Positions 1 through 64,000 of a stretch of DNA of 64,000 nt are shown in pieces. Position numbers and translations under genes: made by a program. Origin of the DNA: Heliophilum fasciatum (GTDB lineage: Bacteria; Bacillota; Desulfitobacteriia; Heliobacteriales; Heliobacteriaceae); the NCBI RefSeq assembly GCF_004341395.1, contig NZ_SLXT01000017.1, positions 1 through 64,000 on the forward strand, in the 5' to 3' direction. The notes under the pieces are model-generated. The model was not told the DNA's origin. It saw only the letters and a list, made by a program, of their open reading frames with translations, and ran no database searches. Each line of letters opens with the position of its first letter. Within the stretch, counting starts at the first letter, position 1.

Positions 1-420
1 GCGAAGCCAAAATACCTTTAAATGGCACAAAATACCATTGAATACTGAGTTTTATGAATCGACCCTTGGGATGCGGGGGTTTTTAGACAGACTCAATTAA
101 ATTTATTAAACACATAACATCCCGAAGGAGTAGCAAAAGGTGATGAATTTTAAGAGGTTTGTAAGAAGCTTGTAAGAGGCGAGCGATAGAATAGATGTTA
201 ATATAACCATGGATCTAATGGTGCAAAAACCTTCTTTTGGTCTTCGCGGCCCATCAAGTAAAAATTCATACGATAGTATGGCCAGATTTTTAGCAAAGGG
301 GGTTGGAAAGAGAAAATACTTTTTTCTCTTGACATCATGGAAGAACATCAATGTACTTTTCAGGACTTCGTAGAATGGTAATTGGAAAGCAGGAGTAAAC
401 AATTTCATGGAGGAGTGCAC
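1..420. other. Upstream intergenic region of the giant surface-protein gene
   Basis: No convincing gene lies here; the leftward reading frame that covers most of it looks nothing like a protein family and has no ribosome site. The sequence is AT-rich. A possible sigma-A promoter has TTGACA at 329-334 and a weak TGTACT at 352-357 (17-base spacer). A short AT hairpin (GAGAAAA/TTTTCTC) sits just before it at about 309-329. The ribosome site of the next gene (GGAGG) is at about 410-414. Confidence 0.4.
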
Positions 421-1947
421 ATGGGACGTAGAGTAGTACGTAAATCCATAGCAGTATTGCTGACGCTATGGATGTTGTTTGGTCTGGTACTGAATGTGAG
501 CTTGCCGCTGCCGGGTGGCGGTGCTGCCCTGGCTGCTTCAGGAGGAACATGGGATAAAGTTGGTGGTGATGCTTCACCAACTGCCTCAGCTACTGCAGCC
601 TATTATGACAATGGTACATATTATCTGGCATATATGGACATCTCCAATGCCACTAAGATTTTGAGACCAAAAGTAGTGGTAAAGAAACTTAATACCGGTA
701 CTACCCCTCCCACTTGGGATCCGGTGGGTACAGGCAATATTGGTGTTGATGGTGTAGGTGTTAATTCGTTATCAATGTCATTGTACGTTGATAATGGCAC
801 ACCTTATGTTGCTTATTTGGAAAAAGACGTAACGTCGGGCTTATCGGCCCTTACAAATTTTGATGGCAAGCTGACCGTAATGAAGCTTAATAATAGCAAT
901 ACATGGAGTGCTGTCGGTTCTACCAAATTTTCAGGCAAAAACCCAACATCAATCAAGCTAGTTGTGATCAATAACGTCCCCTACGTGGCCTATAAAGAAG
1001 GTTCGTCAATACTTGTAAAAAGATATATCAACAATGCTTGGAGCCAAGTGGGCTCAACAAAGAGTACAAATTCTACATGGGGCAATGTGTCTTTGGATGT
1101 ATATGACGGTACCCCTTTTATCGCTTTTCCCGATTCCGATAATGGTGACAAAGCCAGTCTGTTAGAATTTAATGGTACTGATTGGGAATCATGGGAATCT
1201 GCCGGCACTTCGATTTCTTCGGGAACTGCTAAACTGGTATCGTTGTACATTGACAATGGTGTGCCTTATCTGGCTTTCCAAGATGAGAATCAGTTCTCAA
1301 GGATAACAGTTAAGAAATATAACAGCATCACAAAAATTTGGGAGTCGGTCGGACGCGACGGATTTTCCAATCCCGTAGGGGCTACCTTCTCGATAGGAGG
1401 GTTAACCTTACCAAATATATCGGTAACCGTAGGGCTTCCTTTATCTTTATATGTGGATAATGGAATCCCCTATGTGGCATATCAAGACGGTACCCAGAGC
1501 GCCAAGGCCTCAGTAATGAAGTATACCGGCACTGATTGGGTTCCTGTCGGTGGTCTGGGCTTTTCTTCAACTCCTGCGTTGTATCCTACATTAAGAGTAA
1601 CCAATGGCACCACGAACTTGGCTCTTTGGAATGGAGGAAAAGTTGCTCTCCTACAATATACCCCCACCCCCGCCCCGGAACTAGGAGCCACAGCAGCTGA
1701 AGGAACGGCAGCCAACTCGACCAAAGTGACGGCCACCGTTACCGATAATTCCGGAAATCACCTCGTCATCAAAAAATCATCTTCGACGATTACCACACCG
1801 AACGTCGGCGATACGGCACCCAGCGGCAATGATGTGATCGATCCTTATACGGCAGAAGCCAACATCAGCGGTATCGATGACACCACCAACAAGTATCTCG
1901 GTGTTACGAAGTCGACGCCAGCAACACCATCGTCAAATTCTCGCTGA
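421..1947 (+). CDS. Giant surface protein, N-terminal part (separated from the rest by a frameshift)
   Basis: Exported protein of 508 codons. The ATG at 421 is chosen because GGAGG lies just upstream and because it gives a clean signal peptide: basic MGRRVVRK, a hydrophobic core, and an AxA-type site near residue 38. The mature part holds about seven degenerate repeats of roughly 45-60 residues with a core like DNGTPYVAY followed by a K/T-rich strand and a W-x-x-VG turn, suggesting a beta-propeller or beta-solenoid. After about residue 425 comes a Thr/Ala-rich linker. The frame then stops at 1945-1947 inside sequence whose protein-like continuation is in the next frame, so this is very probably the front end of one gene running to 6284. 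Likely wall-associated through the SLH domains of the downstream part. Function unknown; adhesion or matrix binding is a guess. Confidence 0.75.
   Translation: MGRRVVRKSIAVLLTLWMLFGLVLNVSLPLPGGGAALAASGGTWDKVGGDASPTASATAAYYDNGTYYLAYMDISNATKILRPKVVVKKLNTGTTPPTWDPVGTGNIGVDGVGVNSLSMSLYVDNGTPYVAYLEKDVTSGLSALTNFDGKLTVMKLNNSNTWSAVGSTKFSGKNPTSIKLVVINNVPYVAYKEGSSILVKRYINNAWSQVGSTKSTNSTWGNVSLDVYDGTPFIAFPDSDNGDKASLLEFNGTDWESWESAGTSISSGTAKLVSLYIDNGVPYLAFQDENQFSRITVKKYNSITKIWESVGRDGFSNPVGATFSIGGLTLPNISVTVGLPLSLYVDNGIPYVAYQDGTQSAKASVMKYTGTDWVPVGGLGFSSTPALYPTLRVTNGTTNLALWNGGKVALLQYTPTPAPELGATAAEGTAANSTKVTATVTDNSGNHLVIKKSSSTITTPNVGDTAPSGNDVIDPYTAEANISGIDDTTNKYLGVTKSTPATPSSNSR
1899..1911 (+). other. Frameshift site joining the two halves of the surface-protein gene
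   Basis: Upstream of this point the coding signal is in the frame of 421; downstream it is in the frame of 2199. The downstream frame is open from 1881 and reads straight into a Calx-beta domain (from about 2005) that would otherwise lack its first half. Adding one T to the GTGTTACGAA at 1901-1910 gives GTG TTT ACG in one reading and restores a smooth join (LGV followed by YEVDAS). The simplest explanation is loss of one T from a T run, either a real mutation or a sequencing error. There is no slippery heptamer, so programmed frameshifting looks unlikely. Confidence 0.75.
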
Positions 1948-2198
1948 TCACCTTAACCTCTGCCCAAATCAAGCAGCCTGTCTATGGCGCATTCGAATTC
2001 AGCAGCGCTACTTTTAGCGAAGCGGAAAATGCCGCTTCCGGCACGGCGGAGATCACTGTCAACCGCGTCGGCGGCAGCGATGGTGCTGTTTCCGTTGATT
2101 ACGCCACCAGCGACGGCACAGCAACAACTCCGGCCGATTACACAACCACAACAGGCACATTAAATTTCGCCGACGGTGAGACGAGCAAAACCTTCACC

Positions 2199-5100
2199 GT
2201 GCCGATTATGGACAACCAGGCGGTAAACTTGACCGGTAACCGCTTCACCACCGTCAAGCTCACCTTGAGCAACCCAACCGGCGGTGCGACGCTGGGTACG
2301 ACCAGTTCGGCTGTACTGAAGATCATGGATGATGAAGTGCCGCAACCCGGCGCCGTTCAATTTAACAATGCTACATACAGTGTCGCCGAAAACGCAGGTA
2401 CCGCAATGATTACGGTTGAGCGAATTGGTGGCAGTGACGGTTCTATTACTGTGAATTATGCCACAGGCGATGATTCTGCCGCTGCTGGGATTGACTATGA
2501 CGCTGCCAGCGGAACCTTGACCTTCGGCAACGGTGAAACGATCAAGACTTTTACCGTAACCATCACCAACAATGAACTGTTGGACGGGACGCGCATCCTC
2601 GATCTCCAACTTAGCAATCCTACCGGTGACGCTACCCTGGGATCACGAAAAACAGCCACATTGGCGATTGCCGATGACGAAGCATCGCAATCCGGTGGCC
2701 CGGCCATCAATGAAATGTGGACTTATGTAGGGCCCGCCGGATTTTCACCGGGAGTCGGCGTTGCTCCGAACATTTCGCTCTATAACGGCACCCCCTATGT
2801 TGAATTCATAGACGTCAAGAACCTTGCCAATGCAGCGTTGATGAAATACGACGGCCAAAACTGGCAGAAAGCCGTTCTTCAAGATGCATTGCTCACAGGA
2901 AAACTGGATTTGTCAACATTGTTGCCGAATATAACTGTGCCGGGCTTGAATTTGCGCGATCTCGCGTCACAAATCAACATTCCCGGTTTGAATTCGAATT
3001 TGGTCCCCAATCAGACGATTGACATCCCCGGACTGACCGGCCAAAGCTTGATCGATCTGCTGAAGAAACTCGTACCGGATGAGTTATTCCCGGACAGCAT
3101 CCCGTACTCACCGTTGGCAGCAGGGGCCGCTTTCTATATGGACAAAGGCACCCCTTATATCGTTTACCGTGACGGTCTCAGTGGGCTGAAAGCAACTGTG
3201 ATCAAATCCTCATCGCTTTTCGGCGTAAATCCGCTTTGGAGCACTGTTGGCGATAAAGGGTTCACGGAAAATCCGCCCTTAAAAATGGCCGTATATACAA
3301 AAAGCGGCTCACCCTACGTGGTTTACCAGGACAGCAAAAACTTTAGAGCCATCGTGATGAAATACGACGGATCACAATGGCAACAAGTCGGCATTGATCA
3401 ATCGGTGAACGGGATAGCCACCTTTTATGTCGACAAAGGGTCCCCTTATCTGGCCTATTCTGATGTCGAAAAATGCTTAAAAGCAACGGTCATGAAATTT
3501 AACGGAACGAACTGGGAGATTGTCGGTGATGCCGGATTTTCTTGCGGACCGGCGACAGATATTTCCTTGTTTGTCGACAACGGTGTTCCCTATGTAGCTT
3601 TTGAAGATATCCTCAAAAAGGCCAAAGCTACTGTGATGAAGTTTGACGGAACTACGTGGAAAACCATCGGTAATGCCGGATTCTCGTCAGGACCGGTCTT
3701 GTTTACTTCGCTCTTTGTGGATAACGGTACGCCCTACCTAGCCTTTATGGACACCAAAAACAGCGAGAAGGCCACGGTGATGAAGTTCGACGGGGAGCAA
3801 TGGAATTTGGTCGGAGCGGAAGGGTTTACGGAAGGAAAGGCCATACTGCCTAAATTAGCGGTATTTCACCCGACTCCCACCAGCTACCCGATTCCTTACG
3901 TAACTTTTGGTGATGACCACAAGGGCAATAAGATCAGTGTGATGAAGGTAATCCTGCCGGGTACCTTCCAATTCAGCAGCGGCAGCTACAACGTCGAGGA
4001 AAATGTAGCCACAGGCAACAAGATGATCACGGTGCAACGCGTTGATGGCAGTGAAACAGAGGCTACGGTAGATTATACGACAGAAGACGCCACTGGAATA
4101 AGTGGCAATGACTATACGGCGACGAGTGGCACGTTGACCTTTGGCATCGGCGAGACAACCAAGACCTTCACTGTTCCTGTTTTGGATAACCAATTGTATG
4201 ATAAAAACCGGACAGTGAAACTTACGCTCAGCAATCCAACGGGAGGCACCACCTTAGGGCAGCAGAAGGTATCGAGAATCACGATCCTTGATGATGAAAC
4301 CGGTACCGTACTGTTTAGCAATCCTACGTTCAGCGCAGCCGAAAATGCTGGCACTGTCGACATTACGCTGGAACGTGTTGGTCGCAATGACGTGGAGGCT
4401 TCGGTGGATTATAGCACTGCTGATGACACCGCCGTTGACGGTAAAGATTATACGGCGACGGGTGGCACGTTGACCTTTGCGATTGGCGAGACCAGCAAGA
4501 CCTTTACCATTTCCTTATTCGATAATGGGCGGTTGGACGGTGATCGAACCGTAAATCTGTCCCTCAGCAACCCCACAGGCGGGCTGCTGCTCGGCGATGG
4601 TGCTGTCTTGACCATTCTTGATGATGAAACCGGCACCGTGCAGTTTACCAGCACTGCCTATTCTATTCGAGAGGATGCCGGAACGGCAGAGATCAACATC
4701 GAACGTACCGGCAAAAGCGAAAATGAGGCAACTGTGGATGTAGCTACTGCTGATGACACGGCCCTTGCCGGAACAGATTACACCGCGTCCAATGAAACGG
4801 TGACCTTTGCTCCCGGTGAAATCAATGCAACCTTTAAGGTACCTGTGTTCAATCGGAACAACGCCAGCGCTCCCCGTTCCTTAAAGTTGACCCTATCCAA
4901 TCCGACCGGCGGATTGGTGCTGGGAACGAGAGATCAAGCGACTTTGACCATCCTCGAACGGTCGCTCGGCAGCAGCCGATCAAGCAATCAGAACACGCAA
5001 AATAGCCAGAACAGCATAGCTAACGGCCTTTCTGTTTTTGTCAATGGCCAGGAACAAACCAACTCGGCCAGTGTCAATACGGTATCGCAAAACGACAAAA

Positions 5101-6284
5101 CCGTCAGCATTTACACCCCGAATGAGCAAAAGTTGCAGCAACGCCTAGCCACAGAAGAAGAGAAACCCCTTATTACCATCCCGGCTATGGCCAAATCGGA
5201 TATCATTATCGGTGAACTGACCGGTCAGATGGTCAGCAATATGGAACAAAAACAAGCTTCCCTGGAAGTTAGAACAGCAGAGGCATCCTATATTTTGCCA
5301 GCAGTGCAAATCAACATCAATGAAATTTCTAAACAAATCGGCACCGAGGTCGCTTTGCATGATATCAAAGTACAAGTAACCATCGCGAAGACGCCGCAGG
5401 AAGCGATCAAAGTTGTGGAGAATGCAGCCAAGCAAGGTGAATTCACGATCATGGCACCGCCCGTTGACTTTACGGTGACGTGCTCCTATGAAAACAAAAC
5501 GATTCCTGTAAACCAATTTAATGCCTATGTAGAGCGGATGATTGCCATACCGGAAGGTGTGGACCCGACAAAAGTCACCACCGGTGTGGTCCTAAACGCC
5601 GATGGAACGGTCACCCACGTGCCGACACAGATTGTACAGATTGACGGAAAATATTATGCTAAGATGAATAGTTTAACCAACAGCACCTATGCGGTGATCG
5701 CTCATCCCAAGACCTTTGTTGATGTGGCCAACCACTGGGCGAAAAAATACGTCAATGAAATGGGTTCGCGCTTAGTGATCAATGGTGTTACCGAGTCTAC
5801 CTTTGAACCGGACCGTGAGATCACCCGTGCCGAATTCTCAGCCATCATCGCCAGAGCCTTGGGGCTGCACGAAACCGGCAAAGCTAATCCCTTCCGCGAC
5901 ATCAGCGCCGGTGATTGGTACACCAAAACGGTAGCGACAGCATACAATTATGGTATCGTCAGTGGCTATAAGGAAGAACATGGTATCACCTTTGACCCCA
6001 ACAAAGCCATCACGCGGGAAGAAGCCATGGCCATGATCGCCAGAGCGATGAAAATTGCTGGTATCAATACAACCCTTTCCGAACAGGATGGATTCACAGT
6101 GTTGAAGAAGTATGCCGATAGTGAGAATCTTGCTCCTTGGGCCGCCCAGTCCGCAGCGATGACGATCAAAAACGGTATTGTTGTCGGCAGTGATATGAAT
6201 CTGAACCCCGGTGCCAACATTACCCGGGCGGAGACAGCAGCCATCGTCATGCGGATGCTGCAAAAAGCCAATTTAATCAACTAG
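2199..6284 (+). CDS. Giant surface protein, C-terminal part: Calx-beta repeats and three SLH domains
   Basis: The first in-frame ATG (2199) lies inside a Calx-beta domain whose first half is encoded in the same frame back to about 2005, so this start is formal only; the true gene begins at 421. Counting from 2199: end of Calx-beta 1 (1-45), Calx-beta 2 (about 50-160), a second block of DNGxPYVAF repeats (170-585), Calx-beta 3-5 (590-695, 703-805, 810-915), an unassigned domain (about 950-1165), then three SLH domains (about 1172-1215, 1234-1285, 1306-1355) with FxDV...HWA and ITRAE motifs. SLH domains bind pyruvylated wall polymers, so the protein should sit on the cell surface. Calx-beta repeats often bind calcium. 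With one base restored the whole protein would be about 1954 residues. A terminator follows. Confidence 0.85.
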   Translation: MPIMDNQAVNLTGNRFTTVKLTLSNPTGGATLGTTSSAVLKIMDDEVPQPGAVQFNNATYSVAENAGTAMITVERIGGSDGSITVNYATGDDSAAAGIDYDAASGTLTFGNGETIKTFTVTITNNELLDGTRILDLQLSNPTGDATLGSRKTATLAIADDEASQSGGPAINEMWTYVGPAGFSPGVGVAPNISLYNGTPYVEFIDVKNLANAALMKYDGQNWQKAVLQDALLTGKLDLSTLLPNITVPGLNLRDLASQINIPGLNSNLVPNQTIDIPGLTGQSLIDLLKKLVPDELFPDSIPYSPLAAGAAFYMDKGTPYIVYRDGLSGLKATVIKSSSLFGVNPLWSTVGDKGFTENPPLKMAVYTKSGSPYVVYQDSKNFRAIVMKYDGSQWQQVGIDQSVNGIATFYVDKGSPYLAYSDVEKCLKATVMKFNGTNWEIVGDAGFSCGPATDISLFVDNGVPYVAFEDILKKAKATVMKFDGTTWKTIGNAGFSSGPVLFTSLFVDNGTPYLAFMDTKNSEKATVMKFDGEQWNLVGAEGFTEGKAILPKLAVFHPTPTSYPIPYVTFGDDHKGNKISVMKVILPGTFQFSSGSYNVEENVATGNKMITVQRVDGSETEATVDYTTEDATGISGNDYTATSGTLTFGIGETTKTFTVPVLDNQLYDKNRTVKLTLSNPTGGTTLGQQKVSRITILDDETGTVLFSNPTFSAAENAGTVDITLERVGRNDVEASVDYSTADDTAVDGKDYTATGGTLTFAIGETSKTFTISLFDNGRLDGDRTVNLSLSNPTGGLLLGDGAVLTILDDETGTVQFTSTAYSIREDAGTAEINIERTGKSENEATVDVATADDTALAGTDYTASNETVTFAPGEINATFKVPVFNRNNASAPRSLKLTLSNPTGGLVLGTRDQATLTILERSLGSSRSSNQNTQNSQNSIANGLSVFVNGQEQTNSASVNTVSQNDKTVSIYTPNEQKLQQRLATEEEKPLITIPAMAKSDIIIGELTGQMVSNMEQKQASLEVRTAEASYILPAVQININEISKQIGTEVALHDIKVQVTIAKTPQEAIKVVENAAKQGEFTIMAPPVDFTVTCSYENKTIPVNQFNAYVERMIAIPEGVDPTKVTTGVVLNADGTVTHVPTQIVQIDGKYYAKMNSLTNSTYAVIAHPKTFVDVANHWAKKYVNEMGSRLVINGVTESTFEPDREITRAEFSAIIARALGLHETGKANPFRDISAGDWYTKTVATAYNYGIVSGYKEEHGITFDPNKAITREEAMAMIARAMKIAGINTTLSEQDGFTVLKKYADSENLAPWAAQSAAMTIKNGIVVGSDMNLNPGANITRAETAAIVMRMLQKANLIN

Positions 6285-6297
6285 TTTCTTTATAAAA

Positions 6298-6340
6298 AAA
6301 CGGTCAGTGACACCAGTGGTTGGTGTTACTGACCGTTTTT
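6298..6340 (+). terminator. Bidirectional Rho-independent terminator
   Basis: A near-perfect stem (ACGGTCAGTGACACCA against TGGTGTTACTGACCGT) is preceded by A7 and followed by T5. It can serve both the rightward surface-protein gene and the leftward gene ending at 6387. Confidence 0.85.
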
Positions 6341-6386
6341 GCTTGGGTTTGGATATAAGCGAAATTGAGGAAGCCGATAGAATGCC

Positions 6387-7811
6387 CTAGCGCCGATCGT
6401 ACCGGTAATTGGTCCTATCCGCCGGATACCAGGCCACGCCGATCGAAGCTTGTCCACGCGCGTCAGGAGGGTTACGTTGCACCAGCTGCGGATCGAGTGG
6501 CACACCGTTAATATGTAAAGTCACTCGCCATGGATCATCACAGTAAAAGGTTAATCCTCGCAGGTCATCGACAGTCGGTACAAAACTGCCACGCACCGGA
6601 TCGTCAATTGATGTGATCCGGATGATCGCACGCCGGGGATCAGCAGGGTCCTCCGCTGCTTGCCAGTGAACAAAGAGATCCGTTACGTTATAGCGGAGCA
6701 ACCGCGCTGTACGCGCCACCAGGATGTCACCGCGATGATACTCCGCAGCCAGCGCTTGCAACGGTTCCCACTCCAGCGGGCGGAAGGGGTGCGGCAAATT
6801 GGCATGCCCACCAAGATGCTGAGCAAAGGAAGCATAGGCATTGGCCGACTTTAACGCTTGAAAATTGACTTCATTTAATTGGTTTTTGAGCAAATGAGCG
6901 CTCCAGTTCCAGACCGGCTGGCCGTTGGCATCAAGTCCGCTGTTGGTATAACGGTAAAAACCCCAGTAACGACGACCATCACGCAGCGTCAGTGGAAAAA
7001 GCAAGCTGTTTCGGCCAAGTTTCGCCTCCGCTGTGGAGCGGGTGGAGCCCCAGAGAAAAGTGATGCCACTGCTTCCGAGCAAGTCCGTATGATAGTACGG
7101 TGAAGCCGGGTTGTCCCCTTGTTGATAATGAAGATTGTCCTGATCGGCCCCGCCAAAGTTCTGCACATTGGCTGCATTGCCATGATCAATCCAAACCGGA
7201 AATTGCATACCGCGCTTTTGCCACTCATTCGCCGCCTGTTCGGCCAGTCGGCGGGAAAAAGCGATGTCCTGCCCATCTTGGCGGTTAAAGTCACCATAGG
7301 AGTGCAGCGAATCGATCCAACCGCACCGCAGGTAATGGCGAATCGCTTCGGCATGGGCCGGTTGGGAAGACGTGCCGCGCCAGTAACTCATCTGATCTTG
7401 CAGCGTGCGTCCGTCCGGGTGAACCTTACCGGCAATGTTGGTGCCGATATACATCCAGCAAGAGTCGGCAATATCCAAGCCTAAACCGGAACCCATGGCC
7501 GTGCTGGCCCGGGTATTGAGAAACTCATGAATTTCCCCGAATTTATCGATCGTTGTGCCGTCAATATCGGAAGTGATCGCCACGGCCGCTTGATAAGGGT
7601 AGGGGAACTTGCGGCGGCCGATCTGCATGCCGGCGACCGTCACCGTATGTTCAGGCCGATTCCATTCCAGCGGTTCCGTGCTTGGCTCTGCCGGTGGCGT
7701 CATCGCGGCCGACGGTAGAAGCTGTAAACTGTAACGATAGGTCAAATAGGCCATCACGCTTCCGCCGGCGAGTTGGAAAAAAGTGCGGCGAGAAAAGCCG
7801 GAGTTTCGCAT
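6387..7811 (-). CDS. Tat-exported protein of unknown function
   Basis: 474 residues on the minus strand, starting at ATG 7809-7811. The N-terminus has a twin-arginine motif (SRRTFFQLAGG, residues 7-17) and a short hydrophobic stretch, so export of a folded protein is expected; a tatC gene lies at 18.9 kb. The mature domain starts with a strand like AAVAITSDIDG (about residue 75), which loosely resembles the first catalytic strand of polysaccharide-deacetylase (NodB) barrels. Later conserved-looking pieces include WIDHGN (about 208) and LGGHANLPHP (about 335). This fold assignment is weak. The gene ends at the shared terminator and is divergent from the gene at 7930, with which it may be functionally paired. 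Confidence 0.8.
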   Translation of the reverse strand: MRNSGFSRRTFFQLAGGSVMAYLTYRYSLQLLPSAAMTPPAEPSTEPLEWNRPEHTVTVAGMQIGRRKFPYPYQAAVAITSDIDGTTIDKFGEIHEFLNTRASTAMGSGLGLDIADSCWMYIGTNIAGKVHPDGRTLQDQMSYWRGTSSQPAHAEAIRHYLRCGWIDSLHSYGDFNRQDGQDIAFSRRLAEQAANEWQKRGMQFPVWIDHGNAANVQNFGGADQDNLHYQQGDNPASPYYHTDLLGSSGITFLWGSTRSTAEAKLGRNSLLFPLTLRDGRRYWGFYRYTNSGLDANGQPVWNWSAHLLKNQLNEVNFQALKSANAYASFAQHLGGHANLPHPFRPLEWEPLQALAAEYHRGDILVARTARLLRYNVTDLFVHWQAAEDPADPRRAIIRITSIDDPVRGSFVPTVDDLRGLTFYCDDPWRVTLHINGVPLDPQLVQRNPPDARGQASIGVAWYPADRTNYRYDRR

Positions 7812-7881
7812 ACATCGCGCCCCTTTAAAGGATCTTACCCCTCCAGTATACCAGAAGAGGCTTTTTCGTGGTAAAAAGAAT

Positions 7882-7920
7882 GCCCCCTCCCTGAAGAAGC
7901 ATAATCTTCAAAGAGGGGGC
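7882..7920. promoter_or_regulatory. Strong hairpin between divergent genes, next to a ribosome site
   Basis: GCCCCCTC (7882-7889) pairs with GAGGGGGC (7913-7920), and TGAAGA (7892-7897) with TCTTCA (7905-7910). It sits 9 bases upstream of the ATG at 7930, close enough to affect ribosome access. Read leftward, it is followed by ATTCTTTTTACC, so it could also act as a terminator or attenuator ahead of the Tat-exported gene. Confidence 0.5.
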
Positions 7921-7929
7921 GTGGGAGCA

Positions 7930-8619
7930 ATGGCAAGAAAAAAACAGCGATGGCCGTGGTGGCTTTGCCGGTGGCTCACCATAGGACTGCTGCTTTGGAG
8001 TGGCAGCATCGGCTGGGCAGCCACAGCGATTTTCCCGGGTGATCGTGCGGACAGCTTAACCAAAGCACTGGTTTTGCCGGTAACGCCAAGCAGTATCTAT
8101 GGCCGATTGACACCGGAGCACCCGATCGATTATTTCAAGTTTCCCGTACAACGTGGCGAGGAACTGCGCCTTTCCATGTTAATCCCGCGTGATGCCGGCG
8201 ATGAAGTCGCCAGCCCGTCAGTGGCTGTCATGGGCCCGGGTCTGGCGCTGCCGGAAGATGTACCGGAACAAATTAGTTTACCTGCCGGAGCCGGGTTGCA
8301 TATTGTGCAGCCGGCGAATAAAGTTCGCCCGGTTCAAGATCAAGCCAACAAGATGGACCTGGACCTTACGCAGGTCTTTCAATTAACTGCACCGGCCGAT
8401 GCCGAGTATACGATCGCCATTTATGATCAAAACCGTCGCCCCGGCGTGTACATCCTACAGATTGGCAGCGAACCGGAAGCGACCTGGAGTTCCGTCCTAA
8501 TGCACCCCTTACGAGCGCTGGAAGTGCAAGCATGGCGCCAACCGTTACAAGTGTTGTTACCCCTGGCGTTGGTCTTGATGGCCCTGTTGGTGATCGTCGG
8601 TGGGCGCAGAAAAAAATAA
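7930..8619 (+). CDS. Exported, C-terminally membrane-anchored protein of unknown function
   Basis: 229 residues. The ATG at 7930 is preferred because it directly starts a signal peptide (MARKKQR then a hydrophobic segment ending near residue 33) and has GGGAG upstream; the frame is open further upstream but that stretch overlaps the divergent gene's leader. The middle (residues 35-195) is a soluble domain predicted to be outside the membrane, with a strand-rich look reminiscent of bacterial pre-peptidase C-terminal domains (phrases like YFKFPVQRGEELRLSM and YTIAIYDQN), but I cannot assign a family. Residues about 203-224 form a single transmembrane helix followed by GGRRKK, a positive stop-transfer tail. 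It is divergent from the Tat-exported gene. Confidence 0.75.
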   Translation: MARKKQRWPWWLCRWLTIGLLLWSGSIGWAATAIFPGDRADSLTKALVLPVTPSSIYGRLTPEHPIDYFKFPVQRGEELRLSMLIPRDAGDEVASPSVAVMGPGLALPEDVPEQISLPAGAGLHIVQPANKVRPVQDQANKMDLDLTQVFQLTAPADAEYTIAIYDQNRRPGVYILQIGSEPEATWSSVLMHPLRALEVQAWRQPLQVLLPLALVLMALLVIVGGRRKK

Positions 8620-8643
8620 ATTGACTGACTTTGCTTGTTTGGG

Positions 8644-8672
8644 TTGCCGTCCTGCCGGGCGGCATTTATAAT
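8644..8672 (+). promoter_or_regulatory. Sigma-A-type promoter for the threonine/aspartokinase genes
   Basis: TTGCCG at 8644-8649, a 17-base spacer and a perfect TATAAT at 8667-8672. It lies 50 bases before the ATG at 8722 and probably drives the ACT-protein, hom, thrB and lysC genes. Confidence 0.7.
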
Positions 8673-8721
8673 GTCTACAGTGGAGGGAGCAGTTCCTTCG
8701 TACGTGGACAGAGGTGAAGCC

Positions 8722-9192
8722 ATGAGCACAGGACCCAAACGCTTTTTTTTAGTCGACGGCGACATCTTGCCCGAAGCGATTCTCAAGACAGCCATTGTCA
8801 ATGAAATGCTGGCCAAAGGGGAAGTCGCCAAAGTCAGTGACGCCGTAGAAAAAGTGGGCTTGAGTCGCAGCGCCTACTACAAGTACAAGGATGGTGTGCT
8901 GCCTTCGCCAGGGTCCGGTCCTCAGCCGGTGATCTCCGTGCGGCTCGTGCTTGAGCATCAACCAGGGATCTTATCACGGGTATTGAACACGGTAGCGGCC
9001 GTTGACGGCAACATCTTGACCATCAACCAGGCCGTACCGGAGCGAGGAATGGCGGCGGTAGCGATTGTCTTGGATATCAGCCGCATGGTCATCGACATAC
9101 CGCGTTTACTTGGTGAACTGCGCCGCATGACCGGTGTGCGTAGCGTCCAGCTCATCGGTGACGAAAAGCTGGCGTTGGAGATTGAGCAATGA
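8722..9192 (+). CDS. ACT domain-containing protein (UPF0735/PheB family)
   Basis: 156 residues from the ATG at 8722 (GAGGTGA just upstream). The N-terminal part, including a helix-turn-helix-like segment (KVSDAVEKVGLSRSAYYKYKD, residues about 34-54), is followed by an ACT domain (about 75-150), a fold that usually binds amino acids. The family, named PheB in Bacillus from its place beside pheA, is common in Firmicutes next to hom; its exact role is not established. Its stop overlaps the start of hom (ATGA), so the two are translationally coupled. I infer a regulatory or sensing role in aspartate-family amino acid synthesis. Confidence 0.9.
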   Translation: MSTGPKRFFLVDGDILPEAILKTAIVNEMLAKGEVAKVSDAVEKVGLSRSAYYKYKDGVLPSPGSGPQPVISVRLVLEHQPGILSRVLNTVAAVDGNILTINQAVPERGMAAVAIVLDISRMVIDIPRLLGELRRMTGVRSVQLIGDEKLALEIEQ

Positions 9193-10496
9193 AAGGTGTC
9201 GAAAAGATGCAAGAACCAATCTGGATAGGCATGCTGGGCTTAGGAACGGTAGGTGGCGGCACGTTGCACATCCTGCAAAGCCGCGCCGAAGATATTACCC
9301 GGCGCTTAGGGCGTCCGGTAAAAGTCAAAAAAGTACTGGTGCGGAATTTGCAAAAACCGCGCAGTGTTCCTGTGGATGCGGAACTGCTCACCGATAATCC
9401 CGCCGATATTCTTGCTGATCCGGAGATTTCGATCGTTGTCGAAGTGATGGGCGGCATCCACCCGGCCTTGGATTACTTGGAAACGGCATTAAAAGCGGGC
9501 AAAAATGTGGTTACCGCCAATAAAGATTTGATGGCTGTTCATGGTCAACAACTTTTTGATCTGGCTGCCGCCAAAGAGCTCGATGTGGAATTCGAGGCTT
9601 CCGTAGCCGGTGGTATTCCGATCATTCGGCCGCTGAAGATTTGTTTGGCTGGTAACCGCATTGAAGTGATCAAAGGGATCATCAACGGCACAACCAACTT
9701 TATCCTGTCCAAGATGACGAGTGAAGGCTCTGATTTTGCCGATGTGCTAAAGGAAGCCCAAGAACTTGGTTATGCCGAAGCCGATCCTACGGCCGATGTG
9801 GAAGGTTTGGATGCAGCCCGGAAGCTGGCGATTCTCGCTTCCATCGGCTTTAATTCCCGCGTTACCTTGGATCAAGTCTATGTGGAAGGCATCACGGGCA
9901 TCACCGCCCGCGATATCGAATATGCACAACAACTAGGCTATACAATTAAACTGTTAGGGATTGCCAAAGAAAGCGAAGGCCAAGTGGAAGCGCGGGTACA
10001 CCCGGCCATGATTCCTTCGCAGCACCCGCTGGCGACCGTGCAAGATGCTTTTAACGCCATCTTTGTCAAAGGTGACGCCGTCGGCGAGACTATGTTCTAC
10101 GGGCGAGGAGCCGGTGACTTACCGACCGGCAGCGCCGTAGTCGGTGATATTATTGATGTGGCCCGCAACATCATCAACGGCCATACCGGACGCATTGCCT
10201 GCACCTGTTACCACGAAAAGAGAGTAAAGCCCATCGGCCAGGTGGAGTGCTGCTATTATCTGCGCCTCTTGGTGACGGAAAAACCCGGTGTGCTTGCGTC
10301 GATTGCCGGCGTATTTGGTGATCAAGGTGTATCGATTCAGACCTTAATCCAAAAAGAGCAAATCGAAAGTGCTGCCGAGATCGTACTGGTGACACATCAC
10401 GTACGGGAAGAAAACTTGCAAAAAGCGCTGCAGATCCTCGCGACGTTGCCGACTGTGGAAGCCATCGGTAACGTGATTCGCGTTGAAAAGGACTAA
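9189..10496 (+). CDS. hom: Homoserine dehydrogenase
   Basis: Reduces aspartate semialdehyde to homoserine with NAD(P)H, the branch point to threonine and methionine. 435 residues. The N-terminus has the Rossmann loop GLGTVGGG (about 15-22). The middle has the catalytic-domain signatures ANKDLMA and GIINGTTNFILSKM. The C-terminus (about 355-430) is an ACT domain with KPGVLASIAGVFG, consistent with threonine feedback control in the long Gram-positive form. The ATG at 9189 overlaps the preceding stop; an alternative ATG at 9207 has AAAGG upstream and would give 429 residues. A possible small ORF and thrB follow. Confidence 0.95.
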   Translation: MKGVEKMQEPIWIGMLGLGTVGGGTLHILQSRAEDITRRLGRPVKVKKVLVRNLQKPRSVPVDAELLTDNPADILADPEISIVVEVMGGIHPALDYLETALKAGKNVVTANKDLMAVHGQQLFDLAAAKELDVEFEASVAGGIPIIRPLKICLAGNRIEVIKGIINGTTNFILSKMTSEGSDFADVLKEAQELGYAEADPTADVEGLDAARKLAILASIGFNSRVTLDQVYVEGITGITARDIEYAQQLGYTIKLLGIAKESEGQVEARVHPAMIPSQHPLATVQDAFNAIFVKGDAVGETMFYGRGAGDLPTGSAVVGDIIDVARNIINGHTGRIACTCYHEKRVKPIGQVECCYYLRLLVTEKPGVLASIAGVFGDQGVSIQTLIQKEQIESAAEIVLVTHHVREENLQKALQILATLPTVEAIGNVIRVEKD

Positions 10497-10536
10497 CCGA
10501 ACGGCGCCTGTACAGAGAAGAAAGGGGAGCCAACGC

Positions 10537-10671
10537 ATGAATCGATGGTCCGGGATAAGCCCGGCTAATCGCGAGTATCCACCGGTCCCGACGCATCAGT
10601 ATTGCTGTCAGACCGGTATCTCGGTAATGATCGAAACCACCCTGGCAGCCCCGCTACGGGAGGGCTTCTAA
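10537..10671 (+). CDS. Possible small ORF (44 residues) between hom and thrB
   Basis: An ATG at 10537 has a good ribosome site (AAAGGGGAG at about 10521-10529). The frame runs 44 codons and its TAA (10669-10671) overlaps the ATG of thrB (TAATG), the arrangement expected for translational coupling. The peptide begins MNRWSGISPANREYPPV and has two adjacent cysteines and several Thr/Ile codons. I do not recognise it. It could be a real small protein or a leader whose translation controls thrB, or it could be chance in a 174-base gap. Confidence 0.35.
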   Translation: MNRWSGISPANREYPPVPTHQYCCQTGISVMIETTLAAPLREGF

Positions 10672-11630
10672 TGTCTTCCCGGCAACAAGTTCATCCTCAG
10701 AAAGAGCGGGTACGGATTCAAGTGCCGGCAACAACGGCCAACTTAGGCCCAGGATTTGATACCTTGGGCATGGCGTTGGAGCTTTTTAATATTGTCGAAC
10801 TGCAAGCGATGCCCTCCGGTGTCCAGATTGAAGTGGAAGGCGAAGGTGCAGCGTCGATTCCGCGCAGTGAATCCAATATCGTCTTACGCGTGATCCGTAA
10901 AGTCTGGCAAAAAGCCGGAGTGACACCGGCCGGTCTTCATCTGCGTTTAATCAACCACATACCAGTGGCACGGGGACTGGGTTCGTCGGCGGCAGCCCTG
11001 GTCGGTGGAGCCGTGGCGGCCAATGAAATGTACGGCAACCCTCTTACGGATCAGGAGATTTTGGAGATTGTGACGGAATTCGAAGGCCATCCGGACAATG
11101 TGGCTCCCGCATTATTCGGCGGTATCGTCGTGTCGGCCATGGTCCACGGTGAAGGTAACAACGAAGTGATCAGCCGCAAGATTCCGCCGCCCTATGGGAT
11201 GCGTGCCGTTGTGGCCATTCCCAACTTTCACTTGTCGACCAAGCAAGCGCGCAGCGTTTTACCGACGGCAGTTCCTTATAAAGACGCTGTATTTAACGTA
11301 TCGCGCATCTCCATGCTGATCATGGCCCTGGTACACAATGATTGGGAACTGCTGGCGAAAGTCATGGACGATCGCCTGCATCAGCCCTATCGCCAGGAAT
11401 TGATTCCGGGGATGCAGGACGTTTTTGCGTCGGCCCAACAAGCCGGTGCTTTTGCTGCTGTGTTGAGCGGTGCCGGGCCAACTTTGATAGCCTTTGCCCG
11501 TGAAAATACGGAGGACATTGCGGCGGCCATGCAAGCGGCTTTTGGCCGTCACGGCGTGCAGTGCCAGACGATGGACCTCAAACCTTGTCCTGTCGGTGCG
11601 GAGCCGATCAATCCCTATCAACCGATCTAG
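10671..11630 (+). CDS. thrB: Homoserine kinase
   Basis: Phosphorylates homoserine to O-phosphohomoserine for threonine synthase. 319 residues from the ATG at 10671, which has GGGAGGG 8-14 bases upstream; the longer reading from 10602 lacks a ribosome site. GHMP kinase hallmarks are present: VPATTANLGPGFD near the start, the ATP-binding loop ARGLGSSAAA (about 98-107) and a C-terminal motif with GAGPT. No threonine synthase gene is in the window, so it must lie elsewhere. lysC follows 32 bases downstream. Confidence 0.95.
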   Translation: MSSRQQVHPQKERVRIQVPATTANLGPGFDTLGMALELFNIVELQAMPSGVQIEVEGEGAASIPRSESNIVLRVIRKVWQKAGVTPAGLHLRLINHIPVARGLGSSAAALVGGAVAANEMYGNPLTDQEILEIVTEFEGHPDNVAPALFGGIVVSAMVHGEGNNEVISRKIPPPYGMRAVVAIPNFHLSTKQARSVLPTAVPYKDAVFNVSRISMLIMALVHNDWELLAKVMDDRLHQPYRQELIPGMQDVFASAQQAGAFAAVLSGAGPTLIAFARENTEDIAAAMQAAFGRHGVQCQTMDLKPCPVGAEPINPYQPI

Positions 11631-11662
11631 ATCTAGACTTATCAACCAAGGAAGTGGAAAGC

Positions 11663-12928
11663 ATGGCCATTATCGTTCAGAAATTTGGCGGCAGTTCCGT
11701 CGCCACCCCCGAGCGGATCATGCGGGTAGCTCGCCGCGTCGTTGAAACCAAAGAAGCCGGTAACCAAGTGATTGTTATCGTGTCGGCGATGGGTGACAGC
11801 ACCGATGACTTGATCGCGCTTGCCAAGGCGATCACTGATAAACCTCAAGCCCGCGAGATGGATATGCTGCTCGCTACAGGTGAAATCGTTTCGATCTCCC
11901 TCTTGGCCATGGCCATTGACAAGTTGGGCCACGGCGTCGTTTCCTTGACCGGTAGCCAGGGCGGGATCTTAACGGAAGAAGTCCATGGCAAGGCCAAAAT
12001 CATGGAAGTCAATCCCGAGCGCATCCATGCGGAACTCGATAATGGCAATATTGTCATCGTCGCCGGTTTCCAAGGCGTAACCGAAGCCGGGGAAATCACC
12101 ACCTTGGGTCGTGGCGGTTCCGACACAACGGCCGTGGCGATTGCGGCAGCCATGCAAGCCGATGTCTGTGAGATTTTTACCGACGTGGACGGCATTTATA
12201 CCACCGATCCGCGCATAGTTCCCAAAGCACGTAAATTATCAACGATTACCTATGACGAGATGCTGGAACTGGCCAGTCTTGGTGCGCAAGTTTTGCATCC
12301 GCGTTCAGTGGAACTGGGCAAGGAATACGGTGTGCCCATCCATGTACGCTCAAGCTTTAATCATAATCCCGGAACGTTGGTGCAGGAGGTAAGTGACGAA
12401 ATGGGCAAAGAACAAATGGAAAAAGAATTAATGGTCAGTGGCGTCGCCTACGATATGAATGTGGCAAAAATCGGTTTGTTTGATGTGCCCGATAAACCCG
12501 GTGTGGCCATGATCATCTTCAAAGCGCTGGCGGAAGCCCGGGTTAACGTCGATATGATCATTCAAAGCGCCATGCGCGACAATCGTAATGACATCGCTTT
12601 TACGGTTGTGCAAGATGACCTGGAAACAGCCGTCAAAGTCGTGGAAGATGTGCAAAAACAAATCGGCGGCGGTGCGGTGGCTTTCGAAGACAATGTGGCC
12701 AAAGTCTCGATCGTCGGTGCCGGCATGATCAGCCGTCCGGGCGTGGCTGCGAAAATGTTTGAAGTGCTGGCCAACGAGTCGATCAACATTCAAATGATCG
12801 CCACGTCGGAGATCAAAGTTTCCTGCGTTGTGATGGCGACCGATGCCAAACGGGCCGTGGTGGCGATCCATGAGGCCTTTGGCCTGGAAGCCGGTGAAGC
12901 GGCCAACAACGAAGGCTTTGCATCGTAA
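11663..12928 (+). CDS. lysC: Aspartate kinase
   Basis: Catalyses the first step of the aspartate family (Lys, Thr, Met, diaminopimelate). 421 residues from ATG 11663 (GGAAGTGGAA upstream); the longer frame from 11561 overlaps thrB and is not needed. It has the N-terminal KFGGSSVATPE motif, the aspartate-binding segment GRGGSDTTA, and two C-terminal ACT domains (about 265-400; e.g. DKPGVAMIIFKALAE and SRPGVAAKMFEVL), as in feedback-inhibited single-function aspartokinases. Together with hom and thrB it gives most of a threonine route in one transcript. Confidence 0.95.
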   Translation: MAIIVQKFGGSSVATPERIMRVARRVVETKEAGNQVIVIVSAMGDSTDDLIALAKAITDKPQAREMDMLLATGEIVSISLLAMAIDKLGHGVVSLTGSQGGILTEEVHGKAKIMEVNPERIHAELDNGNIVIVAGFQGVTEAGEITTLGRGGSDTTAVAIAAAMQADVCEIFTDVDGIYTTDPRIVPKARKLSTITYDEMLELASLGAQVLHPRSVELGKEYGVPIHVRSSFNHNPGTLVQEVSDEMGKEQMEKELMVSGVAYDMNVAKIGLFDVPDKPGVAMIIFKALAEARVNVDMIIQSAMRDNRNDIAFTVVQDDLETAVKVVEDVQKQIGGGAVAFEDNVAKVSIVGAGMISRPGVAAKMFEVLANESINIQMIATSEIKVSCVVMATDAKRAVVAIHEAFGLEAGEAANNEGFAS

Positions 12929-12946
12929 CCTTGACTATGCTATAAT
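12918..12946 (+). promoter_or_regulatory. Promoter upstream of the hepS-like/ubiE genes
   Basis: TTGCAT (12918-12923), a 17-base spacer and a perfect TATAAT (12941-12946) with an extended TGC before it. The -35 box lies inside the end of lysC. The predicted leader (about 12954-13073) contains a hairpin, CCTCGG (12959-12964) pairing with CCGAGG about 12 bases on. Confidence 0.7.
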
Positions 12947-13073
12947 GTTTCACTGGAGCCTCGGATCCTTGCTGAGCCGAGGTTCCTGAATTTGTCCAGC
13001 TTTTTCTCCCTAGAAAATGTTGCATGCTGTGCTGGAATAGCCCAAGAAAACGTTGTCGGAAAGGGGTATGTAT

Positions 13074-13892
13074 ATGTCATGGAAGAAATGGGAACACCTC
13101 TTGCCCGAGTTGTCCAACGTGCGAGCACAGTTGGAGGCGACGTTGCGGTTGAAGTCAGGATCATATACGAGCATCATGGGCGCCAACGCCTTTGATGAAG
13201 ACAAGATGTATCCAGCGATTGTCGTGCTGCTCATTGCTCGCATGTTTGGCCATACGACGCGTTCTATGCGCTATCTGGCCAGTGTTGTTCAATGTATACA
13301 TGTTGCTACGGAAATTCATCGAACGATTCCTGATGAACGCGCCGGAACGATTCGTGACGGGCAGACGATTCCCTTTGCGGCACTCGTCGGTGATCTGCTT
13401 TATGCGCGATTTTTTGCACTGTTATGTGAAGGAGAGATCCTCTCCTGTTTATATCCGCTTTCGCAATCCATCTGTGCCATGCACGAAGGTGCAATGATTC
13501 GCAAGGAACTGGTGGAAACGGGCTATGCCCAAGAAAATCACACGGAAGCGATGCGTACGCTGGAAGGGACTTCGCTGGTGGTGACGGCTTGCCGTTTGGC
13601 CGGTCAAGCGGGGAATGCTTCTTTTGAAGAGTCCCAGGCGTTGGAACAATTTGGACGAGCCGTCGGTATGCTGGGCGCGCAACGCCTGACGTCGCTGAGT
13701 ACAAGTCAAGCTGCCCACTGGTTAGCACAGGGTTTGGATGCGATCGAGCAGTTGCCTCAAGGTGCAGCTAACGATGCCTGCCGATTGCTGCTGAACAATC
13801 TTGGCGCACGCTGGCGGAGCGAAACACCACGATCGGCCGTTGTTGTTGCTGATGTAGCTTGCGTGCCCTGCACGTCGAAATGGGTTGTCTGA
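13074..13892 (+). CDS. HepS-like component I of heptaprenyl diphosphate synthase (putative)
   Basis: 272 residues. The ATG at 13074 has AAGGGG 7 bases upstream; earlier ATG (13068) and TTG (13053) codons are possible but worse placed. The all-helical sequence has segments like YPAIVVLLIARMFG, HVATEIHRTIPD and LVGDLLYARFFALL that match the fold of trans-prenyltransferases, but the Asp-rich catalytic motifs are missing. In Bacillus the non-catalytic HepS sits immediately before menG and hepT. Here the same order is kept (hepS-like, ubiE, later hepT), with menaquinone genes inserted. I infer that it partners the HepT-like protein at 20617 to make the quinone side chain. The identification rests on fold hints and position, not a diagnostic motif. 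Confidence 0.65.
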   Translation: MSWKKWEHLLPELSNVRAQLEATLRLKSGSYTSIMGANAFDEDKMYPAIVVLLIARMFGHTTRSMRYLASVVQCIHVATEIHRTIPDERAGTIRDGQTIPFAALVGDLLYARFFALLCEGEILSCLYPLSQSICAMHEGAMIRKELVETGYAQENHTEAMRTLEGTSLVVTACRLAGQAGNASFEESQALEQFGRAVGMLGAQRLTSLSTSQAAHWLAQGLDAIEQLPQGAANDACRLLLNNLGARWRSETPRSAVVVADVACVPCTSKWVV

Positions 13893-13918
13893 GGGCAGAA
13901 CTGAGGGGGAAGGCAAAT

Positions 13919-14650
13919 TTGGGCGCCATAGGTAATTTTCGTTCAGCCGAAGAAAAAGAGCGCTTTATCCAAGCGACGTTTTCGACCATTGCCACACGGT
14001 ATGATCGCATGAACCAGGTGATGACCTTTAATCTCGACCGGCGTTGGCGACGGAAAACGGTGCAACTGTCCGGTGTCCCCGTTGGTGGCGAGGCGCTCGA
14101 TGTTTGCTGCGGAACGGGGGAACTGTCACAGGCGCTGGCCAAGCATGTCGGTGGCAAGGGGCGTGTGATCGGACTGGACTTCAATGCTCAGATGCTGGCG
14201 ATGGCCCGGGAAAAGCAAGAAAAAGGCCGGCTTGCCCGTCAGATTCAGTTTATTCAAGGCAACGCGATGGCGTTACCCTTTGAGGATAACTGCTTTGACA
14301 CGGCGACGATTGGCTTTGCTCTGCGCAATGTGCCTGATTATCGCCAGGCGCTGCGCGAAATGCTGCGCGTTGTTCGACCCGGCGGTACGATTGTTTCGCT
14401 GGAAACGGCGAAGCCGGAAGTTCCGGTGCTCAAAGAACTGCATGGCTTCTACGTCAACGGTGTTGTGCCGATGATTGATAAACTTTCCGTGGGACAGCAG
14501 GGACCTTATGCTTGGTTGGCCCGTTCGGCCCAAGCCTTTTTGCCCCAAAAAGATCTGGCACGCGTCTTTACTGAGCTGGGTTGCCAACAAGTGTCCTATC
14601 ACAACTTGCTTGGCGGCGTTGTGGCCGTTCATGTCGGCGTTAAGGCGTAA
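13919..14650 (+). CDS. ubiE: Demethylmenaquinone methyltransferase (UbiE/MenG)
   Basis: Last step of menaquinone synthesis: S-adenosylmethionine-dependent ring methylation. About 243 residues. I favour the TTG at 13919 because AGGGGGAAGG lies 7 bases upstream; the frame is open further upstream, with an ATG at 13880 that would overlap the preceding gene. Signature motifs: YDRMNQVMTFNLDRRWR, the SAM loop DVCCGTGEL (about 61-69) and GFALRNVPDY. A hairpin terminator follows, so the gene ends the hepS-ubiE unit. Confidence 0.92.
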   Translation: MGAIGNFRSAEEKERFIQATFSTIATRYDRMNQVMTFNLDRRWRRKTVQLSGVPVGGEALDVCCGTGELSQALAKHVGGKGRVIGLDFNAQMLAMAREKQEKGRLARQIQFIQGNAMALPFEDNCFDTATIGFALRNVPDYRQALREMLRVVRPGGTIVSLETAKPEVPVLKELHGFYVNGVVPMIDKLSVGQQGPYAWLARSAQAFLPQKDLARVFTELGCQQVSYHNLLGGVVAVHVGVKA

Positions 14651-14719
14651 GTCGGTATCGACGGGGATCGTTCATGGCAGAAGATAAATTGTCATCGGTG
14701 ATTATAGCGAAGTGAAAAG

Positions 14720-14763
14720 CCGGAGAAGCGTGCCTGAACAAGGCAAAGGCTGCTCCGGGTTTT
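14720..14763 (+). terminator. Rho-independent terminator after ubiE
   Basis: CCGGAG...CTCCGG with an inner AGC/GCT and TGCCT/AGGCA stem, followed by GTTTTC. It separates ubiE from the mqnP gene. Confidence 0.65.
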
Positions 14764-14834
14764 CATATTGGCTTAAAGCGGATGATCGAGAAAAATAAGC
14801 AGCGTCACAAAGACGCATCGATGGGGTGATCACG

Positions 14835-15707
14835 GTGGCCAAAGCCGCTGCCACTGCTGGCAATATCGGCGAATTTTTGGAAATGATCAAGTTTGAGCAT
14901 ACCATTTTTGCTTTACCCTTTGCCTATATGGGGGCACTCGTCGCCGGTGTGCAATTGCCGTCATGGCCGGTGCTGTTTTGGATCACCGTGGCCATGGTCG
15001 GTGCGCGCACAGCAGCCATGACCTTAAATCGCCTGATTGACCGGCATATCGACCGGCAAAATCCGCGCACGGCCATGCGCGCACTGGCTGCAGGCCGCAT
15101 CAAAGTGATCGATGCCTGGATTTATACACTGATCAGTTTTGCGGTGCTGTTCCTGGCAGCGGCCATGCTTAACCGATTGGCGCTGCTGCTGATGCCGATT
15201 GCTGTGTTTGTCTTGACGATTTATTCCTATACCAAGCGTTTTACCTGGGCCTGCCATCTCGTTTTGGGCGTCGCCCTCGGCCTGGCACCGATGGGTGCTT
15301 GGGTCGGCGTCAACGGCAGTCTCGACGCACCGGCCTATGTACTGGGATTGGCCGTGGTCACTTGGGTCGCTGGATTCGATGTGATTTACGCTTGCCAAGA
15401 TGTTGACTTTGACCGGGCCAAAGGCCTCCATTCGATTCCAGCGCGCTTTGGATTGGCGCGCGGCTTGCTGATCGCACGAATGCTCCATGTCTTGGCGCCG
15501 ATCTTGTTGACCGCAGTGGGCCTGATGTTGGGGCTCGGTCCGATCTATTATGTCGGTGTGGCTGTTGCGGCTGCGCTCTTGGTGTACGAGCATCGCTTAG
15601 TGTCGGCGGACGATCTCAGCCGTCTTGATGCGGCCTTTTTTGCTATGAATGGTTATATCAGTGTCGCTTTATTTGGTTTTACGTTCATCGATGTGCTTTG
15701 GCGTTAA
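14835..15707 (+). CDS. mqnP: UbiA-family prenyltransferase (MqnP type)
   Basis: Integral-membrane enzyme that joins the polyprenyl chain to the aromatic naphthoate intermediate. About 290 residues with eight or so membrane segments. The GTG at 14835 is preferred (GGGGTGA upstream); the GTG at 14826 is the alternative. Both Asp-rich UbiA motifs are present: NRLIDRHIDRQNPRT (about 64-78, NxxxDxxxD) and YACQDVDFDRAKGLHS (about 185-200). It is followed directly by mqnE, mqnA and mqnC, which points to futalosine-pathway menaquinone rather than ubiquinone synthesis. Confidence 0.9.
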   Translation: MAKAAATAGNIGEFLEMIKFEHTIFALPFAYMGALVAGVQLPSWPVLFWITVAMVGARTAAMTLNRLIDRHIDRQNPRTAMRALAAGRIKVIDAWIYTLISFAVLFLAAAMLNRLALLLMPIAVFVLTIYSYTKRFTWACHLVLGVALGLAPMGAWVGVNGSLDAPAYVLGLAVVTWVAGFDVIYACQDVDFDRAKGLHSIPARFGLARGLLIARMLHVLAPILLTAVGLMLGLGPIYYVGVAVAAALLVYEHRLVSADDLSRLDAAFFAMNGYISVALFGFTFIDVLWR

Positions 15708-15755
15708 AAGCACCGCTCCCTGGACAGGATGATACAGTAGGGGGATGGATTTGGG

Positions 15756-16859
15756 ATGAAAGAATTTTGGCAACAAAGCCCTTTGGCCGATATTGTGGAG
15801 AAGGTACAAGCCGGTGAACGGCTCTCACGGGAAGATGGCCTGCGCTTATTTCAGTCGCATGATCTTTTGACGATTGGCTATATGGCCGATATGGTTCGGC
15901 GCCGCAAAAACGGTGACACGGTGTACTTCATCAATAATCGCCATATCAACCCGACGAATATCTGTGTAAAACGCTGTGCCCTTTGCGCTTTTGGTGTTGA
16001 TGCTGATGATCCGCGGGCCTATAACCTGTCGCTTGATGAGGTGGAAGCCAAGGTCCGAGAATCGATGGACAGCAACCCCAGCGAGATCCATATCGTCGGT
16101 GGACTCCATCGGGATGTGCCTTTCTCCTATCAAATCGAAATGCTGGAACGAGTGCGCCGCGTGATGCCCGATACGCACATTCAAGCTTTTACTGCCGTGG
16201 AGATCGATTATTTCGCCGAACAATCCGGCTTGACGGTGCGCGAAGTGCTGGAAAAGCTGATCGCAGCCGGCTTAGGCTCCTTGCCGGGCGGCGGTGCGGA
16301 AATCTTCAGTGAACGCGTTCGCGCCAAGATTGCTAAGGATAAGATCCCCGGCAGCCGCTGGTTGGAAATCCATGGTGAGGCTCATCGCTTAGGGTTAAAA
16401 ACCAATGCGACCATGCTCTACGGTCACATGGAGACGCTGGAAGAACGAGTGGATCACATGATCCGGCTGCGTGAACAACAAGATAAAACCGGCGGCTTTC
16501 AAACCTTTATCCCCCTGGCTTTTCATCCGAAAAACACGGCGCTGGAAGGGGAAGGCGTGCGGACAACGGGCTTTGAAGATCTCAAATGCTTAGCCGTGGG
16601 CCGTTTGATGCTCGATAACTTCGATCACATCAAGGCCTTCTGGATCATGATCGGGCCGAAACTGGCGCAAGTATCGCTGGCTTTTGGCGTCGATGATATT
16701 GACGGCACCGTTGTCGAAGAAAAGATCTTTAATGCGGCCGGTTCGGAAAACGGTCAGGCGATGACGCGTAAAGAATTAACAGCTATGATCCGGGCTGCAG
16801 GTCGTGTTCCCGTGGAACGGGACACCCTGTACCGGGTGATTCGTACCTTTGAGGCGTAA
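15756..16859 (+). CDS. mqnE: Aminofutalosine synthase (radical SAM)
   Basis: Joins 3-[(1-carboxyvinyl)oxy]benzoate to SAM-derived adenosyl to form aminofutalosine. 367 residues starting with ATG 15756. The radical SAM cluster motif is CVKRCALC (CxxxCxxC, about residues 69-76), preceded by HINPTNIC. Other family pieces are HIVGGLH, SLPGGGAEIF and LAFHPKNT. MqnC at 17836 is a paralogue with the same layout. A terminator follows, but mqnA starts only 28 bases beyond it. Confidence 0.93.
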   Translation: MKEFWQQSPLADIVEKVQAGERLSREDGLRLFQSHDLLTIGYMADMVRRRKNGDTVYFINNRHINPTNICVKRCALCAFGVDADDPRAYNLSLDEVEAKVRESMDSNPSEIHIVGGLHRDVPFSYQIEMLERVRRVMPDTHIQAFTAVEIDYFAEQSGLTVREVLEKLIAAGLGSLPGGGAEIFSERVRAKIAKDKIPGSRWLEIHGEAHRLGLKTNATMLYGHMETLEERVDHMIRLREQQDKTGGFQTFIPLAFHPKNTALEGEGVRTTGFEDLKCLAVGRLMLDNFDHIKAFWIMIGPKLAQVSLAFGVDDIDGTVVEEKIFNAAGSENGQAMTRKELTAMIRAAGRVPVERDTLYRVIRTFEA

Positions 16860-16861
16860 GC

Positions 16862-16899
16862 AAAGCCGTCATGCCCGGAAGCAGGCATGGCGGCTTTTT
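16862..16899 (+). terminator. Rho-independent terminator after mqnE
   Basis: AAAGCCGTCATGCC pairs with GGCATGGCGGCTTT around a 7-8 base loop, then T5. It lies inside a run of co-directional pathway genes, so it may give partial rather than full termination. Confidence 0.8.
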
Positions 16900-16927
16900 G
16901 TCTTGGCAAAAATAGGGAGGGTAGCCG

Positions 16928-17839
16928 ATGTTACGGTTGGGACGAGTCGACTATGTGAATGTGTTTCCCATCTATCATGCCTTTGAAACCGGTGCCGTAC
17001 CGCTCGTCGCTGAGACGGTGCGCGGAGTGCCGGCCGTACTGAATCAGAAGTTTATGGCCGGAGAGTTAGATATTACGCCGATCTCAGCCTTTGCCTACGC
17101 CAGTCAACCGGAGACGGGCTGGGTGCTGCCTGATGTGTCGATCAGTGCCAACGGACGGGTGGCATCGATTTCACTTTTTAGCCGTAAGCCGATTGAGGAG
17201 TTGGACGGTGAAATGATCGCTGTGACCACGTCATCGGCGACGTCGGTGGCGCTATTACAGATCCTGCTCCAAAAACACTACGGCCTGCGTTGCTCATTGC
17301 TCCCCATGGCACCGAACTTAACCGCCATGCTGCAAGCGGCGCCGGCGGCGCTGTTGATTGGTGATGATGCGCTCCGTGAAGGGGAACACTGGGGGTTTGG
17401 AGCGATCAAACGGCAAGCCCGTCAGCAAGGGGTTCCCGGTGATGGACAAGCTACCCAAGTCGGAGACGAGGAGCAACCGTTATGGATCGTCGACTTAGGT
17501 GAAGTCTGGAAAGCGATGACGGGACTGCCGATGGTCTTTGCGCTTTGGGCGATTCGCCGCGACTTTAGCCATCGAGAAACGACGGCCATTGATCAGGTAG
17601 CCGAGGCCTTTCGCCAAGCGCGCTTGTGGAGCACGGCCCATCAAAAGGAAGTCATTGCGGCAGCCAAAAACCAGTATGATTTTTCGCTACCGGTGTTGGA
17701 AGACTATTTTACAACGATTCGCTATGACTTGGATGGTGTTTATCGTCAAGCGGCAGAGCGGTTTTTTCAACTGTCTGCCGAGATTGGCCTGCTGCCGGCG
17801 CCGGTACCTCTAAAAGTCTGGGGTGAGGGAAGAGCATGA
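16928..17839 (+). CDS. mqnA: Chorismate dehydratase
   Basis: First step of the futalosine menaquinone route: converts chorismate to 3-[(1-carboxyvinyl)oxy]benzoate. 303 residues, ATG 16928 with GGGAGGG upstream. It has the periplasmic-binding-protein-like fold typical of MqnA/MqnD, beginning RLGRVDYVNVFPIYHAFE, with the ITPISAFAYA and VTTSSATSVALL segments. A stretch near residues 163-185 (QARQQGVPGDGQATQVGDEE) looks like a non-conserved insertion. The last codons overlap the mqnC start (ATGA). Confidence 0.92.
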   Translation: MLRLGRVDYVNVFPIYHAFETGAVPLVAETVRGVPAVLNQKFMAGELDITPISAFAYASQPETGWVLPDVSISANGRVASISLFSRKPIEELDGEMIAVTTSSATSVALLQILLQKHYGLRCSLLPMAPNLTAMLQAAPAALLIGDDALREGEHWGFGAIKRQARQQGVPGDGQATQVGDEEQPLWIVDLGEVWKAMTGLPMVFALWAIRRDFSHRETTAIDQVAEAFRQARLWSTAHQKEVIAAAKNQYDFSLPVLEDYFTTIRYDLDGVYRQAAERFFQLSAEIGLLPAPVPLKVWGEGRA

Positions 17840-18927
17840 TCAGCATCAATGAGCCGATGAAGCGGCGAGCCAATGAGGCCTTGGCGAAAGCCTGGGCCGG
17901 GGAGCGATTGACGCTCGATGACGGGGAAGCGCTGTTGGCCAGCGATGATTTGCTGGCCTTAGGTGCGGCGGCGCGCGAGGTGGCCCGGCGGCACCATCCG
18001 GATGAACGCATTACTTTTGTGATTGATCGTAATATTAACTACACGAACGTCTGCACAACGGGATGTCTTTTTTGTGCCTTTTACCGGCGTCCCGGCGATG
18101 CACAAGGGTATGTGTTGCCGGAAGATGTGATCATGCAAAAGATCAAAGAAACTGTGGCCGTTGGCGGCACACAGATCTTGATGCAAGGCGGCATTCATCC
18201 GGAACTTGATCTTACCTACTTTGAGCAGCTTCTGCGTGCGATCAAAGCGCGCTTTACGATTCATATTCACTCCTTTTCGCCGCCGGAGATTGCTGAATTA
18301 GCGGACCGGGAAGGGTTGCCGGTAGAGGAAGTGTTGGCCCGTTTGCATGCAGCGGGACTGGATTCGCTGCCCGGTGGCGGTGCAGAAATTTTGGTCGATC
18401 GTGTACGCCAAGCGATCAGTCCGCAAAAAATCAGTTGGCGCCGTTGGATGGATGTGATGCAAGCGGCGCACCGCCTGGGACTGAAGACGACGGCCACGAT
18501 GATGTTTGGTTCGATGGAAACGCTGCGGGAGCGCGTGTTGCACATGGTACGGGTCCGTGAGGCCCAAGAAGAAACGAAGGGTTTTACCGCGTTTATTCCT
18601 TGGAGTTTTCAGCCTAAGAACACTTCCTTGGAAGGAAATGCGTCGAGCGGTGTGGAATATCTAAAAACGCTCGCTGTATCTCGACTGATGTTGGATAATG
18701 TGCCGAACATTCAGGCTTCATGGGTAACCCAGGGAGCGAAGATGGCGCAAGTCGCTTTGGCTTTTGGTGCTAATGATTTTGGCGGAACCATGCTTGAGGA
18801 AAATGTTGTCCGTGCCGCCGGTGTGACCAATCGGGTACCTATGGAGGAAATTCTGCGGGCAATTCGTGATGCCGGCAAGGTACCGACGCAACGCGATACG
18901 CTCTACCGTATTCTCCGGGAGTTCTGA
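17836..18927 (+). CDS. mqnC: Cyclic dehypoxanthinyl futalosine synthase (radical SAM)
   Basis: Cyclises dehypoxanthine futalosine in the menaquinone pathway. 363 residues; the ATG overlaps the mqnA stop. The radical SAM motif is CTTGCLFC (about residues 72-79) after DRNINYTNV. Further pieces are QGGIHPEL, SLPGGGAEIL and WSFQPKNTSLEG. No mqnB (futalosine hydrolase) or mqnD is in the window. tatC follows 17 bases downstream. Confidence 0.93.
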   Translation: MISINEPMKRRANEALAKAWAGERLTLDDGEALLASDDLLALGAAAREVARRHHPDERITFVIDRNINYTNVCTTGCLFCAFYRRPGDAQGYVLPEDVIMQKIKETVAVGGTQILMQGGIHPELDLTYFEQLLRAIKARFTIHIHSFSPPEIAELADREGLPVEEVLARLHAAGLDSLPGGGAEILVDRVRQAISPQKISWRRWMDVMQAAHRLGLKTTATMMFGSMETLRERVLHMVRVREAQEETKGFTAFIPWSFQPKNTSLEGNASSGVEYLKTLAVSRLMLDNVPNIQASWVTQGAKMAQVALAFGANDFGGTMLEENVVRAAGVTNRVPMEEILRAIRDAGKVPTQRDTLYRILREF

Positions 18928-18944
18928 GGAGGCTTGTCGGGCTC

Positions 18945-19715
18945 ATGACCAATTCAAAAATCTTGCCAGGTACTGCGACGAATCCCGATGATCATGCCAT
19001 GCCGTTGATGGATCACTTAGAGGAACTCCGGAGCGTGTTGATCTTTTCCCTGGTGGCGTTGTTGCTCGGTGCGATCAGTGCCTATAACTTTCATCAGGAA
19101 TTGATCGCATTGTTGATTCGTCCTTTGACGGAACTGGAGATTAAACCCGTCATTGTCCGGGCGACAGAAGGTTTTTTTGCTGCCTTAAAAGTGTCTGCTT
19201 TTGCCGGTCTGGTGATTGCATCGCCGGCGATCCTCTGGAAAATCTGGTCCTTTATCGTTCCTGCCCTTTATTCCCATGAACGGCGCTATGTCTACATTTT
19301 TTTCCCCTTTTCCGTGCTGCTATTTTTGTCAGGTGTGGCTTTTTCGTATATGACCGTGTATCCGCTCGGTGTCAAGTTCTTGATCACCTTTGGTGATTTT
19401 ACGCCGATGATTTCGATCAGTGAATTTCTGGGTTTTGCCTTAACCTTTATATTACCCTTTGGTATCATTTTTCAACTGCCGGTGATCTTAATTTTTCTGG
19501 CGCGGATGGGCTTGATCACCCACCAATTGCTGGCAAAGTATCGCCAGTATGCGTTGTTGGCGATGTTTGTCATCGCTGCGGTGATTACGCCGACACCGGA
19601 TATTGTGACCCAAACCTTGATGGCCTTGCCGATGTATTTGTTGTATGAGATCAGTATCTGGATGATCCGTTTGATTCGGCCGAAAAAAAAGACGTTGCCG
19701 GAAGATCGTGCATAG
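18945..19715 (+). CDS. tatC: Sec-independent protein translocase TatC
   Basis: Core receptor of the twin-arginine export pathway. 256 residues with six predicted membrane helices. The family N-terminal motif PLMDHLEELRSVL is at about residues 20-32, and the cytoplasmic/periplasmic loop phrases FFAALKVSAFAGL and PALYSHERRYVY are present. GAGGAGG is 13 bases before the ATG, which is rather far, so a slightly later start is possible. No tatA is nearby. A likely client is the SRRTFF protein at 6387-7811. Confidence 0.93.
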   Translation: MTNSKILPGTATNPDDHAMPLMDHLEELRSVLIFSLVALLLGAISAYNFHQELIALLIRPLTELEIKPVIVRATEGFFAALKVSAFAGLVIASPAILWKIWSFIVPALYSHERRYVYIFFPFSVLLFLSGVAFSYMTVYPLGVKFLITFGDFTPMISISEFLGFALTFILPFGIIFQLPVILIFLARMGLITHQLLAKYRQYALLAMFVIAAVITPTPDIVTQTLMALPMYLLYEISIWMIRLIRPKKKTLPEDRA

Positions 19716-19841
19716 TGTAGAAACGGGCGCAAAAAACAGCCGGACTGTCTCATTTACTTTGGGTTTTTCTTCGCAAGCACGGTGGTTGTGCCGACGCCGA
19801 GAGGGTTTTTATGCCGACTCATGGTAAAGGAGGGGATTAGA

Positions 19842-20462
19842 ATGCGCCTTTTTTTTGCTATCACATTGCCGGAAACGGTAACCAAAGCATTGACCGATCT
19901 GCAGTGGCGGGTACGGTTTCAACTGAAGCGAGGCAACTATACGCAGCCCGATAACTTCCATATTACTGTTGCCTTTTTGGGCGAGCAACCGGACGATGTG
20001 CCGGACTTGCTTATTCCCCCCCTAAATGCCCTGGCCAAATACACATCCCCTTTTTCGTTGACCCTTGACGGAATGGGGCGTTTTGGTTATGGCAATCCTT
20101 TTCGTGCCCTCTGGATGGGGGTTCAAGGTGAACGGACGCGGCTCAATTATCTTCAGGAAACCGTAAGTATGATCTGTGAAGTTTTAGGCTATCCCACGGA
20201 AGAGCGTCATTATCGGCCCCACGTGACATTAGTGCGCCATGCGGTTTTTCCGCCTAATACGGAAGAAGTGATGACCTGGACCATTCCCCGGAATAAAGCA
20301 ACCTTTAAAGTAAATCACTTTGTATTGATGGAAAGTGTGACGCAGCATGGTCGCGTGGTTTATCGCCCTGTCCATACGTTTCACTTCGGGTTACCCGAAT
20401 CGGCACGTATTCTCATGCCCGGCCCAACCATCAACGCCGGGACCGATGAGCGAGATGTATGA
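19842..20462 (+). CDS. thpR: RNA 2',3'-cyclic phosphodiesterase (ThpR/LigT)
   Basis: 206 residues from ATG 19842, preceded by a strong AAAGGAGGGG; the frame upstream of this is not needed. It belongs to the 2H phosphoesterase family: both HxT/S motifs are present (HITVAFLG, about 44-51, and HVTLVRH, about 126-132). Family members hydrolyse 2',3'-cyclic phosphates of RNA or reversibly ligate 2'-5' RNA ends. The physiological role is unclear, and nothing in the neighbourhood ties it to quinone or heme genes. Confidence 0.9.
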   Translation: MRLFFAITLPETVTKALTDLQWRVRFQLKRGNYTQPDNFHITVAFLGEQPDDVPDLLIPPLNALAKYTSPFSLTLDGMGRFGYGNPFRALWMGVQGERTRLNYLQETVSMICEVLGYPTEERHYRPHVTLVRHAVFPPNTEEVMTWTIPRNKATFKVNHFVLMESVTQHGRVVYRPVHTFHFGLPESARILMPGPTINAGTDERDV

Positions 20463-20505
20463 GTTTAACACTTGAGGTAGGAATTACACTGGGTATAAGC
20501 CTTTC

Positions 20506-20535
20506 TTTACAGGGCACGGCTCATTATGCGATAAT
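20506..20535 (+). promoter_or_regulatory. Possible promoter for hepT
   Basis: TTTACA (20506-20511), 18-base spacer, GATAAT (20530-20535). It lies just before a hairpin, so the hairpin would be in the hepT leader if this promoter is used. Confidence 0.45.
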
Positions 20536-20551
20536 AGCAACAAAGTTTTCG

Positions 20552-20579
20552 GGGGCACGTCCCAAAGACGTGCCTCTTT
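20552..20579 (+). terminator. Terminator-like hairpin between thpR and hepT
   Basis: GGCACGTC (20554-20561) pairs perfectly with GACGTGCC (20567-20574), followed by TCTTT. It either ends the mqn-tatC-thpR transcript or acts as an attenuator in the hepT leader. Confidence 0.65.
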
Positions 20580-20616
20580 AATGATCATCTTTACTTTACC
20601 GTAAGCAGGTGACGGC

Positions 20617-21579
20617 ATGTCTTTTCAGCTTTTCCGGGAAATTCAGGCAGACTTAGCGCGTGTGGAAAAAGAATTAAGCAACTACATGGATACGGACCAC
20701 CCGACGTTAACGGCTGCTTCCGGACACCTTTTGTATGCCGGAGGAAAACGGTTACGACCGGCTTTTGTCCTGCTGGCGGGGCGCTTCCACAACTATTCCT
20801 TTGAGCGGTTGTTACCGCTGGCGGTAACCATGGAAATGATCCACATGGCCACCTTGGTTCATGATGATGTGATCGACGAATCAGAAACACGCCGGGGGAC
20901 GCCCACGGTGCGTGCTCGCTGGGGGAACCGGGTTTCCATGCACGCCGGTGATCACCTTTTTGCCCGGTCGCTGCTGTTGATCGCGGAGATGAATAATCCA
21001 ATCATCGCCCGCGTCTTGGCCGAAACTAGCGTGGAGATGTGTGAAGGCGAGATTCAGCAAATGGCGACGGCCTTTGATGTGGAACAAAATTTTCGTGACT
21101 ATCTGTACCGGATCAAGCGCAAAACGGCGCTTTTGCTTTCGGCATCCTGTCAACTCGGTGCCGTCGCTGTTGATGCTCCACCCTATATGATTCGGGCGCT
21201 CAAGTGGTATGGGTATCATTTGGGGATGGCTTTTCAGGTGACCGATGATATCCTCGATCTGGAGGCTGACGAAGCCAAACTGGGCAAACCGATTGGTTCC
21301 GATTTACGGCAAGGAATCATGACCCTGCCGGTGCTGGAAGCGATTGCGCAAGTACAAGATCCCAAATTAAAAACGTTGCTGGCCAAACAAGAAAAATCCG
21401 AGCGGGAAGTACAAGAGGCGATCCGCATCATCAAACAAACCGATGCGATTGCGCGGAGCCATCGGGTAGCCCAACTGTATCTAGCCAAAGCCAAGGCAGA
21501 ACTGTCTCGATTGCCCAACATACCGGCCCGTGACTCGATGGCGATGATTGCTGATTTTATTGGCCGTCGTTCCTATTGA
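20617..21579 (+). CDS. hepT: Polyprenyl diphosphate synthase (heptaprenyl-type catalytic subunit)
   Basis: Catalytic chain-elongating prenyltransferase that should make the isoprenoid tail of menaquinone. 320 residues from ATG 20617. Both Asp-rich motifs are intact: HDDVIDES (about 87-94) and DDILDLEAD (about 209-217), plus the GGKRLRPA substrate loop (about 46-53). I use hepT because of the HepS-like gene at 13074 and the quinone genes between them; product chain length cannot be read from sequence alone. Confidence 0.88.
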   Translation: MSFQLFREIQADLARVEKELSNYMDTDHPTLTAASGHLLYAGGKRLRPAFVLLAGRFHNYSFERLLPLAVTMEMIHMATLVHDDVIDESETRRGTPTVRARWGNRVSMHAGDHLFARSLLLIAEMNNPIIARVLAETSVEMCEGEIQQMATAFDVEQNFRDYLYRIKRKTALLLSASCQLGAVAVDAPPYMIRALKWYGYHLGMAFQVTDDILDLEADEAKLGKPIGSDLRQGIMTLPVLEAIAQVQDPKLKTLLAKQEKSEREVQEAIRIIKQTDAIARSHRVAQLYLAKAKAELSRLPNIPARDSMAMIADFIGRRSY

Positions 21580-21652
21580 TCAACCCATAATGTGAGATAA
21601 GTCCTGTTTTCCGTTGTAAGGGCCGTGCTAAAATGGCGAAGGAGTGAATGAC

Positions 21653-23008
21653 TTGTCGAACCAAACATGGACCGATCGTGCTTGGAATTTTTTCAGCTCT
21701 ATGAAACTTGGCTTGATTCTCTTGCTGGTGATTGCCGTAGCGGCTATCGCCGGCACCGTGATTCCACAGAATCAACCGCCTCAGGCTTACGGTTCTTCTT
21801 ATGAGTTATATGATGCCCTTGGCTTAACTGACATGTATCATACCTGGTGGTTTTTAGTGCTCTTGGCGCTTTTGTCTATGAACCTGCTGGTTTGTTCCGT
21901 TCACCGCTTTGGTGCCTTACAGCGTCAATTCAGTGCTTTGCCGGCCGCTAAAAAAGCGGAAGACTTGCGCAGTCTGGCTACGAAAGCGACCAGTGTTCAA
22001 CCGGGATCGGTCGATGCGGTAGCAGCGACGATCGCTACGCGCTGGCAGCAGGCAGGCTATCGTGTTCAACGCCAAAGTGATGGTGAGACGCAACTGATTG
22101 CCGCCGACAAAGGCCGTTGGGGTATCTGGGGTTCCTTAATTACGCACCTGGGGATGCTCGTGTTGCTGGCCGGTGCCGTTGTCAGTACATACATGTCAAC
22201 GGAAGATCAAGCGCCCTTGGAAGTGGGCCAACAAGTGGCACTGTCGGAACTGGGAGGACTTTTAGGTGCGCCGTCCAATGTGGCGATCCAAGTCAAAGAT
22301 TTTAAAACGATCTACCGCGAAGACGGAACGATCCAGGATTGGCTCAGTACCTTGACGGTGCTGAAAGACGGTCAGGAACAACTTACCCAGACGATTGAAG
22401 TGAACCAGCCCCTCTACTATGAAGGTTATAAATTCTATCAGGCTTTTTACGGTGCCAACATGGTGACTCATGTTACCGGCCCGAACGGAGAAAGCCGGGA
22501 TGTGCGTTTGGAAGAAGGCGAAGCCGTTCAGGTACCTGGCACGAAGCTGGCCGTTATGCTCTATCGTTATGTGCCTGATTTTGATCCGGCCATCGCGCCC
22601 CAAACGAAATCGAATGAGCCGAATAACCCACGCGTCATCTATGTGGTCTATGAAGGCATGAAGCAGATTGACGTCGGTGCCGCACAGATCGGTGTACCGG
22701 AGACTTTGCCCGGTGGAGCCACCCTGGGCATCGTGAGCCATCGTCCCTATACTGGTTTGTTGATCCGACAAGATCCTGGTGTCAATATCGTCTGGCTCGG
22801 TTGCGCGATCCTGCTGGTGGGGATGGGACTTTCCTTTTACTTGCCCTACCGACGGATTTGGGCAGCGATAGAACCAAAGGGTGCTCAAGCGACCATCGCT
22901 TGGGCCGGGATTTCGCCCAAAAACAAAGTCGCTTTTGTAGATGAATTTCATCGCTTGACGGAAACAAAACCGGACGTAGCAAAGGAGAACGACGATGGGC
23001 TGGAGTGA
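21653..23008 (+). CDS. resB: Cytochrome c biogenesis protein ResB (Ccs1)
   Basis: Part of System II heme delivery and attachment for c-type cytochromes, acting on the outer face of the membrane. About 451 residues. A TTG at 21653 is chosen because AAGGAG lies 8 bases before it; a GTG at 21644 overlaps that site. There are three membrane helices near the N-terminus (first at about 15-37), a large external domain (about 200-375) and a final helix at about 380-400. It overlaps resC by 14 bases. Confidence 0.92.
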   Translation: MSNQTWTDRAWNFFSSMKLGLILLLVIAVAAIAGTVIPQNQPPQAYGSSYELYDALGLTDMYHTWWFLVLLALLSMNLLVCSVHRFGALQRQFSALPAAKKAEDLRSLATKATSVQPGSVDAVAATIATRWQQAGYRVQRQSDGETQLIAADKGRWGIWGSLITHLGMLVLLAGAVVSTYMSTEDQAPLEVGQQVALSELGGLLGAPSNVAIQVKDFKTIYREDGTIQDWLSTLTVLKDGQEQLTQTIEVNQPLYYEGYKFYQAFYGANMVTHVTGPNGESRDVRLEEGEAVQVPGTKLAVMLYRYVPDFDPAIAPQTKSNEPNNPRVIYVVYEGMKQIDVGAAQIGVPETLPGGATLGIVSHRPYTGLLIRQDPGVNIVWLGCAILLVGMGLSFYLPYRRIWAAIEPKGAQATIAWAGISPKNKVAFVDEFHRLTETKPDVAKENDDGLE

Positions 23009-23840
23009 AAATCTGCTTTTTTATTTGACATTTGCTCTTTATGGTATTGCGTCATTGCTTTATGTATCTTACTTGGCTTTGCGTAAGCCCTATCTGGCGC
23101 AAAGCGGGTACTGGATCACGGTGGCTGCAGTTACAACGAATACAGCCGCCCTGGTATTGCGCTACTTGATCGCCGGCTACTTGCCCTTGACGAACGGCTA
23201 TGAGTTCTTGCTGGCCTTTTCCTGGGGGATTGCGGCCACTTATCTAATTGCCGAGCGCTATTACCGCATTCCTTTGGCCGGTGCTTTTGTCGTCCCTGTG
23301 GCTTGGCTGATTTTAGCGTACGTGGCGATGCTGATGGACCCGGTATCGCGGGCCAGTCGTCCGCTCATGCCGGCATTGCAATCGAATTGGCTGACCTATC
23401 ACGTGATCACGGCCATGGTGGCCTATGGTGCCTTTGCTTTTTCCTTTGGTGTCGGTGTTATGTACTTATGGAAAAAAAGCGCCATCAAATCAGGGCGCAC
23501 AACCGGTATCGGCGCACACTTGCCGTCGCCGGAACGTCTTGATGAGATCGGCTATCGCTTGATTGCAGCAGTCGGTTTTCCCCTGTTGACCCTTTGTATC
23601 ATCACCGGCGCGATCTGGGCGGAATTTGCTTGGGGTCGCTACTGGGCTTGGGATCCCAAAGAGACGTGGTCAGCGATTACTTGGTTAATTTATGCCGCCT
23701 ATCTGCATGCGCGCCATACCTTTGGGTGGCGTGGTAACCGTGCTGCATGGATGGCCATTATCGGTTTTATGGCGGTGTTGTTTACTTTCTTTGGCGTCAA
23801 CTATTTTCTCACTGGTTTGCACGCCTATGCGAAAAGCTGA
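22995..23840 (+). CDS. resC: Cytochrome c biogenesis protein ResC (CcsA), heme-handling
   Basis: Partner of ResB in System II cytochrome c maturation. 281 residues with about eight membrane helices. The tryptophan-rich heme-binding WWD motif is present as WGRYWAWDPKETWS (about 215-228), with conserved histidines in nearby loops (LTYHVITA; YLHARHTF). It starts inside the end of resB and is followed 15 bases later by the siroheme/heme genes, so heme synthesis and heme attachment are probably co-expressed. Confidence 0.94.
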   Translation: MGWSENLLFYLTFALYGIASLLYVSYLALRKPYLAQSGYWITVAAVTTNTAALVLRYLIAGYLPLTNGYEFLLAFSWGIAATYLIAERYYRIPLAGAFVVPVAWLILAYVAMLMDPVSRASRPLMPALQSNWLTYHVITAMVAYGAFAFSFGVGVMYLWKKSAIKSGRTTGIGAHLPSPERLDEIGYRLIAAVGFPLLTLCIITGAIWAEFAWGRYWAWDPKETWSAITWLIYAAYLHARHTFGWRGNRAAWMAIIGFMAVLFTFFGVNYFLTGLHAYAKS

Positions 23841-23855
23841 GGAGGCGAAACCGTT

Positions 23856-24488
23856 TTGTATCCGTTGATGCTGAAATTAGAAGGTCAACCTTGCCTGGTC
23901 GTCGGCGGTGGTACGATTGCGGAGCGAAAAATTGCTTCGTTGCTGGAGCATGGTGGACGTGTCCTGGTGATCACACCGGAAGCTTCCGATAAGATTCACC
24001 GGTGGGCTGAGAACGGTGAGGTTCGCTTGCTGCAGCGAACCTACCGGGAAGGTGACGCGGTTGGCCATTTTCTGGTTGTCGCCGCGACGAATGTCCCCGA
24101 TGTTAACGCTTCGGTGGCTCGTGACTGTCAACAGCGCAATATTCTCATCAATGCCGTCGACAACCAAGAGTTAAGCAACTTTTTTGTACCGGCCAGTGTG
24201 CGTCGAGGTGATCTGACGATCGCCATCTCCACAGGCGGTGCCAGCCCGGCCGTAGCCAAGCGCATTCGCCGGGAGATCGAAGGTGTCTTCGGCGAAGAAT
24301 ATGCGGATTTTCTTAAAATCATGGCCGAACTGCGTGAGCAAGTATTGCGTGATGTTCCCGATCCCGCACGGCGTAAAGCGATATTTGATCGGCTGGCTGA
24401 TGCAGGTTTACTGGCACTGCTCAAAGCAGGTGACCACCAAACGGTAAAGGAGCGAATTGCTCAGTGTTTATCTTTGTCGTCGGATTAA
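23856..24488 (+). CDS. sirC: Precorrin-2 dehydrogenase / sirohydrochlorin ferrochelatase (Met8p/SirC type)
   Basis: Oxidises precorrin-2 to sirohydrochlorin with NAD and may also insert iron to give siroheme, the precursor used by the AHB heme route. 210 residues from TTG 23856, with GAGGAGG 11 bases upstream. It has the NAD loop VVGGGTIAERK (about 15-25), the AISTGGASPAVAKRIR segment (about 126-141) that is characteristic of the family, and the small C-terminal domain. The end overlaps hemA by 25 bases. No separate sirohydrochlorin chelatase (CbiX/SirB) is in the window, so this protein may do both steps. Confidence 0.9.
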   Translation: MYPLMLKLEGQPCLVVGGGTIAERKIASLLEHGGRVLVITPEASDKIHRWAENGEVRLLQRTYREGDAVGHFLVVAATNVPDVNASVARDCQQRNILINAVDNQELSNFFVPASVRRGDLTIAISTGGASPAVAKRIRREIEGVFGEEYADFLKIMAELREQVLRDVPDPARRKAIFDRLADAGLLALLKAGDHQTVKERIAQCLSLSSD

Positions 24489-25759
24489 ATCACAAATCAG
24501 CGCCCGTCGAAATTCGCGAGCAGCTTACCTTTTCGGAATCGACGATCGGCAAAGCCTTGGATCTGCTGTACAGTGAACCAGGGATTACCGGTTGTGCGAT
24601 CTTATCGACATGCAACCGTACCGAGATCTACGGCTCGACGACGGATATCGAAAAAGGCTTGGCTGCTGTGCGGCGCTTTGTAACGAAAATGGGGCCGCTG
24701 GCGATCGAGAACTTCGCCAACTATTTTTATACCCATACCCTTTATGATGCGATTCGCCATCTCTTTCGTGTAGCTTCCGGACTGGATTCAATGGTGCTCG
24801 GTGAAACACAGATCCTCGGGCAGGTGCGCCGGGCTTACCAACTGGCCACTGAGCATGGCGTATCGAACAGTGTTGTTAACACTTGGTTTCAACAAGCCAT
24901 CACGGTGGGTAAGCGGGTGCGTACCGAAACCGGTATTGATCAGCATGCCGTGTCCACCTCCTATACAGCGGTTGAACTGGCCCGGCAAGTGTTTAACGAT
25001 CTCAACGGCAAAACAGCCTTGATTCTTGGGGCCGGTAAAATGAGCGAATTGACGTTGACCCACCTGATTGCCAATGGCGTTTCGACAGTCCTGGTGGCCA
25101 ATCGCTCTTTCCAGAGAGCGGAAGAACTGGCCGGACGTTGCGGCGGGGAAGCCATCCACTTTGATAAGCTTGAAGAACGCATGCATGAGGCTGACATCGT
25201 GATTTCCTGTACGGCGGCTACGCACTATGTGATCCGCCGGGATATGGTGGAGCGGGTAATGGCCACGCGGAAGGAACGGCCGATTTTCTTTATTGATATC
25301 GCTGTTCCTCGCGACATAGAGCCCTCGGTAGGTACCGTTGGCGGTGTTCATCTTTTTGACATTGATGATTTGCAAAATGTTATCGATCAGAATTTAGCTG
25401 AGCGCAGCAAAGCAGCGGCGCTAGCAGAAGTGATCATCGATCAAGAGATTAACGATTTTCTTAAATGGCTCAACTCCCTTTTTGTCGTGCCGACCATCGT
25501 GGCTTTGAAAGCCAAAGGTGAAGAAGTCCGCAAAAAAGAGCTGGAGCGCGTTCTCGGACGCATGAAGGACCTTCCTGAAAAAGACCAAAAAACGATCAGC
25601 GCCTTGGCCTCATCGATTGTCAACCAATTGCTGCACGATCCGATTACCCAAATCCGGCATTACGCCGCTTCTCCCGATGGACATTTGTACTCGGAGATTT
25701 TGCAAAACCTCTTTGGTTTAGCCATTTCCGGACAACGTGCCAAAGGCAAAAGCGAGTAA
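24464..25759 (+). CDS. hemA: Glutamyl-tRNA reductase
   Basis: First committed step of C5-pathway tetrapyrrole synthesis: reduces Glu-tRNA to glutamate-1-semialdehyde with NADPH. 431 residues; the GTG at 24464 lies within the end of the preceding gene. The catalytic cysteine sits in LSTCNRTEIY (about 47-56). It also has GLDSMVLGETQILGQV, an NADP loop (LILGAGKMSE) and a C-terminal dimerisation domain. The downstream partner HemL is at the other end of the cluster (33072). Confidence 0.95.
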   Translation: MFIFVVGLNHKSAPVEIREQLTFSESTIGKALDLLYSEPGITGCAILSTCNRTEIYGSTTDIEKGLAAVRRFVTKMGPLAIENFANYFYTHTLYDAIRHLFRVASGLDSMVLGETQILGQVRRAYQLATEHGVSNSVVNTWFQQAITVGKRVRTETGIDQHAVSTSYTAVELARQVFNDLNGKTALILGAGKMSELTLTHLIANGVSTVLVANRSFQRAEELAGRCGGEAIHFDKLEERMHEADIVISCTAATHYVIRRDMVERVMATRKERPIFFIDIAVPRDIEPSVGTVGGVHLFDIDDLQNVIDQNLAERSKAAALAEVIIDQEINDFLKWLNSLFVVPTIVALKAKGEEVRKKELERVLGRMKDLPEKDQKTISALASSIVNQLLHDPITQIRHYAASPDGHLYSEILQNLFGLAISGQRAKGKSE

Positions 25760-25784
25760 TTTATAAAACAAGGAGCCACTTGTC

Positions 25785-26732
25785 ATGACTGAAATCAATC
25801 GCCCCATCGTCATCGGCACCCGCGACAGCGCCCTGGCCCTCTGGCAAACCCATTGGGTTTTGGAACAACTGCAAGCTCGTTTTCCGGAGCAGCGCTTTGA
25901 AATCAAAGCGATCAAAACCAAAGGGGACAAGATCCTCGACGTCGCCCTCGCTAAAATCGGTGATAAAGGCCTTTTCACCAAAGAGCTGGAAGTGGCGATG
26001 CTGGAAGGCGAAGTGGACATGGCTGTGCATTCGCTGAAAGATCTCCCCACGCAACTGCCTGAAGGTCTGACCGTCGGTGCCATGTGCATCCGTGAAGACT
26101 ACCGGGATGTACTCATCGGTCGTACGGCCCGCACCTTGGCGGAACTGAAGCCAGGCGCACGAGTCGGCACGGCCAGCTTGCGCCGCAAATCGCAGATCTG
26201 GAAAGTTCGCCCCGATCTCGAACTGCTCGATATCCGCGGCAACCTGCAGACGCGGATGCGCAAGATGGAAGAACAAGATTTAGACGGTATCATTCTCGCG
26301 GCGGCTGGCGTCCTGCGGCTCGGTTGGGCTGACAAGATCACCCAGTACATCGATGAGGATGTTTGTTTACCGGCCGTCGGCCAGGGTTCAGTGGGCATCG
26401 AAATCCGTGACGGAGACGAAGCCATTGCCCGCGTCGTCGGCGCCCTCAACCACAAGGATACTGCCGATTGCATTACGGCAGAACGCGCGTTGATGCGCAC
26501 CTTGGAAGGGGGATGCCAAGTACCCATCGGTGCCCTGGGCAAACTCGGCGAAGACGACAGCTTAACCCTGCATGGTGTGGTTGCTTCGCTGGACGGTCGC
26601 GAGATTTGCCGCGATCAAGTTACCGGTCACAGAAGCGAGGCGGCCGATCTCGGTCATCGCCTGGCCGATATCCTCATCGCCAAGGGAGCCGCAGAAATTC
26701 TAAAAGCTGTAAGACAGGAGTCGTGCAACTGA
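25785..26732 (+). CDS. hemC: Hydroxymethylbilane synthase (porphobilinogen deaminase)
   Basis: Condenses four porphobilinogens into hydroxymethylbilane. 315 residues from ATG 25785 (AAGGAG upstream). Signatures include GTRDSALALWQT, VHSLKDLPTQLP and the dipyrromethane-binding cysteine in GGCQVPIGA (about residue 243). Its stop overlaps the next start (TGATG). From here onward codons become strongly biased to C in the third position compared with hemA. Confidence 0.95.
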   Translation: MTEINRPIVIGTRDSALALWQTHWVLEQLQARFPEQRFEIKAIKTKGDKILDVALAKIGDKGLFTKELEVAMLEGEVDMAVHSLKDLPTQLPEGLTVGAMCIREDYRDVLIGRTARTLAELKPGARVGTASLRRKSQIWKVRPDLELLDIRGNLQTRMRKMEEQDLDGIILAAAGVLRLGWADKITQYIDEDVCLPAVGQGSVGIEIRDGDEAIARVVGALNHKDTADCITAERALMRTLEGGCQVPIGALGKLGEDDSLTLHGVVASLDGREICRDQVTGHRSEAADLGHRLADILIAKGAAEILKAVRQESCN

Positions 26733-28270
26733 TGAATCAAAAGGTAGGGAAAGTTTATCTCGTAGGTGCGGGACCAGGGGATCCCGGCTTGATCACCGTC
26801 AAAGGCTTGCAATGTATTCAAAAAGCCGACGTTCTCGTTTATGATCGCCTCGCCGGTCACCGCCTGCTCACATATGCCCGCCCTGACGCGGAGTTGATCT
26901 TCGTCGGCAAAGGCCCGAACCTCCACGTATACAAACAAGAAGAAATCAACGAAGTGATCAAACAAAAGGGCCTGGAAGGTAAAATCGTTACCCGCTTAAA
27001 AGGCGGCGATCCCTTTGTTTTCGGTCGCGGCGGCGAAGAAGCAGAAGTGCTTCTGGAAGCCGGCGTACCTTTTGAAATCGTTCCCGGCATCACCTCGGCC
27101 ATCTCAGTGCCTGCTTACGCCGGTATCCCTGTAACTCACCGCGATTTTACGGCTAACTTTGCTGTCATTACCGGCAACGAAGATCCCAACAAAGAAGAGT
27201 CCAACATTGACTGGGAAAAAATCAGCACCGGTATCGGTACGCTGGTCTTCCTGATGGGCATGGGCAACCTGCCGCACATCACGACCAAGCTGATCGAAAA
27301 TGGCCGCGACCCGCAAACACCGGTGGCTTTGATCCGCTGGGGTACCCGTCCGGAACAGCGCACCATGACCGGTGTCATCGCCGACATCGCCGAAAAAGCC
27401 AAAGAAGCCAACTTCCAAAACCCGGCGATCATCATTGTCGGCGAAGTGGTCAAGCTGCGTGAAAAACTGGCATGGCTGGAGAAAAAGCCGCTCTTCGGCA
27501 AACGCATCGTCGTCACCCGTTCGCGCCAGCAAGCATCGGCTTTTGCCGGCCGACTGGAAGAACTTGGTGCGGAGCCGTGGGAATTCCCGACGATCGACAT
27601 TCAAGAGCCGGCCGATCTCAAACCGCTCGATAATGCTATCGCGCACATCCAGGATTATTCTTGGATTGTCTTTACCTCGCCCAACGGCGTGGAACACTTC
27701 TTTAGCCACTATTTCTCGGCCGGTCATGACATCCGCGATCTGCAAGGCATCCAGCTTTGCGCCATCGGGCCGCAAACCAAAAAAGAAGTGCAAAAATACG
27801 GCCTGAAAGTCGACTATGTGCCGGAAGAGTTCCGTCAAGAAGCGATCATCGAAGGCTTGAAAAACTACGACTGGCAAGGCAAAAAAGTCCTGCTGCCCCG
27901 TGCGGACATTGCTCGTAAAGAACTGCCCGAAGCATTGGTACGCTTTGGTGCCATCGTTGATGACGTGGTGACCTACCGTACCGTTCGCGGCAGCGGCGAT
28001 GCCGGCATCTTGAAGCAGATGATGAATGATAAAATGATCAGCGCCGTCACCTTTACTTCGTCATCGACAGCGCGTAACTTTGTGGAAATGCTTGGCGTGG
28101 AAGACGCTGCGGAACTGCAACGCCTCCTCGAAGGTGTTACCCTCGCTTCCATCGGTCCGGTCACTTCCGAAACGATGCGCGCCTTGGGCCTGCGTGTTGA
28201 TGTGGAAGCCACCGAATACACCATCCCCGGCTTGACCAAAGCGCTGCTTGGCTTCTGGGGTATTCAGTAA
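26732..28270 (+). CDS. cobA-hemD: Bifunctional uroporphyrinogen-III C-methyltransferase / uroporphyrinogen-III synthase
   Basis: A fusion of two consecutive enzymes: HemD closes hydroxymethylbilane to uroporphyrinogen III, and CobA methylates it twice to precorrin-2. 512 residues from the ATG at 26732, which overlaps the hemC stop. CobA part (about 1-245): VYLVGAGPGDPGLIT, VTRLKGGDPFVFGRGG and the MGMGNLPHI segment. HemD part (about 250-510): VVTRSRQQASAF, FTSPNGVEHFF and FTSSSTARNF. The fusion is common in Clostridia and directs flux to siroheme, as needed by AHB heme synthesis. The longer frame from 26468 overlaps hemC and is not a start. Confidence 0.94.
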   Translation: MNQKVGKVYLVGAGPGDPGLITVKGLQCIQKADVLVYDRLAGHRLLTYARPDAELIFVGKGPNLHVYKQEEINEVIKQKGLEGKIVTRLKGGDPFVFGRGGEEAEVLLEAGVPFEIVPGITSAISVPAYAGIPVTHRDFTANFAVITGNEDPNKEESNIDWEKISTGIGTLVFLMGMGNLPHITTKLIENGRDPQTPVALIRWGTRPEQRTMTGVIADIAEKAKEANFQNPAIIIVGEVVKLREKLAWLEKKPLFGKRIVVTRSRQQASAFAGRLEELGAEPWEFPTIDIQEPADLKPLDNAIAHIQDYSWIVFTSPNGVEHFFSHYFSAGHDIRDLQGIQLCAIGPQTKKEVQKYGLKVDYVPEEFRQEAIIEGLKNYDWQGKKVLLPRADIARKELPEALVRFGAIVDDVVTYRTVRGSGDAGILKQMMNDKMISAVTFTSSSTARNFVEMLGVEDAAELQRLLEGVTLASIGPVTSETMRALGLRVDVEATEYTIPGLTKALLGFWGIQ

Positions 28271-28281
28271 CACCTGCCTTT

Positions 28282-28302
28282 GCCGCGCCCGACGGGCGCG
28301 GC
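28282..28302 (+). promoter_or_regulatory. Perfect GC-rich hairpin between cobA-hemD and ahbC
   Basis: GCCGCGCCC pairs over nine bases with GGGCGCGGC around a GAC loop. No T run follows, so it is not a standard terminator. It could stabilise an mRNA end or pause transcription within the operon. The rest of the 177-base gap shows nothing I recognise. Confidence 0.45.
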
Positions 28303-28447
28303 TGGATCCGGCAAGTAACGGGCGCTTGTCCCGATAAGCATAAGCCGTCCGAGGCAATTTTGTCTACGCGCCACGTCGTACCCGGCGGAGCTGTTTTATC
28401 AGCCTATATCTCTCGCGATGTGGCCCAAAAAGAAAGGAAGTAATCTG

Positions 28448-29626
28448 ATGATCGGTGTAACCAAACTGCTGACAGACTCCAACCATTTTGGCGATACCCT
28501 GCGCTACGCTCACGGTTCCCAAGGCCAAAAGAACGGCGCTGTTGCCGGTCACGGCCCTGTGGTCGCTTGGAACGTATCGCGGACTTGTAACCTGCACTGC
28601 ATCCACTGCTATTCCGACTCCGATGAAATCGAGTATCCCGGCGAACTGACGACGGCAGAAGCGAAAAAGTTCATCGACGATCTGGCCGATTTTAACGTGC
28701 CCGTGCTGCTTCTTTCCGGTGGTGAGCCGCTGATGCGCCCTGACATCTTTGAGCTCGTGGAATACGCACGCAGCAAAGGTATCCGCACCACTTTCTCCAC
28801 CAACGGTACGCTGATCACCCCCGAAGTGGCTGCCAAAATCAAAAGCCTGGAAGTTGGTTATGTCGGCATCTCCCTCGACGGCATCGGCGAAAACAACGAC
28901 CGTTTCCGCGGTAAAGAAGGCGCCTTTGAAGATGCCCTCGCTGGTATCCGCAACTGTCTGGCTATCGGCCAACGGGTAGGCCTGCGCTTTACGATCAACC
29001 GTCACAACCTCAACGACATGGAAAACATCTTCCGCGTCATTGAAGAAGAAAAAATCCCCCGCGTTTGCTTTTACCACCTCGTTTACTCCGGCCGCGGCGG
29101 CGCCATGATGGCCGAAGATATCACCCATGAAGAGTCTCGCAAAGCGATGGACCTGATCATGGAAAAAGTTCTCGAATTCGAAGCCAAAGGGATCGACTGT
29201 GAAATCCTCACCGTCGACAACCACTGCGATATCGTTTACCTCTACCTGAAAATGAAAGACCGCTTCCCAGAAAAAGCCGAATACATCTGGAAGCTGATGC
29301 AAATCAACGGCGGCAACCGGACCGGTATCGCTTTCTCCAACGTGGACTCCCAAGGGAACGTTCACCCCGACCAGTTCACCCAAAACCACACCTTCGGCAA
29401 CGTCAAAGAGCGTCCTTTCGGCGAAATCTGGACGGACACCTCGAAAAACGAAATCCTGGCCGGTCTCAAAGATCGCAAACCGCTGCTCAAAGGCCGCTGC
29501 GCCAAGTGCCAATGGCTCAACGTCTGCAACGGCAACTTCCGCGCTCGCGCTGAAGCGGTAACGGGCGACTTCTGGGAATCCGATCCCGCTTGCTACCTGA
29601 CCGACGAAGAAATCGGCATTAAGTAA
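28448..29626 (+). CDS. ahbC: 12,18-didecarboxysiroheme deacetylase AhbC (radical SAM; NirJ1-like)
   Basis: Radical SAM enzyme of the siroheme-dependent heme pathway; it removes the two acetate side chains of 12,18-didecarboxysiroheme to give Fe-coproporphyrin III. 392 residues from ATG 28448 (AAAGGAAG upstream). The opening MIGVTKLL, the cluster motif CNLHCIHC (CxxxCxxC, about 46-53), LLLSGGEPLMRPD and a C-terminal Cys motif (CAKCQWLNVC) are those of the AhbC/NirJ group. The gene was first discussed in heliobacteria as a heme d1 (nirJ) homologue; the AHB role is now the accepted reading of such clusters. AhbC and AhbD are paralogues, and the A/B, C/D labels here rest on motif memory and order. 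Confidence 0.88.
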   Translation: MIGVTKLLTDSNHFGDTLRYAHGSQGQKNGAVAGHGPVVAWNVSRTCNLHCIHCYSDSDEIEYPGELTTAEAKKFIDDLADFNVPVLLLSGGEPLMRPDIFELVEYARSKGIRTTFSTNGTLITPEVAAKIKSLEVGYVGISLDGIGENNDRFRGKEGAFEDALAGIRNCLAIGQRVGLRFTINRHNLNDMENIFRVIEEEKIPRVCFYHLVYSGRGGAMMAEDITHEESRKAMDLIMEKVLEFEAKGIDCEILTVDNHCDIVYLYLKMKDRFPEKAEYIWKLMQINGGNRTGIAFSNVDSQGNVHPDQFTQNHTFGNVKERPFGEIWTDTSKNEILAGLKDRKPLLKGRCAKCQWLNVCNGNFRARAEAVTGDFWESDPACYLTDEEIGIK

Positions 29627-29758
29627 GAGCTGAACGCTGACGGTGATACCGTTGATGTTCAATATACTGGGGCTTCCGGTGATGTCCTACAAATTGTTGA
29701 TGCCAGAAATACCGGCAGGACTAGTGTACAGACAATCCCGGTAATCCCGATAAAATAG
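29627..29758 (+). other. In-frame coding-like stretch after the ahbC stop
   Basis: After the ahbC TAA the same frame stays open for 43 codons to a TAG at 29756-29758. The translation looks protein-like: residues 4-11 are ADGDTVDV, then Gly/Ser/Thr and beta-strand residues, ending IPVIPIK. It does not resemble radical SAM enzymes. It may be a relic of another gene's 3' end. It has no start codon of its own with a ribosome site. Confidence 0.3.
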
Positions 29759-29851
29759 TATTGATCCGAACATAGAAGCCGGGGGAGACGAACAAGCCTC
29801 TCCCGGCAACCGACCTACTTGCTTGGTGACAGGGAAGAGGAGGACTCAACT

Positions 29852-30841
29852 GTGAAATACATCGTACCTGGCTTCCCCATTCAGCGGATGCGCCGCTTAC
29901 GGGAAAACCCCACGGTTCGGGAAATGGTTCGCGAAAATCATCTGCGTCCCGAAGACTTAATCTATCCGCTTTTCGTCGTTCCCGGCGAAAACGTCAACAA
30001 TCCGGTCTCCTCGATGCCGGGCGTTTCCCAACTGTCCATCGACCTGCTCGTCAAAGAAGCCGTCGATGCCGTCAAAGCGGGCGTCAAGGCCGTGGAGATC
30101 TTCGGCATTCCCCCAGAAAAAGACGGATTCGGTTCCGGTGCGTACGATCCCAACGGCATCGTGCAAGAAGCCGTTCGTGCCGTCCGTAAAGCCTGTCCCG
30201 ATCTGTACATCATCACTGACGTTTGCCTTTGCCAATTCACTGATCACGGTCACTGCGGCATCGTCGAAGGCCATCGCGTGCTCAATGATCCGACACTAGC
30301 ATACCTGGGACGGGCTGCCGTTTCCCATGCACAGGCCGGTGCCGATATGGTCGCGCCTTCTGACATGATGGACGGTCGGGTCAGTGCGATCCGCGCCGCT
30401 TTAGATGAAGCCGGTTTCAATCATATCCCGATTATGTCCTACTCGGCTAAATATGCTTCGGCCTTTTACGGTCCTTTCCGTGAAGCAGCTGAATCGACGC
30501 CGCAATGGGGTGACCGCCGGTCCTATCAAATGGATCCGGGCAACTCCAATGAAGCGCTCCGTGAAACGGCTCTGGATATCCAGGAAGGCTGCGACATCAT
30601 CATGGTCAAGCCGGGCCTGTCCTACATGGACATCATCTACCGCCTCAAGCAAGACTTTGGCATGCCTGTCGCCGTCTACAACGTTTCCGGCGAATACGCC
30701 ATGGTCAAAGCGGCCGCGGCCAACGGCTGGATCGATGAGAAAAAAACCGTCTTGGAAATCCTGCTTAGCTTCAAACGGTCCGGTGCTGATATGATCATCA
30801 CCTACCATGCCAAAGACGTTGTCCGCTGGCTGGCCGAGTAG
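29852..30841 (+). CDS. hemB: Porphobilinogen synthase (delta-aminolevulinic acid dehydratase)
   Basis: Condenses two aminolevulinates to porphobilinogen. 329 residues from GTG 29852 with GAGGAGG 9 bases upstream. The metal-binding cysteines are in CLCQFTDHGHC (about 122-132), which indicates a zinc enzyme. The two active-site lysines lie in SAKYASAFYG (about 197) and MVKPGLSYMD (about 252). It sits between ahbC and ahbD rather than beside hemC, an order also reported for heliobacterial heme clusters. Confidence 0.95.
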   Translation: MKYIVPGFPIQRMRRLRENPTVREMVRENHLRPEDLIYPLFVVPGENVNNPVSSMPGVSQLSIDLLVKEAVDAVKAGVKAVEIFGIPPEKDGFGSGAYDPNGIVQEAVRAVRKACPDLYIITDVCLCQFTDHGHCGIVEGHRVLNDPTLAYLGRAAVSHAQAGADMVAPSDMMDGRVSAIRAALDEAGFNHIPIMSYSAKYASAFYGPFREAAESTPQWGDRRSYQMDPGNSNEALRETALDIQEGCDIIMVKPGLSYMDIIYRLKQDFGMPVAVYNVSGEYAMVKAAAANGWIDEKKTVLEILLSFKRSGADMIITYHAKDVVRWLAE

Positions 30842-30943
30842 AAGTTTGCCGCATACTTCAGTTCTGCACAATTGTTGCGTTGCTGAACATGGCGATCAAC
30901 GACAGATACAAAACACCGAATATAGAATGGGGAGGAAGCACCT

Positions 30944-31936
30944 GTGATCATTTCATGGAATACAACCAACCAGTGCAATATGTTCTGCGATCACTGCTAC
31001 CGTGATGCCGGAGCCAAAGCCAGTGAAGAGCTTTCCACCGAAGAAGGCAAATCGCTGCTCGACGAGATCGCCAAAGCCGGCTTTAAGATCATGATCTTCT
31101 CCGGTGGCGAGCCGCTCATGCGCCCCGACATCGTCGAACTGGTGCAACATGCCACCAACCTGGGCCTCCGCTCGGTTTTCGGCACCAACGGCACCTTGAT
31201 CACGCTGGAAATGGCTCAAAACCTCAAAAAAGCTGGCGCCATGGGCATCGGGATCTCCCTCGACTCGATGGACAAACAAAAACATGACACCTTCCGCCGC
31301 TATCCCAACGCCTGGGATGAAGCCGTCGAAGGCATGAAAAACTGCCGCGCTGCCGGCCTAGGCTTCCAGATCCACACGACTGTCATGGATTGGAATCGCC
31401 ATGAGGTACATGCGCTGACTGACTTTGCCGTGGAAATGGGCGCTGTTGGCCACCACACCTTCTTCCTTGTACCGACGGGCCGCGCTGTTTCGATCGAAGA
31501 AGAGTCGCTGAAAGCCGAAGCCTACGAAGAGATCTTGACGGAGATCCTGGAAAAACAAAAAACCGTCGATATCGAACTGAAACCAACTTGCGCACCGCAG
31601 TTCATGCGTATCGCCAAGGAGATGGGCATGGATATGCGCTACAACCGTGGCTGCCTCGCCGGCACCCACTACTGCATCATCTCGCCGAAAGGCATTGTCC
31701 AGCCTTGCGCGTACCTGAACATTCCCGCCGGCAACGTCCGTGAAACGCCGTTCTCGCAGATCTGGAAAGAAGCACCGATCTTCAAAGAACTGCGCACCTT
31801 GGCCTACAAAGGTGGCTGCGGTTCTTGCAAATACAAATACGCTTGCGGCGGTTGCCGGGCTCGCGCTTACTACTACCACAACAACGACTTCATGGCTGAA
31901 GAGCCCTGGTGCCTCTATCACGGACGGAAGGGGTAA
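30944..31936 (+). CDS. ahbD: AdoMet-dependent heme synthase AhbD (radical SAM; NirJ2-like)
   Basis: Converts the two propionates of Fe-coproporphyrin III to vinyls, giving protoheme without oxygen. 330 residues from GTG 30944 (GGGGAGG upstream). Radical SAM motif CNMFCDHC (about 11-18) near the very N-terminus, IFSGGEPLMRPD, and a C-terminal SPASM-like set of cysteines (CGSCKYKYACGGCRARAYY, about 291-309) for an auxiliary cluster. Immediately followed by ahbA with a 4-base gap. The AhbC/AhbD distinction is supported by the shorter N-terminus and the Cys-rich tail here. Confidence 0.88.
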   Translation: MIISWNTTNQCNMFCDHCYRDAGAKASEELSTEEGKSLLDEIAKAGFKIMIFSGGEPLMRPDIVELVQHATNLGLRSVFGTNGTLITLEMAQNLKKAGAMGIGISLDSMDKQKHDTFRRYPNAWDEAVEGMKNCRAAGLGFQIHTTVMDWNRHEVHALTDFAVEMGAVGHHTFFLVPTGRAVSIEEESLKAEAYEEILTEILEKQKTVDIELKPTCAPQFMRIAKEMGMDMRYNRGCLAGTHYCIISPKGIVQPCAYLNIPAGNVRETPFSQIWKEAPIFKELRTLAYKGGCGSCKYKYACGGCRARAYYYHNNDFMAEEPWCLYHGRKG

Positions 31937-31940
31937 GTCC

Positions 31941-32438
31941 ATGACTGCGCAACAACCGTCTAATGCAACGGCAGCGGCTGAAAGTGCCGTGGCGATGGAT
32001 GAACTTGATCGCCGCCTGCTGAATATCGTCCAGACCGGGTTCCCTATCGTTGCTGAGCCGTACAAAGAGCTTGGGGAGCAACTGGGCACTTCGGAGGAAG
32101 ATATCCTGGCTCGCTTGCAACGTTTCAAAGATACCGGTGCGATTCGGCGCATCGGCGGCATCTTTGATTCCCGTAAACTGGGCTACCGTTCCACCCTCTG
32201 CGCCATGCGCGTTCCCGAAGAGCGCTATGACGAAGTCGCTGAAGTGATCAACGCGGTCCCCGGTGTGACCCACAACTACCGTCGCGAACATGAGTTCAAC
32301 ATGTGGTTCACCCTGATTGCTCCGTCGACGGAAGCGATGGAAGCGACACTGGATCAGATGCGCCAGGCCAGCGGCTGCGACATCCACAACTTGCCGGCGA
32401 CCCGCTTTTTCAAGATCAAAGTCGACTTTAACCTTTAG
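31941..32438 (+). CDS. ahbA: Siroheme decarboxylase subunit AhbA
   Basis: With AhbB removes the C12 and C18 carboxylates of siroheme. 165 residues from ATG 31941 (GGAAGGGG upstream). Two Lrp/AsnC-like modules: a helix-turn-helix-like N-terminus (DELDRRLLNIVQTGFPI, then LGTSEEDILARLQRFKDTGAIRRIGG) and a C-terminal alpha-beta domain with GVTHNYRREHEFNMWFT, the region that carries heme/substrate ligands in this family. The first about 20 residues are Ala/Gln-rich and not conserved. Despite its resemblance to regulators this family works as an enzyme, though a heme-sensing regulatory side role has been suggested for some relatives. Confidence 0.88.
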   Translation: MTAQQPSNATAAAESAVAMDELDRRLLNIVQTGFPIVAEPYKELGEQLGTSEEDILARLQRFKDTGAIRRIGGIFDSRKLGYRSTLCAMRVPEERYDEVAEVINAVPGVTHNYRREHEFNMWFTLIAPSTEAMEATLDQMRQASGCDIHNLPATRFFKIKVDFNL

Positions 32439-32464
32439 AAGCCGTTCATCTTTGCATGCGTAAA

Positions 32465-32520
32465 AGCACGGACGCCATCGCCCGATCGTCATGATTGATC
32501 ACGATGGCGTTTGCCGTGCT
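32465..32520 (+). promoter_or_regulatory. Long two-part hairpin between ahbA and ahbB
   Basis: AGCACGG (32465-32471) pairs with CCGTGCT (32514-32520) and GCCATCG (32474-32480) with CGATGGC (32502-32508), with a small internal loop. No T run follows. It lies in the gap between two genes whose products form one complex, so it may set relative expression or mRNA stability. Confidence 0.5.
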
Positions 32521-32579
32521 ATCGATACGATGTGACTGAGAACAGTAAAGTCGATAAACAATAAGGATGCGTGAATACC

Positions 32580-33059
32580 ATGTGGACTGAAAAAGACAAA
32601 GAGCTTATTCGTCTTTTGCAAGATGATCTGCCGCTGACATCGCGTCCCTATCAGGCGATCGGTGAGCAAATCGGTCTCACTGAAGAGGAAGTACTGGCAG
32701 CAGTACAACGCCTAAAAGATACCGGTGCCATGCGCCGTCTTGGCGTAGCACTGCGTCACCGTGAAGTGGGCTATACGGCCAACGGTATGGGTTGCTGGAA
32801 TGTACCGGAAGAAAAAGCCGATGAGATCGGCAAGATCATGGCCGGTTTTCGGGAAGTTTCCCATTGCTACCAGCGTCCCCGGTTTGAAGGCTGGCCCTAC
32901 AGCCATTTTACAATGATTCACGGCACAACCCGGGAAGACTGCGAAGCCGTTGCCAAGCGGATTTCCGAAGCGACAGGCATCACCGATTACCGGTTGCTTT
33001 TCTCTACAGTGGAACTGAAAAAGACCAGCATGCGTTACTTCATGGAAAAAGAAGCGTAG
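32580..33059 (+). CDS. ahbB: Siroheme decarboxylase subunit AhbB
   Basis: Partner of AhbA. About 159 residues from ATG 32580, or 162 from GTG 32571; the ribosome site AAGGA (about 32560) is a little far from the first and too close to the second. Same two-module layout as AhbA: WTEKDKELIRLLQDDLPL, then TEEEVLAAVQRLKDTGAMRRLG, and a C-terminal domain with VSHCYQRP and WPYSHFTMIHG, the AhbB-type version of the ligand region. It is followed 12 bases later by hemL. Confidence 0.88.
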   Translation: MWTEKDKELIRLLQDDLPLTSRPYQAIGEQIGLTEEEVLAAVQRLKDTGAMRRLGVALRHREVGYTANGMGCWNVPEEKADEIGKIMAGFREVSHCYQRPRFEGWPYSHFTMIHGTTREDCEAVAKRISEATGITDYRLLFSTVELKKTSMRYFMEKEA

Positions 33060-33071
33060 GAGGCGAAAATT

Positions 33072-34382
33072 TTGGCTCATCACGGCTATGAACGCTCGGA
33101 GGCAATGTTTGCTGAAGCGTTGAAAGTCATTCCCGGCGGCGTCAACTCGCCCGTGCGGGCATTTAAATCGGTCGGTCGTAACCCCGTGTTTATCGATCGG
33201 GCGAACGGTGCATACCTCTATGATGTGGACGGCAACCGCTATATCGACTATGTGCAATCATGGGGTCCCATGATCGTCGGTCATAACCATCCCGAAGTGG
33301 CGGAAGTGCTCAAAGCGGCTGTAGACCGGGGTACGTCCTACGGTGCGCCGACGGAACTGGAAACGAAGTTGGCCAACATGGTGCTGGAAGCGTTCCCGGC
33401 GATGGACAAGGTGCGTATGGTCAACTCCGGTACGGAAGCGACGATGAGCGCACTGCGTCTGGCTCGTGGTTTCACCGGCCGGAGCAAGATCGTCAAGTTT
33501 GAAGGCTGCTATCATGGCCATGCTGACAGCCTCTTGATCAAAGCCGGTTCCGGTGCGCTGACCTTTGGCGTGCCGACGAGCCCGGGGGTTCCGGCAAACA
33601 TTGCCGCCAATACGATCACAGCACCTTATAATGACCTGGAAACGTTGCGGGAGATCTTTGCCCAAGTGGGCAGCGATATTGCGGCCGTGATCATTGAAGG
33701 TGTACCGGGCAACATGGGCGTTGTGCCGCCTCGTCCGGGCTACCTGCAAGGTGTACGCGAGCTGACCCAGGAGTTTGGCGCGCTGTTGATCTTCGACGAA
33801 GTGATGAGTGGCTTCCGCGTAGCTTACGGCGGAGCTCAGAGCCGGTATAAGATCGACCCCGATATCACCTGTCTCGGCAAAATCATCGGCGGTGGTCTGC
33901 CCGTCGGTGCTTATGGTGGTAAAGCGGAGATCATGGAGAAAATCTCGCCGGCCGGCCCGATCTATCAAGCCGGCACACTGTCCGGTAACCCCTTGGCCAT
34001 GACGGCGGGAATTGCGACGCTGAATATCCTCAAGCGTCCCGGTACCTATGATGAGCTGGAGAAAAAAGCAGCTTATCTGGCCGATGGCTTAGCGCAAGCG
34101 GCGCAAGATGCCGGTGTAGCTGTGTCGACGAACCGCGTCGGGGCGATGTTTACAGGCTTCTTTACGGAACAGCCGGTCAATGATTTTGCTTCGGCCTTTA
34201 CGTCTGATACGGAAGCGTTCGCGACCTACTTCCGGGCGATGCTTGACCGGGGTGTGTATCTGGCATGCTCGCAGTTCGAAGCGGCCTTTATGTCGCTGGC
34301 CCATACGCAGGAAGATCTGGATGCGACGATTGCGGCGGCAAGAGAGTCGTTCCAGGTGGTTGCGGAGAGCCGGAAGGGGTAA
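33072..34382 (+). CDS. hemL: Glutamate-1-semialdehyde 2,1-aminomutase
   Basis: Makes 5-aminolevulinate from the product of HemA, using pyridoxamine phosphate. 436 residues from TTG 33072; TAGGAGG lies 9-15 bases upstream. Class III aminotransferase hallmarks: [13 protein letters not shown] at the start, [15 protein letters not shown], and the PLP lysine in [14 protein letters not shown] (about 270). It completes the glutamate-to-heme set started by hemA at 24464 and ends at a strong terminator. Confidence 0.95.
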
Positions 34383-34447
34383 GTAATATAGTCAAGCAAT
34401 AGAGATAAATCAAACTGAGCCTAATAGTTATGATTGGAAATATTCTA

Positions 34448-34483
34448 GCCAGCAGTGATGGAGATTACTGCCGGCTTTTTTTT
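34448..34483 (+). terminator. Rho-independent terminator after hemL
   Basis: GCCAGCAGT pairs with ACTGCCGGC (one mismatch) around a 10-base loop, followed by T8. It closes the heme cluster. Confidence 0.9.
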
Positions 34484-34645
34484 GGACAAGTTCGTTGCAA
34501 ACAGCTATGAGTTACATTATGATTTAGTTATATATTGAAAAGTTTGGGGACAACAAAAAGGATAAAATTTATGACTCAGAATATTGTTCCTGTGAGCCGG
34601 GATAATTCATAGAACAGAGGATCACAAAAGAACGGAGGAGTACTG

Positions 34646-35581
34646 TTGAAAAGAAGTTTTCTATCCTTCCTAACAACATCAGCCTTGTTGGCGTTAACGA
34701 CAACAGCCTGGGCCGCACCTACCGTGACTGTTGATGGCCAAGCACTCGCTTTTGACGTGCCCCCCATCATCGAAAACGGCAGGACCCTGGTGCCGGTGCG
34801 GGCGATCAGCACGGCGCTGGGTGCCAACGTCAATTGGGATGTGGCCACCCAGACCGTAATCATCCAAAAAGCAGACAATAACATCCGCTTACCCCTCGGT
34901 GGTCAAGCCACCAAAAACGGCAATCCCATGGACCTTGATGTACCGGCTAAAATCATCCAAGATCGCACCATGGTTCCGCTACGATTTGTTTCCGAAGCCT
35001 TAGGGTGCCACGTCGTTTGGCATGACTCCACCCAAACCATTGCGATTACAGCGCAGGCCGAACCACAATCCCCATCGACGGCAACCAAAACCATAGACGA
35101 AAAAGATAACGGAAAAACGATCACGCGCTTCGCCTTCCTGACCAAACTGATCAAGGAGACCGACCTAAACCTCAATCACATTCGCTTCATCAAAGCGCCC
35201 GTTCCCAGCGACTACGTAACCGATGTTCCCCAGGAAGCCAGTTATGCTCACGATGTAGTCATCGCCGGACACTATAACATCATTGACATCGGACAAGCCT
35301 TCCGCCCCGATGATGCGATTACCCGTGAGGAAGCCGCCCTTTGGCTCGTAAAAGCATTGGAAAGTAAAAAAGGCTCCTTGATGTATATTCAACTTTTTCA
35401 GCAGTTCCGCGATGCCGATCAAATCGCTCCCGAACGGATGACCTATGTCCAGCGCGCCAGTATCATGAAGTTAGTAACGGCTGATCAAGCGGGAAACTTC
35501 CACCCGCAAGATAGGCTTTCACCAACCGACGAAGCAAGCCTTTGGATACAATACCGGGTAATTCTGTCACAAGCAAGATAA
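34646..35581 (+). CDS. Exported stalk-domain (copper amine oxidase N-like) protein with SLH-like C-terminus
   Basis: 311 residues from TTG 34646 with CGGAGGAG upstream. A signal peptide (MKRSFLSFLTTSALLALTTTA; cleavage near AWA-A, residue 23) leads into a copper-amine-oxidase N-terminal-like stalk domain (about 25-130), recognisable by two repeats of R-T-L/M-VPLR-x-x-x-x-ALG (PVRAISTALGA; PLRFVSEALGC). A charged linker follows, then a region (about 150-310) with degenerate SLH features (ITREEAALWLVKALE; RASIMKLV; FHPQDRLSPTDEA). Such proteins are wall-bound and non-catalytic. No function can be assigned beyond surface location. Confidence 0.8.
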   Translation: MKRSFLSFLTTSALLALTTTAWAAPTVTVDGQALAFDVPPIIENGRTLVPVRAISTALGANVNWDVATQTVIIQKADNNIRLPLGGQATKNGNPMDLDVPAKIIQDRTMVPLRFVSEALGCHVVWHDSTQTIAITAQAEPQSPSTATKTIDEKDNGKTITRFAFLTKLIKETDLNLNHIRFIKAPVPSDYVTDVPQEASYAHDVVIAGHYNIIDIGQAFRPDDAITREEAALWLVKALESKKGSLMYIQLFQQFRDADQIAPERMTYVQRASIMKLVTADQAGNFHPQDRLSPTDEASLWIQYRVILSQAR

Positions 35582-35596
35582 GCAACCCATAAAGGA

Positions 35597-35642
35597 AAAG
35601 CCGTCTCCCTGCGCGAAATAATGAGCAAGGAGACGGCTTTTT
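35597..35642 (+). terminator. Rho-independent terminator
   Basis: AAAGCCGTCTCC pairs with GGAGACGGCTTT across a 20-base loop, then further T. It ends the stalk-domain gene. Confidence 0.85.
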
Positions 35643-35792
35643 GTATATTGTAGATTACCCCAATTGATTTGCATCAACCAAGCAAAGCAGATAGCATGAT
35701 GGTGTGCTATCAAGTAATGAAAAAAAGCTTCATGGTACCTGCGCCGTTTGAGCGGGAAGAATCAAGAAAGCAGTAGGAATGAGGCGTACGAT

Positions 35793-36434
35793 ATGGAGAC
35801 AACGGCAATCAAGAATTTGCAGGTATTTACCTTAACCGATGAAAAAACCAACCAAATCTATTATGGCTGCAATCAGGAATGGTACACTTCCTTTTGGAGA
35901 CGCCTTTCCGGGTGCGGTCCTTCCACCGCCTGCAATATCCTTTTTTATCTTTACCAGACCCGAATGGCCGGTGAGAAGGCCAAAAGATTCCATAATAAAG
36001 CCAACTGTGTAGCCTGGATGAACGAAGTATGGCGATATGTGACCCCGACCTTCCGTGGAATACCGACAACCAAATTGTTTTATGAATCGGTACTGGCCTA
36101 TGCGCAGGCCAAGCAAATGAAAGTTACCTATAATGTATGCAACTTGCCGAAAGCCAAAGCATCCCGTCCCGCTTTCGATGAAGTCGTAACATTTTTAAAA
36201 GAAGCATTACGGCAAGACACACCGGTTGCCTTCCTTAACTTATGCAACGGCGAAGAAGTCAACCTTGAAGCATGGCACTGGGTGACGATAGTTGCGCTGG
36301 AGTGCTCCGGCGATGAGCGCTCTGTATTCGTCGATATCGCCGATGGGGGAATGATCAAGAAAATTGACCTTTCCTTATGGTACCGTACCACGAAAAAAGG
36401 CGGCGGCTTTGTTTACTTTGTTACAGAACCATAG
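35793..36434 (+). CDS. C39-like cysteine peptidase family protein
   Basis: 213 residues from the ATG at 35793 (GAGGCG upstream; the frame is open to 35748). The papain-like active site appears intact: an oxyanion Gln in YGCNQEWY (about 25), the nucleophile Cys in RLSGCGPSTACN (about 41), a histidine in AWHWVTIVAL (about 173) and a following Asp in FVDIADGG (about 191). No signal peptide or membrane helix is visible, so it is predicted cytoplasmic. Its substrate is unknown. C39-like domains usually process bacteriocin or export leaders or cleave peptides, but there is no ABC exporter or precursor gene beside it. Confidence 0.75.
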   Translation: METTAIKNLQVFTLTDEKTNQIYYGCNQEWYTSFWRRLSGCGPSTACNILFYLYQTRMAGEKAKRFHNKANCVAWMNEVWRYVTPTFRGIPTTKLFYESVLAYAQAKQMKVTYNVCNLPKAKASRPAFDEVVTFLKEALRQDTPVAFLNLCNGEEVNLEAWHWVTIVALECSGDERSVFVDIADGGMIKKIDLSLWYRTTKKGGGFVYFVTEP

Positions 36435-36496
36435 GTTACAGCAAATGTCCTTAAGTTTAAAACAAATGAACTTAAGCTAATACAACTTTCCCTAAG

Positions 36497-37177
36497 CTAA
36501 AACAATTGGCCCAACCCCAACATAAGGACCACACCAAACAAAAAGGAAAAAGTCGCTTGCCCTTCATAGCCATGACCATGGGTTTCCGGGATCAGTTCAC
36601 GGAAAGTCACATAAAGCATGGAACCGGCGGCAAAGCCCAATGCCAGCGGCAGCAGTTCATTCACTTGTGCCACCAGCACATAGCCGGACACGGCAAAAAC
36701 CGGTTCGACCAGTGCGGCGCAGGCTAAAAAGAAAAAAGCGTTCCAACGGTTAATCCCTTGCTCCAAAAGCGGCGCCACGATCATCAGACCCTCCGGCATA
36801 TTCTGAATGCCGATGGTCACGGCCATGAGCAAACCTAACGTGGCCTCCTCCGCGTAACCTACACCGACGACGAGTCCTTCCGGGATATTATGCAGCGATA
36901 TGGCAATAAACGAAAGCCAGGCAAGTCGTCCGCCTTCAGGGAAAAACCGGATCAGCAAGGACAACAAAAGCGCACCGATCCCCATACCGGCAACCATCAA
37001 CCAGTAATTATGCGCTTCACTGATCAGTGAAAAGGCAGCGGTAACCATCATGCCGGCAGAAAAACCAAGCAAGTTGTCACGCAGCCGGTGGCTTACCGCC
37101 AAAAAGAAAAAAGGTAAGCCACCAAGAATGGTCATCGAACCGGCCAGCAGCGCCATCAACAATACATCATTTATCAT
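36497..37177 (-). CDS. ZIP family divalent metal transporter
   Basis: 226 residues, minus strand, about eight membrane helices. The metal-site motifs in helices IV and V are present: HNIPEGLVVG (about 94-103) and GIQNMPEGL (about 122-130). The bacterial members import zinc, iron or manganese. A histidine-rich spot (PETHGHGYEG) lies near the C-terminus. No metal-regulator gene is adjacent. Convergent with the preceding gene, with only 62 bases between. Confidence 0.9.
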   Translation of the reverse strand: MINDVLLMALLAGSMTILGGLPFFFLAVSHRLRDNLLGFSAGMMVTAAFSLISEAHNYWLMVAGMGIGALLLSLLIRFFPEGGRLAWLSFIAISLHNIPEGLVVGVGYAEEATLGLLMAVTIGIQNMPEGLMIVAPLLEQGINRWNAFFFLACAALVEPVFAVSGYVLVAQVNELLPLALGFAAGSMLYVTFRELIPETHGHGYEGQATFSFLFGVVLMLGLGQLF

Positions 37178-37381
37178 ACGATTCCTTTATTATATATGGT
37201 AGTTGAGATTATCAATGACGGTAGGTAGTTGGCAGAAGGCAGTAAGTAGTAAGCATTTATGCCCCTATTGGAGTTCTTTTTTTCGCCCTTTTTTCCTGCT
37301 AGGAACGCTGTTCTTTTTACCGCATAAGATAAAGACAAAAGCGAAACACTATAGGCGGTTCGCTAAGAGAGGAGGAATCAC

Positions 37382-37558
37382 ATGTCTCGTCGCCGTCCTG
37401 TCATGTCCGAGAAGCTGAAATACGAGTTGGCCCAAGAATTAGGCTTTGCCGATGTGGTCGATCGTGAAGGCTGGGGTGGGGTGACCACTCGGGATGCGGG
37501 GAGCTTGGTACGTGCAGCGATTGAACGTGCTGAGCGAGGTGTGACGGGTTCGAAGTAA
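37382..37558 (+). CDS. Small acid-soluble spore protein, alpha/beta type
   Basis: 58 residues; ATG 37382 with a strong GAGAGGAGG upstream. The sequence contains both family signatures: [12 protein letters not shown] (about 11-22) and [19 protein letters not shown] (about 30-48), including the EGWG stretch near the germination-protease site. Such proteins coat DNA in the spore and protect it from UV and heat, and supply amino acids on germination. A forespore (sigma-G type) promoter may be present, as GCATA lies at 37322-37326 and CACTATA at 37347-37353, but the 20-base spacing is longer than usual. Its presence implies that the organism makes endospores. Confidence 0.93.
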
Positions 37559-37581
37559 TTCCAATTATCATTGGCGGCCAG

Positions 37582-37624
37582 GCCAGCGCAATTGATCGAT
37601 CAAATGCGCTGGCTTTAATTTTTT
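37582..37624 (+). terminator. Rho-independent terminator after the spore protein gene
   Basis: GCCAGCGCA (37582-37590) pairs perfectly with TGCGCTGGC (37605-37613), followed by TTTAATTTTTT. Confidence 0.85.
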
Positions 37625-37713
37625 ATTATTTTCAATTCCCGGTGGAATTCGACAACAGGAGATCAAGTTTGGCAGTCGAAGTTATCTATCTATTAAGATC
37701 ATGGATTGAAGTT

Positions 37714-37780
37714 ATTATGACTAGATATATTATGATTAGATATATTATGATTAGATATATTATGACTTGATTATGACTTG
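37714..37780 (+). repeat. Short tandem repeats upstream of the hybrid kinase gene
   Basis: Three copies of a 15-base unit (ATTATGATTAGATAT and a one-base variant; 37714-37728, 37729-37743, 37744-37758) are followed by two 11-base copies (ATTATGACTTG; 37759-37769, 37770-37780) that lack the ATAT. The array stops 18 bases before the start codon, directly ahead of the ribosome site AGGAG. Confidence 0.85.
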
Positions 37781-37798
37781 ATAGGAGTATGATGGCTT

Positions 37799-39613
37799 AT
37801 GGATAGTCTGCGAGAGTGCGAGCCGATGGGAACACCGGTGGCCGAGCAAGGGGAAAGCCCGCTGTTGCAGGCTGAAAATGAGCAAAATGGACAACGAGGT
37901 GCTACTGAACGGGAGCAACTGATCAGAGAGATTGCCTTCTCTGTGTTAGAGAATCGTCCTTCAAGTGAGATACTTCCTTATATTTGTCAACAACTTGTTC
38001 AACTGTTTCACTTGAAGTTGGTGTGGATCGGTATCAAAGAAATAGATGGAACATTTAGTATTCTTTCTTCGGCGGGGAGTGCTTCTGGGTATCTACAGGG
38101 GTTGACCGTCCGGTGGGATCAGGGACCCCATGGAGAAGGGCCATGCGGCAAGGCAGTTCGTATGCGAACAAGTTCCTTTGTTACGGTGAAAGATCCGAAT
38201 TTTGCGCCTTGGTGCGAACGGGCTCTCCGGTATGGCATTGAATCTACAGGTGCCTTTCCTCTGAAAGTGAGGGGGCAGGTATGGGGAATGATCGCTTGTT
38301 ATTCGTCGATTGCTGATTTCTTCAATTCGATGCAGATTTCTTTTTTGGAATATATGGCTGACCAGATCTCGATTGTGCTGGATAGCGCCCGGTCGCGGGA
38401 AGAATTGGTACGGGCGAAGCAACAAGCGGAATCGGCCAGTCGCCTCAAAAGTGAGTTCCTGAAGATGATGAGCCATGAGCTGCGGACCCCATTAAACGGG
38501 ATTCTTGGCTCGGCGGAACTACTGACTGAAATTGTACGGGAAGGAGAGCATAAGGAACTTACGACGATGATCATTAATTCAGCCAATACGTTACTGAATG
38601 TGATTAACCAGATCCTGACGTTTTCACGACTGGAAACGGAGAATCTGTCGATGACGATGGAAGAAATGAATCTATCGATCTTGGTTGAACATGTCGTAAA
38701 GAAATATGAACAGGAAGCGCTAAGCAAAGGCTTGAAGCTTCATCAACATATTGATCCGAGTGTAAGCAGTCCGTTCCGCGGTGCCCCTTTGCGTATTCAG
38801 CAAGTGCTGGACAGTTTACTTCATAATGCGCTTAAGTTTACGGAGGCCGGCGAGATCGCATTGCGGGTGAGCGCCGAACCGGTACCCACGATGACCGTTC
38901 CCGGTGTAACGATGGTTCGCTTTGAAGTAGCTGATACAGGAATTGGCATTTTGCCGGAAGTGCAGGAAAGCATTTTTCAACCCTTTACCCAAGTGGAATC
39001 TTCACTCAATCGTAAATACGGCGGGATAGGCATGAGTCTTGCTGTCTGCCAGCGTATTGTGCGGTTACTAAACGGTAACATCGGTGTAAGCAGTAACTCA
39101 GGACAGGGGTCAACTTTTTGGTTCACGCTGCCCATAGAACGAATTGCAGTGCCTGAGAGTGTACCGAAACCAACGATGTCGAACCAAGAAATCTTGAGGC
39201 AGAATGTAGTTATTCTGATTGTGGAGAATAATGGGAGCAATGCAATTCTACTTAAGAAACAGCTGAGAAAGATCGGCTTAGCTTCTGAAATTGCGGTAAA
39301 CGGGCAGATGGCATTGAAGATGATGGAACGGGCAAAATATAGTCTGGTATTGATGGATTGTGAAATGCCGGTGATGGATGGTTTTACGGCCACTCGAATC
39401 ATTCGGGAACGGGAACGCCGTCGAGGCGGTCATATTCCGGTCATTGCATTGACGGCCCATGCATTGGAGGGCTGCCGTGAGCAGTGCTTGGCTTGCGGTA
39501 TGGATGACTTTCTCAGCAAACCGATCACGCGGGATCAATTACAAAATGTCGTGAATCAGTGGCTGGATACGCTTACCCATAGGTTGGACAACCGTTCAAC
39601 GATCGTTCAATGA
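37799..39613 (+). CDS. Hybrid sensor histidine kinase / response regulator with GAF domain
   Basis: 604 residues, no membrane helix, so a soluble cytoplasmic sensor. Order: GAF-like domain (about 45-200; WCERALRYGIESTGAFPL), HisKA with the phospho-His in MMSHELRTPLNGILG (about 223-237), HATPase (N box LLHNALKFTEAG; G1 DTGIGI; G2 read as YGGIGMSLAV instead of the usual GGTGLGLA), and a C-terminal receiver (about 475-595) with the phosphoryl Asp in LVLMDCEMPVMDG and Lys in SKPIT. The receiver's acidic pair reads VENN rather than VEDN. There is no partner regulator next door. The tandem repeats before it could affect its expression. Confidence 0.9.
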   Translation: MDSLRECEPMGTPVAEQGESPLLQAENEQNGQRGATEREQLIREIAFSVLENRPSSEILPYICQQLVQLFHLKLVWIGIKEIDGTFSILSSAGSASGYLQGLTVRWDQGPHGEGPCGKAVRMRTSSFVTVKDPNFAPWCERALRYGIESTGAFPLKVRGQVWGMIACYSSIADFFNSMQISFLEYMADQISIVLDSARSREELVRAKQQAESASRLKSEFLKMMSHELRTPLNGILGSAELLTEIVREGEHKELTTMIINSANTLLNVINQILTFSRLETENLSMTMEEMNLSILVEHVVKKYEQEALSKGLKLHQHIDPSVSSPFRGAPLRIQQVLDSLLHNALKFTEAGEIALRVSAEPVPTMTVPGVTMVRFEVADTGIGILPEVQESIFQPFTQVESSLNRKYGGIGMSLAVCQRIVRLLNGNIGVSSNSGQGSTFWFTLPIERIAVPESVPKPTMSNQEILRQNVVILIVENNGSNAILLKKQLRKIGLASEIAVNGQMALKMMERAKYSLVLMDCEMPVMDGFTATRIIRERERRRGGHIPVIALTAHALEGCREQCLACGMDDFLSKPITRDQLQNVVNQWLDTLTHRLDNRSTIVQ

Positions 39614-39859
39614 TAGGATTGCTCCGATGACCTCCTGTGTTTTCGGGGCTTTTTTATCGTTTTGCCCGTTGGTGATTGCTTCATTTATTTTTATGGAGAT
39701 GCGATTTTGAGTTCATGGGCGGCATGCGAAAGCGTCAGCCGGGTTACGGCGTACCTTCGTTGCGGTAAGGCGGCTTTTGTAGTAAAATTATGTATTATAT
39801 CGATGCATCATGGCTTATCCTAATAAGACGAAGGATGTAACGTTAAGGAGGATGTTTTT
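39614..39859 (+). other. Intergenic region with terminator-like hairpin
   Basis: GCTCCG...CGGGGC followed by T6 at about 39628-39657 probably terminates the kinase gene. A second GC-rich, foldable stretch (39720-39776, ending GGCGGCTTTT) may be another terminator. No gene is seen. Confidence 0.5.
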
Positions 39860-40186
39860 ATGCAGTGTACTCGCTGTCAACGGATGATCCAAGATGATTT
39901 TCGTTTTTGTCCTCACTGTGGAACGGAAACGGCACCGGCGCGTTGTCCCGGTTGTGGCAAAACTACCAATCCCGATTGGGCGGCCTGTCCTTATTGTGGT
40001 GTAGCCCTTAAAGGTGCGCCGCCACGTCCGGCCGCTTTTGTGCCGCCGGCAGCGCCGATGCCGCCCCATCCTCCGGTACATCCCCATCCCGGTGGGACGG
40101 TCTTTGGCATCCCGGTGCATGGACGGCATTACAGTTCGTCTGCTTATAAGCGTAAAGGTTTTTTAGGCCGCCTGTTCTCATCGTGA
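39860..40186 (+). CDS. Double zinc-ribbon protein with Pro/His-rich tail
   Basis: 108 residues from ATG 39860 (AAGGAGG upstream). Eight cysteines form two zinc ribbons (CTRC...CPHC, residues 3-20; CPGC...CPYC, about 32-49). After them comes a Pro/Ala/His-rich segment (about 54-85), then a short basic tail (YKRKGFLGRLFSS). The frame stops at TGA 40184-40186, but the same frame continues without another stop into a complete protein-kinase domain, so the two may once have been, or may still be, one polypeptide. Zinc ribbons fused to kinases are known in bacteria. Confidence 0.8.
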   Translation: MQCTRCQRMIQDDFRFCPHCGTETAPARCPGCGKTTNPDWAACPYCGVALKGAPPRPAAFVPPAAPMPPHPPVHPHPGGTVFGIPVHGRHYSSSAYKRKGFLGRLFSS

Positions 40187-40189
40187 ACG

Positions 40190-41029
40190 CTGACCACACC
40201 ATCACGGACGTATCAACTGGAGGCGCTGCTCGGCTTCGGTAGCTATGGAGCTGTTGTCCGGGCGTGGTATGATGGACACCCCTATGCGATCAAAGGTTTC
40301 TGGGATCGCGGCGAAGGTATCGAGATTACGCGATCACGCTTTGCAACGGAAGCAGCGATTTTACGTAGCATCGATCATCCACAGGTGCCAAGGTGTATCG
40401 AAGCTTTTGAGCGAGACGGTTGCTTTTATCTGGTGCAGACCTATGTAACGGGGGAACCCTTGAGTGCACAGGTGATGGCCGGTGTACGGTTTACGGAAGA
40501 GCAAGTAGTGGCGGTGCTGGATCAATTGCTGGGCATCTTGCAGGCGATCCATGAATCCGCCCGGGGGGCATGGCCTGTCATCCACCGTGACTTGCGCTTG
40601 TCCAATGTGTTCTGGTCGAATGGGCAGGTGTTTTTGATCGATTTTGGCTTGGCCCGGCGTATGGGCTGTCCGGCTGATCAAGCGTTGACGGATCCGGTAT
40701 CGGTTCGTGCCGATGCCGATGGGCCTGAATGCAATGCGTCAGGATGCCAGCAATCATCGATCGAAGAAAGCGCCGATAGGCGTTACCGTATCCGTCGCCG
40801 GGCGATTAGTCCACAAAGTGACCTTTTTGGTGCCGGTGTGGTGGCCGTCGATATGATGGTCAATCATGTGCCGCCGGAGATTCGCGATGGGCAAAAGTGG
40901 GATCAACTGGTGCCGCTTTCGCCGGGAATGATCGCTTTTTTGCGCCGGCTCATGGGAGAAGCGGCTGTGGAAGCTTGGCCATCGGCGGCGGAAGCGCGGG
41001 CAGCGCTACACCGGTTGATACGTACCTGA
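40190..41029 (+). CDS. Eukaryotic-like protein kinase domain, start codon unclear
   Basis: The kinase fold is complete: Gly-rich loop LLGFGSYGAV (nt about 40223-40252), Lys in YAIKGF, catalytic HRDLRLSNVFW, and metal-binding DFG in LIDFGLARRMG. The frame lies in register with the zinc-ribbon gene, just after its TGA. No ATG, GTG or TTG precedes the Gly loop; the first one is GTG 40385, too late to make a working kinase. I give CTG 40190 (reading MTTPSRTYQ) as the nominal start, possibly used by reinitiation 3 bases after the TGA. Other readings are TGA readthrough, a mutated start or a sequencing error. About 279 residues. The C-terminus overlaps the convergent gene by 24 bases. Confidence 0.65.
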   Translation: MTTPSRTYQLEALLGFGSYGAVVRAWYDGHPYAIKGFWDRGEGIEITRSRFATEAAILRSIDHPQVPRCIEAFERDGCFYLVQTYVTGEPLSAQVMAGVRFTEEQVVAVLDQLLGILQAIHESARGAWPVIHRDLRLSNVFWSNGQVFLIDFGLARRMGCPADQALTDPVSVRADADGPECNASGCQQSSIEESADRRYRIRRRAISPQSDLFGAGVVAVDMMVNHVPPEIRDGQKWDQLVPLSPGMIAFLRRLMGEAAVEAWPSAAEARAALHRLIRT

Positions 41030-41335
41030 GTTCGATGGTCGACAGGGTCTCTTGATCTCGGTCCCGGTTTTTGGCTTATTCGTGGCCCTATCCGCGGTCT
41101 TATCTGTAGTCTTTTCCGTAGCCTTTTTCGTGCCTTCCTTTGCCGGTGGGTTTTCCGCCGCGCTTTCCTGAGAGGACTTTTGGGCGGCCGCGGTCAAGAG
41201 CAGGCCACCGACGGCAACGACAAAGTTACCCAGTACGTTCAGATCGTCGGCACTGAGGTCATCGATGATGAGGATGGCAATGAGGGCAGCGATGATCACC
41301 AGTTCTTTGGGGCTAAGGCCTTCTAATAAGGACAT
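41006..41335 (-). CDS. Small membrane protein with charged C-terminal tail
   Basis: 109 residues, minus strand. The ATG at 41333-41335 is chosen because GAGGAGG lies upstream. Residues about 12-27 are hydrophobic (VIIAALIAILIIDDL) and a second hydrophobic patch is at about 37-53; the rest is a Lys/Thr/Glu-rich low-complexity tail with several KKATEKTT-like near-repeats. Function unknown; it looks like the small DUF-type membrane proteins common in heliobacterial and clostridial genomes, but I cannot name a family. Confidence 0.65.
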   Translation of the reverse strand: MSLLEGLSPKELVIIAALIAILIIDDLSADDLNVLGNFVVAVGGLLLTAAAQKSSQESAAENPPAKEGTKKATEKTTDKTADRATNKPKTGTEIKRPCRPSNSGTYQPV

Positions 41336-41390
41336 ACTGAATCGCCTCCTCTTGATTAGATTATGTGAAAATCGAAAATTGGGAATAACG

Positions 41391-41430
41391 AAAACCGGAG
41401 GTCTGCTCATGTGGAGCGACCTCCGGTTTG
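41391..41430 (-). terminator. Bidirectional terminator after the chemoreceptor gene
   Basis: AAACCGGAGGTC (41392-41403) pairs perfectly with GACCTCCGGTTT (41418-41429). Read leftward it ends in TTTT and should stop transcription of the chemoreceptor gene before the small membrane-protein gene. Confidence 0.8.
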
Positions 41431-41499
41431 GCTTTTGATTGGTGCTTGTGCTTTGGTAAAAATAAGAGTTCGAATCAGGGGAGCGGCCAGTCCTCGTGA

Positions 41500-43440
41500 T
41501 CAGATTTTGAACTGACTGCTCAAAGCTTTTAACTGTTGAGCAATCTCATCAAGATGATGAATCGATGTGGTAAGTTCCTTGACAAAGTCCAATTGCCCCT
41601 TCGCTGCAGTAGCGATGCGCTCGGCGTTACCCGTTGTGATCTGGACACCTTGTTCGACGGAATGAATCTGCGCAACAACTTGTTGGCTTTGACTGGCCAT
41701 TTGCTCAATTTGCTTGCTTGTATTGCTGACTTGGACGGATAAATTGACGGCTGCTTGTTCAATGTGGGCAAAGGTCTCACCGGTTTTTTCGATGAGGTGT
41801 GATCCTTGGTCTAATACAGCCATTTCGGCTTGCATAGATGCGATCGCTTCAGCGGTATCTTTTTGAATGCTTGAGATGATGTCATGAATATCTTTGGCGG
41901 AACGGGCCGACTCTTCGGCCAGTGTACGAACTTCTTCAGCGACAATGGTAAATCCCCGGCCCTGCTCACCGGCACGGGCGGCTTCAATGCTGGCATTTAA
42001 CGCTAAGAGGTTGGTCTGCTCAGCGATGCCGGTGATGACGTCAACGATCTGTCCGACTCTTTGCGAGTTGTCGCCAAGGTGATTAATGATGCATTCCGTA
42101 TCTTTGGCTTTTTCCATGACCGTTTTCATCTGATTCACCGTTTTATTGACGACTTCCATGCCCGCGTGAGCGGCATCACTGGTTTTTTGGGTAAAAAGGG
42201 AAACTGCTTCAGAATCGGTGGCAACTTGCTGAACGCTGGAGGTCATTTCTTGCATCGCCGTAACTGTTTTTTTCACGTTGCCTAAAACCTGGTGAAACGC
42301 CACTGTAATTTCTTGTACAGATGCGGAAATTTCTTCGCTGGCTGTGCCCAGGTGTTGGGCATTGGATGAAAGTGTGCCTGTGGATTGGGCAACCGTCACG
42401 GCATTTTCATTGGCTCCCTTGACAAGCGCCCGCAAACCTTGGACCATCTGACTATAGGCGCGGCGCATGGCTTGGATTTCCTCATTGCTGCTGACCTGCT
42501 GAATTTGCTCTTCGCGCAAATCACCTTCAGAGACTCGTTTTAGGAGCTCTGTTGTGATGTTCATCGGGCCGGCAAAACGGTTCGACATCACAATGCCAAA
42601 GCTGACGGCAAGCAAGGTGCTGAATGTCAAAACTGCGAGAGCGATGATGGTCAAGTTGGTTTTGGTTTCCACACTAGCCAAGATCGGGATCGAAGCAGAT
42701 AGGGTGGCAATCTCTTGTCCGTTGATATCGATGATCGGTTGGTAAGCAGTCAAATACGTGGATTCATGAATGACTTGCTTGGTGATGCTGCCTCCGCTGT
42801 TGGCTTGTTGTGCAAAGGCAGGATCAAGGGCAATCGGGACTTGACCGCTGGTATAATGAATAACAACTTGCGAACCCGTAATGTTTTGAATGGTTTCCAA
42901 GTGAGCCTGTCCAAGATATTGACCGAAGAGCAGGTAACCGGACGAATTTCCGTTACCTTGGTTTTGGAGAATCTGAGCGGTACCAATAATGGCGAGGCCT
43001 TTCGAGGTGATAAAGAGTCCGCTTTTTACTTTTTGGCCTTGCACAACCGGGGATAAGATGGGATGGGTGGTCATATCACCGGAGAAATCTTCGGAACCCG
43101 AGTTCAACAGCATTTTTCCATTTTTGTTGCAAACCAATAAGAAATCCAGATCTAAGTCTTCCTTAATCGGGACATATTGTTCTTTGATCCAAGCTACGTT
43201 TTCTTGGTCAACGGCATCGTGGGCATCAGTCCAGAATGCATTAGTGCGTACAGCTAGTTCCATTTGTTGATTAAGTACGCTCATTGTATTGGTGGCCGCT
43301 TTGCCGGCAAAGAGGGCTTGCTCTTGCTCCATGGAGGAAAGGCCCCGACTGATGCCGATGAAAGCGATCCCTCCGCCAGTAAGAATGGGAAACAACGCAA
43401 AGAAGAGCAACGTGACTAAAATCTGTTTTCGTATCGTCAT
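41500..43440 (-). CDS. Methyl-accepting chemotaxis protein with CHASE4-type sensor
   Basis: 646 residues, minus strand from ATG 43438-43440. A membrane helix at about 7-29 is followed by an external sensor domain (about 35-245) that looks like CHASE4 ([27 protein letters not shown]), a second helix (about 255-280), a HAMP linker and a cytoplasmic signalling domain. The signalling tip is [24 protein letters not shown] (given here in two overlapping parts: [16 protein letters not shown] and [11 protein letters not shown]; about 469-492). It should relay a chemical or redox cue to CheA. No che genes are nearby, so it is an orphan receptor. The ligand is unknown. Confidence 0.92.
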
Positions 43441-43751
43441 GGGCCTTCTCCTTAATGGTTTATTGATGGTTACAGCTAATTCATTTTAACATAATTAGTA
43501 TTTAAGTTATAAATAATATTTAAAGGATGTATAGTGCATTTGATGTCCGTAAGGAGAAGCTCAAAGATACTACTGTTATACCAGTGCTAATGTTACGAAT
43601 TGGTTGTAATAGGTGTTATCAGTGCGCGTTGATCATTTTTGGACAACAACGCAATGTTCACAACGAATGCTATAGTAACCATGAGCGACGCATGGTCAGG
43701 GAGACGTACCGAGAGCGTCTCCTGCAACTATAATGTGAAGGGTGGACGAGA
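43441..43751. other. Divergent intergenic region upstream of the chemoreceptor and LysM/CAP genes
   Basis: A 311-base AT-rich gap. A perfect short hairpin GGAGACG/CGTCTCC (about 43698-43721) lies about 30 bases before the rightward ATG. An extended -10 element (TGCTATAGT, 43668-43676) could start the rightward transcript but has no clear -35. I see no known riboswitch; in particular the conserved ydaO (c-di-AMP) segments sometimes found before wall-hydrolase genes are absent. Confidence 0.4.
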
Positions 43752-45329
43752 ATGAGAAAAGCACTGGCAACGATCATGGCAGGTATCTTTGCAGCATCAC
43801 TTTTTTTCCTGACAGGACCGAATCCAGCAGATGCTTATTGGGCCCGGTACAGTACGTCGCAAGCGATCTCCAAGTATAACAAGTACATCAGCAGCTACCA
43901 AAAAGACGAAGTTCCCAAGATCGCCAAATGGCGTCAGAACTATCAATCGATCAACGGCAGTTTGGCCGATCAATTGGTGGAACGAGCGATCTGGTACATG
44001 GACCAAGGCTACATGGTCTATGGCCATCAATACAAAGGCTATAAAGACTATGGCATTGTTGATTGCTCGAACTTTGTTTCGCTGGTCTACAGTGATCTCG
44101 GCTTTGACATTACGACAACAGCGAAAAAGTATAACACCGTCGGTACTCGCGTGAACGGTGTCTATGCGGCCAAACAAGGCAGCTACTGGACGATCAAAGG
44201 CACAGAAAACCTGCGCCCTGGTGACATTTTCACCTATTGGAAAAAGGACTCCAGTGGTAACAAGTACATCGGCCATGTCGCGATTTTCATGGGTATGGTG
44301 GACGGGAAACCCTTAGTCATCGGCACGGCCGATACGAACAATCCCACGGCCATCGGCATTGTTGATGATGTTCGCTACTGGTGGGGCAGCAATTTCTACA
44401 CCGTACGGCGAGTATTGCCGGAAGGCTCCTGGACACCGGGGCAAACGATTGCCGGCCATACGCTCAAAGCACCGGTAATTCCGAAAAAGTATCAATTGCC
44501 GCCACGTAAACCGGTGATCCAACCCTTGTCGCCGGATCGGCAGATCGCACCGCTGAGTAACGTCACGCCCTATACTGTACGATCGGGTGATACCCTCTGG
44601 AAGATTGCCCAAGCCAACGGGGTGACGGTAACAAAAATCAAAAGCTTAAACAGGCTTACGACCGATTGGCTTTATGTCGGCCAAAAACTGCTGTTACCGA
44701 CGCCTTCGTATATCGTCGAACCGGGTGATACGCTCCAGCGTATTGCCACGAAAATCGGTGTAAGTCTTACGGATTTGCGCTTGGCCAATCCAACATTGAT
44801 TAACCCGAACTATCTGTATGTAGGACAGGTGCTGCGTCTGCCGAAAACAACGACGGTGACCCTGCCGACGATGCCAACGGCACCGGCGACAACACCAACG
44901 ACAACGATACCGACGACAACGTCACCAACACCAACGACGACAACACCGGCAACAACGACGCAGCAAGAGTATACGCGCCAAGTTGCTGATCTGGTAAATG
45001 CTGAACGCGCCAAGGCCGGTCTGGCCCCGCTCAAATTGGACAGCAACTTGAGCAATGTAGCCCAAGTGAAAGCCAAAGACATGATCGTCAACAATTACTT
45101 CTCCCATACATCGCCGACCTATGGATCGCCTTTTGATATGATGAAATCCTTCGGGATCAACTATTCCTGGGCAGGCGAGAATATTGCCAAGGGACAAACC
45201 TCACCGGCCCAAGTGATGCAGGACTGGATGAACAGTTCCGGGCACAAGGCGAATATCTTGAATGCCAACTATAATACGATTGGTGTAGGCTATTATCAGG
45301 GTGCTTGGGTGCAGATGTTTATCAAGTAG
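43752..45329 (+). CDS. Secreted wall protein: NlpC/CHAP-like, two LysM, CAP domain
   Basis: 525 residues from ATG 43752 (GAAGGGTGG upstream). Signal peptide to about residue 28 (PADA-Y). Next is a papain-like amidase domain (about 65-215) with Cys in IVDCSNFVS and His in IGHVAIFMG, as in NlpC/P60 or amidase-6 wall hydrolases. Two LysM domains (about 276-320 and 321-365; YTVRSGDTLWKIA, YIVEPGDTLQRIA) bind peptidoglycan. A Thr/Pro repeat linker (about 370-410) leads to a C-terminal CAP/SCP domain (about 412-525; NAERAKAGLAPL, HTSPTYGSPF, WAGENIA, GHKANIL), as in YkwD. Probably acts in wall remodelling, possibly spore-related. The CAP role is unknown. Confidence 0.9.
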   Translation: MRKALATIMAGIFAASLFFLTGPNPADAYWARYSTSQAISKYNKYISSYQKDEVPKIAKWRQNYQSINGSLADQLVERAIWYMDQGYMVYGHQYKGYKDYGIVDCSNFVSLVYSDLGFDITTTAKKYNTVGTRVNGVYAAKQGSYWTIKGTENLRPGDIFTYWKKDSSGNKYIGHVAIFMGMVDGKPLVIGTADTNNPTAIGIVDDVRYWWGSNFYTVRRVLPEGSWTPGQTIAGHTLKAPVIPKKYQLPPRKPVIQPLSPDRQIAPLSNVTPYTVRSGDTLWKIAQANGVTVTKIKSLNRLTTDWLYVGQKLLLPTPSYIVEPGDTLQRIATKIGVSLTDLRLANPTLINPNYLYVGQVLRLPKTTTVTLPTMPTAPATTPTTTIPTTTSPTPTTTTPATTTQQEYTRQVADLVNAERAKAGLAPLKLDSNLSNVAQVKAKDMIVNNYFSHTSPTYGSPFDMMKSFGINYSWAGENIAKGQTSPAQVMQDWMNSSGHKANILNANYNTIGVGYYQGAWVQMFIK

Positions 45330-45384
45330 TGGTATTAGCAAGAGAACGTAAGTTAAGAGAACGGTATTGACCAACAAAGCGCAG

Positions 45385-45421
45385 CGACGCCCAGATGAAG
45401 ATCTGGGCGTCGTTTTTTTTT
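45385..45421 (+). terminator. Rho-independent terminator after the LysM/CAP gene
   Basis: CGACGCCCAGAT pairs perfectly with ATCTGGGCGTCG around a 4-base loop, followed by T9. Confidence 0.95.
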
Positions 45422-45472
45422 GATGATCCAAATTTGATTGTTACTATTCAATGAATGATTGGAAATAAGTGA

Positions 45473-45655
45473 TTGACATCTATTGATTACATGGTAATTT
45501 AAAAATTGGATTAGAATTGAAAGGAGGATAACAGTCTAACTGAATAAGATCATGGTTGGCTAGAAATCAATTCTCGCCAAAGAGTTAGCAACACAACTCA
45601 TTAAGACAGCTTGTTCATCCGATAGTCCATTCGGTTATGAAAGTAGTGAAAAACA
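45473..45655 (+). promoter_or_regulatory. Promoter and leader of the M4-like SLH gene
   Basis: TTGACA at 45473-45478 with a weak TAATTT 16 bases on suggests a promoter. The leader holds an isolated, perfect ribosome site AAAGGAGG (45520-45527) with no usable start codon after it, a small hairpin GGCTAGAA/TTCTCGCC (45558-45578) and CCGA/TCGG (45619-45634) just before the GTG at 45656. This could be RNA-level control or the remains of an earlier gene start. Confidence 0.4.
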
Positions 45656-48600
45656 GTGAAACAGATTCGAGTGCTCATGCAATACTGGGTCATGGCTTTA
45701 TTTGTTGTGCTGAGCATGCCCTCCGGTGCAAGTGCGCTGGAGTGGAATGATGCAACGCAAGATAACCCGAAAATTAGTGAGCTATCTACTTTTCCAGAGA
45801 ACTTAGAGATTCATTTTGATAAAAAAAATGGGATCCCCCGTTTTATTAGTGGTAATTTTCTATATAACCATCCATCACCGAGAGCACAACAGATGCGGCA
45901 GGCACAATTGGACGAAGATAACCTAGAGAATATCGCATTGGCTGCCTTGGACTCCTATAAAACGATATTACAGATTGATAATCCTGTTGAAGAATTCAAG
46001 CTCAAGCAAAACATAAAAGATCCCCTTGGATTTCACCATGTTAAATTTCGCCAGCACTTTCAAGGAATCCCCTTATGGGGAAAAGAAATCATTGTCCATA
46101 TGAACAGGGACGGCGCTGTGTATTTGATTGAAGGGCGCAGTGAGAAAACACCGCAAATGGAGACATCACCTAAAATCTCCATTGAATCAGCCCAAGAAGA
46201 GGTAATAAAAGAATTAGGATCAGGAACTATCAGTGCTTCATCCGAATTGACCATCTATATAAAAAATAGCCAACCCTATCTTGTTTATCATATCGAGGCT
46301 CAAGATCCTCGAAGCCGGTGGCATTATTTTATTGATGCAGTCGATGGCTCGCTTGTTCACAAATACAAAGACAGAGGGTCCAATGATTCGGTCACACCTG
46401 AGAAAGCCAGTCCTACTGTTCAGACTGAACAGTTACCCCGGTTAATCAACTCATTAAGCCTTTCAGAACCTGGGGCATTACCTAACGAACCCGGAGCGGT
46501 ACCGGGGCGCTTTGAGGCTTCAGGTCTCGATCTAAACGATGAAAAGCAAACATTCTCCGTGTGGCAACAGGTAGACGGAGAGAAATATTATATGGCAGAT
46601 ACTTCGTTGCCAATGCATACAACGCCCCCTGTGCTTCCTGATGATCCTGGAAAAGGGAATATCATTATTTCTGATTATCTTAACAGTTATCATAATCATC
46701 CTGATTCAGTCGTTGAAGCGATTTCCTTGGATGGTGATTGGGATAAGTCAGCCGTTTCAGCATTACATAATCTACGGATTACATATAACGCGTATAAAGA
46801 TAAATTTGACCGTAACAGCCTCGATGATCAGGGTATGAGCATTATAGCCGGAGTTCATTATGGCGTGGATTATGATAACGCTTTTTTTGCTAGCCCTAAT
46901 ATTCTGGCATTCGGTGATGGGGGAGAGCTTTTTTTGCACCCCGTCGGGTCGCTCGACATCGTTGCACATGAATACACACACGGGGTTATCGAAAATACTG
47001 CCGATTTGATTTATGATGATATGTCTGGATCATTAAGCGAGTCGCTTAGCGATGTGTTAGCTTGTGTAATCGACAATGATGACTGGTTGCTTGGCGAGGA
47101 GGTTACGATAGTCAAGCCCGGATATCTACGTAGTCTGCAAGATCCTGCAACAAGTTATGACCCGATGGCAGCGACAATGGATGAATATCAATCTGTGAAC
47201 GCATCAGATGACCAAAGAGGTTCCAGTAAATATACTTACAGTGGTATACCCAGCTATGCTGCTTACCTTGTGGCGGAAGGCTTAGGGGCAGACAGCATCG
47301 GCAGAGAGAAGATGGGGCAGATTTTTTATCGTGCACTTGCCTTCCATCTGACGCCTCAAAGTGATTTTATCGATGCCCGTTTGGCAACGGTGCAAAGTGC
47401 CAAAGAATTATTTGGTGAACAATCACCGGAAGTGGTTGCCGTTGAAAAAGCCTGGGATCGAGTAAAAGTGAAAGAAGATGCTAAGCCGCAGCTTGTCTTG
47501 TCGACAGAACCAGTGGATTTCGCATGGACCGGAACAGAATCAGAAAGACTTCGTTCCATCGCAATCACTAACAAAGGGGATTACCCATCGTTTGTTCATG
47601 TACGGATAGACGGTAATCATGATTTTCAACCCCAAAAAGATTGGATCATGATTGGACCGGGGGCAACAACAGAATTAGAGATCGGTTTTCAGCCTAAGCG
47701 AGAAGGCAAACACACAGCGTTGCTTGTTCTAAATAGCAATGACCCCGATAATTCCGTCATCTCAATACCGCTTTCCGGTATGGGCGATCATCCACCCCAA
47801 GTAAAAGGCCATGTGGTCAATGATAGTAATAAAGTTGTGCGTATCATATTTAGCGAGAACATTATCTGTTCGGAAGACGATATGGATAGGGTTATCTCCA
47901 TTGCAAGGGATGGCAAGCAGTTCACTAAACTTGGGCCCAAAGATGCTGTCAACATTGAGGGAAACGAGATGGTCATCACCCTGTATGAACCGTTACGAGA
48001 TCCTTTCAATCGTATAAGGATCAATGCTAATGTGATTATGGATCAAAATGGAATTCTTAAAGAACAAGCGATTACGATTGATATCGATATTATTTACCCA
48101 ATTATTTTTAAAGAAACATTTGATGGACAAGCGTTTCCCGCTGGATGGATGATAAAAAACTATTCAAATGATATTGACTGGGAATATTACAGCGAAAATA
48201 AAAACATGGTGGTAGTTGCCTACTATGGTGAAGCTGTAGATGCATGGCTGTTTACCCCGACAATGGATTTTTCGGGCATGCAAAGAGTTGGGCTTCGGTA
48301 TAAGCAAATTAAAGAGGATGGATTCACTTCAATAAAATTAAGCAAGAACGGACTAGATGGGCCGTGGGAAACGGTTTGGAGCAGCAGTGAAAGCATTGTC
48401 GATTTTTCCACCAATAAACTTGACTTGTCTTCCCTTGTGGCTGGACAAACGAATGTAGTTCTATCCTTTACCTTTCAATTAACAACCAACGATTTGGGCT
48501 TGGGGATTGATGATCCCGCGGGCTATTGGGTGATTGATGATGTGGAATTTATCGGCGACGCAAGGCCTGTGGTTAGTCGAGGTTCCGGAAATTCGAATTC

Positions 48601-49645
48601 AAGTCATAAAACGGTGTATGCGGGAACACCTACAGTCATCACCCTAGGGGAAGAGGCGAAAGTACAAATTCCTGCTGATGCGATAGATAAGACGATCGAA
48701 GTGGAAGTTCGAGAAATATCAGCACCGTATTTGATTCCTTCTGGGGCTACGCTAGTAAGTAGAATTTTTGAAATTTCAAAAACCCAGCCAGAACCATTTG
48801 CCCGGCCTGTTTCTATCACATTGCGCTTTGAGCCATCATTAGTAGGCACCCAGACACCTGCGGTATACTTTTATGATGAAAAGGATAAAAAGTGGGTAAA
48901 ACTTGGCGGGCTGATCAGCGGAAATAAGATATCTGTCAATGTGGATCACTTTTCTAAATATGCTGTCATGGTGGAGAAAGAAGAACCAAGAAAGCCTGAG
49001 GACAAGCATAAACAGCAAGCACAATCTCAATCTCCTTCCGATAAGGAAGATCCGAAAAAAAATAATGTGAAAACAAAGAGGGGCCAACTTCGTGACATCG
49101 ACGATCACTGGGCCAAATCCGATATCGATGATCTCGTCGCGCGAGGTATCGTCAACGGAATCGACGAAGAAACCTTTGCCCCCAACCGCGATATTACCCG
49201 CGCAGAGTTTGCGGCGATTATCAACAAAGCACTTAACCTTACGCCCAGCGGTAAGTCTGGTTCATTCAGTGATGTGCAAGCCGATGACTGGTTCGCCCCT
49301 TGCATAGCCAGCGCCTTTGAAAACGGCATCATCCGTGGCCGAAGCAAAACTGAGTTTGCGCCTGCACAGACGATCACCCGTCAGGAAGCGATGGTGATGA
49401 TCGCCCGAGCGATGAAACATGCTGGTATGGAGACGATTGTTTCCGATGGGGAAGTAACAAAAACGTTAGCTCAATTCGCCGACTACAGCGACTTTGCTGA
49501 CTGGTCAAAAAACGAAGCAGCCCTATGTATCAAGCATGGCATTGTAAAAGGTGTCAACGCGATGCTGCTGCCCAACACGAACATCAGCCGCGCGGAAACG
49601 GCAACGTTGGTTGTGCGGATGTTAGGGAAAATAGAAAAAAAATGA
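45656..49645 (+). CDS. M4 (thermolysin-like) metallopeptidase-type SLH surface protein, altered active site
   Basis: 1329 residues; GTG start with only a weak ribosome site. Signal peptide to about residue 27 (ASA-L). FTP and PepSY-type propeptide (about 45-235), then an M4 domain (about 300-610). The zinc site HEYTH (about 439-443) and the third ligand in SLSESLSDV (about 460) are kept. However, at the place of the thermolysin catalytic histidine (normally H-T-N-S-G-I) the protein reads Y-T-Y-S-G-I (about 527), so activity may be low or lost. Next come Ig-like domains (about 620-820), a choice-of-anchor J/MAM-like domain (about 820-980), a ZU5-like region (about 995-1105) and three SLH domains (about 1140-1325). 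Likely a wall-anchored binding or processing protein. A terminator follows. Confidence 0.88.
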   Translation: MKQIRVLMQYWVMALFVVLSMPSGASALEWNDATQDNPKISELSTFPENLEIHFDKKNGIPRFISGNFLYNHPSPRAQQMRQAQLDEDNLENIALAALDSYKTILQIDNPVEEFKLKQNIKDPLGFHHVKFRQHFQGIPLWGKEIIVHMNRDGAVYLIEGRSEKTPQMETSPKISIESAQEEVIKELGSGTISASSELTIYIKNSQPYLVYHIEAQDPRSRWHYFIDAVDGSLVHKYKDRGSNDSVTPEKASPTVQTEQLPRLINSLSLSEPGALPNEPGAVPGRFEASGLDLNDEKQTFSVWQQVDGEKYYMADTSLPMHTTPPVLPDDPGKGNIIISDYLNSYHNHPDSVVEAISLDGDWDKSAVSALHNLRITYNAYKDKFDRNSLDDQGMSIIAGVHYGVDYDNAFFASPNILAFGDGGELFLHPVGSLDIVAHEYTHGVIENTADLIYDDMSGSLSESLSDVLACVIDNDDWLLGEEVTIVKPGYLRSLQDPATSYDPMAATMDEYQSVNASDDQRGSSKYTYSGIPSYAAYLVAEGLGADSIGREKMGQIFYRALAFHLTPQSDFIDARLATVQSAKELFGEQSPEVVAVEKAWDRVKVKEDAKPQLVLSTEPVDFAWTGTESERLRSIAITNKGDYPSFVHVRIDGNHDFQPQKDWIMIGPGATTELEIGFQPKREGKHTALLVLNSNDPDNSVISIPLSGMGDHPPQVKGHVVNDSNKVVRIIFSENIICSEDDMDRVISIARDGKQFTKLGPKDAVNIEGNEMVITLYEPLRDPFNRIRINANVIMDQNGILKEQAITIDIDIIYPIIFKETFDGQAFPAGWMIKNYSNDIDWEYYSENKNMVVVAYYGEAVDAWLFTPTMDFSGMQRVGLRYKQIKEDGFTSIKLSKNGLDGPWETVWSSSESIVDFSTNKLDLSSLVAGQTNVVLSFTFQLTTNDLGLGIDDPAGYWVIDDVEFIGDARPVVSRGSGNSNSSHKTVYAGTPTVITLGEEAKVQIPADAIDKTIEVEVREISAPYLIPSGATLVSRIFEISKTQPEPFARPVSITLRFEPSLVGTQTPAVYFYDEKDKKWVKLGGLISGNKISVNVDHFSKYAVMVEKEEPRKPEDKHKQQAQSQSPSDKEDPKKNNVKTKRGQLRDIDDHWAKSDIDDLVARGIVNGIDEETFAPNRDITRAEFAAIINKALNLTPSGKSGSFSDVQADDWFAPCIASAFENGIIRGRSKTEFAPAQTITRQEAMVMIARAMKHAGMETIVSDGEVTKTLAQFADYSDFADWSKNEAALCIKHGIVKGVNAMLLPNTNISRAETATLVVRMLGKIEKK

Positions 49646-49666
49646 GCGTTGCCGGTATTCCATGAA

Positions 49667-49706
49667 ACGACGGCACCCTGATGATGATCGGGGTGCCGTC
49701 GTTTTT
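49667..49706 (+). terminator. Rho-independent terminator, repeat-family copy A
   Basis: ACGACGGCACCC pairs with GGGTGCCGTCGT around a CTGATGATGATC-type loop, followed by T5. Its loop and stem resemble the terminators at 56738 and 59353. Confidence 0.92.
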
Positions 49707-49832
49707 ATGATCATCGATTTTTGCCTATTCTGCATGATGATATAAGCTGAAATGTACCATCATGATAGAAAAATGCAGTAAAATGGTTAAAATGATGCTA
49801 GGGCAAGCAGAAGCGAAAAGGCGGACCTGTCC

Positions 49833-51371
49833 ATGACGAATTTATTTGATGTGATCCCGGAGCGATTCTTTTTGCTTTTTGCCGGGAAGAATAAGCAGTT
49901 TTATGCAGAAGTGTTGATGATTCTCTTTGAGCAGTACCAGATTCATCACTTCGGCATCCAGTATGAGATCCTGCGTGACTTGGTACAGGAACTGTTAGAA
50001 ACGCAAGTTGAGCAGGGCTTTGTCTATGAGGCGGAGGGTGATGATGGGAATGCGGCAAACACAACATCCGCGGAATCTGCTGCCGATAGGGAAAAGCAAC
50101 AAAAGCATGGCAACGTAGCCGAAGCGGCGGCAAGCATGTTTGCCGAGGATACCATGCGGCTGCAAGCCAATGGCGTGTTGCGACGATTGCGCGATCAAGG
50201 TTGGATCGATGTGGAAGTACGCGACGGCTATCGCCAGTATATCGTTTTGCCCCATTACACGAGTCGCCTCTTGGCTGTATTTAAAGATCTTTGTACCGTG
50301 CGCACCGTCGAGTACCAGCGTTACGCCTTTGTCACGTACCAATTGCTCACCGGTGAAGAAGCAAAAAAACGTCCGGCTGTTGCAATTATCGAAGCGGAAG
50401 AGATGACCAGACAGTTTATTGAGGAACTACGTGTTCTCATCAACAACATGAAGCACCACATGGAACAAGTGGTAACCAAATCATCGATTCAGGACGTGTT
50501 GGATCATCATTTCGATGAATACAAAACGAAAATTGTTGACCGCAGTTACCACCGGCTGAAAACATCGGATCATGTGTCCCGTTATCGTCAAGCAATATTG
50601 ACCCATGTGCAAGATTGCCTGATGGATGATCATTGGATGACCAAGGCCGTTGAAGAAGCGGTTCGCAGCGAATTGTTTTCGTCACCCGAGGAGGCCCAGG
50701 AGCGAATCCGCGCGGCCTTGTTGCACATTGATGAAGGCTATCGCAACTTAGATGATATGCTTTACCAGATTGACTTGCGCCACAATCAATATTTGCGGGC
50801 ATCATTCGATCGCGCCCGTTACTTAACCCAGCACAGCCACGGCATCGATCAGCAACTGGCGACAATTCTCGAATGGGCTTCCGTAGTGCTGCGCCAAGAT
50901 GAAATCGATCGTGAGGAGTTGATCGAGCAAAGGCTACAAAAGCTGCAAGGGCTTTTTCGCCTGCAACGGCTGGGACAACTGCACGAAGCATCGCTGTTGC
51001 CACCGCGCAAACGCCGTCAGCCCCACCGGCCCGAGGAGCATGTCGTCATCGAAGTGCCCGAGGAACTGCGCCGGCAGATGAAGCAACAAAACCTGGAACG
51101 CATGAAAAAGACGATCACTCGCGAAAAGGTGCGTGCCTATGTGTTAGCGCAGCTTGGCGAGCGGGAACAGATGTCGATTGTGGAACTGGCACCGACGACG
51201 ATGGAAGAGTTTCTTTATTTGCACTATGTTTATTTATATGGCTATGACGTTCAAGCCGGGTATCGGTTGGCGCGCAGCAGCGAAAACCGCATCTTGGCCA
51301 TCGGCGATTATCGCTTTCAAGAACGAACAGTGCAGCGGGTGAAGCAATCAGTGAAGCGGCTCGTGCGCTGA
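49833..51371 (+). CDS. jetA: Wadjet anti-plasmid system protein JetA
   Basis: 512 residues from ATG 49833 (AAAAGGCGGA upstream). The start, LFDVIPERFFLLFAGKNKQFYAE, and overall helical layout are those of the kleisin-like JetA of type II Wadjet systems (DUF5716). A winged-helix-like front part (about 1-130) carries a low-complexity, non-conserved insert (about 66-100, Ala/Glu/Gln-rich), and long helices follow. In Wadjet, JetA links the SMC-like JetC dimer and JetB. It is the first gene of a compact four-gene operon; the type II call rests on this protein's resemblance and needs a profile search. Confidence 0.88.
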   Translation: MTNLFDVIPERFFLLFAGKNKQFYAEVLMILFEQYQIHHFGIQYEILRDLVQELLETQVEQGFVYEAEGDDGNAANTTSAESAADREKQQKHGNVAEAAASMFAEDTMRLQANGVLRRLRDQGWIDVEVRDGYRQYIVLPHYTSRLLAVFKDLCTVRTVEYQRYAFVTYQLLTGEEAKKRPAVAIIEAEEMTRQFIEELRVLINNMKHHMEQVVTKSSIQDVLDHHFDEYKTKIVDRSYHRLKTSDHVSRYRQAILTHVQDCLMDDHWMTKAVEEAVRSELFSSPEEAQERIRAALLHIDEGYRNLDDMLYQIDLRHNQYLRASFDRARYLTQHSHGIDQQLATILEWASVVLRQDEIDREELIEQRLQKLQGLFRLQRLGQLHEASLLPPRKRRQPHRPEEHVVIEVPEELRRQMKQQNLERMKKTITREKVRAYVLAQLGEREQMSIVELAPTTMEEFLYLHYVYLYGYDVQAGYRLARSSENRILAIGDYRFQERTVQRVKQSVKRLVR

Positions 51372-51482
51372 TGGGAGCGGTCAGCCCTGCTGAGAGAACC
51401 GCAAGGATCCAGCGGCGCGCCCTGCAACAAGCCCTACTACAAGCCCCCCAGTGAAGCAATTGATGGTAGAGGAGCGAGACCT

Positions 51483-52085
51483 ATGTGGGAAGGCATCAGT
51501 CAAATAGAGCAGGAAAAGCTGCGCGATGTGATCAATCGCTTGCTGGCCGTCAATTTCCTGCTTAAAGAAAATGACCGGGAGCGCTTTCAAGTGGCGCGGC
51601 GGCACTGTGAAGGGCTCGATGCTTTTTTTCGCCTGCTCGGCTGGGAAGTGGTCGTCGATGATCGCCATGAATGCATCTACGTAACGTCACCGGAAAGCAT
51701 CCACCGGCGCAACTTATCGCGCGACGAAAGCCTTTGGCTCTTGGTACTGCGCTTGATTTACCATGAAAAGCGCCAGGGACTGTCGCTAAGCGAGTTTCCC
51801 GAGACGACGCTTTATGAGATCCGCGCCAAGTATGATACGTTTCGGTTGCCCTTTTTGAAAAAAACACGGCTGATCGAGTTGGTGCGCCTCGCTACGCAGT
51901 ACCAACTGATCCAACCGATGGATCAGGAAGTCTGGATGGATGAAGCGCGCTTTCGTTTGTTTCACACGCTGTTACATGCGATCAACGCCGAGCAGGTAGA
52001 TCAACTCCATGAAAAGATCACGCGCTATGAACTGGGCGAGGAGGGATTGTTCGATGAAGTGGATGAGGAAGCTGCGGCTGATTAA
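51483..52085 (+). CDS. jetB: Wadjet anti-plasmid system protein JetB
   Basis: 200 residues from ATG 51483 (GAGGAG upstream). Compact alpha/beta protein with two winged-helix-like parts; WEGISQIEQEKLRDVINRLL and LGWEVVVDDRHECIYV are typical of the JetB (KITE-like) group, probably DUF6063 in type II systems. It acts as the accessory subunit on the JetA kleisin. It ends in an acidic run (FDEVDEEAAAD) that overlaps jetC by 32 bases, so production of the two is coupled. The 111-base gap after jetA is the only gap in the operon and shows no promoter. Confidence 0.87.
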   Translation: MWEGISQIEQEKLRDVINRLLAVNFLLKENDRERFQVARRHCEGLDAFFRLLGWEVVVDDRHECIYVTSPESIHRRNLSRDESLWLLVLRLIYHEKRQGLSLSEFPETTLYEIRAKYDTFRLPFLKKTRLIELVRLATQYQLIQPMDQEVWMDEARFRLFHTLLHAINAEQVDQLHEKITRYELGEEGLFDEVDEEAAAD

Positions 52086-55000
52086 CTGGCACTATTTTCA
52101 GGATGAAACGATGGCTTTCGGTTCGCAGACGCTGATCTCCGGGCGCAACAGTGCCGGCAAATCGACGATCATCGATGCGCTCCAAGTGATCTTCATCGCC
52201 GATCAGCGGCAGATCCGCTTTAATTCGGCGGCCCACGATGAAGCACGGCGATCGCTGCTCAGCTATCTCCGGGGCAAGATCGGCAGTGACGATCAGCGCC
52301 ATGTGCGGGAAAATGATTTTACTTCCTATGTGGTCGCTGAGTTTTATGATGAGAAGAAGCGCGAGACCTTTGTCATCGGCGCCGTCTTTGATGTCTATGG
52401 CGATAACAGCATTGTGGAAGAATTTTTCATCATTCCCGGCGCCGGCGTCGAAAGCTTAGCCGTGCGCGACGGCAATGGCAAGCTGCGCAACCGTGATGCT
52501 TTTCGCCGCCATTATCAAGGAGCCAAGACCTTTTTCGAGCGCAGCAAGTCGGCTTATCAAAAGGCCTTGTTGCAGCGGATGGGACAAGTGCATGACCGCT
52601 TTTTTTCCAACTTTGTGCGGGCGCTTTCGTTCAAGCCGATTCACAACGTGCGCGATTTTGTCTTTGACTTCATCTTAGATGAGCGGGAATTGCAGCTTGA
52701 TCTAATGAAAGAGAATTTTCGCATCCATGAAAATTACCAGCGCGAGTTGACGGAGTTGCAGGCGCGGCGCGACATGCTGCAAACGATCGCAGCGCAGTTT
52801 GCCACTTGTCAGAAACTGCGGGAGCGGGTACGGGAGCAGGAATATGTGATTCGCCGTTTGCGCGTGGCGGAGCAGGAAGAACTGCTGGCGCAGGCAACAG
52901 AACAAGCGGCGCTGCTGGACGATCAGATCCGCCAAAAAGCCAGCGATCTCGTGCTGGCCGAGGAGCAGCAGCGGGAAGCGGCGGACCGTGCCAAGGAAGC
53001 GTATATGGCCTGGCAAGGCAATGAACAGCGCCAGCGGCAGGTGGCATTGAAAGCGGAACTGGCCGAGCGGCAAAAGCAGGCCGATGAGCACCGGCGCATG
53101 CTGCAAGTGCTGCGGGACGGCATCAATCGGCAATACAGGCTGGTGACGTCCTTCGCTTCCTGGGGAGGTAACAGCGAGTGGCAGTGGACAGAAGACGATC
53201 AAGCGGCGCTGGTGGCGGCCGAAGAGTTGCTGGCGGCGTTACTGGGTGATCTGGAAGGAGCCGGCTCGACGGCCGAGGAAAAAAGCGATGCTTTGGCCGA
53301 AGAAAAAAGCCATGCCTTAGCCGAAGAAAAAAGTGACGCCTTGGCCGAGGTCGGCGACATGCTGGCCCAGTTGCAGGACCGCTTGACGAAAACGGTGGGG
53401 CGCATCGAAGATCGCCTGGCCGAGATGGAGCAGCGCAAGCAAAGGCTGCAACAACAGATCGCTGATCTGGAAAACCAAAAACGCCCCTATGACCGTTCGC
53501 TTTTGGCACTGAAAAAACTGTTGGAGGAACGGCTGGCAGGGCGATCGCCGGTCTGGATCTTTTGTGAAGAAGCAGAGATCGCCGATGAAGCATGGCGCAA
53601 TGCCGTAGAAGGCTATTTGCATACACAGCGCTTTGACTTGCTTGTGGAGCCAGCCGTATTCGCCGAAGCGCTGGCGCTGTATGAGCAAGAAAAATGGCGG
53701 CTTAAATTGGAAGGCGTCGGGCTCGTCGACACGGAAAAAGAGCAGCGCTACCTGGGCAAAGTGGAGCCGGGATCGCTCGCCGAAGTGATGCGTGCCGATC
53801 ATCCGGTGATACAAGCACGGATCGCTCATCTCCTAGGGCGGGTGTTCAAAGCCAACGATGAGCAAGATCTGCGCCGTCATGCCCAGGCGGTGACGGCGTC
53901 GTGCATGACCTATACCAACTTGGTGGCCCGGCAGATGCCCAAAAGCCGCTATGAAGTGCCTTATATCGGGGCGCGGGCGATCGTGCGCCAACTGGAACTA
54001 AAGCGAGCCGAATTGGCGGCGTTGGAACAGGAGAGAGCGAGCCTGGCGGCGGCCCGTGAGGAACTGGCGCGATGGGCCGGGCAACTAAGCGATCAGCGTA
54101 CCCGGTGCCAGCAATTAGCGGGACAATTGCACTTGCCCCGCCTTTTGGCCGCAGCCGAAAGGGAGATCGAGACGTTAGCGGCCGCGCTGGCCCAACTGGA
54201 TCTGAGTGATGTGGAGCGCCTGGAACAGGAGTACAAACGTTGGCATGGGCAGGAACAGACGTTGCTCCGGCAGATTCGTGAGTTGGAGCGTGCGAAAAGC
54301 CAACTGGAAACGGCGCAGCAGGACGTGCAAAGGCGCTGCTTTTTGACCGGTCAAGAGGTCAAGAAGTTAGGGCGGTTGGTGGAGGATTGGATCACCGAGC
54401 ACGGCCCCGAGCATTTGGCGCGGGCCGAGGAACGCTGGCTGGAAGCGGCGCAGCAAGAGGCAGCGACAGCAAATAAGATCAGCAACTGGCTCAGAAACCA
54501 GCAGGGCAATGAGACGAAGCGGCAAAAGGAAGCGGAAAAACTACGTGATGCCCGCAAAGAGTATAATTTGCGCTACACCTACAGCGCTGATGTGGGCGCT
54601 GAAGATAACGAAGCCTATCGCAGCTTGCTCGATCATATCGATGCCGTCGATATCCCCGATTATCAAGGGAAGCTGACGGAGGCGCTACGCCAGTCGGAAG
54701 AGGAGTTTAAGTCGCACTTTATCTTTAAGCTGCGGGAAGCCATCGAACAGGCGAAGCGTGATTTTCAACAGCTTAACTATGCGCTCAAGCATTTTCCCTT
54801 TCATGAGGATCATTATTATTTTGAAGTCAAAGCCAGTGAAAAGTACAAGCGCTTTTATGAAGCGATCATGGATCCGGAGATCAACGAGCGGGGATCCTTG
54901 TTTGACGGCGGCGAAGAAAAAGCGCAGGTGTTGCATGAACTGTTTGAGCGGTTGATTCGCGGTGAGGTGGGGGAGCAAGCGGAATTTACCGACTACCGGC

Positions 55001-55470
55001 GCTATCTGGACTTTGACATTCGGGTGACGAGCCGCGGCACGTCCTACAAGTTTTCGCAGGTGCTCAAAGAAAAGTCCGGCGGCGAAACACAGACGCCTTT
55101 TTACATTGCTATCTTGGCATCGTTCAATCATCTCTACGCATCGAACAAAACGATGCGGCTGGTGGTTTTTGATGAGGCTTTTAACAAGATGGATGAGGAG
55201 CGCATTCAAACGAGTTTGCGCTTGATCAAGCGGATGAACTTGCAACTGATCGCGGCAGTGCCGGACGAAAAGATGCAGCACATGGCGCCGGAAGTGACGA
55301 CAACGCTGGTCGTCAACCGGGACGGCTATGTTTGTTTTGTCGATATGATTGGGCGCGAGGAGGTGCCGCAGGCCAATGAGCTTATTTCCGGAGATGGCGA
55401 CGCTGAGCCCGGCGGAGCAGGAGAAGGCGAAGCAGTATCAACGCAAGATTCTCTCTTTTCTTTTGGATAA
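52054..55470 (+). CDS. jetC: Wadjet anti-plasmid system SMC-like ATPase JetC
   Basis: 1138 residues from ATG 52054 (GAGGAGGG 9 bases upstream). SMC/MukB-like: Walker A SGRNSAGKST (about 29-38), long coiled coils (about 245-480 and 640-900) around a hinge-like middle (about 500-620), ABC signature KSGGETQTPFY (about 1006) and Walker B LVVFDEAFNKM (about 1036). JetC dimers extrude plasmid DNA loops so that JetD can cut small circles. A 24-base unit is repeated three times at 53272-53343, giving AEEKSDAL-type octads in the first coiled coil. The end overlaps jetD by 95 bases. Confidence 0.92.
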   Translation: MKWMRKLRLINWHYFQDETMAFGSQTLISGRNSAGKSTIIDALQVIFIADQRQIRFNSAAHDEARRSLLSYLRGKIGSDDQRHVRENDFTSYVVAEFYDEKKRETFVIGAVFDVYGDNSIVEEFFIIPGAGVESLAVRDGNGKLRNRDAFRRHYQGAKTFFERSKSAYQKALLQRMGQVHDRFFSNFVRALSFKPIHNVRDFVFDFILDERELQLDLMKENFRIHENYQRELTELQARRDMLQTIAAQFATCQKLRERVREQEYVIRRLRVAEQEELLAQATEQAALLDDQIRQKASDLVLAEEQQREAADRAKEAYMAWQGNEQRQRQVALKAELAERQKQADEHRRMLQVLRDGINRQYRLVTSFASWGGNSEWQWTEDDQAALVAAEELLAALLGDLEGAGSTAEEKSDALAEEKSHALAEEKSDALAEVGDMLAQLQDRLTKTVGRIEDRLAEMEQRKQRLQQQIADLENQKRPYDRSLLALKKLLEERLAGRSPVWIFCEEAEIADEAWRNAVEGYLHTQRFDLLVEPAVFAEALALYEQEKWRLKLEGVGLVDTEKEQRYLGKVEPGSLAEVMRADHPVIQARIAHLLGRVFKANDEQDLRRHAQAVTASCMTYTNLVARQMPKSRYEVPYIGARAIVRQLELKRAELAALEQERASLAAAREELARWAGQLSDQRTRCQQLAGQLHLPRLLAAAEREIETLAAALAQLDLSDVERLEQEYKRWHGQEQTLLRQIRELERAKSQLETAQQDVQRRCFLTGQEVKKLGRLVEDWITEHGPEHLARAEERWLEAAQQEAATANKISNWLRNQQGNETKRQKEAEKLRDARKEYNLRYTYSADVGAEDNEAYRSLLDHIDAVDIPDYQGKLTEALRQSEEEFKSHFIFKLREAIEQAKRDFQQLNYALKHFPFHEDHYYFEVKASEKYKRFYEAIMDPEINERGSLFDGGEEKAQVLHELFERLIRGEVGEQAEFTDYRRYLDFDIRVTSRGTSYKFSQVLKEKSGGETQTPFYIAILASFNHLYASNKTMRLVVFDEAFNKMDEERIQTSLRLIKRMNLQLIAAVPDEKMQHMAPEVTTTLVVNRDGYVCFVDMIGREEVPQANELISGDGDAEPGGAGEGEAVSTQDSLFSFG
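53272..53343 (+). repeat. In-frame 24-base tandem repeats inside jetC
   Basis: Three copies (53272-53295, 53296-53319, 53320-53343) start GCCGARGAAAAAAG and encode AEEKSDAL, AEEKSHAL and AEEKSDAL. Being 8 residues each, they lengthen the coiled coil in steps that break the usual 7-residue heptad register. They differ at a few third positions, so they are not brand new. Confidence 0.9.
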
Positions 55471-56752
55471 ATATGAGCGGAGCTCGGCTTTTCGTACGGG
55501 ACAAGCGGGCAAGCAGCGGCCGCAGATGACGCTAAGCGGCAGCCCACTGGGAACTGCTTATGATGATGAAATGGATTACCGACCCCGCGAATTGATCCAC
55601 GCCGCCCTGGGCGATCTGGTGCGGCGTGGCATCGTGGCGGTGACGTGGGTGCGCTTTCAGGAAGGTCGCCGGGTGGACAAGGTTTATTTGCTTCTCGATG
55701 AGGTGGAACAGGCTTATCGACTCACTGGGCGCACGTCCAAAGCAGATCACTTGGCGATGGTGCAGGCGTTAGCGGAGAAACTCCTTGATCATCCTTTTGA
55801 ATGGGTGCGGCGCTGGGCGGCAGGGATTGTGCAGGCGGCAGGGGAGCGCAAGTCCGTAGGGCGGCTGGCCGAGGATGGGGAACAGTTGGAACTGCTGGTA
55901 CGTGTACTACAGGCGCTGCCTACGGTTGCGCCGGGGACGCCCAAACGGGTGTTTAGCCAGGCCGTGCTTGGGGATTCCAAGCGGTTTGAGCAGGTGGTGG
56001 AAAAGCCGCTGCTCGCCTTGATGCGCCGAGAGTGTGAAGAGTTTGAACGGGATGAGGAATATCTCGACAGCATCGGGCTTGTTGACCATCCTAAGTTGAC
56101 ATTGCTGGCGGGGCCACTGCAATTTGCCGTCGGTGAAGTGGTGACGGATGTAGGGGCACTGCCGGGCGGGGTGGGTCTGTATGGGCCGACGATTGAAGCG
56201 CTGGCGGTGCGCAAGTTGCCGGCGACGGTGGTTACGGTGGAGAACTTGACGAGTTATGAGCAACTGGTGGCAGCGGTTGGCGCTGCACAAGCTGGTGTAG
56301 TACAACCCGGTGTTGCACAAGCAGTCGCAGCTCTGGCAACAAAGAAAAATACGGTTTTAATCATTTACACCGGCGGATTTCCGCATCATGGCACGCTGCG
56401 GTTGCTGCAAAAGCTGGGGCAGGCGACCCCGGCGGGAACGCGGTTTTGGCACTGGGGCGATATCGATTATGGCGGCATACGCATTTTTGAACATATACGC
56501 CATCAAGCGCTGCCGGATTTGCAGCCGCTGGCGATGGATGTAGCGACCTATCGTCGCTATGCCGAAAGGGGGATTACGGTAACGGAAGAGTATCGCCGGA
56601 AGCTTGCCAACCTGGTAGAAGATGGACGGTTTGCCCGGTGGCTTTCTGTGCTTCAAGCGTTGCAAATGGAAGGGCGGCGCGTGGAGCAGGAAAGTATTGA
56701 TATTACGGAAGTTATGCAGAGGTTGATGGAAAAACGCACGACGGCGTTCTGA
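55376..56752 (+). CDS. jetD: Wadjet anti-plasmid system nuclease JetD
   Basis: 458 residues from ATG 55376; AGGAGG lies 11 bases before it, inside jetC. It has an N-terminal winged-helix/arm part (about 1-200) and a C-terminal Toprim domain (DUF2220), with the acidic residues in TVENLTSYE (about 287) and HWGDIDYGGIRIF (about 361). JetD is the topoisomerase VI/Spo11-like nuclease that cleaves plasmid DNA once loop extrusion stalls. The stop codon lies in the loop of the following terminator, whose left arm is coding sequence. Confidence 0.91.
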   Translation: MSLFPEMATLSPAEQEKAKQYQRKILSFLLDKYERSSAFRTGQAGKQRPQMTLSGSPLGTAYDDEMDYRPRELIHAALGDLVRRGIVAVTWVRFQEGRRVDKVYLLLDEVEQAYRLTGRTSKADHLAMVQALAEKLLDHPFEWVRRWAAGIVQAAGERKSVGRLAEDGEQLELLVRVLQALPTVAPGTPKRVFSQAVLGDSKRFEQVVEKPLLALMRRECEEFERDEEYLDSIGLVDHPKLTLLAGPLQFAVGEVVTDVGALPGGVGLYGPTIEALAVRKLPATVVTVENLTSYEQLVAAVGAAQAGVVQPGVAQAVAALATKKNTVLIIYTGGFPHHGTLRLLQKLGQATPAGTRFWHWGDIDYGGIRIFEHIRHQALPDLQPLAMDVATYRRYAERGITVTEEYRRKLANLVEDGRFARWLSVLQALQMEGRRVEQESIDITEVMQRLMEKRTTAF

Positions 56753-56777
56753 TGATGGTCAGAGCGCCGTCGTTTTT
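56738..56777 (+). terminator. Rho-independent terminator, repeat-family copy B
   Basis: ACGACGGCG (56738-56746) pairs with CGCCGTCGT (56765-56773), then T5. The left arm encodes the last residues of JetD. It differs from copy C at 59361-59396 at only two loop-side bases over 36. Confidence 0.92.
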
Positions 56778-57037
56778 CGTATGCTTCGGGTGGTTACTAT
56801 TGTTGCTAACATATAATTGCTAAAATATGACGAGATAAAATGTCCGTGAATTGTATTTTGCCTTATTTATAAACCACAGCATACCGCTGGGTATCTAGTT
56901 CTAAGTGACATAGCAACGATTGGGGAGCCATATGCCCCCCAGTAGAATAACAGGTTATGGAAATAAAACGATTTCTATGCTAGAATAGAGGATAGAAATA
57001 CGTTTTGGGAGGGATAGATATCGATAAGGATATTCGT

Positions 57038-57862
57038 ATGCCCAGGAATCATAAAGACATATCGCTACGATCGATGGCCGTAACCTTCCGCGGCGAAATA
57101 TTTCAATTTTTTAATCTGGCACTACCGAAAGTGGTGGATGCCTTACCAGTGCATGTACCACTCATTGACGTAAAGGATCAGACCATGGATGTGGTCCTCG
57201 CTTTGGAAGATGACAGTTTGCTACACTTAGAATTTGAGTCAAGTGAACCCACCATGGCCGATCAGATTCGCTATGGTCACTACGATCTAGAACTTTTTGC
57301 GCAGCAGCAGAAATTAATCCGCCGTATCGTTATTTTCGCTGCCGGTATTCAAAAAACGCCGGAACCGTTGCATATCGGAAGCCTAACTACGCATCAGCAT
57401 GTGATTCACCTGAACCGGCACTTTGACGGTGCCGATGAGTTGGAACGAGCGCTACTCAAGATCCAACGTCACAAACCATTGGATGCACAAGACAAGATCC
57501 GCATCATGCTTCTGCCAATGATGTTTGAAAAACCGCAAGAACGTTCGCAAGCGGCCTGGAAAATCACCGAGGCCTTACACCAGGAGAATTCAGACAACAG
57601 TACCTACCTAATTGGAACCATGGTAGCTGCCAATTTCAGCAACCTATTAAGTCCGGAAAAAGAAAAGATTCTGGAGGTGCTACGAATGGCTTACGCTTTT
57701 CAGGAACTTTATCGAGAATTTGAGGAAAAAGGCCGCGAAGAAGCACGTAAAGAAACTGCCATTACTGCCTTAAAAAATAAGTTTGATGTGGAAACGGTTG
57801 CGAAACTTAGTCATTTGCCGCTAGAGAAAGTCTTAGAGATAAAAAAGGAGCTTGGTCTTTAA
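57038..57862 (+). CDS. Rpn/PD-(D/E)XK nuclease family transposase-like protein
   Basis: About 274 residues from ATG 57038 (AAGGA 8 bases upstream); the frame is open to 57005. The PD-(D/E)XK core is visible as MDVVLALEDDSLLHLEFESSE (as two pieces: MDVVLALEDDS and LLHLEFESSE, about 50-70) followed by QIRYGHYDLELF, the pattern of Rpn-type recombination-promoting nucleases and related putative transposases. The C-terminal end is a charged helix (EEKGREEARKETAI) and a small HTH-like tail (KLSHLPLEKVLEIKKELGL). These proteins often accumulate as mobile or defence-associated copies. The last 58 bases recur as a relic at 62101. An extended -10 (TGCTAGAAT, 56978-56986) may be its promoter. Confidence 0.83.
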   Translation: MPRNHKDISLRSMAVTFRGEIFQFFNLALPKVVDALPVHVPLIDVKDQTMDVVLALEDDSLLHLEFESSEPTMADQIRYGHYDLELFAQQQKLIRRIVIFAAGIQKTPEPLHIGSLTTHQHVIHLNRHFDGADELERALLKIQRHKPLDAQDKIRIMLLPMMFEKPQERSQAAWKITEALHQENSDNSTYLIGTMVAANFSNLLSPEKEKILEVLRMAYAFQELYREFEEKGREEARKETAITALKNKFDVETVAKLSHLPLEKVLEIKKELGL

Positions 57863-57897
57863 CGCTTTTCATGGCATTTGATGCAACTTGTACAACG

Positions 57898-57938
57898 TAA
57901 AGCAGTTCAGCCCAATCGTGGTTGGATTGCTTTATTTT
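57898..57938 (+). terminator. Probable terminator after the Rpn-type gene
   Basis: AAAGCA...TGCTTT encloses CCAA/TTGG and is followed by ATTTTTTT. Confidence 0.7.
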
Positions 57939-57965
57939 TTTGAAGAATGGTGGGCAATGAAGGTA

Positions 57966-58343
57966 TCACAGAAAGGCTCTTAGCACGAGACCAACAATAA
58001 TAAGCCATACCGCCACTATTGCCCCGGTTGCAATCCATTTCCCGACGCTTGTTTGTATAGCCCCTTCAGTAGCCCTAGTTTTCGCTTCTTCAAGTATTGG
58101 CGTGGGAACTAACTTTATCGCAAGAGCGATTCCTAGCGGCAGGAGGATTAAATCATCCAAATATCCAAGAATCGGGATAAAGTCTGGAATGAGGTCGAAA
58201 GGGCTAAGAGCGTAGGCGATGACGATTCCGATCGCCAATTTTGCATACCATGGAGTTCGGGGATCTTGATAAGCTATCCCTAACGCAGTGATGTCTCTTT
58301 TCAGCTTCCTGGCTTTAACTTTCAAATCATCGAGATATTTCAT
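57966..58343 (-). CDS. YkvA family (DUF1232) membrane protein
   Basis: 125 residues, minus strand. GGAGG is placed best for the second of two adjacent ATGs (58341-58343); a TTG at 58355 would add four residues. The family core AYALSPFDLIPDFIPILGYLDD (as two pieces: AYALSPFDLIPDF and IPILGYLDDLILLP; about 44-70) is clear, with a final transmembrane helix (about 105-124). Role unknown. Confidence 0.88.
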   Translation of the reverse strand: MKYLDDLKVKARKLKRDITALGIAYQDPRTPWYAKLAIGIVIAYALSPFDLIPDFIPILGYLDDLILLPLGIALAIKLVPTPILEEAKTRATEGAIQTSVGKWIATGAIVAVWLIIVGLVLRAFL

Positions 58344-58583
58344 CATAACCTCCAAACCCCGACTTTGCCGCCAAGGTGTTCTTTCATTATTATATAGCCA
58401 ATGCTATTATTGCCGCTATCTACGCCGTAGCGGTTGAACAGGGGAGCTCAGTGGGCGAGCGGGTAGCCGGAAGGGCAGCGACGAAGATTCCAACGGCAAT
58501 TTCAGGGGATAAGTGGCTACCGTGCTTGTGCTGTGCTTAAAGCGCCAACTATGGCCTAGTGCGATTCTCCCACGCCACTGGTT
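58344..58583. other. Intergenic region without recognisable genes
   Basis: About 240 bases upstream of the tRNA-like sequence. GC content is mixed. I see no ORF with a ribosome site, no clear promoter for the tRNA and no repeat. Confidence 0.4.
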
Positions 58584-58657
58584 GCCGGTTTGATCTCAAG
58601 TGGACACACTGACTTGTAATCAGTAGGTTACGGGTTCGAGTCCCATCGTCGGCTCCA
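58584..58657 (+). tRNA. tRNA-Thr (anticodon TGT), atypical or decayed
   Basis: The 3' half is a good tRNA: anticodon stem ACTGA/TCAGT with loop CTTGTAA (anticodon TGT, Thr), T-arm with TTCGAGT loop and CCC/GGG stem, and an encoded CCA end. The acceptor stem forms with two wobble pairs and one mismatch (GCCGGTT against CGTCGGC). The D-arm is short and does not form the usual four-pair stem, and the part before the anticodon stem is two bases shorter than normal. It may be a functional odd tRNA, a pseudo-tRNA, or a tRNA gene whose 5' half was replaced by recombination. Confidence 0.55.
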
Positions 58658-58678
58658 TAGTGAAAAGGAAGGTCTGCG

Positions 58679-58882
58679 GTGCAGAAGAAAAGCTTGATTT
58701 ATCTCGATTATCAATCGACAACACCTTGCGATCCTCGGGTTGTTGAGATAATGATGCCATATTTCTATCAGGTCTATGGTAATCCATCTAGTGGTTATCA
58801 TCTGCTTGGCCGTGATGCGCAAAAGGCGGTTAACCAAGCGCGTGAGCAGGTAGCTAGTCTGATTGGCGCTCGATCCGACTAG
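58679..58882 (+). pseudogene. Cysteine desulfurase (NifS/IscS-like) N-terminal fragment
   Basis: 67 codons from GTG 58679, with AAGGAAG 7-8 bases upstream. The sequence (IYLDYQSTTPCDPRVVE, NPSSGYHLLGRDAQKAV, ASLIGARSD) matches the first 65 or so residues of class V PLP-dependent cysteine desulfurases, which are normally about 380-400 long. It stops at TAG 58880-58882, before the PLP-binding lysine and catalytic cysteine regions; the downstream sequence shows no continuation in any frame. A truncated relic, starting 21 bases after the tRNA end. Confidence 0.85.
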
Positions 58883-59012
58883 TACAACATATTTGTAAAA
58901 AACTATGGTCACAGTCTGGCTCGATTAAACGGAAAGTCTTTTGAGGTATGCTCTCCGGTTTCAGGTAGAATACTATCCTTTGAGTTTCATAACGAAAGGA
59001 GAGTGTTCGAAA

Positions 59013-59351
59013 ATGTTACCAGGTATTACCCAGAACAACCAAGTATGTATCGACAAATGCAACCAATGTATGCAGGCTTGTGGTGAATGTTTCGATGCTT
59101 GTTTGAAAGAAGCAGATGTTAAGGCCCGAGAAAAATGCGTTAAAATTCTTGTTGATTGTATGCAAATCTGTTCCCTTGCGTCCCAATATATGTCCCGCAA
59201 CAGTGCGCAAGCAAAAATGCTTTGCGGGCTTTGTGCGCAAATTTGCGACGCCTGTGCCAAAGAATGTGAAATGTTCAAAGATCCCCATTGCCAAGAATGT
59301 GCGAAAATCTGCCGTCAATGCGCGGATGAATGCCGCAAGATGGCTCAATAA
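59013..59351 (+). CDS. Four-helix-bundle copper-storage protein (Csp3-like)
   Basis: 112 residues from ATG 59013 (AAAGGAGAG upstream). It contains 19 cysteines, many spaced as CxxxC or CxxC along four predicted helices (CIDKCNQCMQACGECFDAC; CGLCAQICDACAKEC; CQECAKICRQCADEC). This is the pattern of Csp copper-storage proteins (DUF326), which bind many Cu(I) ions inside the bundle. There is no signal peptide, so it is the cytosolic (Csp3-like) kind. It probably buffers copper. No CopA, CopZ or CsoR gene and no obvious CsoR operator are adjacent. Confidence 0.9.
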   Translation: MLPGITQNNQVCIDKCNQCMQACGECFDACLKEADVKAREKCVKILVDCMQICSLASQYMSRNSAQAKMLCGLCAQICDACAKECEMFKDPHCQECAKICRQCADECRKMAQ

Positions 59352-59352
59352 G

Positions 59353-59405
59353 AAAAAAGTACGACGGCGCCCTGATGATGGTCAGAGCGCCGTCGTACTT
59401 TTTTT
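59353..59405. terminator. Bidirectional terminator, repeat-family copy C
   Basis: A perfect 14-base stem, AAGTACGACGGCGC (59357-59370) with GCGCCGTCGTACTT (59387-59400), flanked by A6 and T7, serves both the copper-protein gene and the leftward ferredoxin gene. Confidence 0.95.
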
Positions 59406-59434
59406 CGTTGTAGCTTGTGTCGTGAAATGCTGCT

Positions 59435-60619
59435 TTACGATGATGTACTGGAATGGTCAATATTTACTTGGCGCTGTTTAATCTGGTTCGCACGTGAAGA
59501 GAATTCCATTGCATCATGAGTGCAAGCTGCAATACAATCGCCACAAGCGAAACAATCGGGCCTTAATTTAGCACCTTCAAGCATCGGGGCCGCGTGTCCT
59601 GATGGGCAAACTTTCGTACAGGCCTTGCAGTTCGTACATTTCTCAGGGTTAGAATGTATACGCATCCACGCAAAACGCTCGAATAACCATGCAACAGTGC
59701 CAAATGGGCAAGCTAACGTGCACCATGGACGATAGATAAACAGTGATAGAAACAAAACGACCAAGATCGAAGCGAGGATCATCGGTGTCCACTTAGCAGG
59801 GGCAAACACGGAAAAGGGATCAATGGGACCAATTAAATTCGTTGCCCATCCTACAGCGGCAACTGCACTAATAATTAAAACGGCAAATCTTATCCCAAGA
59901 GCCAAAGTAAATGGGACCTTAATTCCCGGTCCTATTTTTTTACCGAATCCAATCTGTTGGCGAAACCGAAACAGTGTCTCTTGCAGTCCACCAAGTTGAC
60001 AACCCCACCCGCAGATAAAACGGATAGCAATTACGCTTAGCAAAAGGAATACAACCAAGGCAATAAGCCGTGGGGGAAATATTGCCCCGGTCTGTCCGTA
60101 CAAGACAAAAGCATCATTGACCGTGCCCATTGGGTTGGGGTCACTACCCAGAATAAACCCAAAAATGAGAGCAGCAAGAATATTTGCAGACATACGGATG
60201 GAATGCCACTTAGTTTTTAAGATGGTAACACGTCGCAACAAATAACCAGCACCAATTAAAGCTAAAATCCAAAGGGCAAACTTTGTGGCAATCAGTTTCC
60301 AGTCTTTACTGCTTTCAGTGGTAGTCAAACCGATTTCTTTTTTTAAAAGATCACTAGTCGTTTGAGGATCGAGACCGAGTTGAGCAAGAGTAGCCGTTTC
60401 AGCTACGGGCTCCTGAATTTTTAACACTTGAAATAGTTTTTCCCGACTGAGGTGACTTTGCTGTTCTAATTCAACAATCGTGGTTTGATCAGTTACATGA
60501 ATTTCGGGTACTCCTACCTCAGCAAAAGTGGGTAAGGGTTTCAAGATAAGAAACACAAATAGGAAGAAAAGAGGTATCAGGCGTAGCGTCCTTATATGAC
60601 GGTCAGTGACGGTGTGCAT
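59435..60619 (-). CDS. NapH/CcoG-type membrane 4Fe-4S ferredoxin protein
   Basis: 394 residues, minus strand from ATG 60617-60619 (GGAGGGG 7 bases upstream); a GTG at 60634 would add five. It has a signal-anchor helix (about 15-35), a helix-hairpin-like segment with LSREKLFQVLKI (about 55-100), then four to five membrane helices. The motifs CGWGCQLGG and RPWCTLACPFG (CxxxCP type) are on the inner face, followed by two [4Fe-4S] motifs, CTNCKACTKVCP (about 334) and CFACGDCIAACTH (about 361). Such proteins pass electrons across or along the membrane, for example in NosR/NapH/RdxA systems. No partner oxidoreductase is adjacent, so the acceptor is unknown. Confidence 0.88.
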   Translation of the reverse strand: MHTVTDRHIRTLRLIPLFFLFVFLILKPLPTFAEVGVPEIHVTDQTTIVELEQQSHLSREKLFQVLKIQEPVAETATLAQLGLDPQTTSDLLKKEIGLTTTESSKDWKLIATKFALWILALIGAGYLLRRVTILKTKWHSIRMSANILAALIFGFILGSDPNPMGTVNDAFVLYGQTGAIFPPRLIALVVFLLLSVIAIRFICGWGCQLGGLQETLFRFRQQIGFGKKIGPGIKVPFTLALGIRFAVLIISAVAAVGWATNLIGPIDPFSVFAPAKWTPMILASILVVLFLSLFIYRPWCTLACPFGTVAWLFERFAWMRIHSNPEKCTNCKACTKVCPSGHAAPMLEGAKLRPDCFACGDCIAACTHDAMEFSSRANQIKQRQVNIDHSSTSS

Positions 60620-60835
60620 GTCGGTCCCCTCCACTTCTTTCGCATTACAGTAGAAGTATTCTATGAAAGCAACGAAATCCCTTGTACCTTATAATACAAT
60701 CTTGTTACAAACACAAAAGGCTATGATCAGTTTCGAATCATAGCCGCGGAAATCACCATCTTAAAAGTCTTTATTGATATAGATTGAGATTTACTTACAG
60801 CAATTGGATTTTTACATACTTGCAGAGATAGGAAA

Positions 60836-60863
60836 AGCCCTCGATGATTGAGGGCTGTTTTTT
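60836..60863 (-). terminator. Bidirectional terminator of the ferritin-like gene
   Basis: AGCCCTC pairs perfectly with GAGGGCT around a 7-base loop, with T6 to the right and, read leftward, TTTTCC. The rest of the gap at 60620-60865 shows no gene. Confidence 0.8.
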
Positions 60864-60865
60864 CT

Positions 60866-61420
60866 CTAACTTTTTGCTGAATATTTACGATAAGCTTCCA
60901 TAAACAGTTTTAAGTGATATTCTTCATCCATGATAATTCGGTTCAAAATAGCTTTTATAAATGGATCTTGGATCTGATCTACATGTCGCCGATACTGTTG
61001 AATTGCACCTTTTTCTGCTTCGATGTCAGCAGATAACATTTCTAAAACATGATTACCGTAGTAAACGTATTCTCCGCTATAGTACTGATTGTTATTGTTC
61101 TGAAAACCTCGAAAACGAGGATCTCCGCCAAGTTTTAAAATTAACTCACCGATCATTTCCAAGTGATGCATTTCAGTTATCGATATTGCTACTACCAGTT
61201 CTGCAATATCTTGAAGGCCTACATCTTTAAATCGTAAGTGATGGTAAAAATATTGATTGATTGCATTTAGTTCGCTTTTTTGGGATGCGTAATCATCCAA
61301 AAGTAAACCCGCATAAAAAGGATTTTTAGCACTAACGTTAATCTCCGGATATGGTTCCGGCAGTACATATTTTCCCATTGGATGATGGTGTTCAGGCATA
61401 TTGTTTAGCGTGTTATACAT
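60866..61420 (-). CDS. Ferritin-like di-iron domain protein
   Basis: 184 residues, minus strand; ATG 61418-61420 chosen with GAGAGGGTGA upstream. A four-helix core has metal-ligand residues in the right order: E in SQKSELNAINQYFYHH, ExxH in ITEMHHLEMI, E in ADIEAEKGAIQQY and ExxH in MDEEYHLKLF. This is the ferritin-like/bacterioferritin or Mn-catalase-like group (CotJC relatives among them). An Asn-rich loop (QNNNNQYYSGEY) separates helices two and three. It may store iron or remove peroxide; its place beside copper-storage and ferredoxin genes suggests redox or metal stress, which is inference. Confidence 0.83.
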   Translation of the reverse strand: MYNTLNNMPEHHHPMGKYVLPEPYPEINVSAKNPFYAGLLLDDYASQKSELNAINQYFYHHLRFKDVGLQDIAELVVAISITEMHHLEMIGELILKLGGDPRFRGFQNNNNQYYSGEYVYYGNHVLEMLSADIEAEKGAIQQYRRHVDQIQDPFIKAILNRIIMDEEYHLKLFMEAYRKYSAKS

Positions 61421-61447
61421 AAGCGTCACCCTCTCGTAATTCTATAA

Positions 61448-61543
61448 AATAGCTTCCAAAGTCTATTCGGTTTTGAAGAGAATTATGAGAAGTTCTACGA
61501 CCGCGACATTCCCAAAATCGCCGAAGAAACCGCCTCGACATAA
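61448..61543 (+). other. Possible 3' coding relic
   Basis: A 31-codon open frame ends at TAA 61541-61543 and reads like a protein tail: FEENYEKFYDRDIPKIAEET are its later residues. It has no start or ribosome site and overlaps, in another frame, the possible early part of the LysM gene. I do not recognise the source. Confidence 0.25.
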
Positions 61544-61601
61544 TACACCGATTCCTCTCCTAATGAATACTAATGAAGTTGTAAGGAGGGGAACGATTGC
61601 A

Positions 61602-62108
61602 ATGCCTATCGCACAAGGAACATTTTTCCTATACACGGTTTATCCAAGTGACACAATTTACTCGATCGGATTGAGGCTTGGTAGTACGGTTGAGCAGATA
61701 GAGCAACTAAACGCATTATATCCACCGTTTACAGATCCAGGACTCGTTTTTCCTGGGCAGATACTTATTGTGCCTTATCGTTATAATCCGACCACTCAAG
61801 TCTTTTACTTTATAAGGCCCGGCGATTCGATGTATTCGATTGCTAACCAATTTTCCACAAGTGTTGAAACTCTGAATAGGTTGAATCCGCAAATTGAAAA
61901 TCCAAATTGGATTTATCCAAGTTTTCCGCTGAAAATTCCCGTTCAGATATACATCGTCTCTCCCGGTGATTCACTTTACAACATAGCAAATAGATCTCGA
62001 GTATCGATCGAAGCTTTAATCAGGGCAAATCGAGGTCGACCTGGGTTTTCACCGGATGTACTCTTTCCCGATTATGGATTAGTAATTCCAGACTCACGTC
62101 AAACTTAG
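61602..62108 (+). CDS. Triple LysM domain protein
   Basis: 168 residues from ATG 61602; AAGGAGGGG is 10-18 bases upstream. The frame is open back to 61473, but that part looks unlike a LysM protein. Three LysM modules follow each other with short links: YTVYPSDTIYSIGLRLG (about 10-55), YFIRPGDSMYSIANQF (about 60-105) and YIVSPGDSLYNIANRS (about 108-155). LysM binds N-acetylglucosamine polymers of the wall or spore cortex. There is no signal peptide, so it may be packaged in spores or exported in some other way. Its stop codon comes from the Rpn relic at 62101, so the natural C-terminus may be altered. Confidence 0.85.
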   Translation: MPIAQGTFFLYTVYPSDTIYSIGLRLGSTVEQIEQLNALYPPFTDPGLVFPGQILIVPYRYNPTTQVFYFIRPGDSMYSIANQFSTSVETLNRLNPQIENPNWIYPSFPLKIPVQIYIVSPGDSLYNIANRSRVSIEALIRANRGRPGFSPDVLFPDYGLVIPDSRQT

Positions 62109-62158
62109 TCATTTGCCTTTAGAGAAAGTCCTAAAGATAAAAAGGGAGCTTGGTCTTT
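62101..62158 (+). repeat. 3' relic of the Rpn-type gene
   Basis: 58 bases match 57803-57860 with five differences. The match covers the last 19 codons of the Rpn-type gene, in the same direction, here without the rest of that gene. It joins directly onto the LysM gene and supplies that gene's TAG stop (62106-62108). Confidence 0.9.
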
Positions 62159-62168
62159 GCATCGAAAC

Positions 62169-62203
62169 AGCGACTTCGCCACCACAGGCGAGGTCGTTTT
62201 TTT
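62169..62203 (+). terminator. Rho-independent terminator after the LysM gene and relic
   Basis: CGACTTCGCC (62171-62180) pairs with GGCGAGGTCG (62187-62196, one G-T pair) around a 6-base loop, followed by T7. Confidence 0.85.
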
Positions 62204-62326
62204 CACCAACGCACAGCAATCGAGTTTTTACCGGCTTGGCTAGAGATAGGGAAAGGAAGAGGAAGAGGAAACAAAGGTAACCCGTCTGGATTCTCTGTTT
62301 ATACCCATAATATATAATTGGCATTA

Positions 62327-62354
62327 TTGACATAGTTTTAACTCCTGCTATAAT
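62327..62354 (+). promoter_or_regulatory. Strong promoter of the ABC importer operon
   Basis: Perfect TTGACA (62327-62332), 16-base spacer, perfect TATAAT (62349-62354) with extended TGC. The predicted start is at about 62361. Confidence 0.88.
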
Positions 62355-62360
62355 AAACTA

Positions 62361-62521
62361 AACACATCGGAAATAATGAATTTGCCGACCAGAAACACTG
62401 GAGGTTACGGAATGATTGAGCACCTACTCACCGAGAAATCATCATTCCCGCTTCTTTCACTCACAGCGTACCCCACCGATGTGCACATTCTTGTTTACTT
62501 ATGAAAGGGGAACCTCCAACT
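62361..62521 (+). ncRNA. Structured leader RNA of unknown class before the ABC importer genes
   Basis: The predicted transcript starts at the edge of a closing stem, CACATCGG (62363-62370) with CCGATGTG (62476-62483). Inside it are CCAG/CTGG (62389-62401; loop AAACA, enclosed by CCG/CGG) and GGAATGAT (62409-62416) with ATCATTCC (62441-62448). A closing stem around two hairpins forms a three-way junction like many riboswitches. About 38 bases separate the closing stem from the ATG, including the ribosome site AAAGGGG (62504-62510). The sequence does not fit the TPP, SAM-I, FMN, cobalamin, T-box or guanidine-I patterns as I know them. Confidence 0.55.
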
Positions 62522-63526
62522 ATGAAAAACATCCGGCTACTTACGTTCTTGATCCTTATGACCGTTGTCTCAACGTTCATGATCGGTTGCGGTAGCAATG
62601 CATCCAAAAGCAACGAAACCAACGCACCGGCAACGGAAGGTAACGCGAAGGAAGTACGTCTCGCTTATGTACCACTACCTCATTACTCCCCATTGCTAAT
62701 TGCCAAACAAAATGGCTGGATCGAAGAAAGTCTCAAGCCGTTGAACGTCAACGTAAAGTGGAACTCTTTCTCCATTGGTCCGCTCGTCAGTGAATCCTTT
62801 GCTGCTGGGGGCCAAGACGTTGGCGTAATGGGCGATTTTCCGGCTATCATTGGTCGTTCTGCCAATGTGGATACACGCATCGTCGGTATTACTTCAACCT
62901 CACCGCAGTCTCTGGCACTGGTAGTGCCCAAAAACTCTTCGATCACCTCTCCTGCCGATCTGAAAGGCAAAAAAGTAGCGACGACCAAAGGTTCCTATGG
63001 ACAATACCTCTTATCACAACTGCTGGAGAGCAAGGGCTTGACGGTCAATGACATTAAATTCATTCACATGTCGATGGACGATGTGAAATCAGCGCTGCTA
63101 ACCGGCGACATTGATGCCGGTGTAATCTGGGATCCACTGCTGACGATCCTTGAAGATCAAAATGCCATTCGCATCATTGCTGACGGAACCGGTTATTATC
63201 AAGGCATCGCTGTCATGATTGCTGATCACAAGTTTGCTGCAGCCAATCCGAAAGTAGTAACGGCGATCCTCGCTGCCTATGAACGGGGCGCCCAATTTAT
63301 CAAGAGTAACCCCACGGAAGCCAAAGATCTTGTAGCCAAAGAAGTCAAAATTCCCCCGGCGCAATTAGCGAAAATCATCGATCGTTTTAATTATCAGCCT
63401 GCGATCACGCCGGAAATCACCGAAGAGCTGAAGAAAAGCGAAGCTTTTATGGCCAAAAACCAGATCATCAAGAACAGTGTTGATATTGATAAATTTGTCG
63501 ATAAATCATACTTCCTACTCCAATAG
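62522..63526 (+). CDS. ABC transporter substrate-binding lipoprotein (SsuA/TauA/NrtA-like)
   Basis: 334 residues from ATG 62522 (AAAGGGG 11 bases upstream; ATG 62501 would add seven). A lipoprotein signal with lipobox MIGC (Cys about 23) leads into an Asn/Ser-rich tether. The rest is a periplasmic-binding fold of the NMT1/SsuA group: VRLAYVPLPHYSPLLIAKQNGW, AGGQDVGVMGDFPAI, LKGKKVATTKGSYGQYLL (each shown as a short piece). The group carries aliphatic sulfonates, taurine, nitrate or pyrimidine precursors, so the ligand is not decided by sequence. The permease follows 38 bases on. Confidence 0.9.
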   Translation: MKNIRLLTFLILMTVVSTFMIGCGSNASKSNETNAPATEGNAKEVRLAYVPLPHYSPLLIAKQNGWIEESLKPLNVNVKWNSFSIGPLVSESFAAGGQDVGVMGDFPAIIGRSANVDTRIVGITSTSPQSLALVVPKNSSITSPADLKGKKVATTKGSYGQYLLSQLLESKGLTVNDIKFIHMSMDDVKSALLTGDIDAGVIWDPLLTILEDQNAIRIIADGTGYYQGIAVMIADHKFAAANPKVVTAILAAYERGAQFIKSNPTEAKDLVAKEVKIPPAQLAKIIDRFNYQPAITPEITEELKKSEAFMAKNQIIKNSVDIDKFVDKSYFLLQ

Positions 63527-63564
63527 AAGTAGCGTCGAGCGCCATACATAATGGAGTGAAACTG

Positions 63565-64000
63565 ATGAGCTTGCATCTTGGAAAAGGCACCGCACCAAAA
63601 GTACGTCGATATCCCAAGAACAACCAAACATTTACCTGGCAACAATTTATCTTGCCTATCGTGCTGCTCATTATCTGGCAGATGTTTTTTGAACTTGGTC
63701 TGATCCGTTCCATTGTCCTGCCGCCACCAAGCACCGTGATGAAGACGATTGGTGAGCTTTTACAAAATGGGCAGTTGTTCAAACACTTAGGATTTAGTCT
63801 TATCCGCGTGCTCGAAGGGTTCAGCCTGGCTGTTCTCTTCGGCCTCACCTTAGGGATCGCCATGGGCCTCTTTCGTAACGTCTATCTTTGGCTGGATATG
63901 CTTATCCAAGTTCTTCGGCCGATTCCGCCGATTGCCTGGATACCCTTAGCCATCTTGTGGTTTGGTATCGATGAAATGTCGAAGATATTCATTATCTTTT
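63565..64000 (+). CDS. ABC transporter permease (SsuC/TauC-like), 3' end beyond window
   Basis: The frame from ATG 63565 (GGAGTGA upstream) stays open to the window end; 145 codons are visible. A basic N-terminus is followed by a membrane helix (FILPIVLLIIWQMFF, about 27-41). The typical permease front part LPPPSTVMKTIGELL follows, then further helices (LAVLFGLTLGIAMGL) and PIPPIAWIPLAILWFG, the start of the EAA-type loop region of SsuC-family permeases. It should form the importer with the lipoprotein just upstream; the ATPase gene is presumably next, outside the window. Confidence 0.92.
   Translation, partial: MSLHLGKGTAPKVRRYPKNNQTFTWQQFILPIVLLIIWQMFFELGLIRSIVLPPPSTVMKTIGELLQNGQLFKHLGFSLIRVLEGFSLAVLFGLTLGIAMGLFRNVYLWLDMLIQVLRPIPPIAWIPLAILWFGIDEMSKIFIIF

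Follow-up and report, generated by a model that had tools for sequence, protein, structure and literature searches.

The leader RNA of an ABC importer operon in Heliophilum fasciatum carries a 28-nt hairpin that belongs to an RNA regulatory class absent from Rfam and found ahead of dozens of sulfur-scavenging genes in Firmicutes. The explanation that best accounts for it, and one we hold with good confidence, is that the hairpin is an antiterminator of a sulfur-starvation regulon and that the small protein DUF2292 (PF10055, YezD) is its putative reader. Computation yields the covariation of the hairpin, its overlap with terminators, the sulfur regulon, and the genomic link to DUF2292. The leader occupies positions 62327-62521 of the 64,000-nt stretch of DNA that was analysed, here called the window.

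A covarying hairpin outside Rfam

A sequence-only reading had described the leader as a three-way junction of no recognised class. The second part of that description holds: covariance models give no Rfam match at gathering score in the window, and at a permissive E<=10 the leader draws chance matches only. The stems of the junction exist too, but the conserved unit is the hairpin listed in Table 1, which that reading did not single out. The conservation and covariation in relatives that it proposed to test are seen for this hairpin; neither P1 nor the remaining leader stems were seen in other copies of the element. By DNA similarity, the whole leader has no homologue in its own genome or family, and only the core recurs. 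One leader match, to locus L002, was spurious, falling within a coding gene. Likewise, the suggestion of a new regulatory RNA before an importer survives insofar as the RNA lies outside every Rfam class; instead of a large aptamer, it is a small hairpin whose formation normally precludes that of a terminator.

Table 1. Features of the leader and of the genes that follow it (window positions)
Feature	Position	Strand	Basis or remark
-35 box TTGACA	62327-62332	+	sequence reading
-10 box TATAAT with TG extension	62349-62354	+	putative transcript start ~62361
P1 5' arm CACATCGG (closing stem of the earlier reading)	62363-62370	+	forms in hairpin state
Sulfur-regulon hairpin element	62381-62408	+	model R1 34.6 bits, E 4e-7 over 432 kb; R2 30.4 bits; scores not independent, this copy being a training sequence of the models
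Element core GCC-GA-CCAG-AAACA-CTGG-A-GGT	62384-62405	+	first found by recurrence in relatives
Conserved GA of 2x1 internal loop	62387-62388	+	column frequencies
Hairpin 3' side TGGAGGTT	62399-62406	+	alternative pairing with 62511-62518
Invariant A opposite GA	62402	+	frequency 1.00 in both alignments
Long hairpin GGAATGAT...ATCATTCC	62409-62448	+	shared by the two alternative folds; other copies do not show it
P1 3' arm CCGATGTG	62476-62483	+	folding
Shine-Dalgarno-like AAAGGGG	62504-62510	+	sequence
AACCTCCA, alternative partner of 62399-62406	62511-62518	+	adjoins ribosome-binding site
SsuA-family substrate-binding lipoprotein	62522-63526	+	TIGR01728 above cut-off; PF09084
SsuC/TauC-like permease	63556-64000, continuing beyond window	+	family search

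The hairpin has the consensus NNNGCY-GA-4 bp-loop-4 bp-A-GGCNNN, with an apical loop mostly of 4-5 nt (AAANA in the form given for the window hairpin). Conservation is high at the GA of the internal loop and at the A across from it. In the stems, changes are compensated, and the apical loop differs in length and sequence among copies. The 30-nt core was found again in two heliobacterial relatives, where a strong terminator follows immediately 3'. Scans of the organism's own class used the core first, then a covariance model, R1, built from 24 copies; a later model, R2, was built from 84. With R1 at E<=10, a threshold at which the weakest matches may be chance, the H. fasciatum genome has ~20 copies, two relatives have 18 and 19, and one genome from another family has 18. 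Across the phylum, covariance-model matches occur in ~60 of 399 sampled genomes. Most non-heliobacterial matches from a two-mismatch pattern scan of the class were dropped as coding or lacking the anatomy, and model matches in L110, L112, L116, L117, L120, and L121 were dropped on inspection as coding or lacking a terminator.

Among 79 distinct sequences, nine of the ten base pairs compensate, and the covariation score is 0.441, versus 0.271+-0.012 for shuffles and at most 0.227 when slid. An independent set of 86 sequences, mostly from Bacillales, with some from other Firmicute families, and unused in the models, scores 0.431, versus 0.221+-0.013 for shuffles and at most 0.180 when slid. Model-fitted alignments are biased toward the structure of the model; the first alignment, A1, which is gapless and not model-fitted, agrees with this outcome.

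The element matches no Rfam 15 family in the window, at loci L010 and L011, in 20 loci, or in 10 Bacillales loci. The Rfam matches in the Bacillales loci are SAM and lysine riboswitches only, and they lie elsewhere in the loci than the element. Our literature search, confined largely to freely accessible papers, returned no description of the class except for one possible glimpse. Specifically, the text of Naville and Gautheret 2010 reports, for bacilli, an attenuator without a name upstream of both a sulfonate ABC operon and an unknown gene, and this attenuator may represent a few members of the class; that text gives no hairpin class, regulon, or protein partner (PMC2965389).

Terminator overlap and the window leader

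A terminator of -10 kcal/mol or lower accompanies 117 of 127 element copies, compared with 27 of 381 shuffles; this stricter count replaces an initial criterion so lax that half of the shuffles passed. In 104 of those 117 copies, the first base of the terminator 5' arm is 8 or 9 nt into the element. Hairpin and terminator thus compete for AGGCC and are mutually exclusive, an arrangement typical of antiterminators.

The window copy is arranged differently. The promoter claimed for it is as near-ideal as described, with a 16-nt spacer, a TG 5' of the -10 box, and 12 of 12 consensus matches. Also present as originally drawn are the closing stem of 8 bp (62363-62370/62476-62483) and a further stem at 62409-62416/62441-62448. 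The leader folds better than its dinucleotide shuffles (z -2.8; 2 of 200 shuffles are as good). In the free minimum-energy fold (-39.5 kcal/mol), TGGAGGTT is paired with AACCTCCA. That fold differs from the one drawn earlier, which contains P1, is almost isoenergetic at -39.0 kcal/mol, and allows P1 and the hairpin at 62384-62405 to form together. P1 and the other window stems are compatible with the hairpin state and may stabilise the hairpin in this copy.

The terminator test applied to the 127 copies finds no intrinsic terminator at the window copy. Its competing partner is the long-range pairing with AACCTCCA at the ribosome-binding site. Given this pairing and the missing terminator, we infer translational control here, and the modelled folds tentatively suggest that the window copy is a translational variant. 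The translational step is weak because the two folds are predicted to expose the Shine-Dalgarno sequence to almost the same extent (0.37 vs 0.40).

A sulfur-acquisition regulon

The gene after the leader had been called an SsuA-like importer component, and family search agrees (TIGR01728 SsuA_fam, 209.8 bits; cut-off 163.5). The window element thus precedes a sulfur-acquisition gene. Beyond the window, the permease gene is followed by genes for an ABC ATPase and then a C_GCAxxG_C_C protein (L019). Farther upstream in the window, at 58679-58882, a 67-aa ORF resembles an N-terminal fragment of a NifS/IscS-type cysteine desulfurase and is apparently truncated.

Elsewhere in the H. fasciatum genome, the element precedes ABC genes (TauC/SsuC, SaoA/TauB-like genes, and a MetN-like ATPase, in addition to the SsuA operon) and genes for enzymes, namely MtaA/MtbA-like methyltransferases, a NifH-like protein followed by CysK, and nitrogenase-like proteins. 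Further targets are a protein that reads as an adenylylsulfate kinase, a CobW-like GTPase, hydrolases, and a CoA ligase; an O-acetylhomoserine sulfhydrylase lies in the same cluster as element targets. PAPS reductase, CysK, and a PIG-L-like protein are among the targets in relatives. In Bacillales, the targets are annotated PAPS reductase-Sat-CysC operons, sulfate-binding proteins, TauE/SafE-like permeases, and sulfonate ABC genes, where names given without a family search are readings of the sequence. Overall, the targets are mostly sulfur-acquisition genes: Ssu/Tau ABC, Sbp, CysH/CysC/CysK, MetN, and Mar-type nitrogenase-like enzymes. For H. fasciatum, the literature describes several NifDK homologues that are divergent, as well as a methylthio-alkane reductase that serves sulfur assimilation (PMC9147875).

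About nine element copies lie in one dense organosulfur cluster of the H. fasciatum genome (L122 and L123; contig 7, 105000-145157). This cluster encodes several nitrogenase-like D/K pairs, one NifH-like and one NifB-like protein, taurine-type ABC systems, CysK, and O-acetylhomoserine sulfhydrylase. Two of its elements face away from each other within a single divergent intergenic region (L122 16184-16210 on the minus strand and 16372-16399 on the plus strand), and the minus-strand copy precedes a gene for a 94-aa protein with no Pfam match. In a genome of another family of the same class (G078, contig 1, 1.1-2.9 Mb), clusters of sulfur and methyltransferase genes hold ~18 element candidates, whereas the majority of its relatives lack any; this pattern suggests horizontal spread or loss.

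DUF2292 as the candidate reader

DUF2292 genes adjoin elements in H. fasciatum and in related genomes. The H. fasciatum protein (G000:C7:105968-106258) contains two DUF2292 domains. In heliobacteria of several genera, DUF2292 occurs as two fused domains or as two neighbouring genes with differing C-termini (L122 930-1310, L149, L150, L160/L161); in Bacillales, it is mostly single. Within the organism's class, strong DUF2292 matches are found almost only in genomes with elements, and a genome of the same family, G008, has neither. Genome scans used alignment A5, the initial DUF2292 alignment being too diverse. In the 399-genome sample, 40 genomes have both element and DUF2292, 8 the element only, 27 DUF2292 only, and 324 neither (Fisher p 5e-29, a value that overstates independence, as the genomes are related). 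Outside the class, the corresponding counts are 34, 8, 26, and 315. Among the eight element-only genomes, three owe their status to matches inside ORFs, and two with real elements are 61% and 85% complete. The true exceptions, at least 93% complete with an element and no clear DUF2292, are G158, G282, and G352, the last of which has a weak DUF2292-like ORF.

When named genomes were scanned for DUF2292 on its own, 79 Bacillales loci were recovered, and in 76 of them the element starts at the yezD stop codon or a short distance past it. Eight of ten such loci checked have a SAM riboswitch ahead of yezD. In several Bacillales loci, the TGA stop of yezD is within the element (GC-TGA-C..., for example at L198 4143-4170). 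Thus, yezD translation ends inside the hairpin there, an arrangement that may be autoregulatory. In Bacillus methanolicus, the arrangement has been described as (SAM)-cysH-sat-cysC (PMC4342826), a description that names neither the small gene nor the hairpin present there (L248).

From this evidence, DUF2292/YezD is probably the protein that throws the hairpin switch. A counterpoint is that DUF2292 could be a mere member of the sulfur regulon, and 27 genomes of the 399 carry it with no detected element. Five large genomes of one family (G103, G146, G295, G406, and G445; 6.4-7.3 Mb) have strong DUF2292 matches and no element at E<=1e-3, which could reflect either a diverged target or another role. 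Searches returned neither a solved structure nor a fold match for DUF2292; among solved RNA-binding folds, none matches its AF2 model, a helix-strand-strand arrangement (pLDDT 83).

The leader had also been taken for a ligand-regulated one. It is a regulatory RNA; the close association with DUF2292, however, favours a protein-controlled antiterminator over a metabolite-binding riboswitch. We regard as unlikely the alternative that the hairpin is a minimal riboswitch for a small sulfur metabolite, such as O-acetylserine or cysteine, with DUF2292 merely a regulated gene. A sulfur-centred regulon, a conserved GA/A internal loop together with an A-rich loop, and the few genomes with elements and no detectable DUF2292 would all suit a riboswitch. 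Nonetheless, 28 nt with one internal loop would make a very small aptamer, the apical loop is variable, DUF2292 co-occurs more tightly than scattered regulon membership would lead one to expect, and the element sits directly behind yezD in nearly all of the Bacillales loci.

Less probable still is another trans-acting reader: an ANTAR protein, a BglG/LicT-type CAT_RBD protein, or a further RNA-binding protein. The layout is theirs. The RAT targets of LicT, SacY, and BglG are small imperfect hairpins with one or more internal loops that overlap the 5' arm of an intrinsic terminator and are read by a regulatory protein. The element has the same build, but differs in sequence and internal loop, precedes sulfur rather than sugar genes, and occurs ~20 times in heliobacterial genomes, whereas no CAT_RBD was found in any heliobacterial genome tested, that of H. 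fasciatum included. The target RNA of ANTAR proteins is two hairpins, whereas the element is a single one with loops mostly of 4-5 nt. ANTAR antitermination (EutV/NasR/AmiR) employs a protein-dependent antiterminator that overlaps a terminator (PMC3369931). ANTAR proteins are present in 12 of 14 element genomes tested, but G342 and G427, with four elements each, lack them, and neither ANTAR nor CAT_RBD genes were ever seen adjoining elements, as DUF2292 genes do. By analogy, the element system would work like LicT/RAT or ANTAR while being a member of neither. Finally, we give very little credence to a constitutive attenuator or intergenic processing site without regulation: in Bacillales the element does lie between two co-directional genes, but a plain terminator would be expected neither to carry an exclusive alternative hairpin whose internal loop is conserved and whose pairs show compensatory changes, nor to belong to a functionally coherent regulon.

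Two sulfur-related systems invite comparison. The SAM-I riboswitch (S-box) controls sulfur genes by attenuation, as the element would, and in Bacillales it is found directly ahead of yezD and the element. The element, in contrast, is far smaller, has no Rfam match, and lies 3' of the small gene that the S-box controls. OscA is homologous to DUF2292/YezD, and the H. fasciatum protein gives E 9e-11 with NF033785, "sulfur starvation response protein OscA", a match below the model cut-off. In Pseudomonas corrugata, oscA shares a transcript with a sulfate-binding-protein gene and is reported to take part in the sulfur-starvation response and Cr(VI) resistance (PMC3596284, PMC2996968); the literature found gives OscA neither a function nor an RNA target.

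Under the DUF2292-controlled antiterminator that we favour, the 3' half of the hairpin (AGGCC...) would, in the factor-free state, pair downstream, usually as an intrinsic terminator, and the gene would be off. In the window copy, the downstream pairing would be the helix adjoining the ribosome-binding site, with the same outcome. On sulfur starvation, DUF2292/YezD would bind the hairpin, with the conserved GA/A internal loop as the probable contact site, and would prevent the alternative structure, turning sulfur-acquisition genes on; both the binding and this ON polarity we infer. In Bacillales, the signal would enter through the SAM riboswitch before yezD, such that DUF2292 is made when SAM or sulfur is low. 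We think it likely, if slightly less so than the favoured explanation as a whole, that DUF2292/YezD/OscA constitutes a new family of ~50-residue RNA-binding antiterminators. With the hairpin, the family would form a sulfur-starvation regulon in heliobacteria, other Firmicutes, and Bacillales, acting as the second stage of a cascade under the SAM riboswitch in Bacillales and in a translational variant in the window.

If this is correct, DUF2292/YezD, and possibly OscA, would gain a function: a small protein tied to sulfur starvation since 2009, for which the literature found gives no mechanism. An RNA class not in Rfam would, moreover, apparently control core sulfur assimilation in common bacilli (the cysH operon and sulfate and sulfonate uptake), and the same class would apparently control the organosulfur clusters of heliobacteria.
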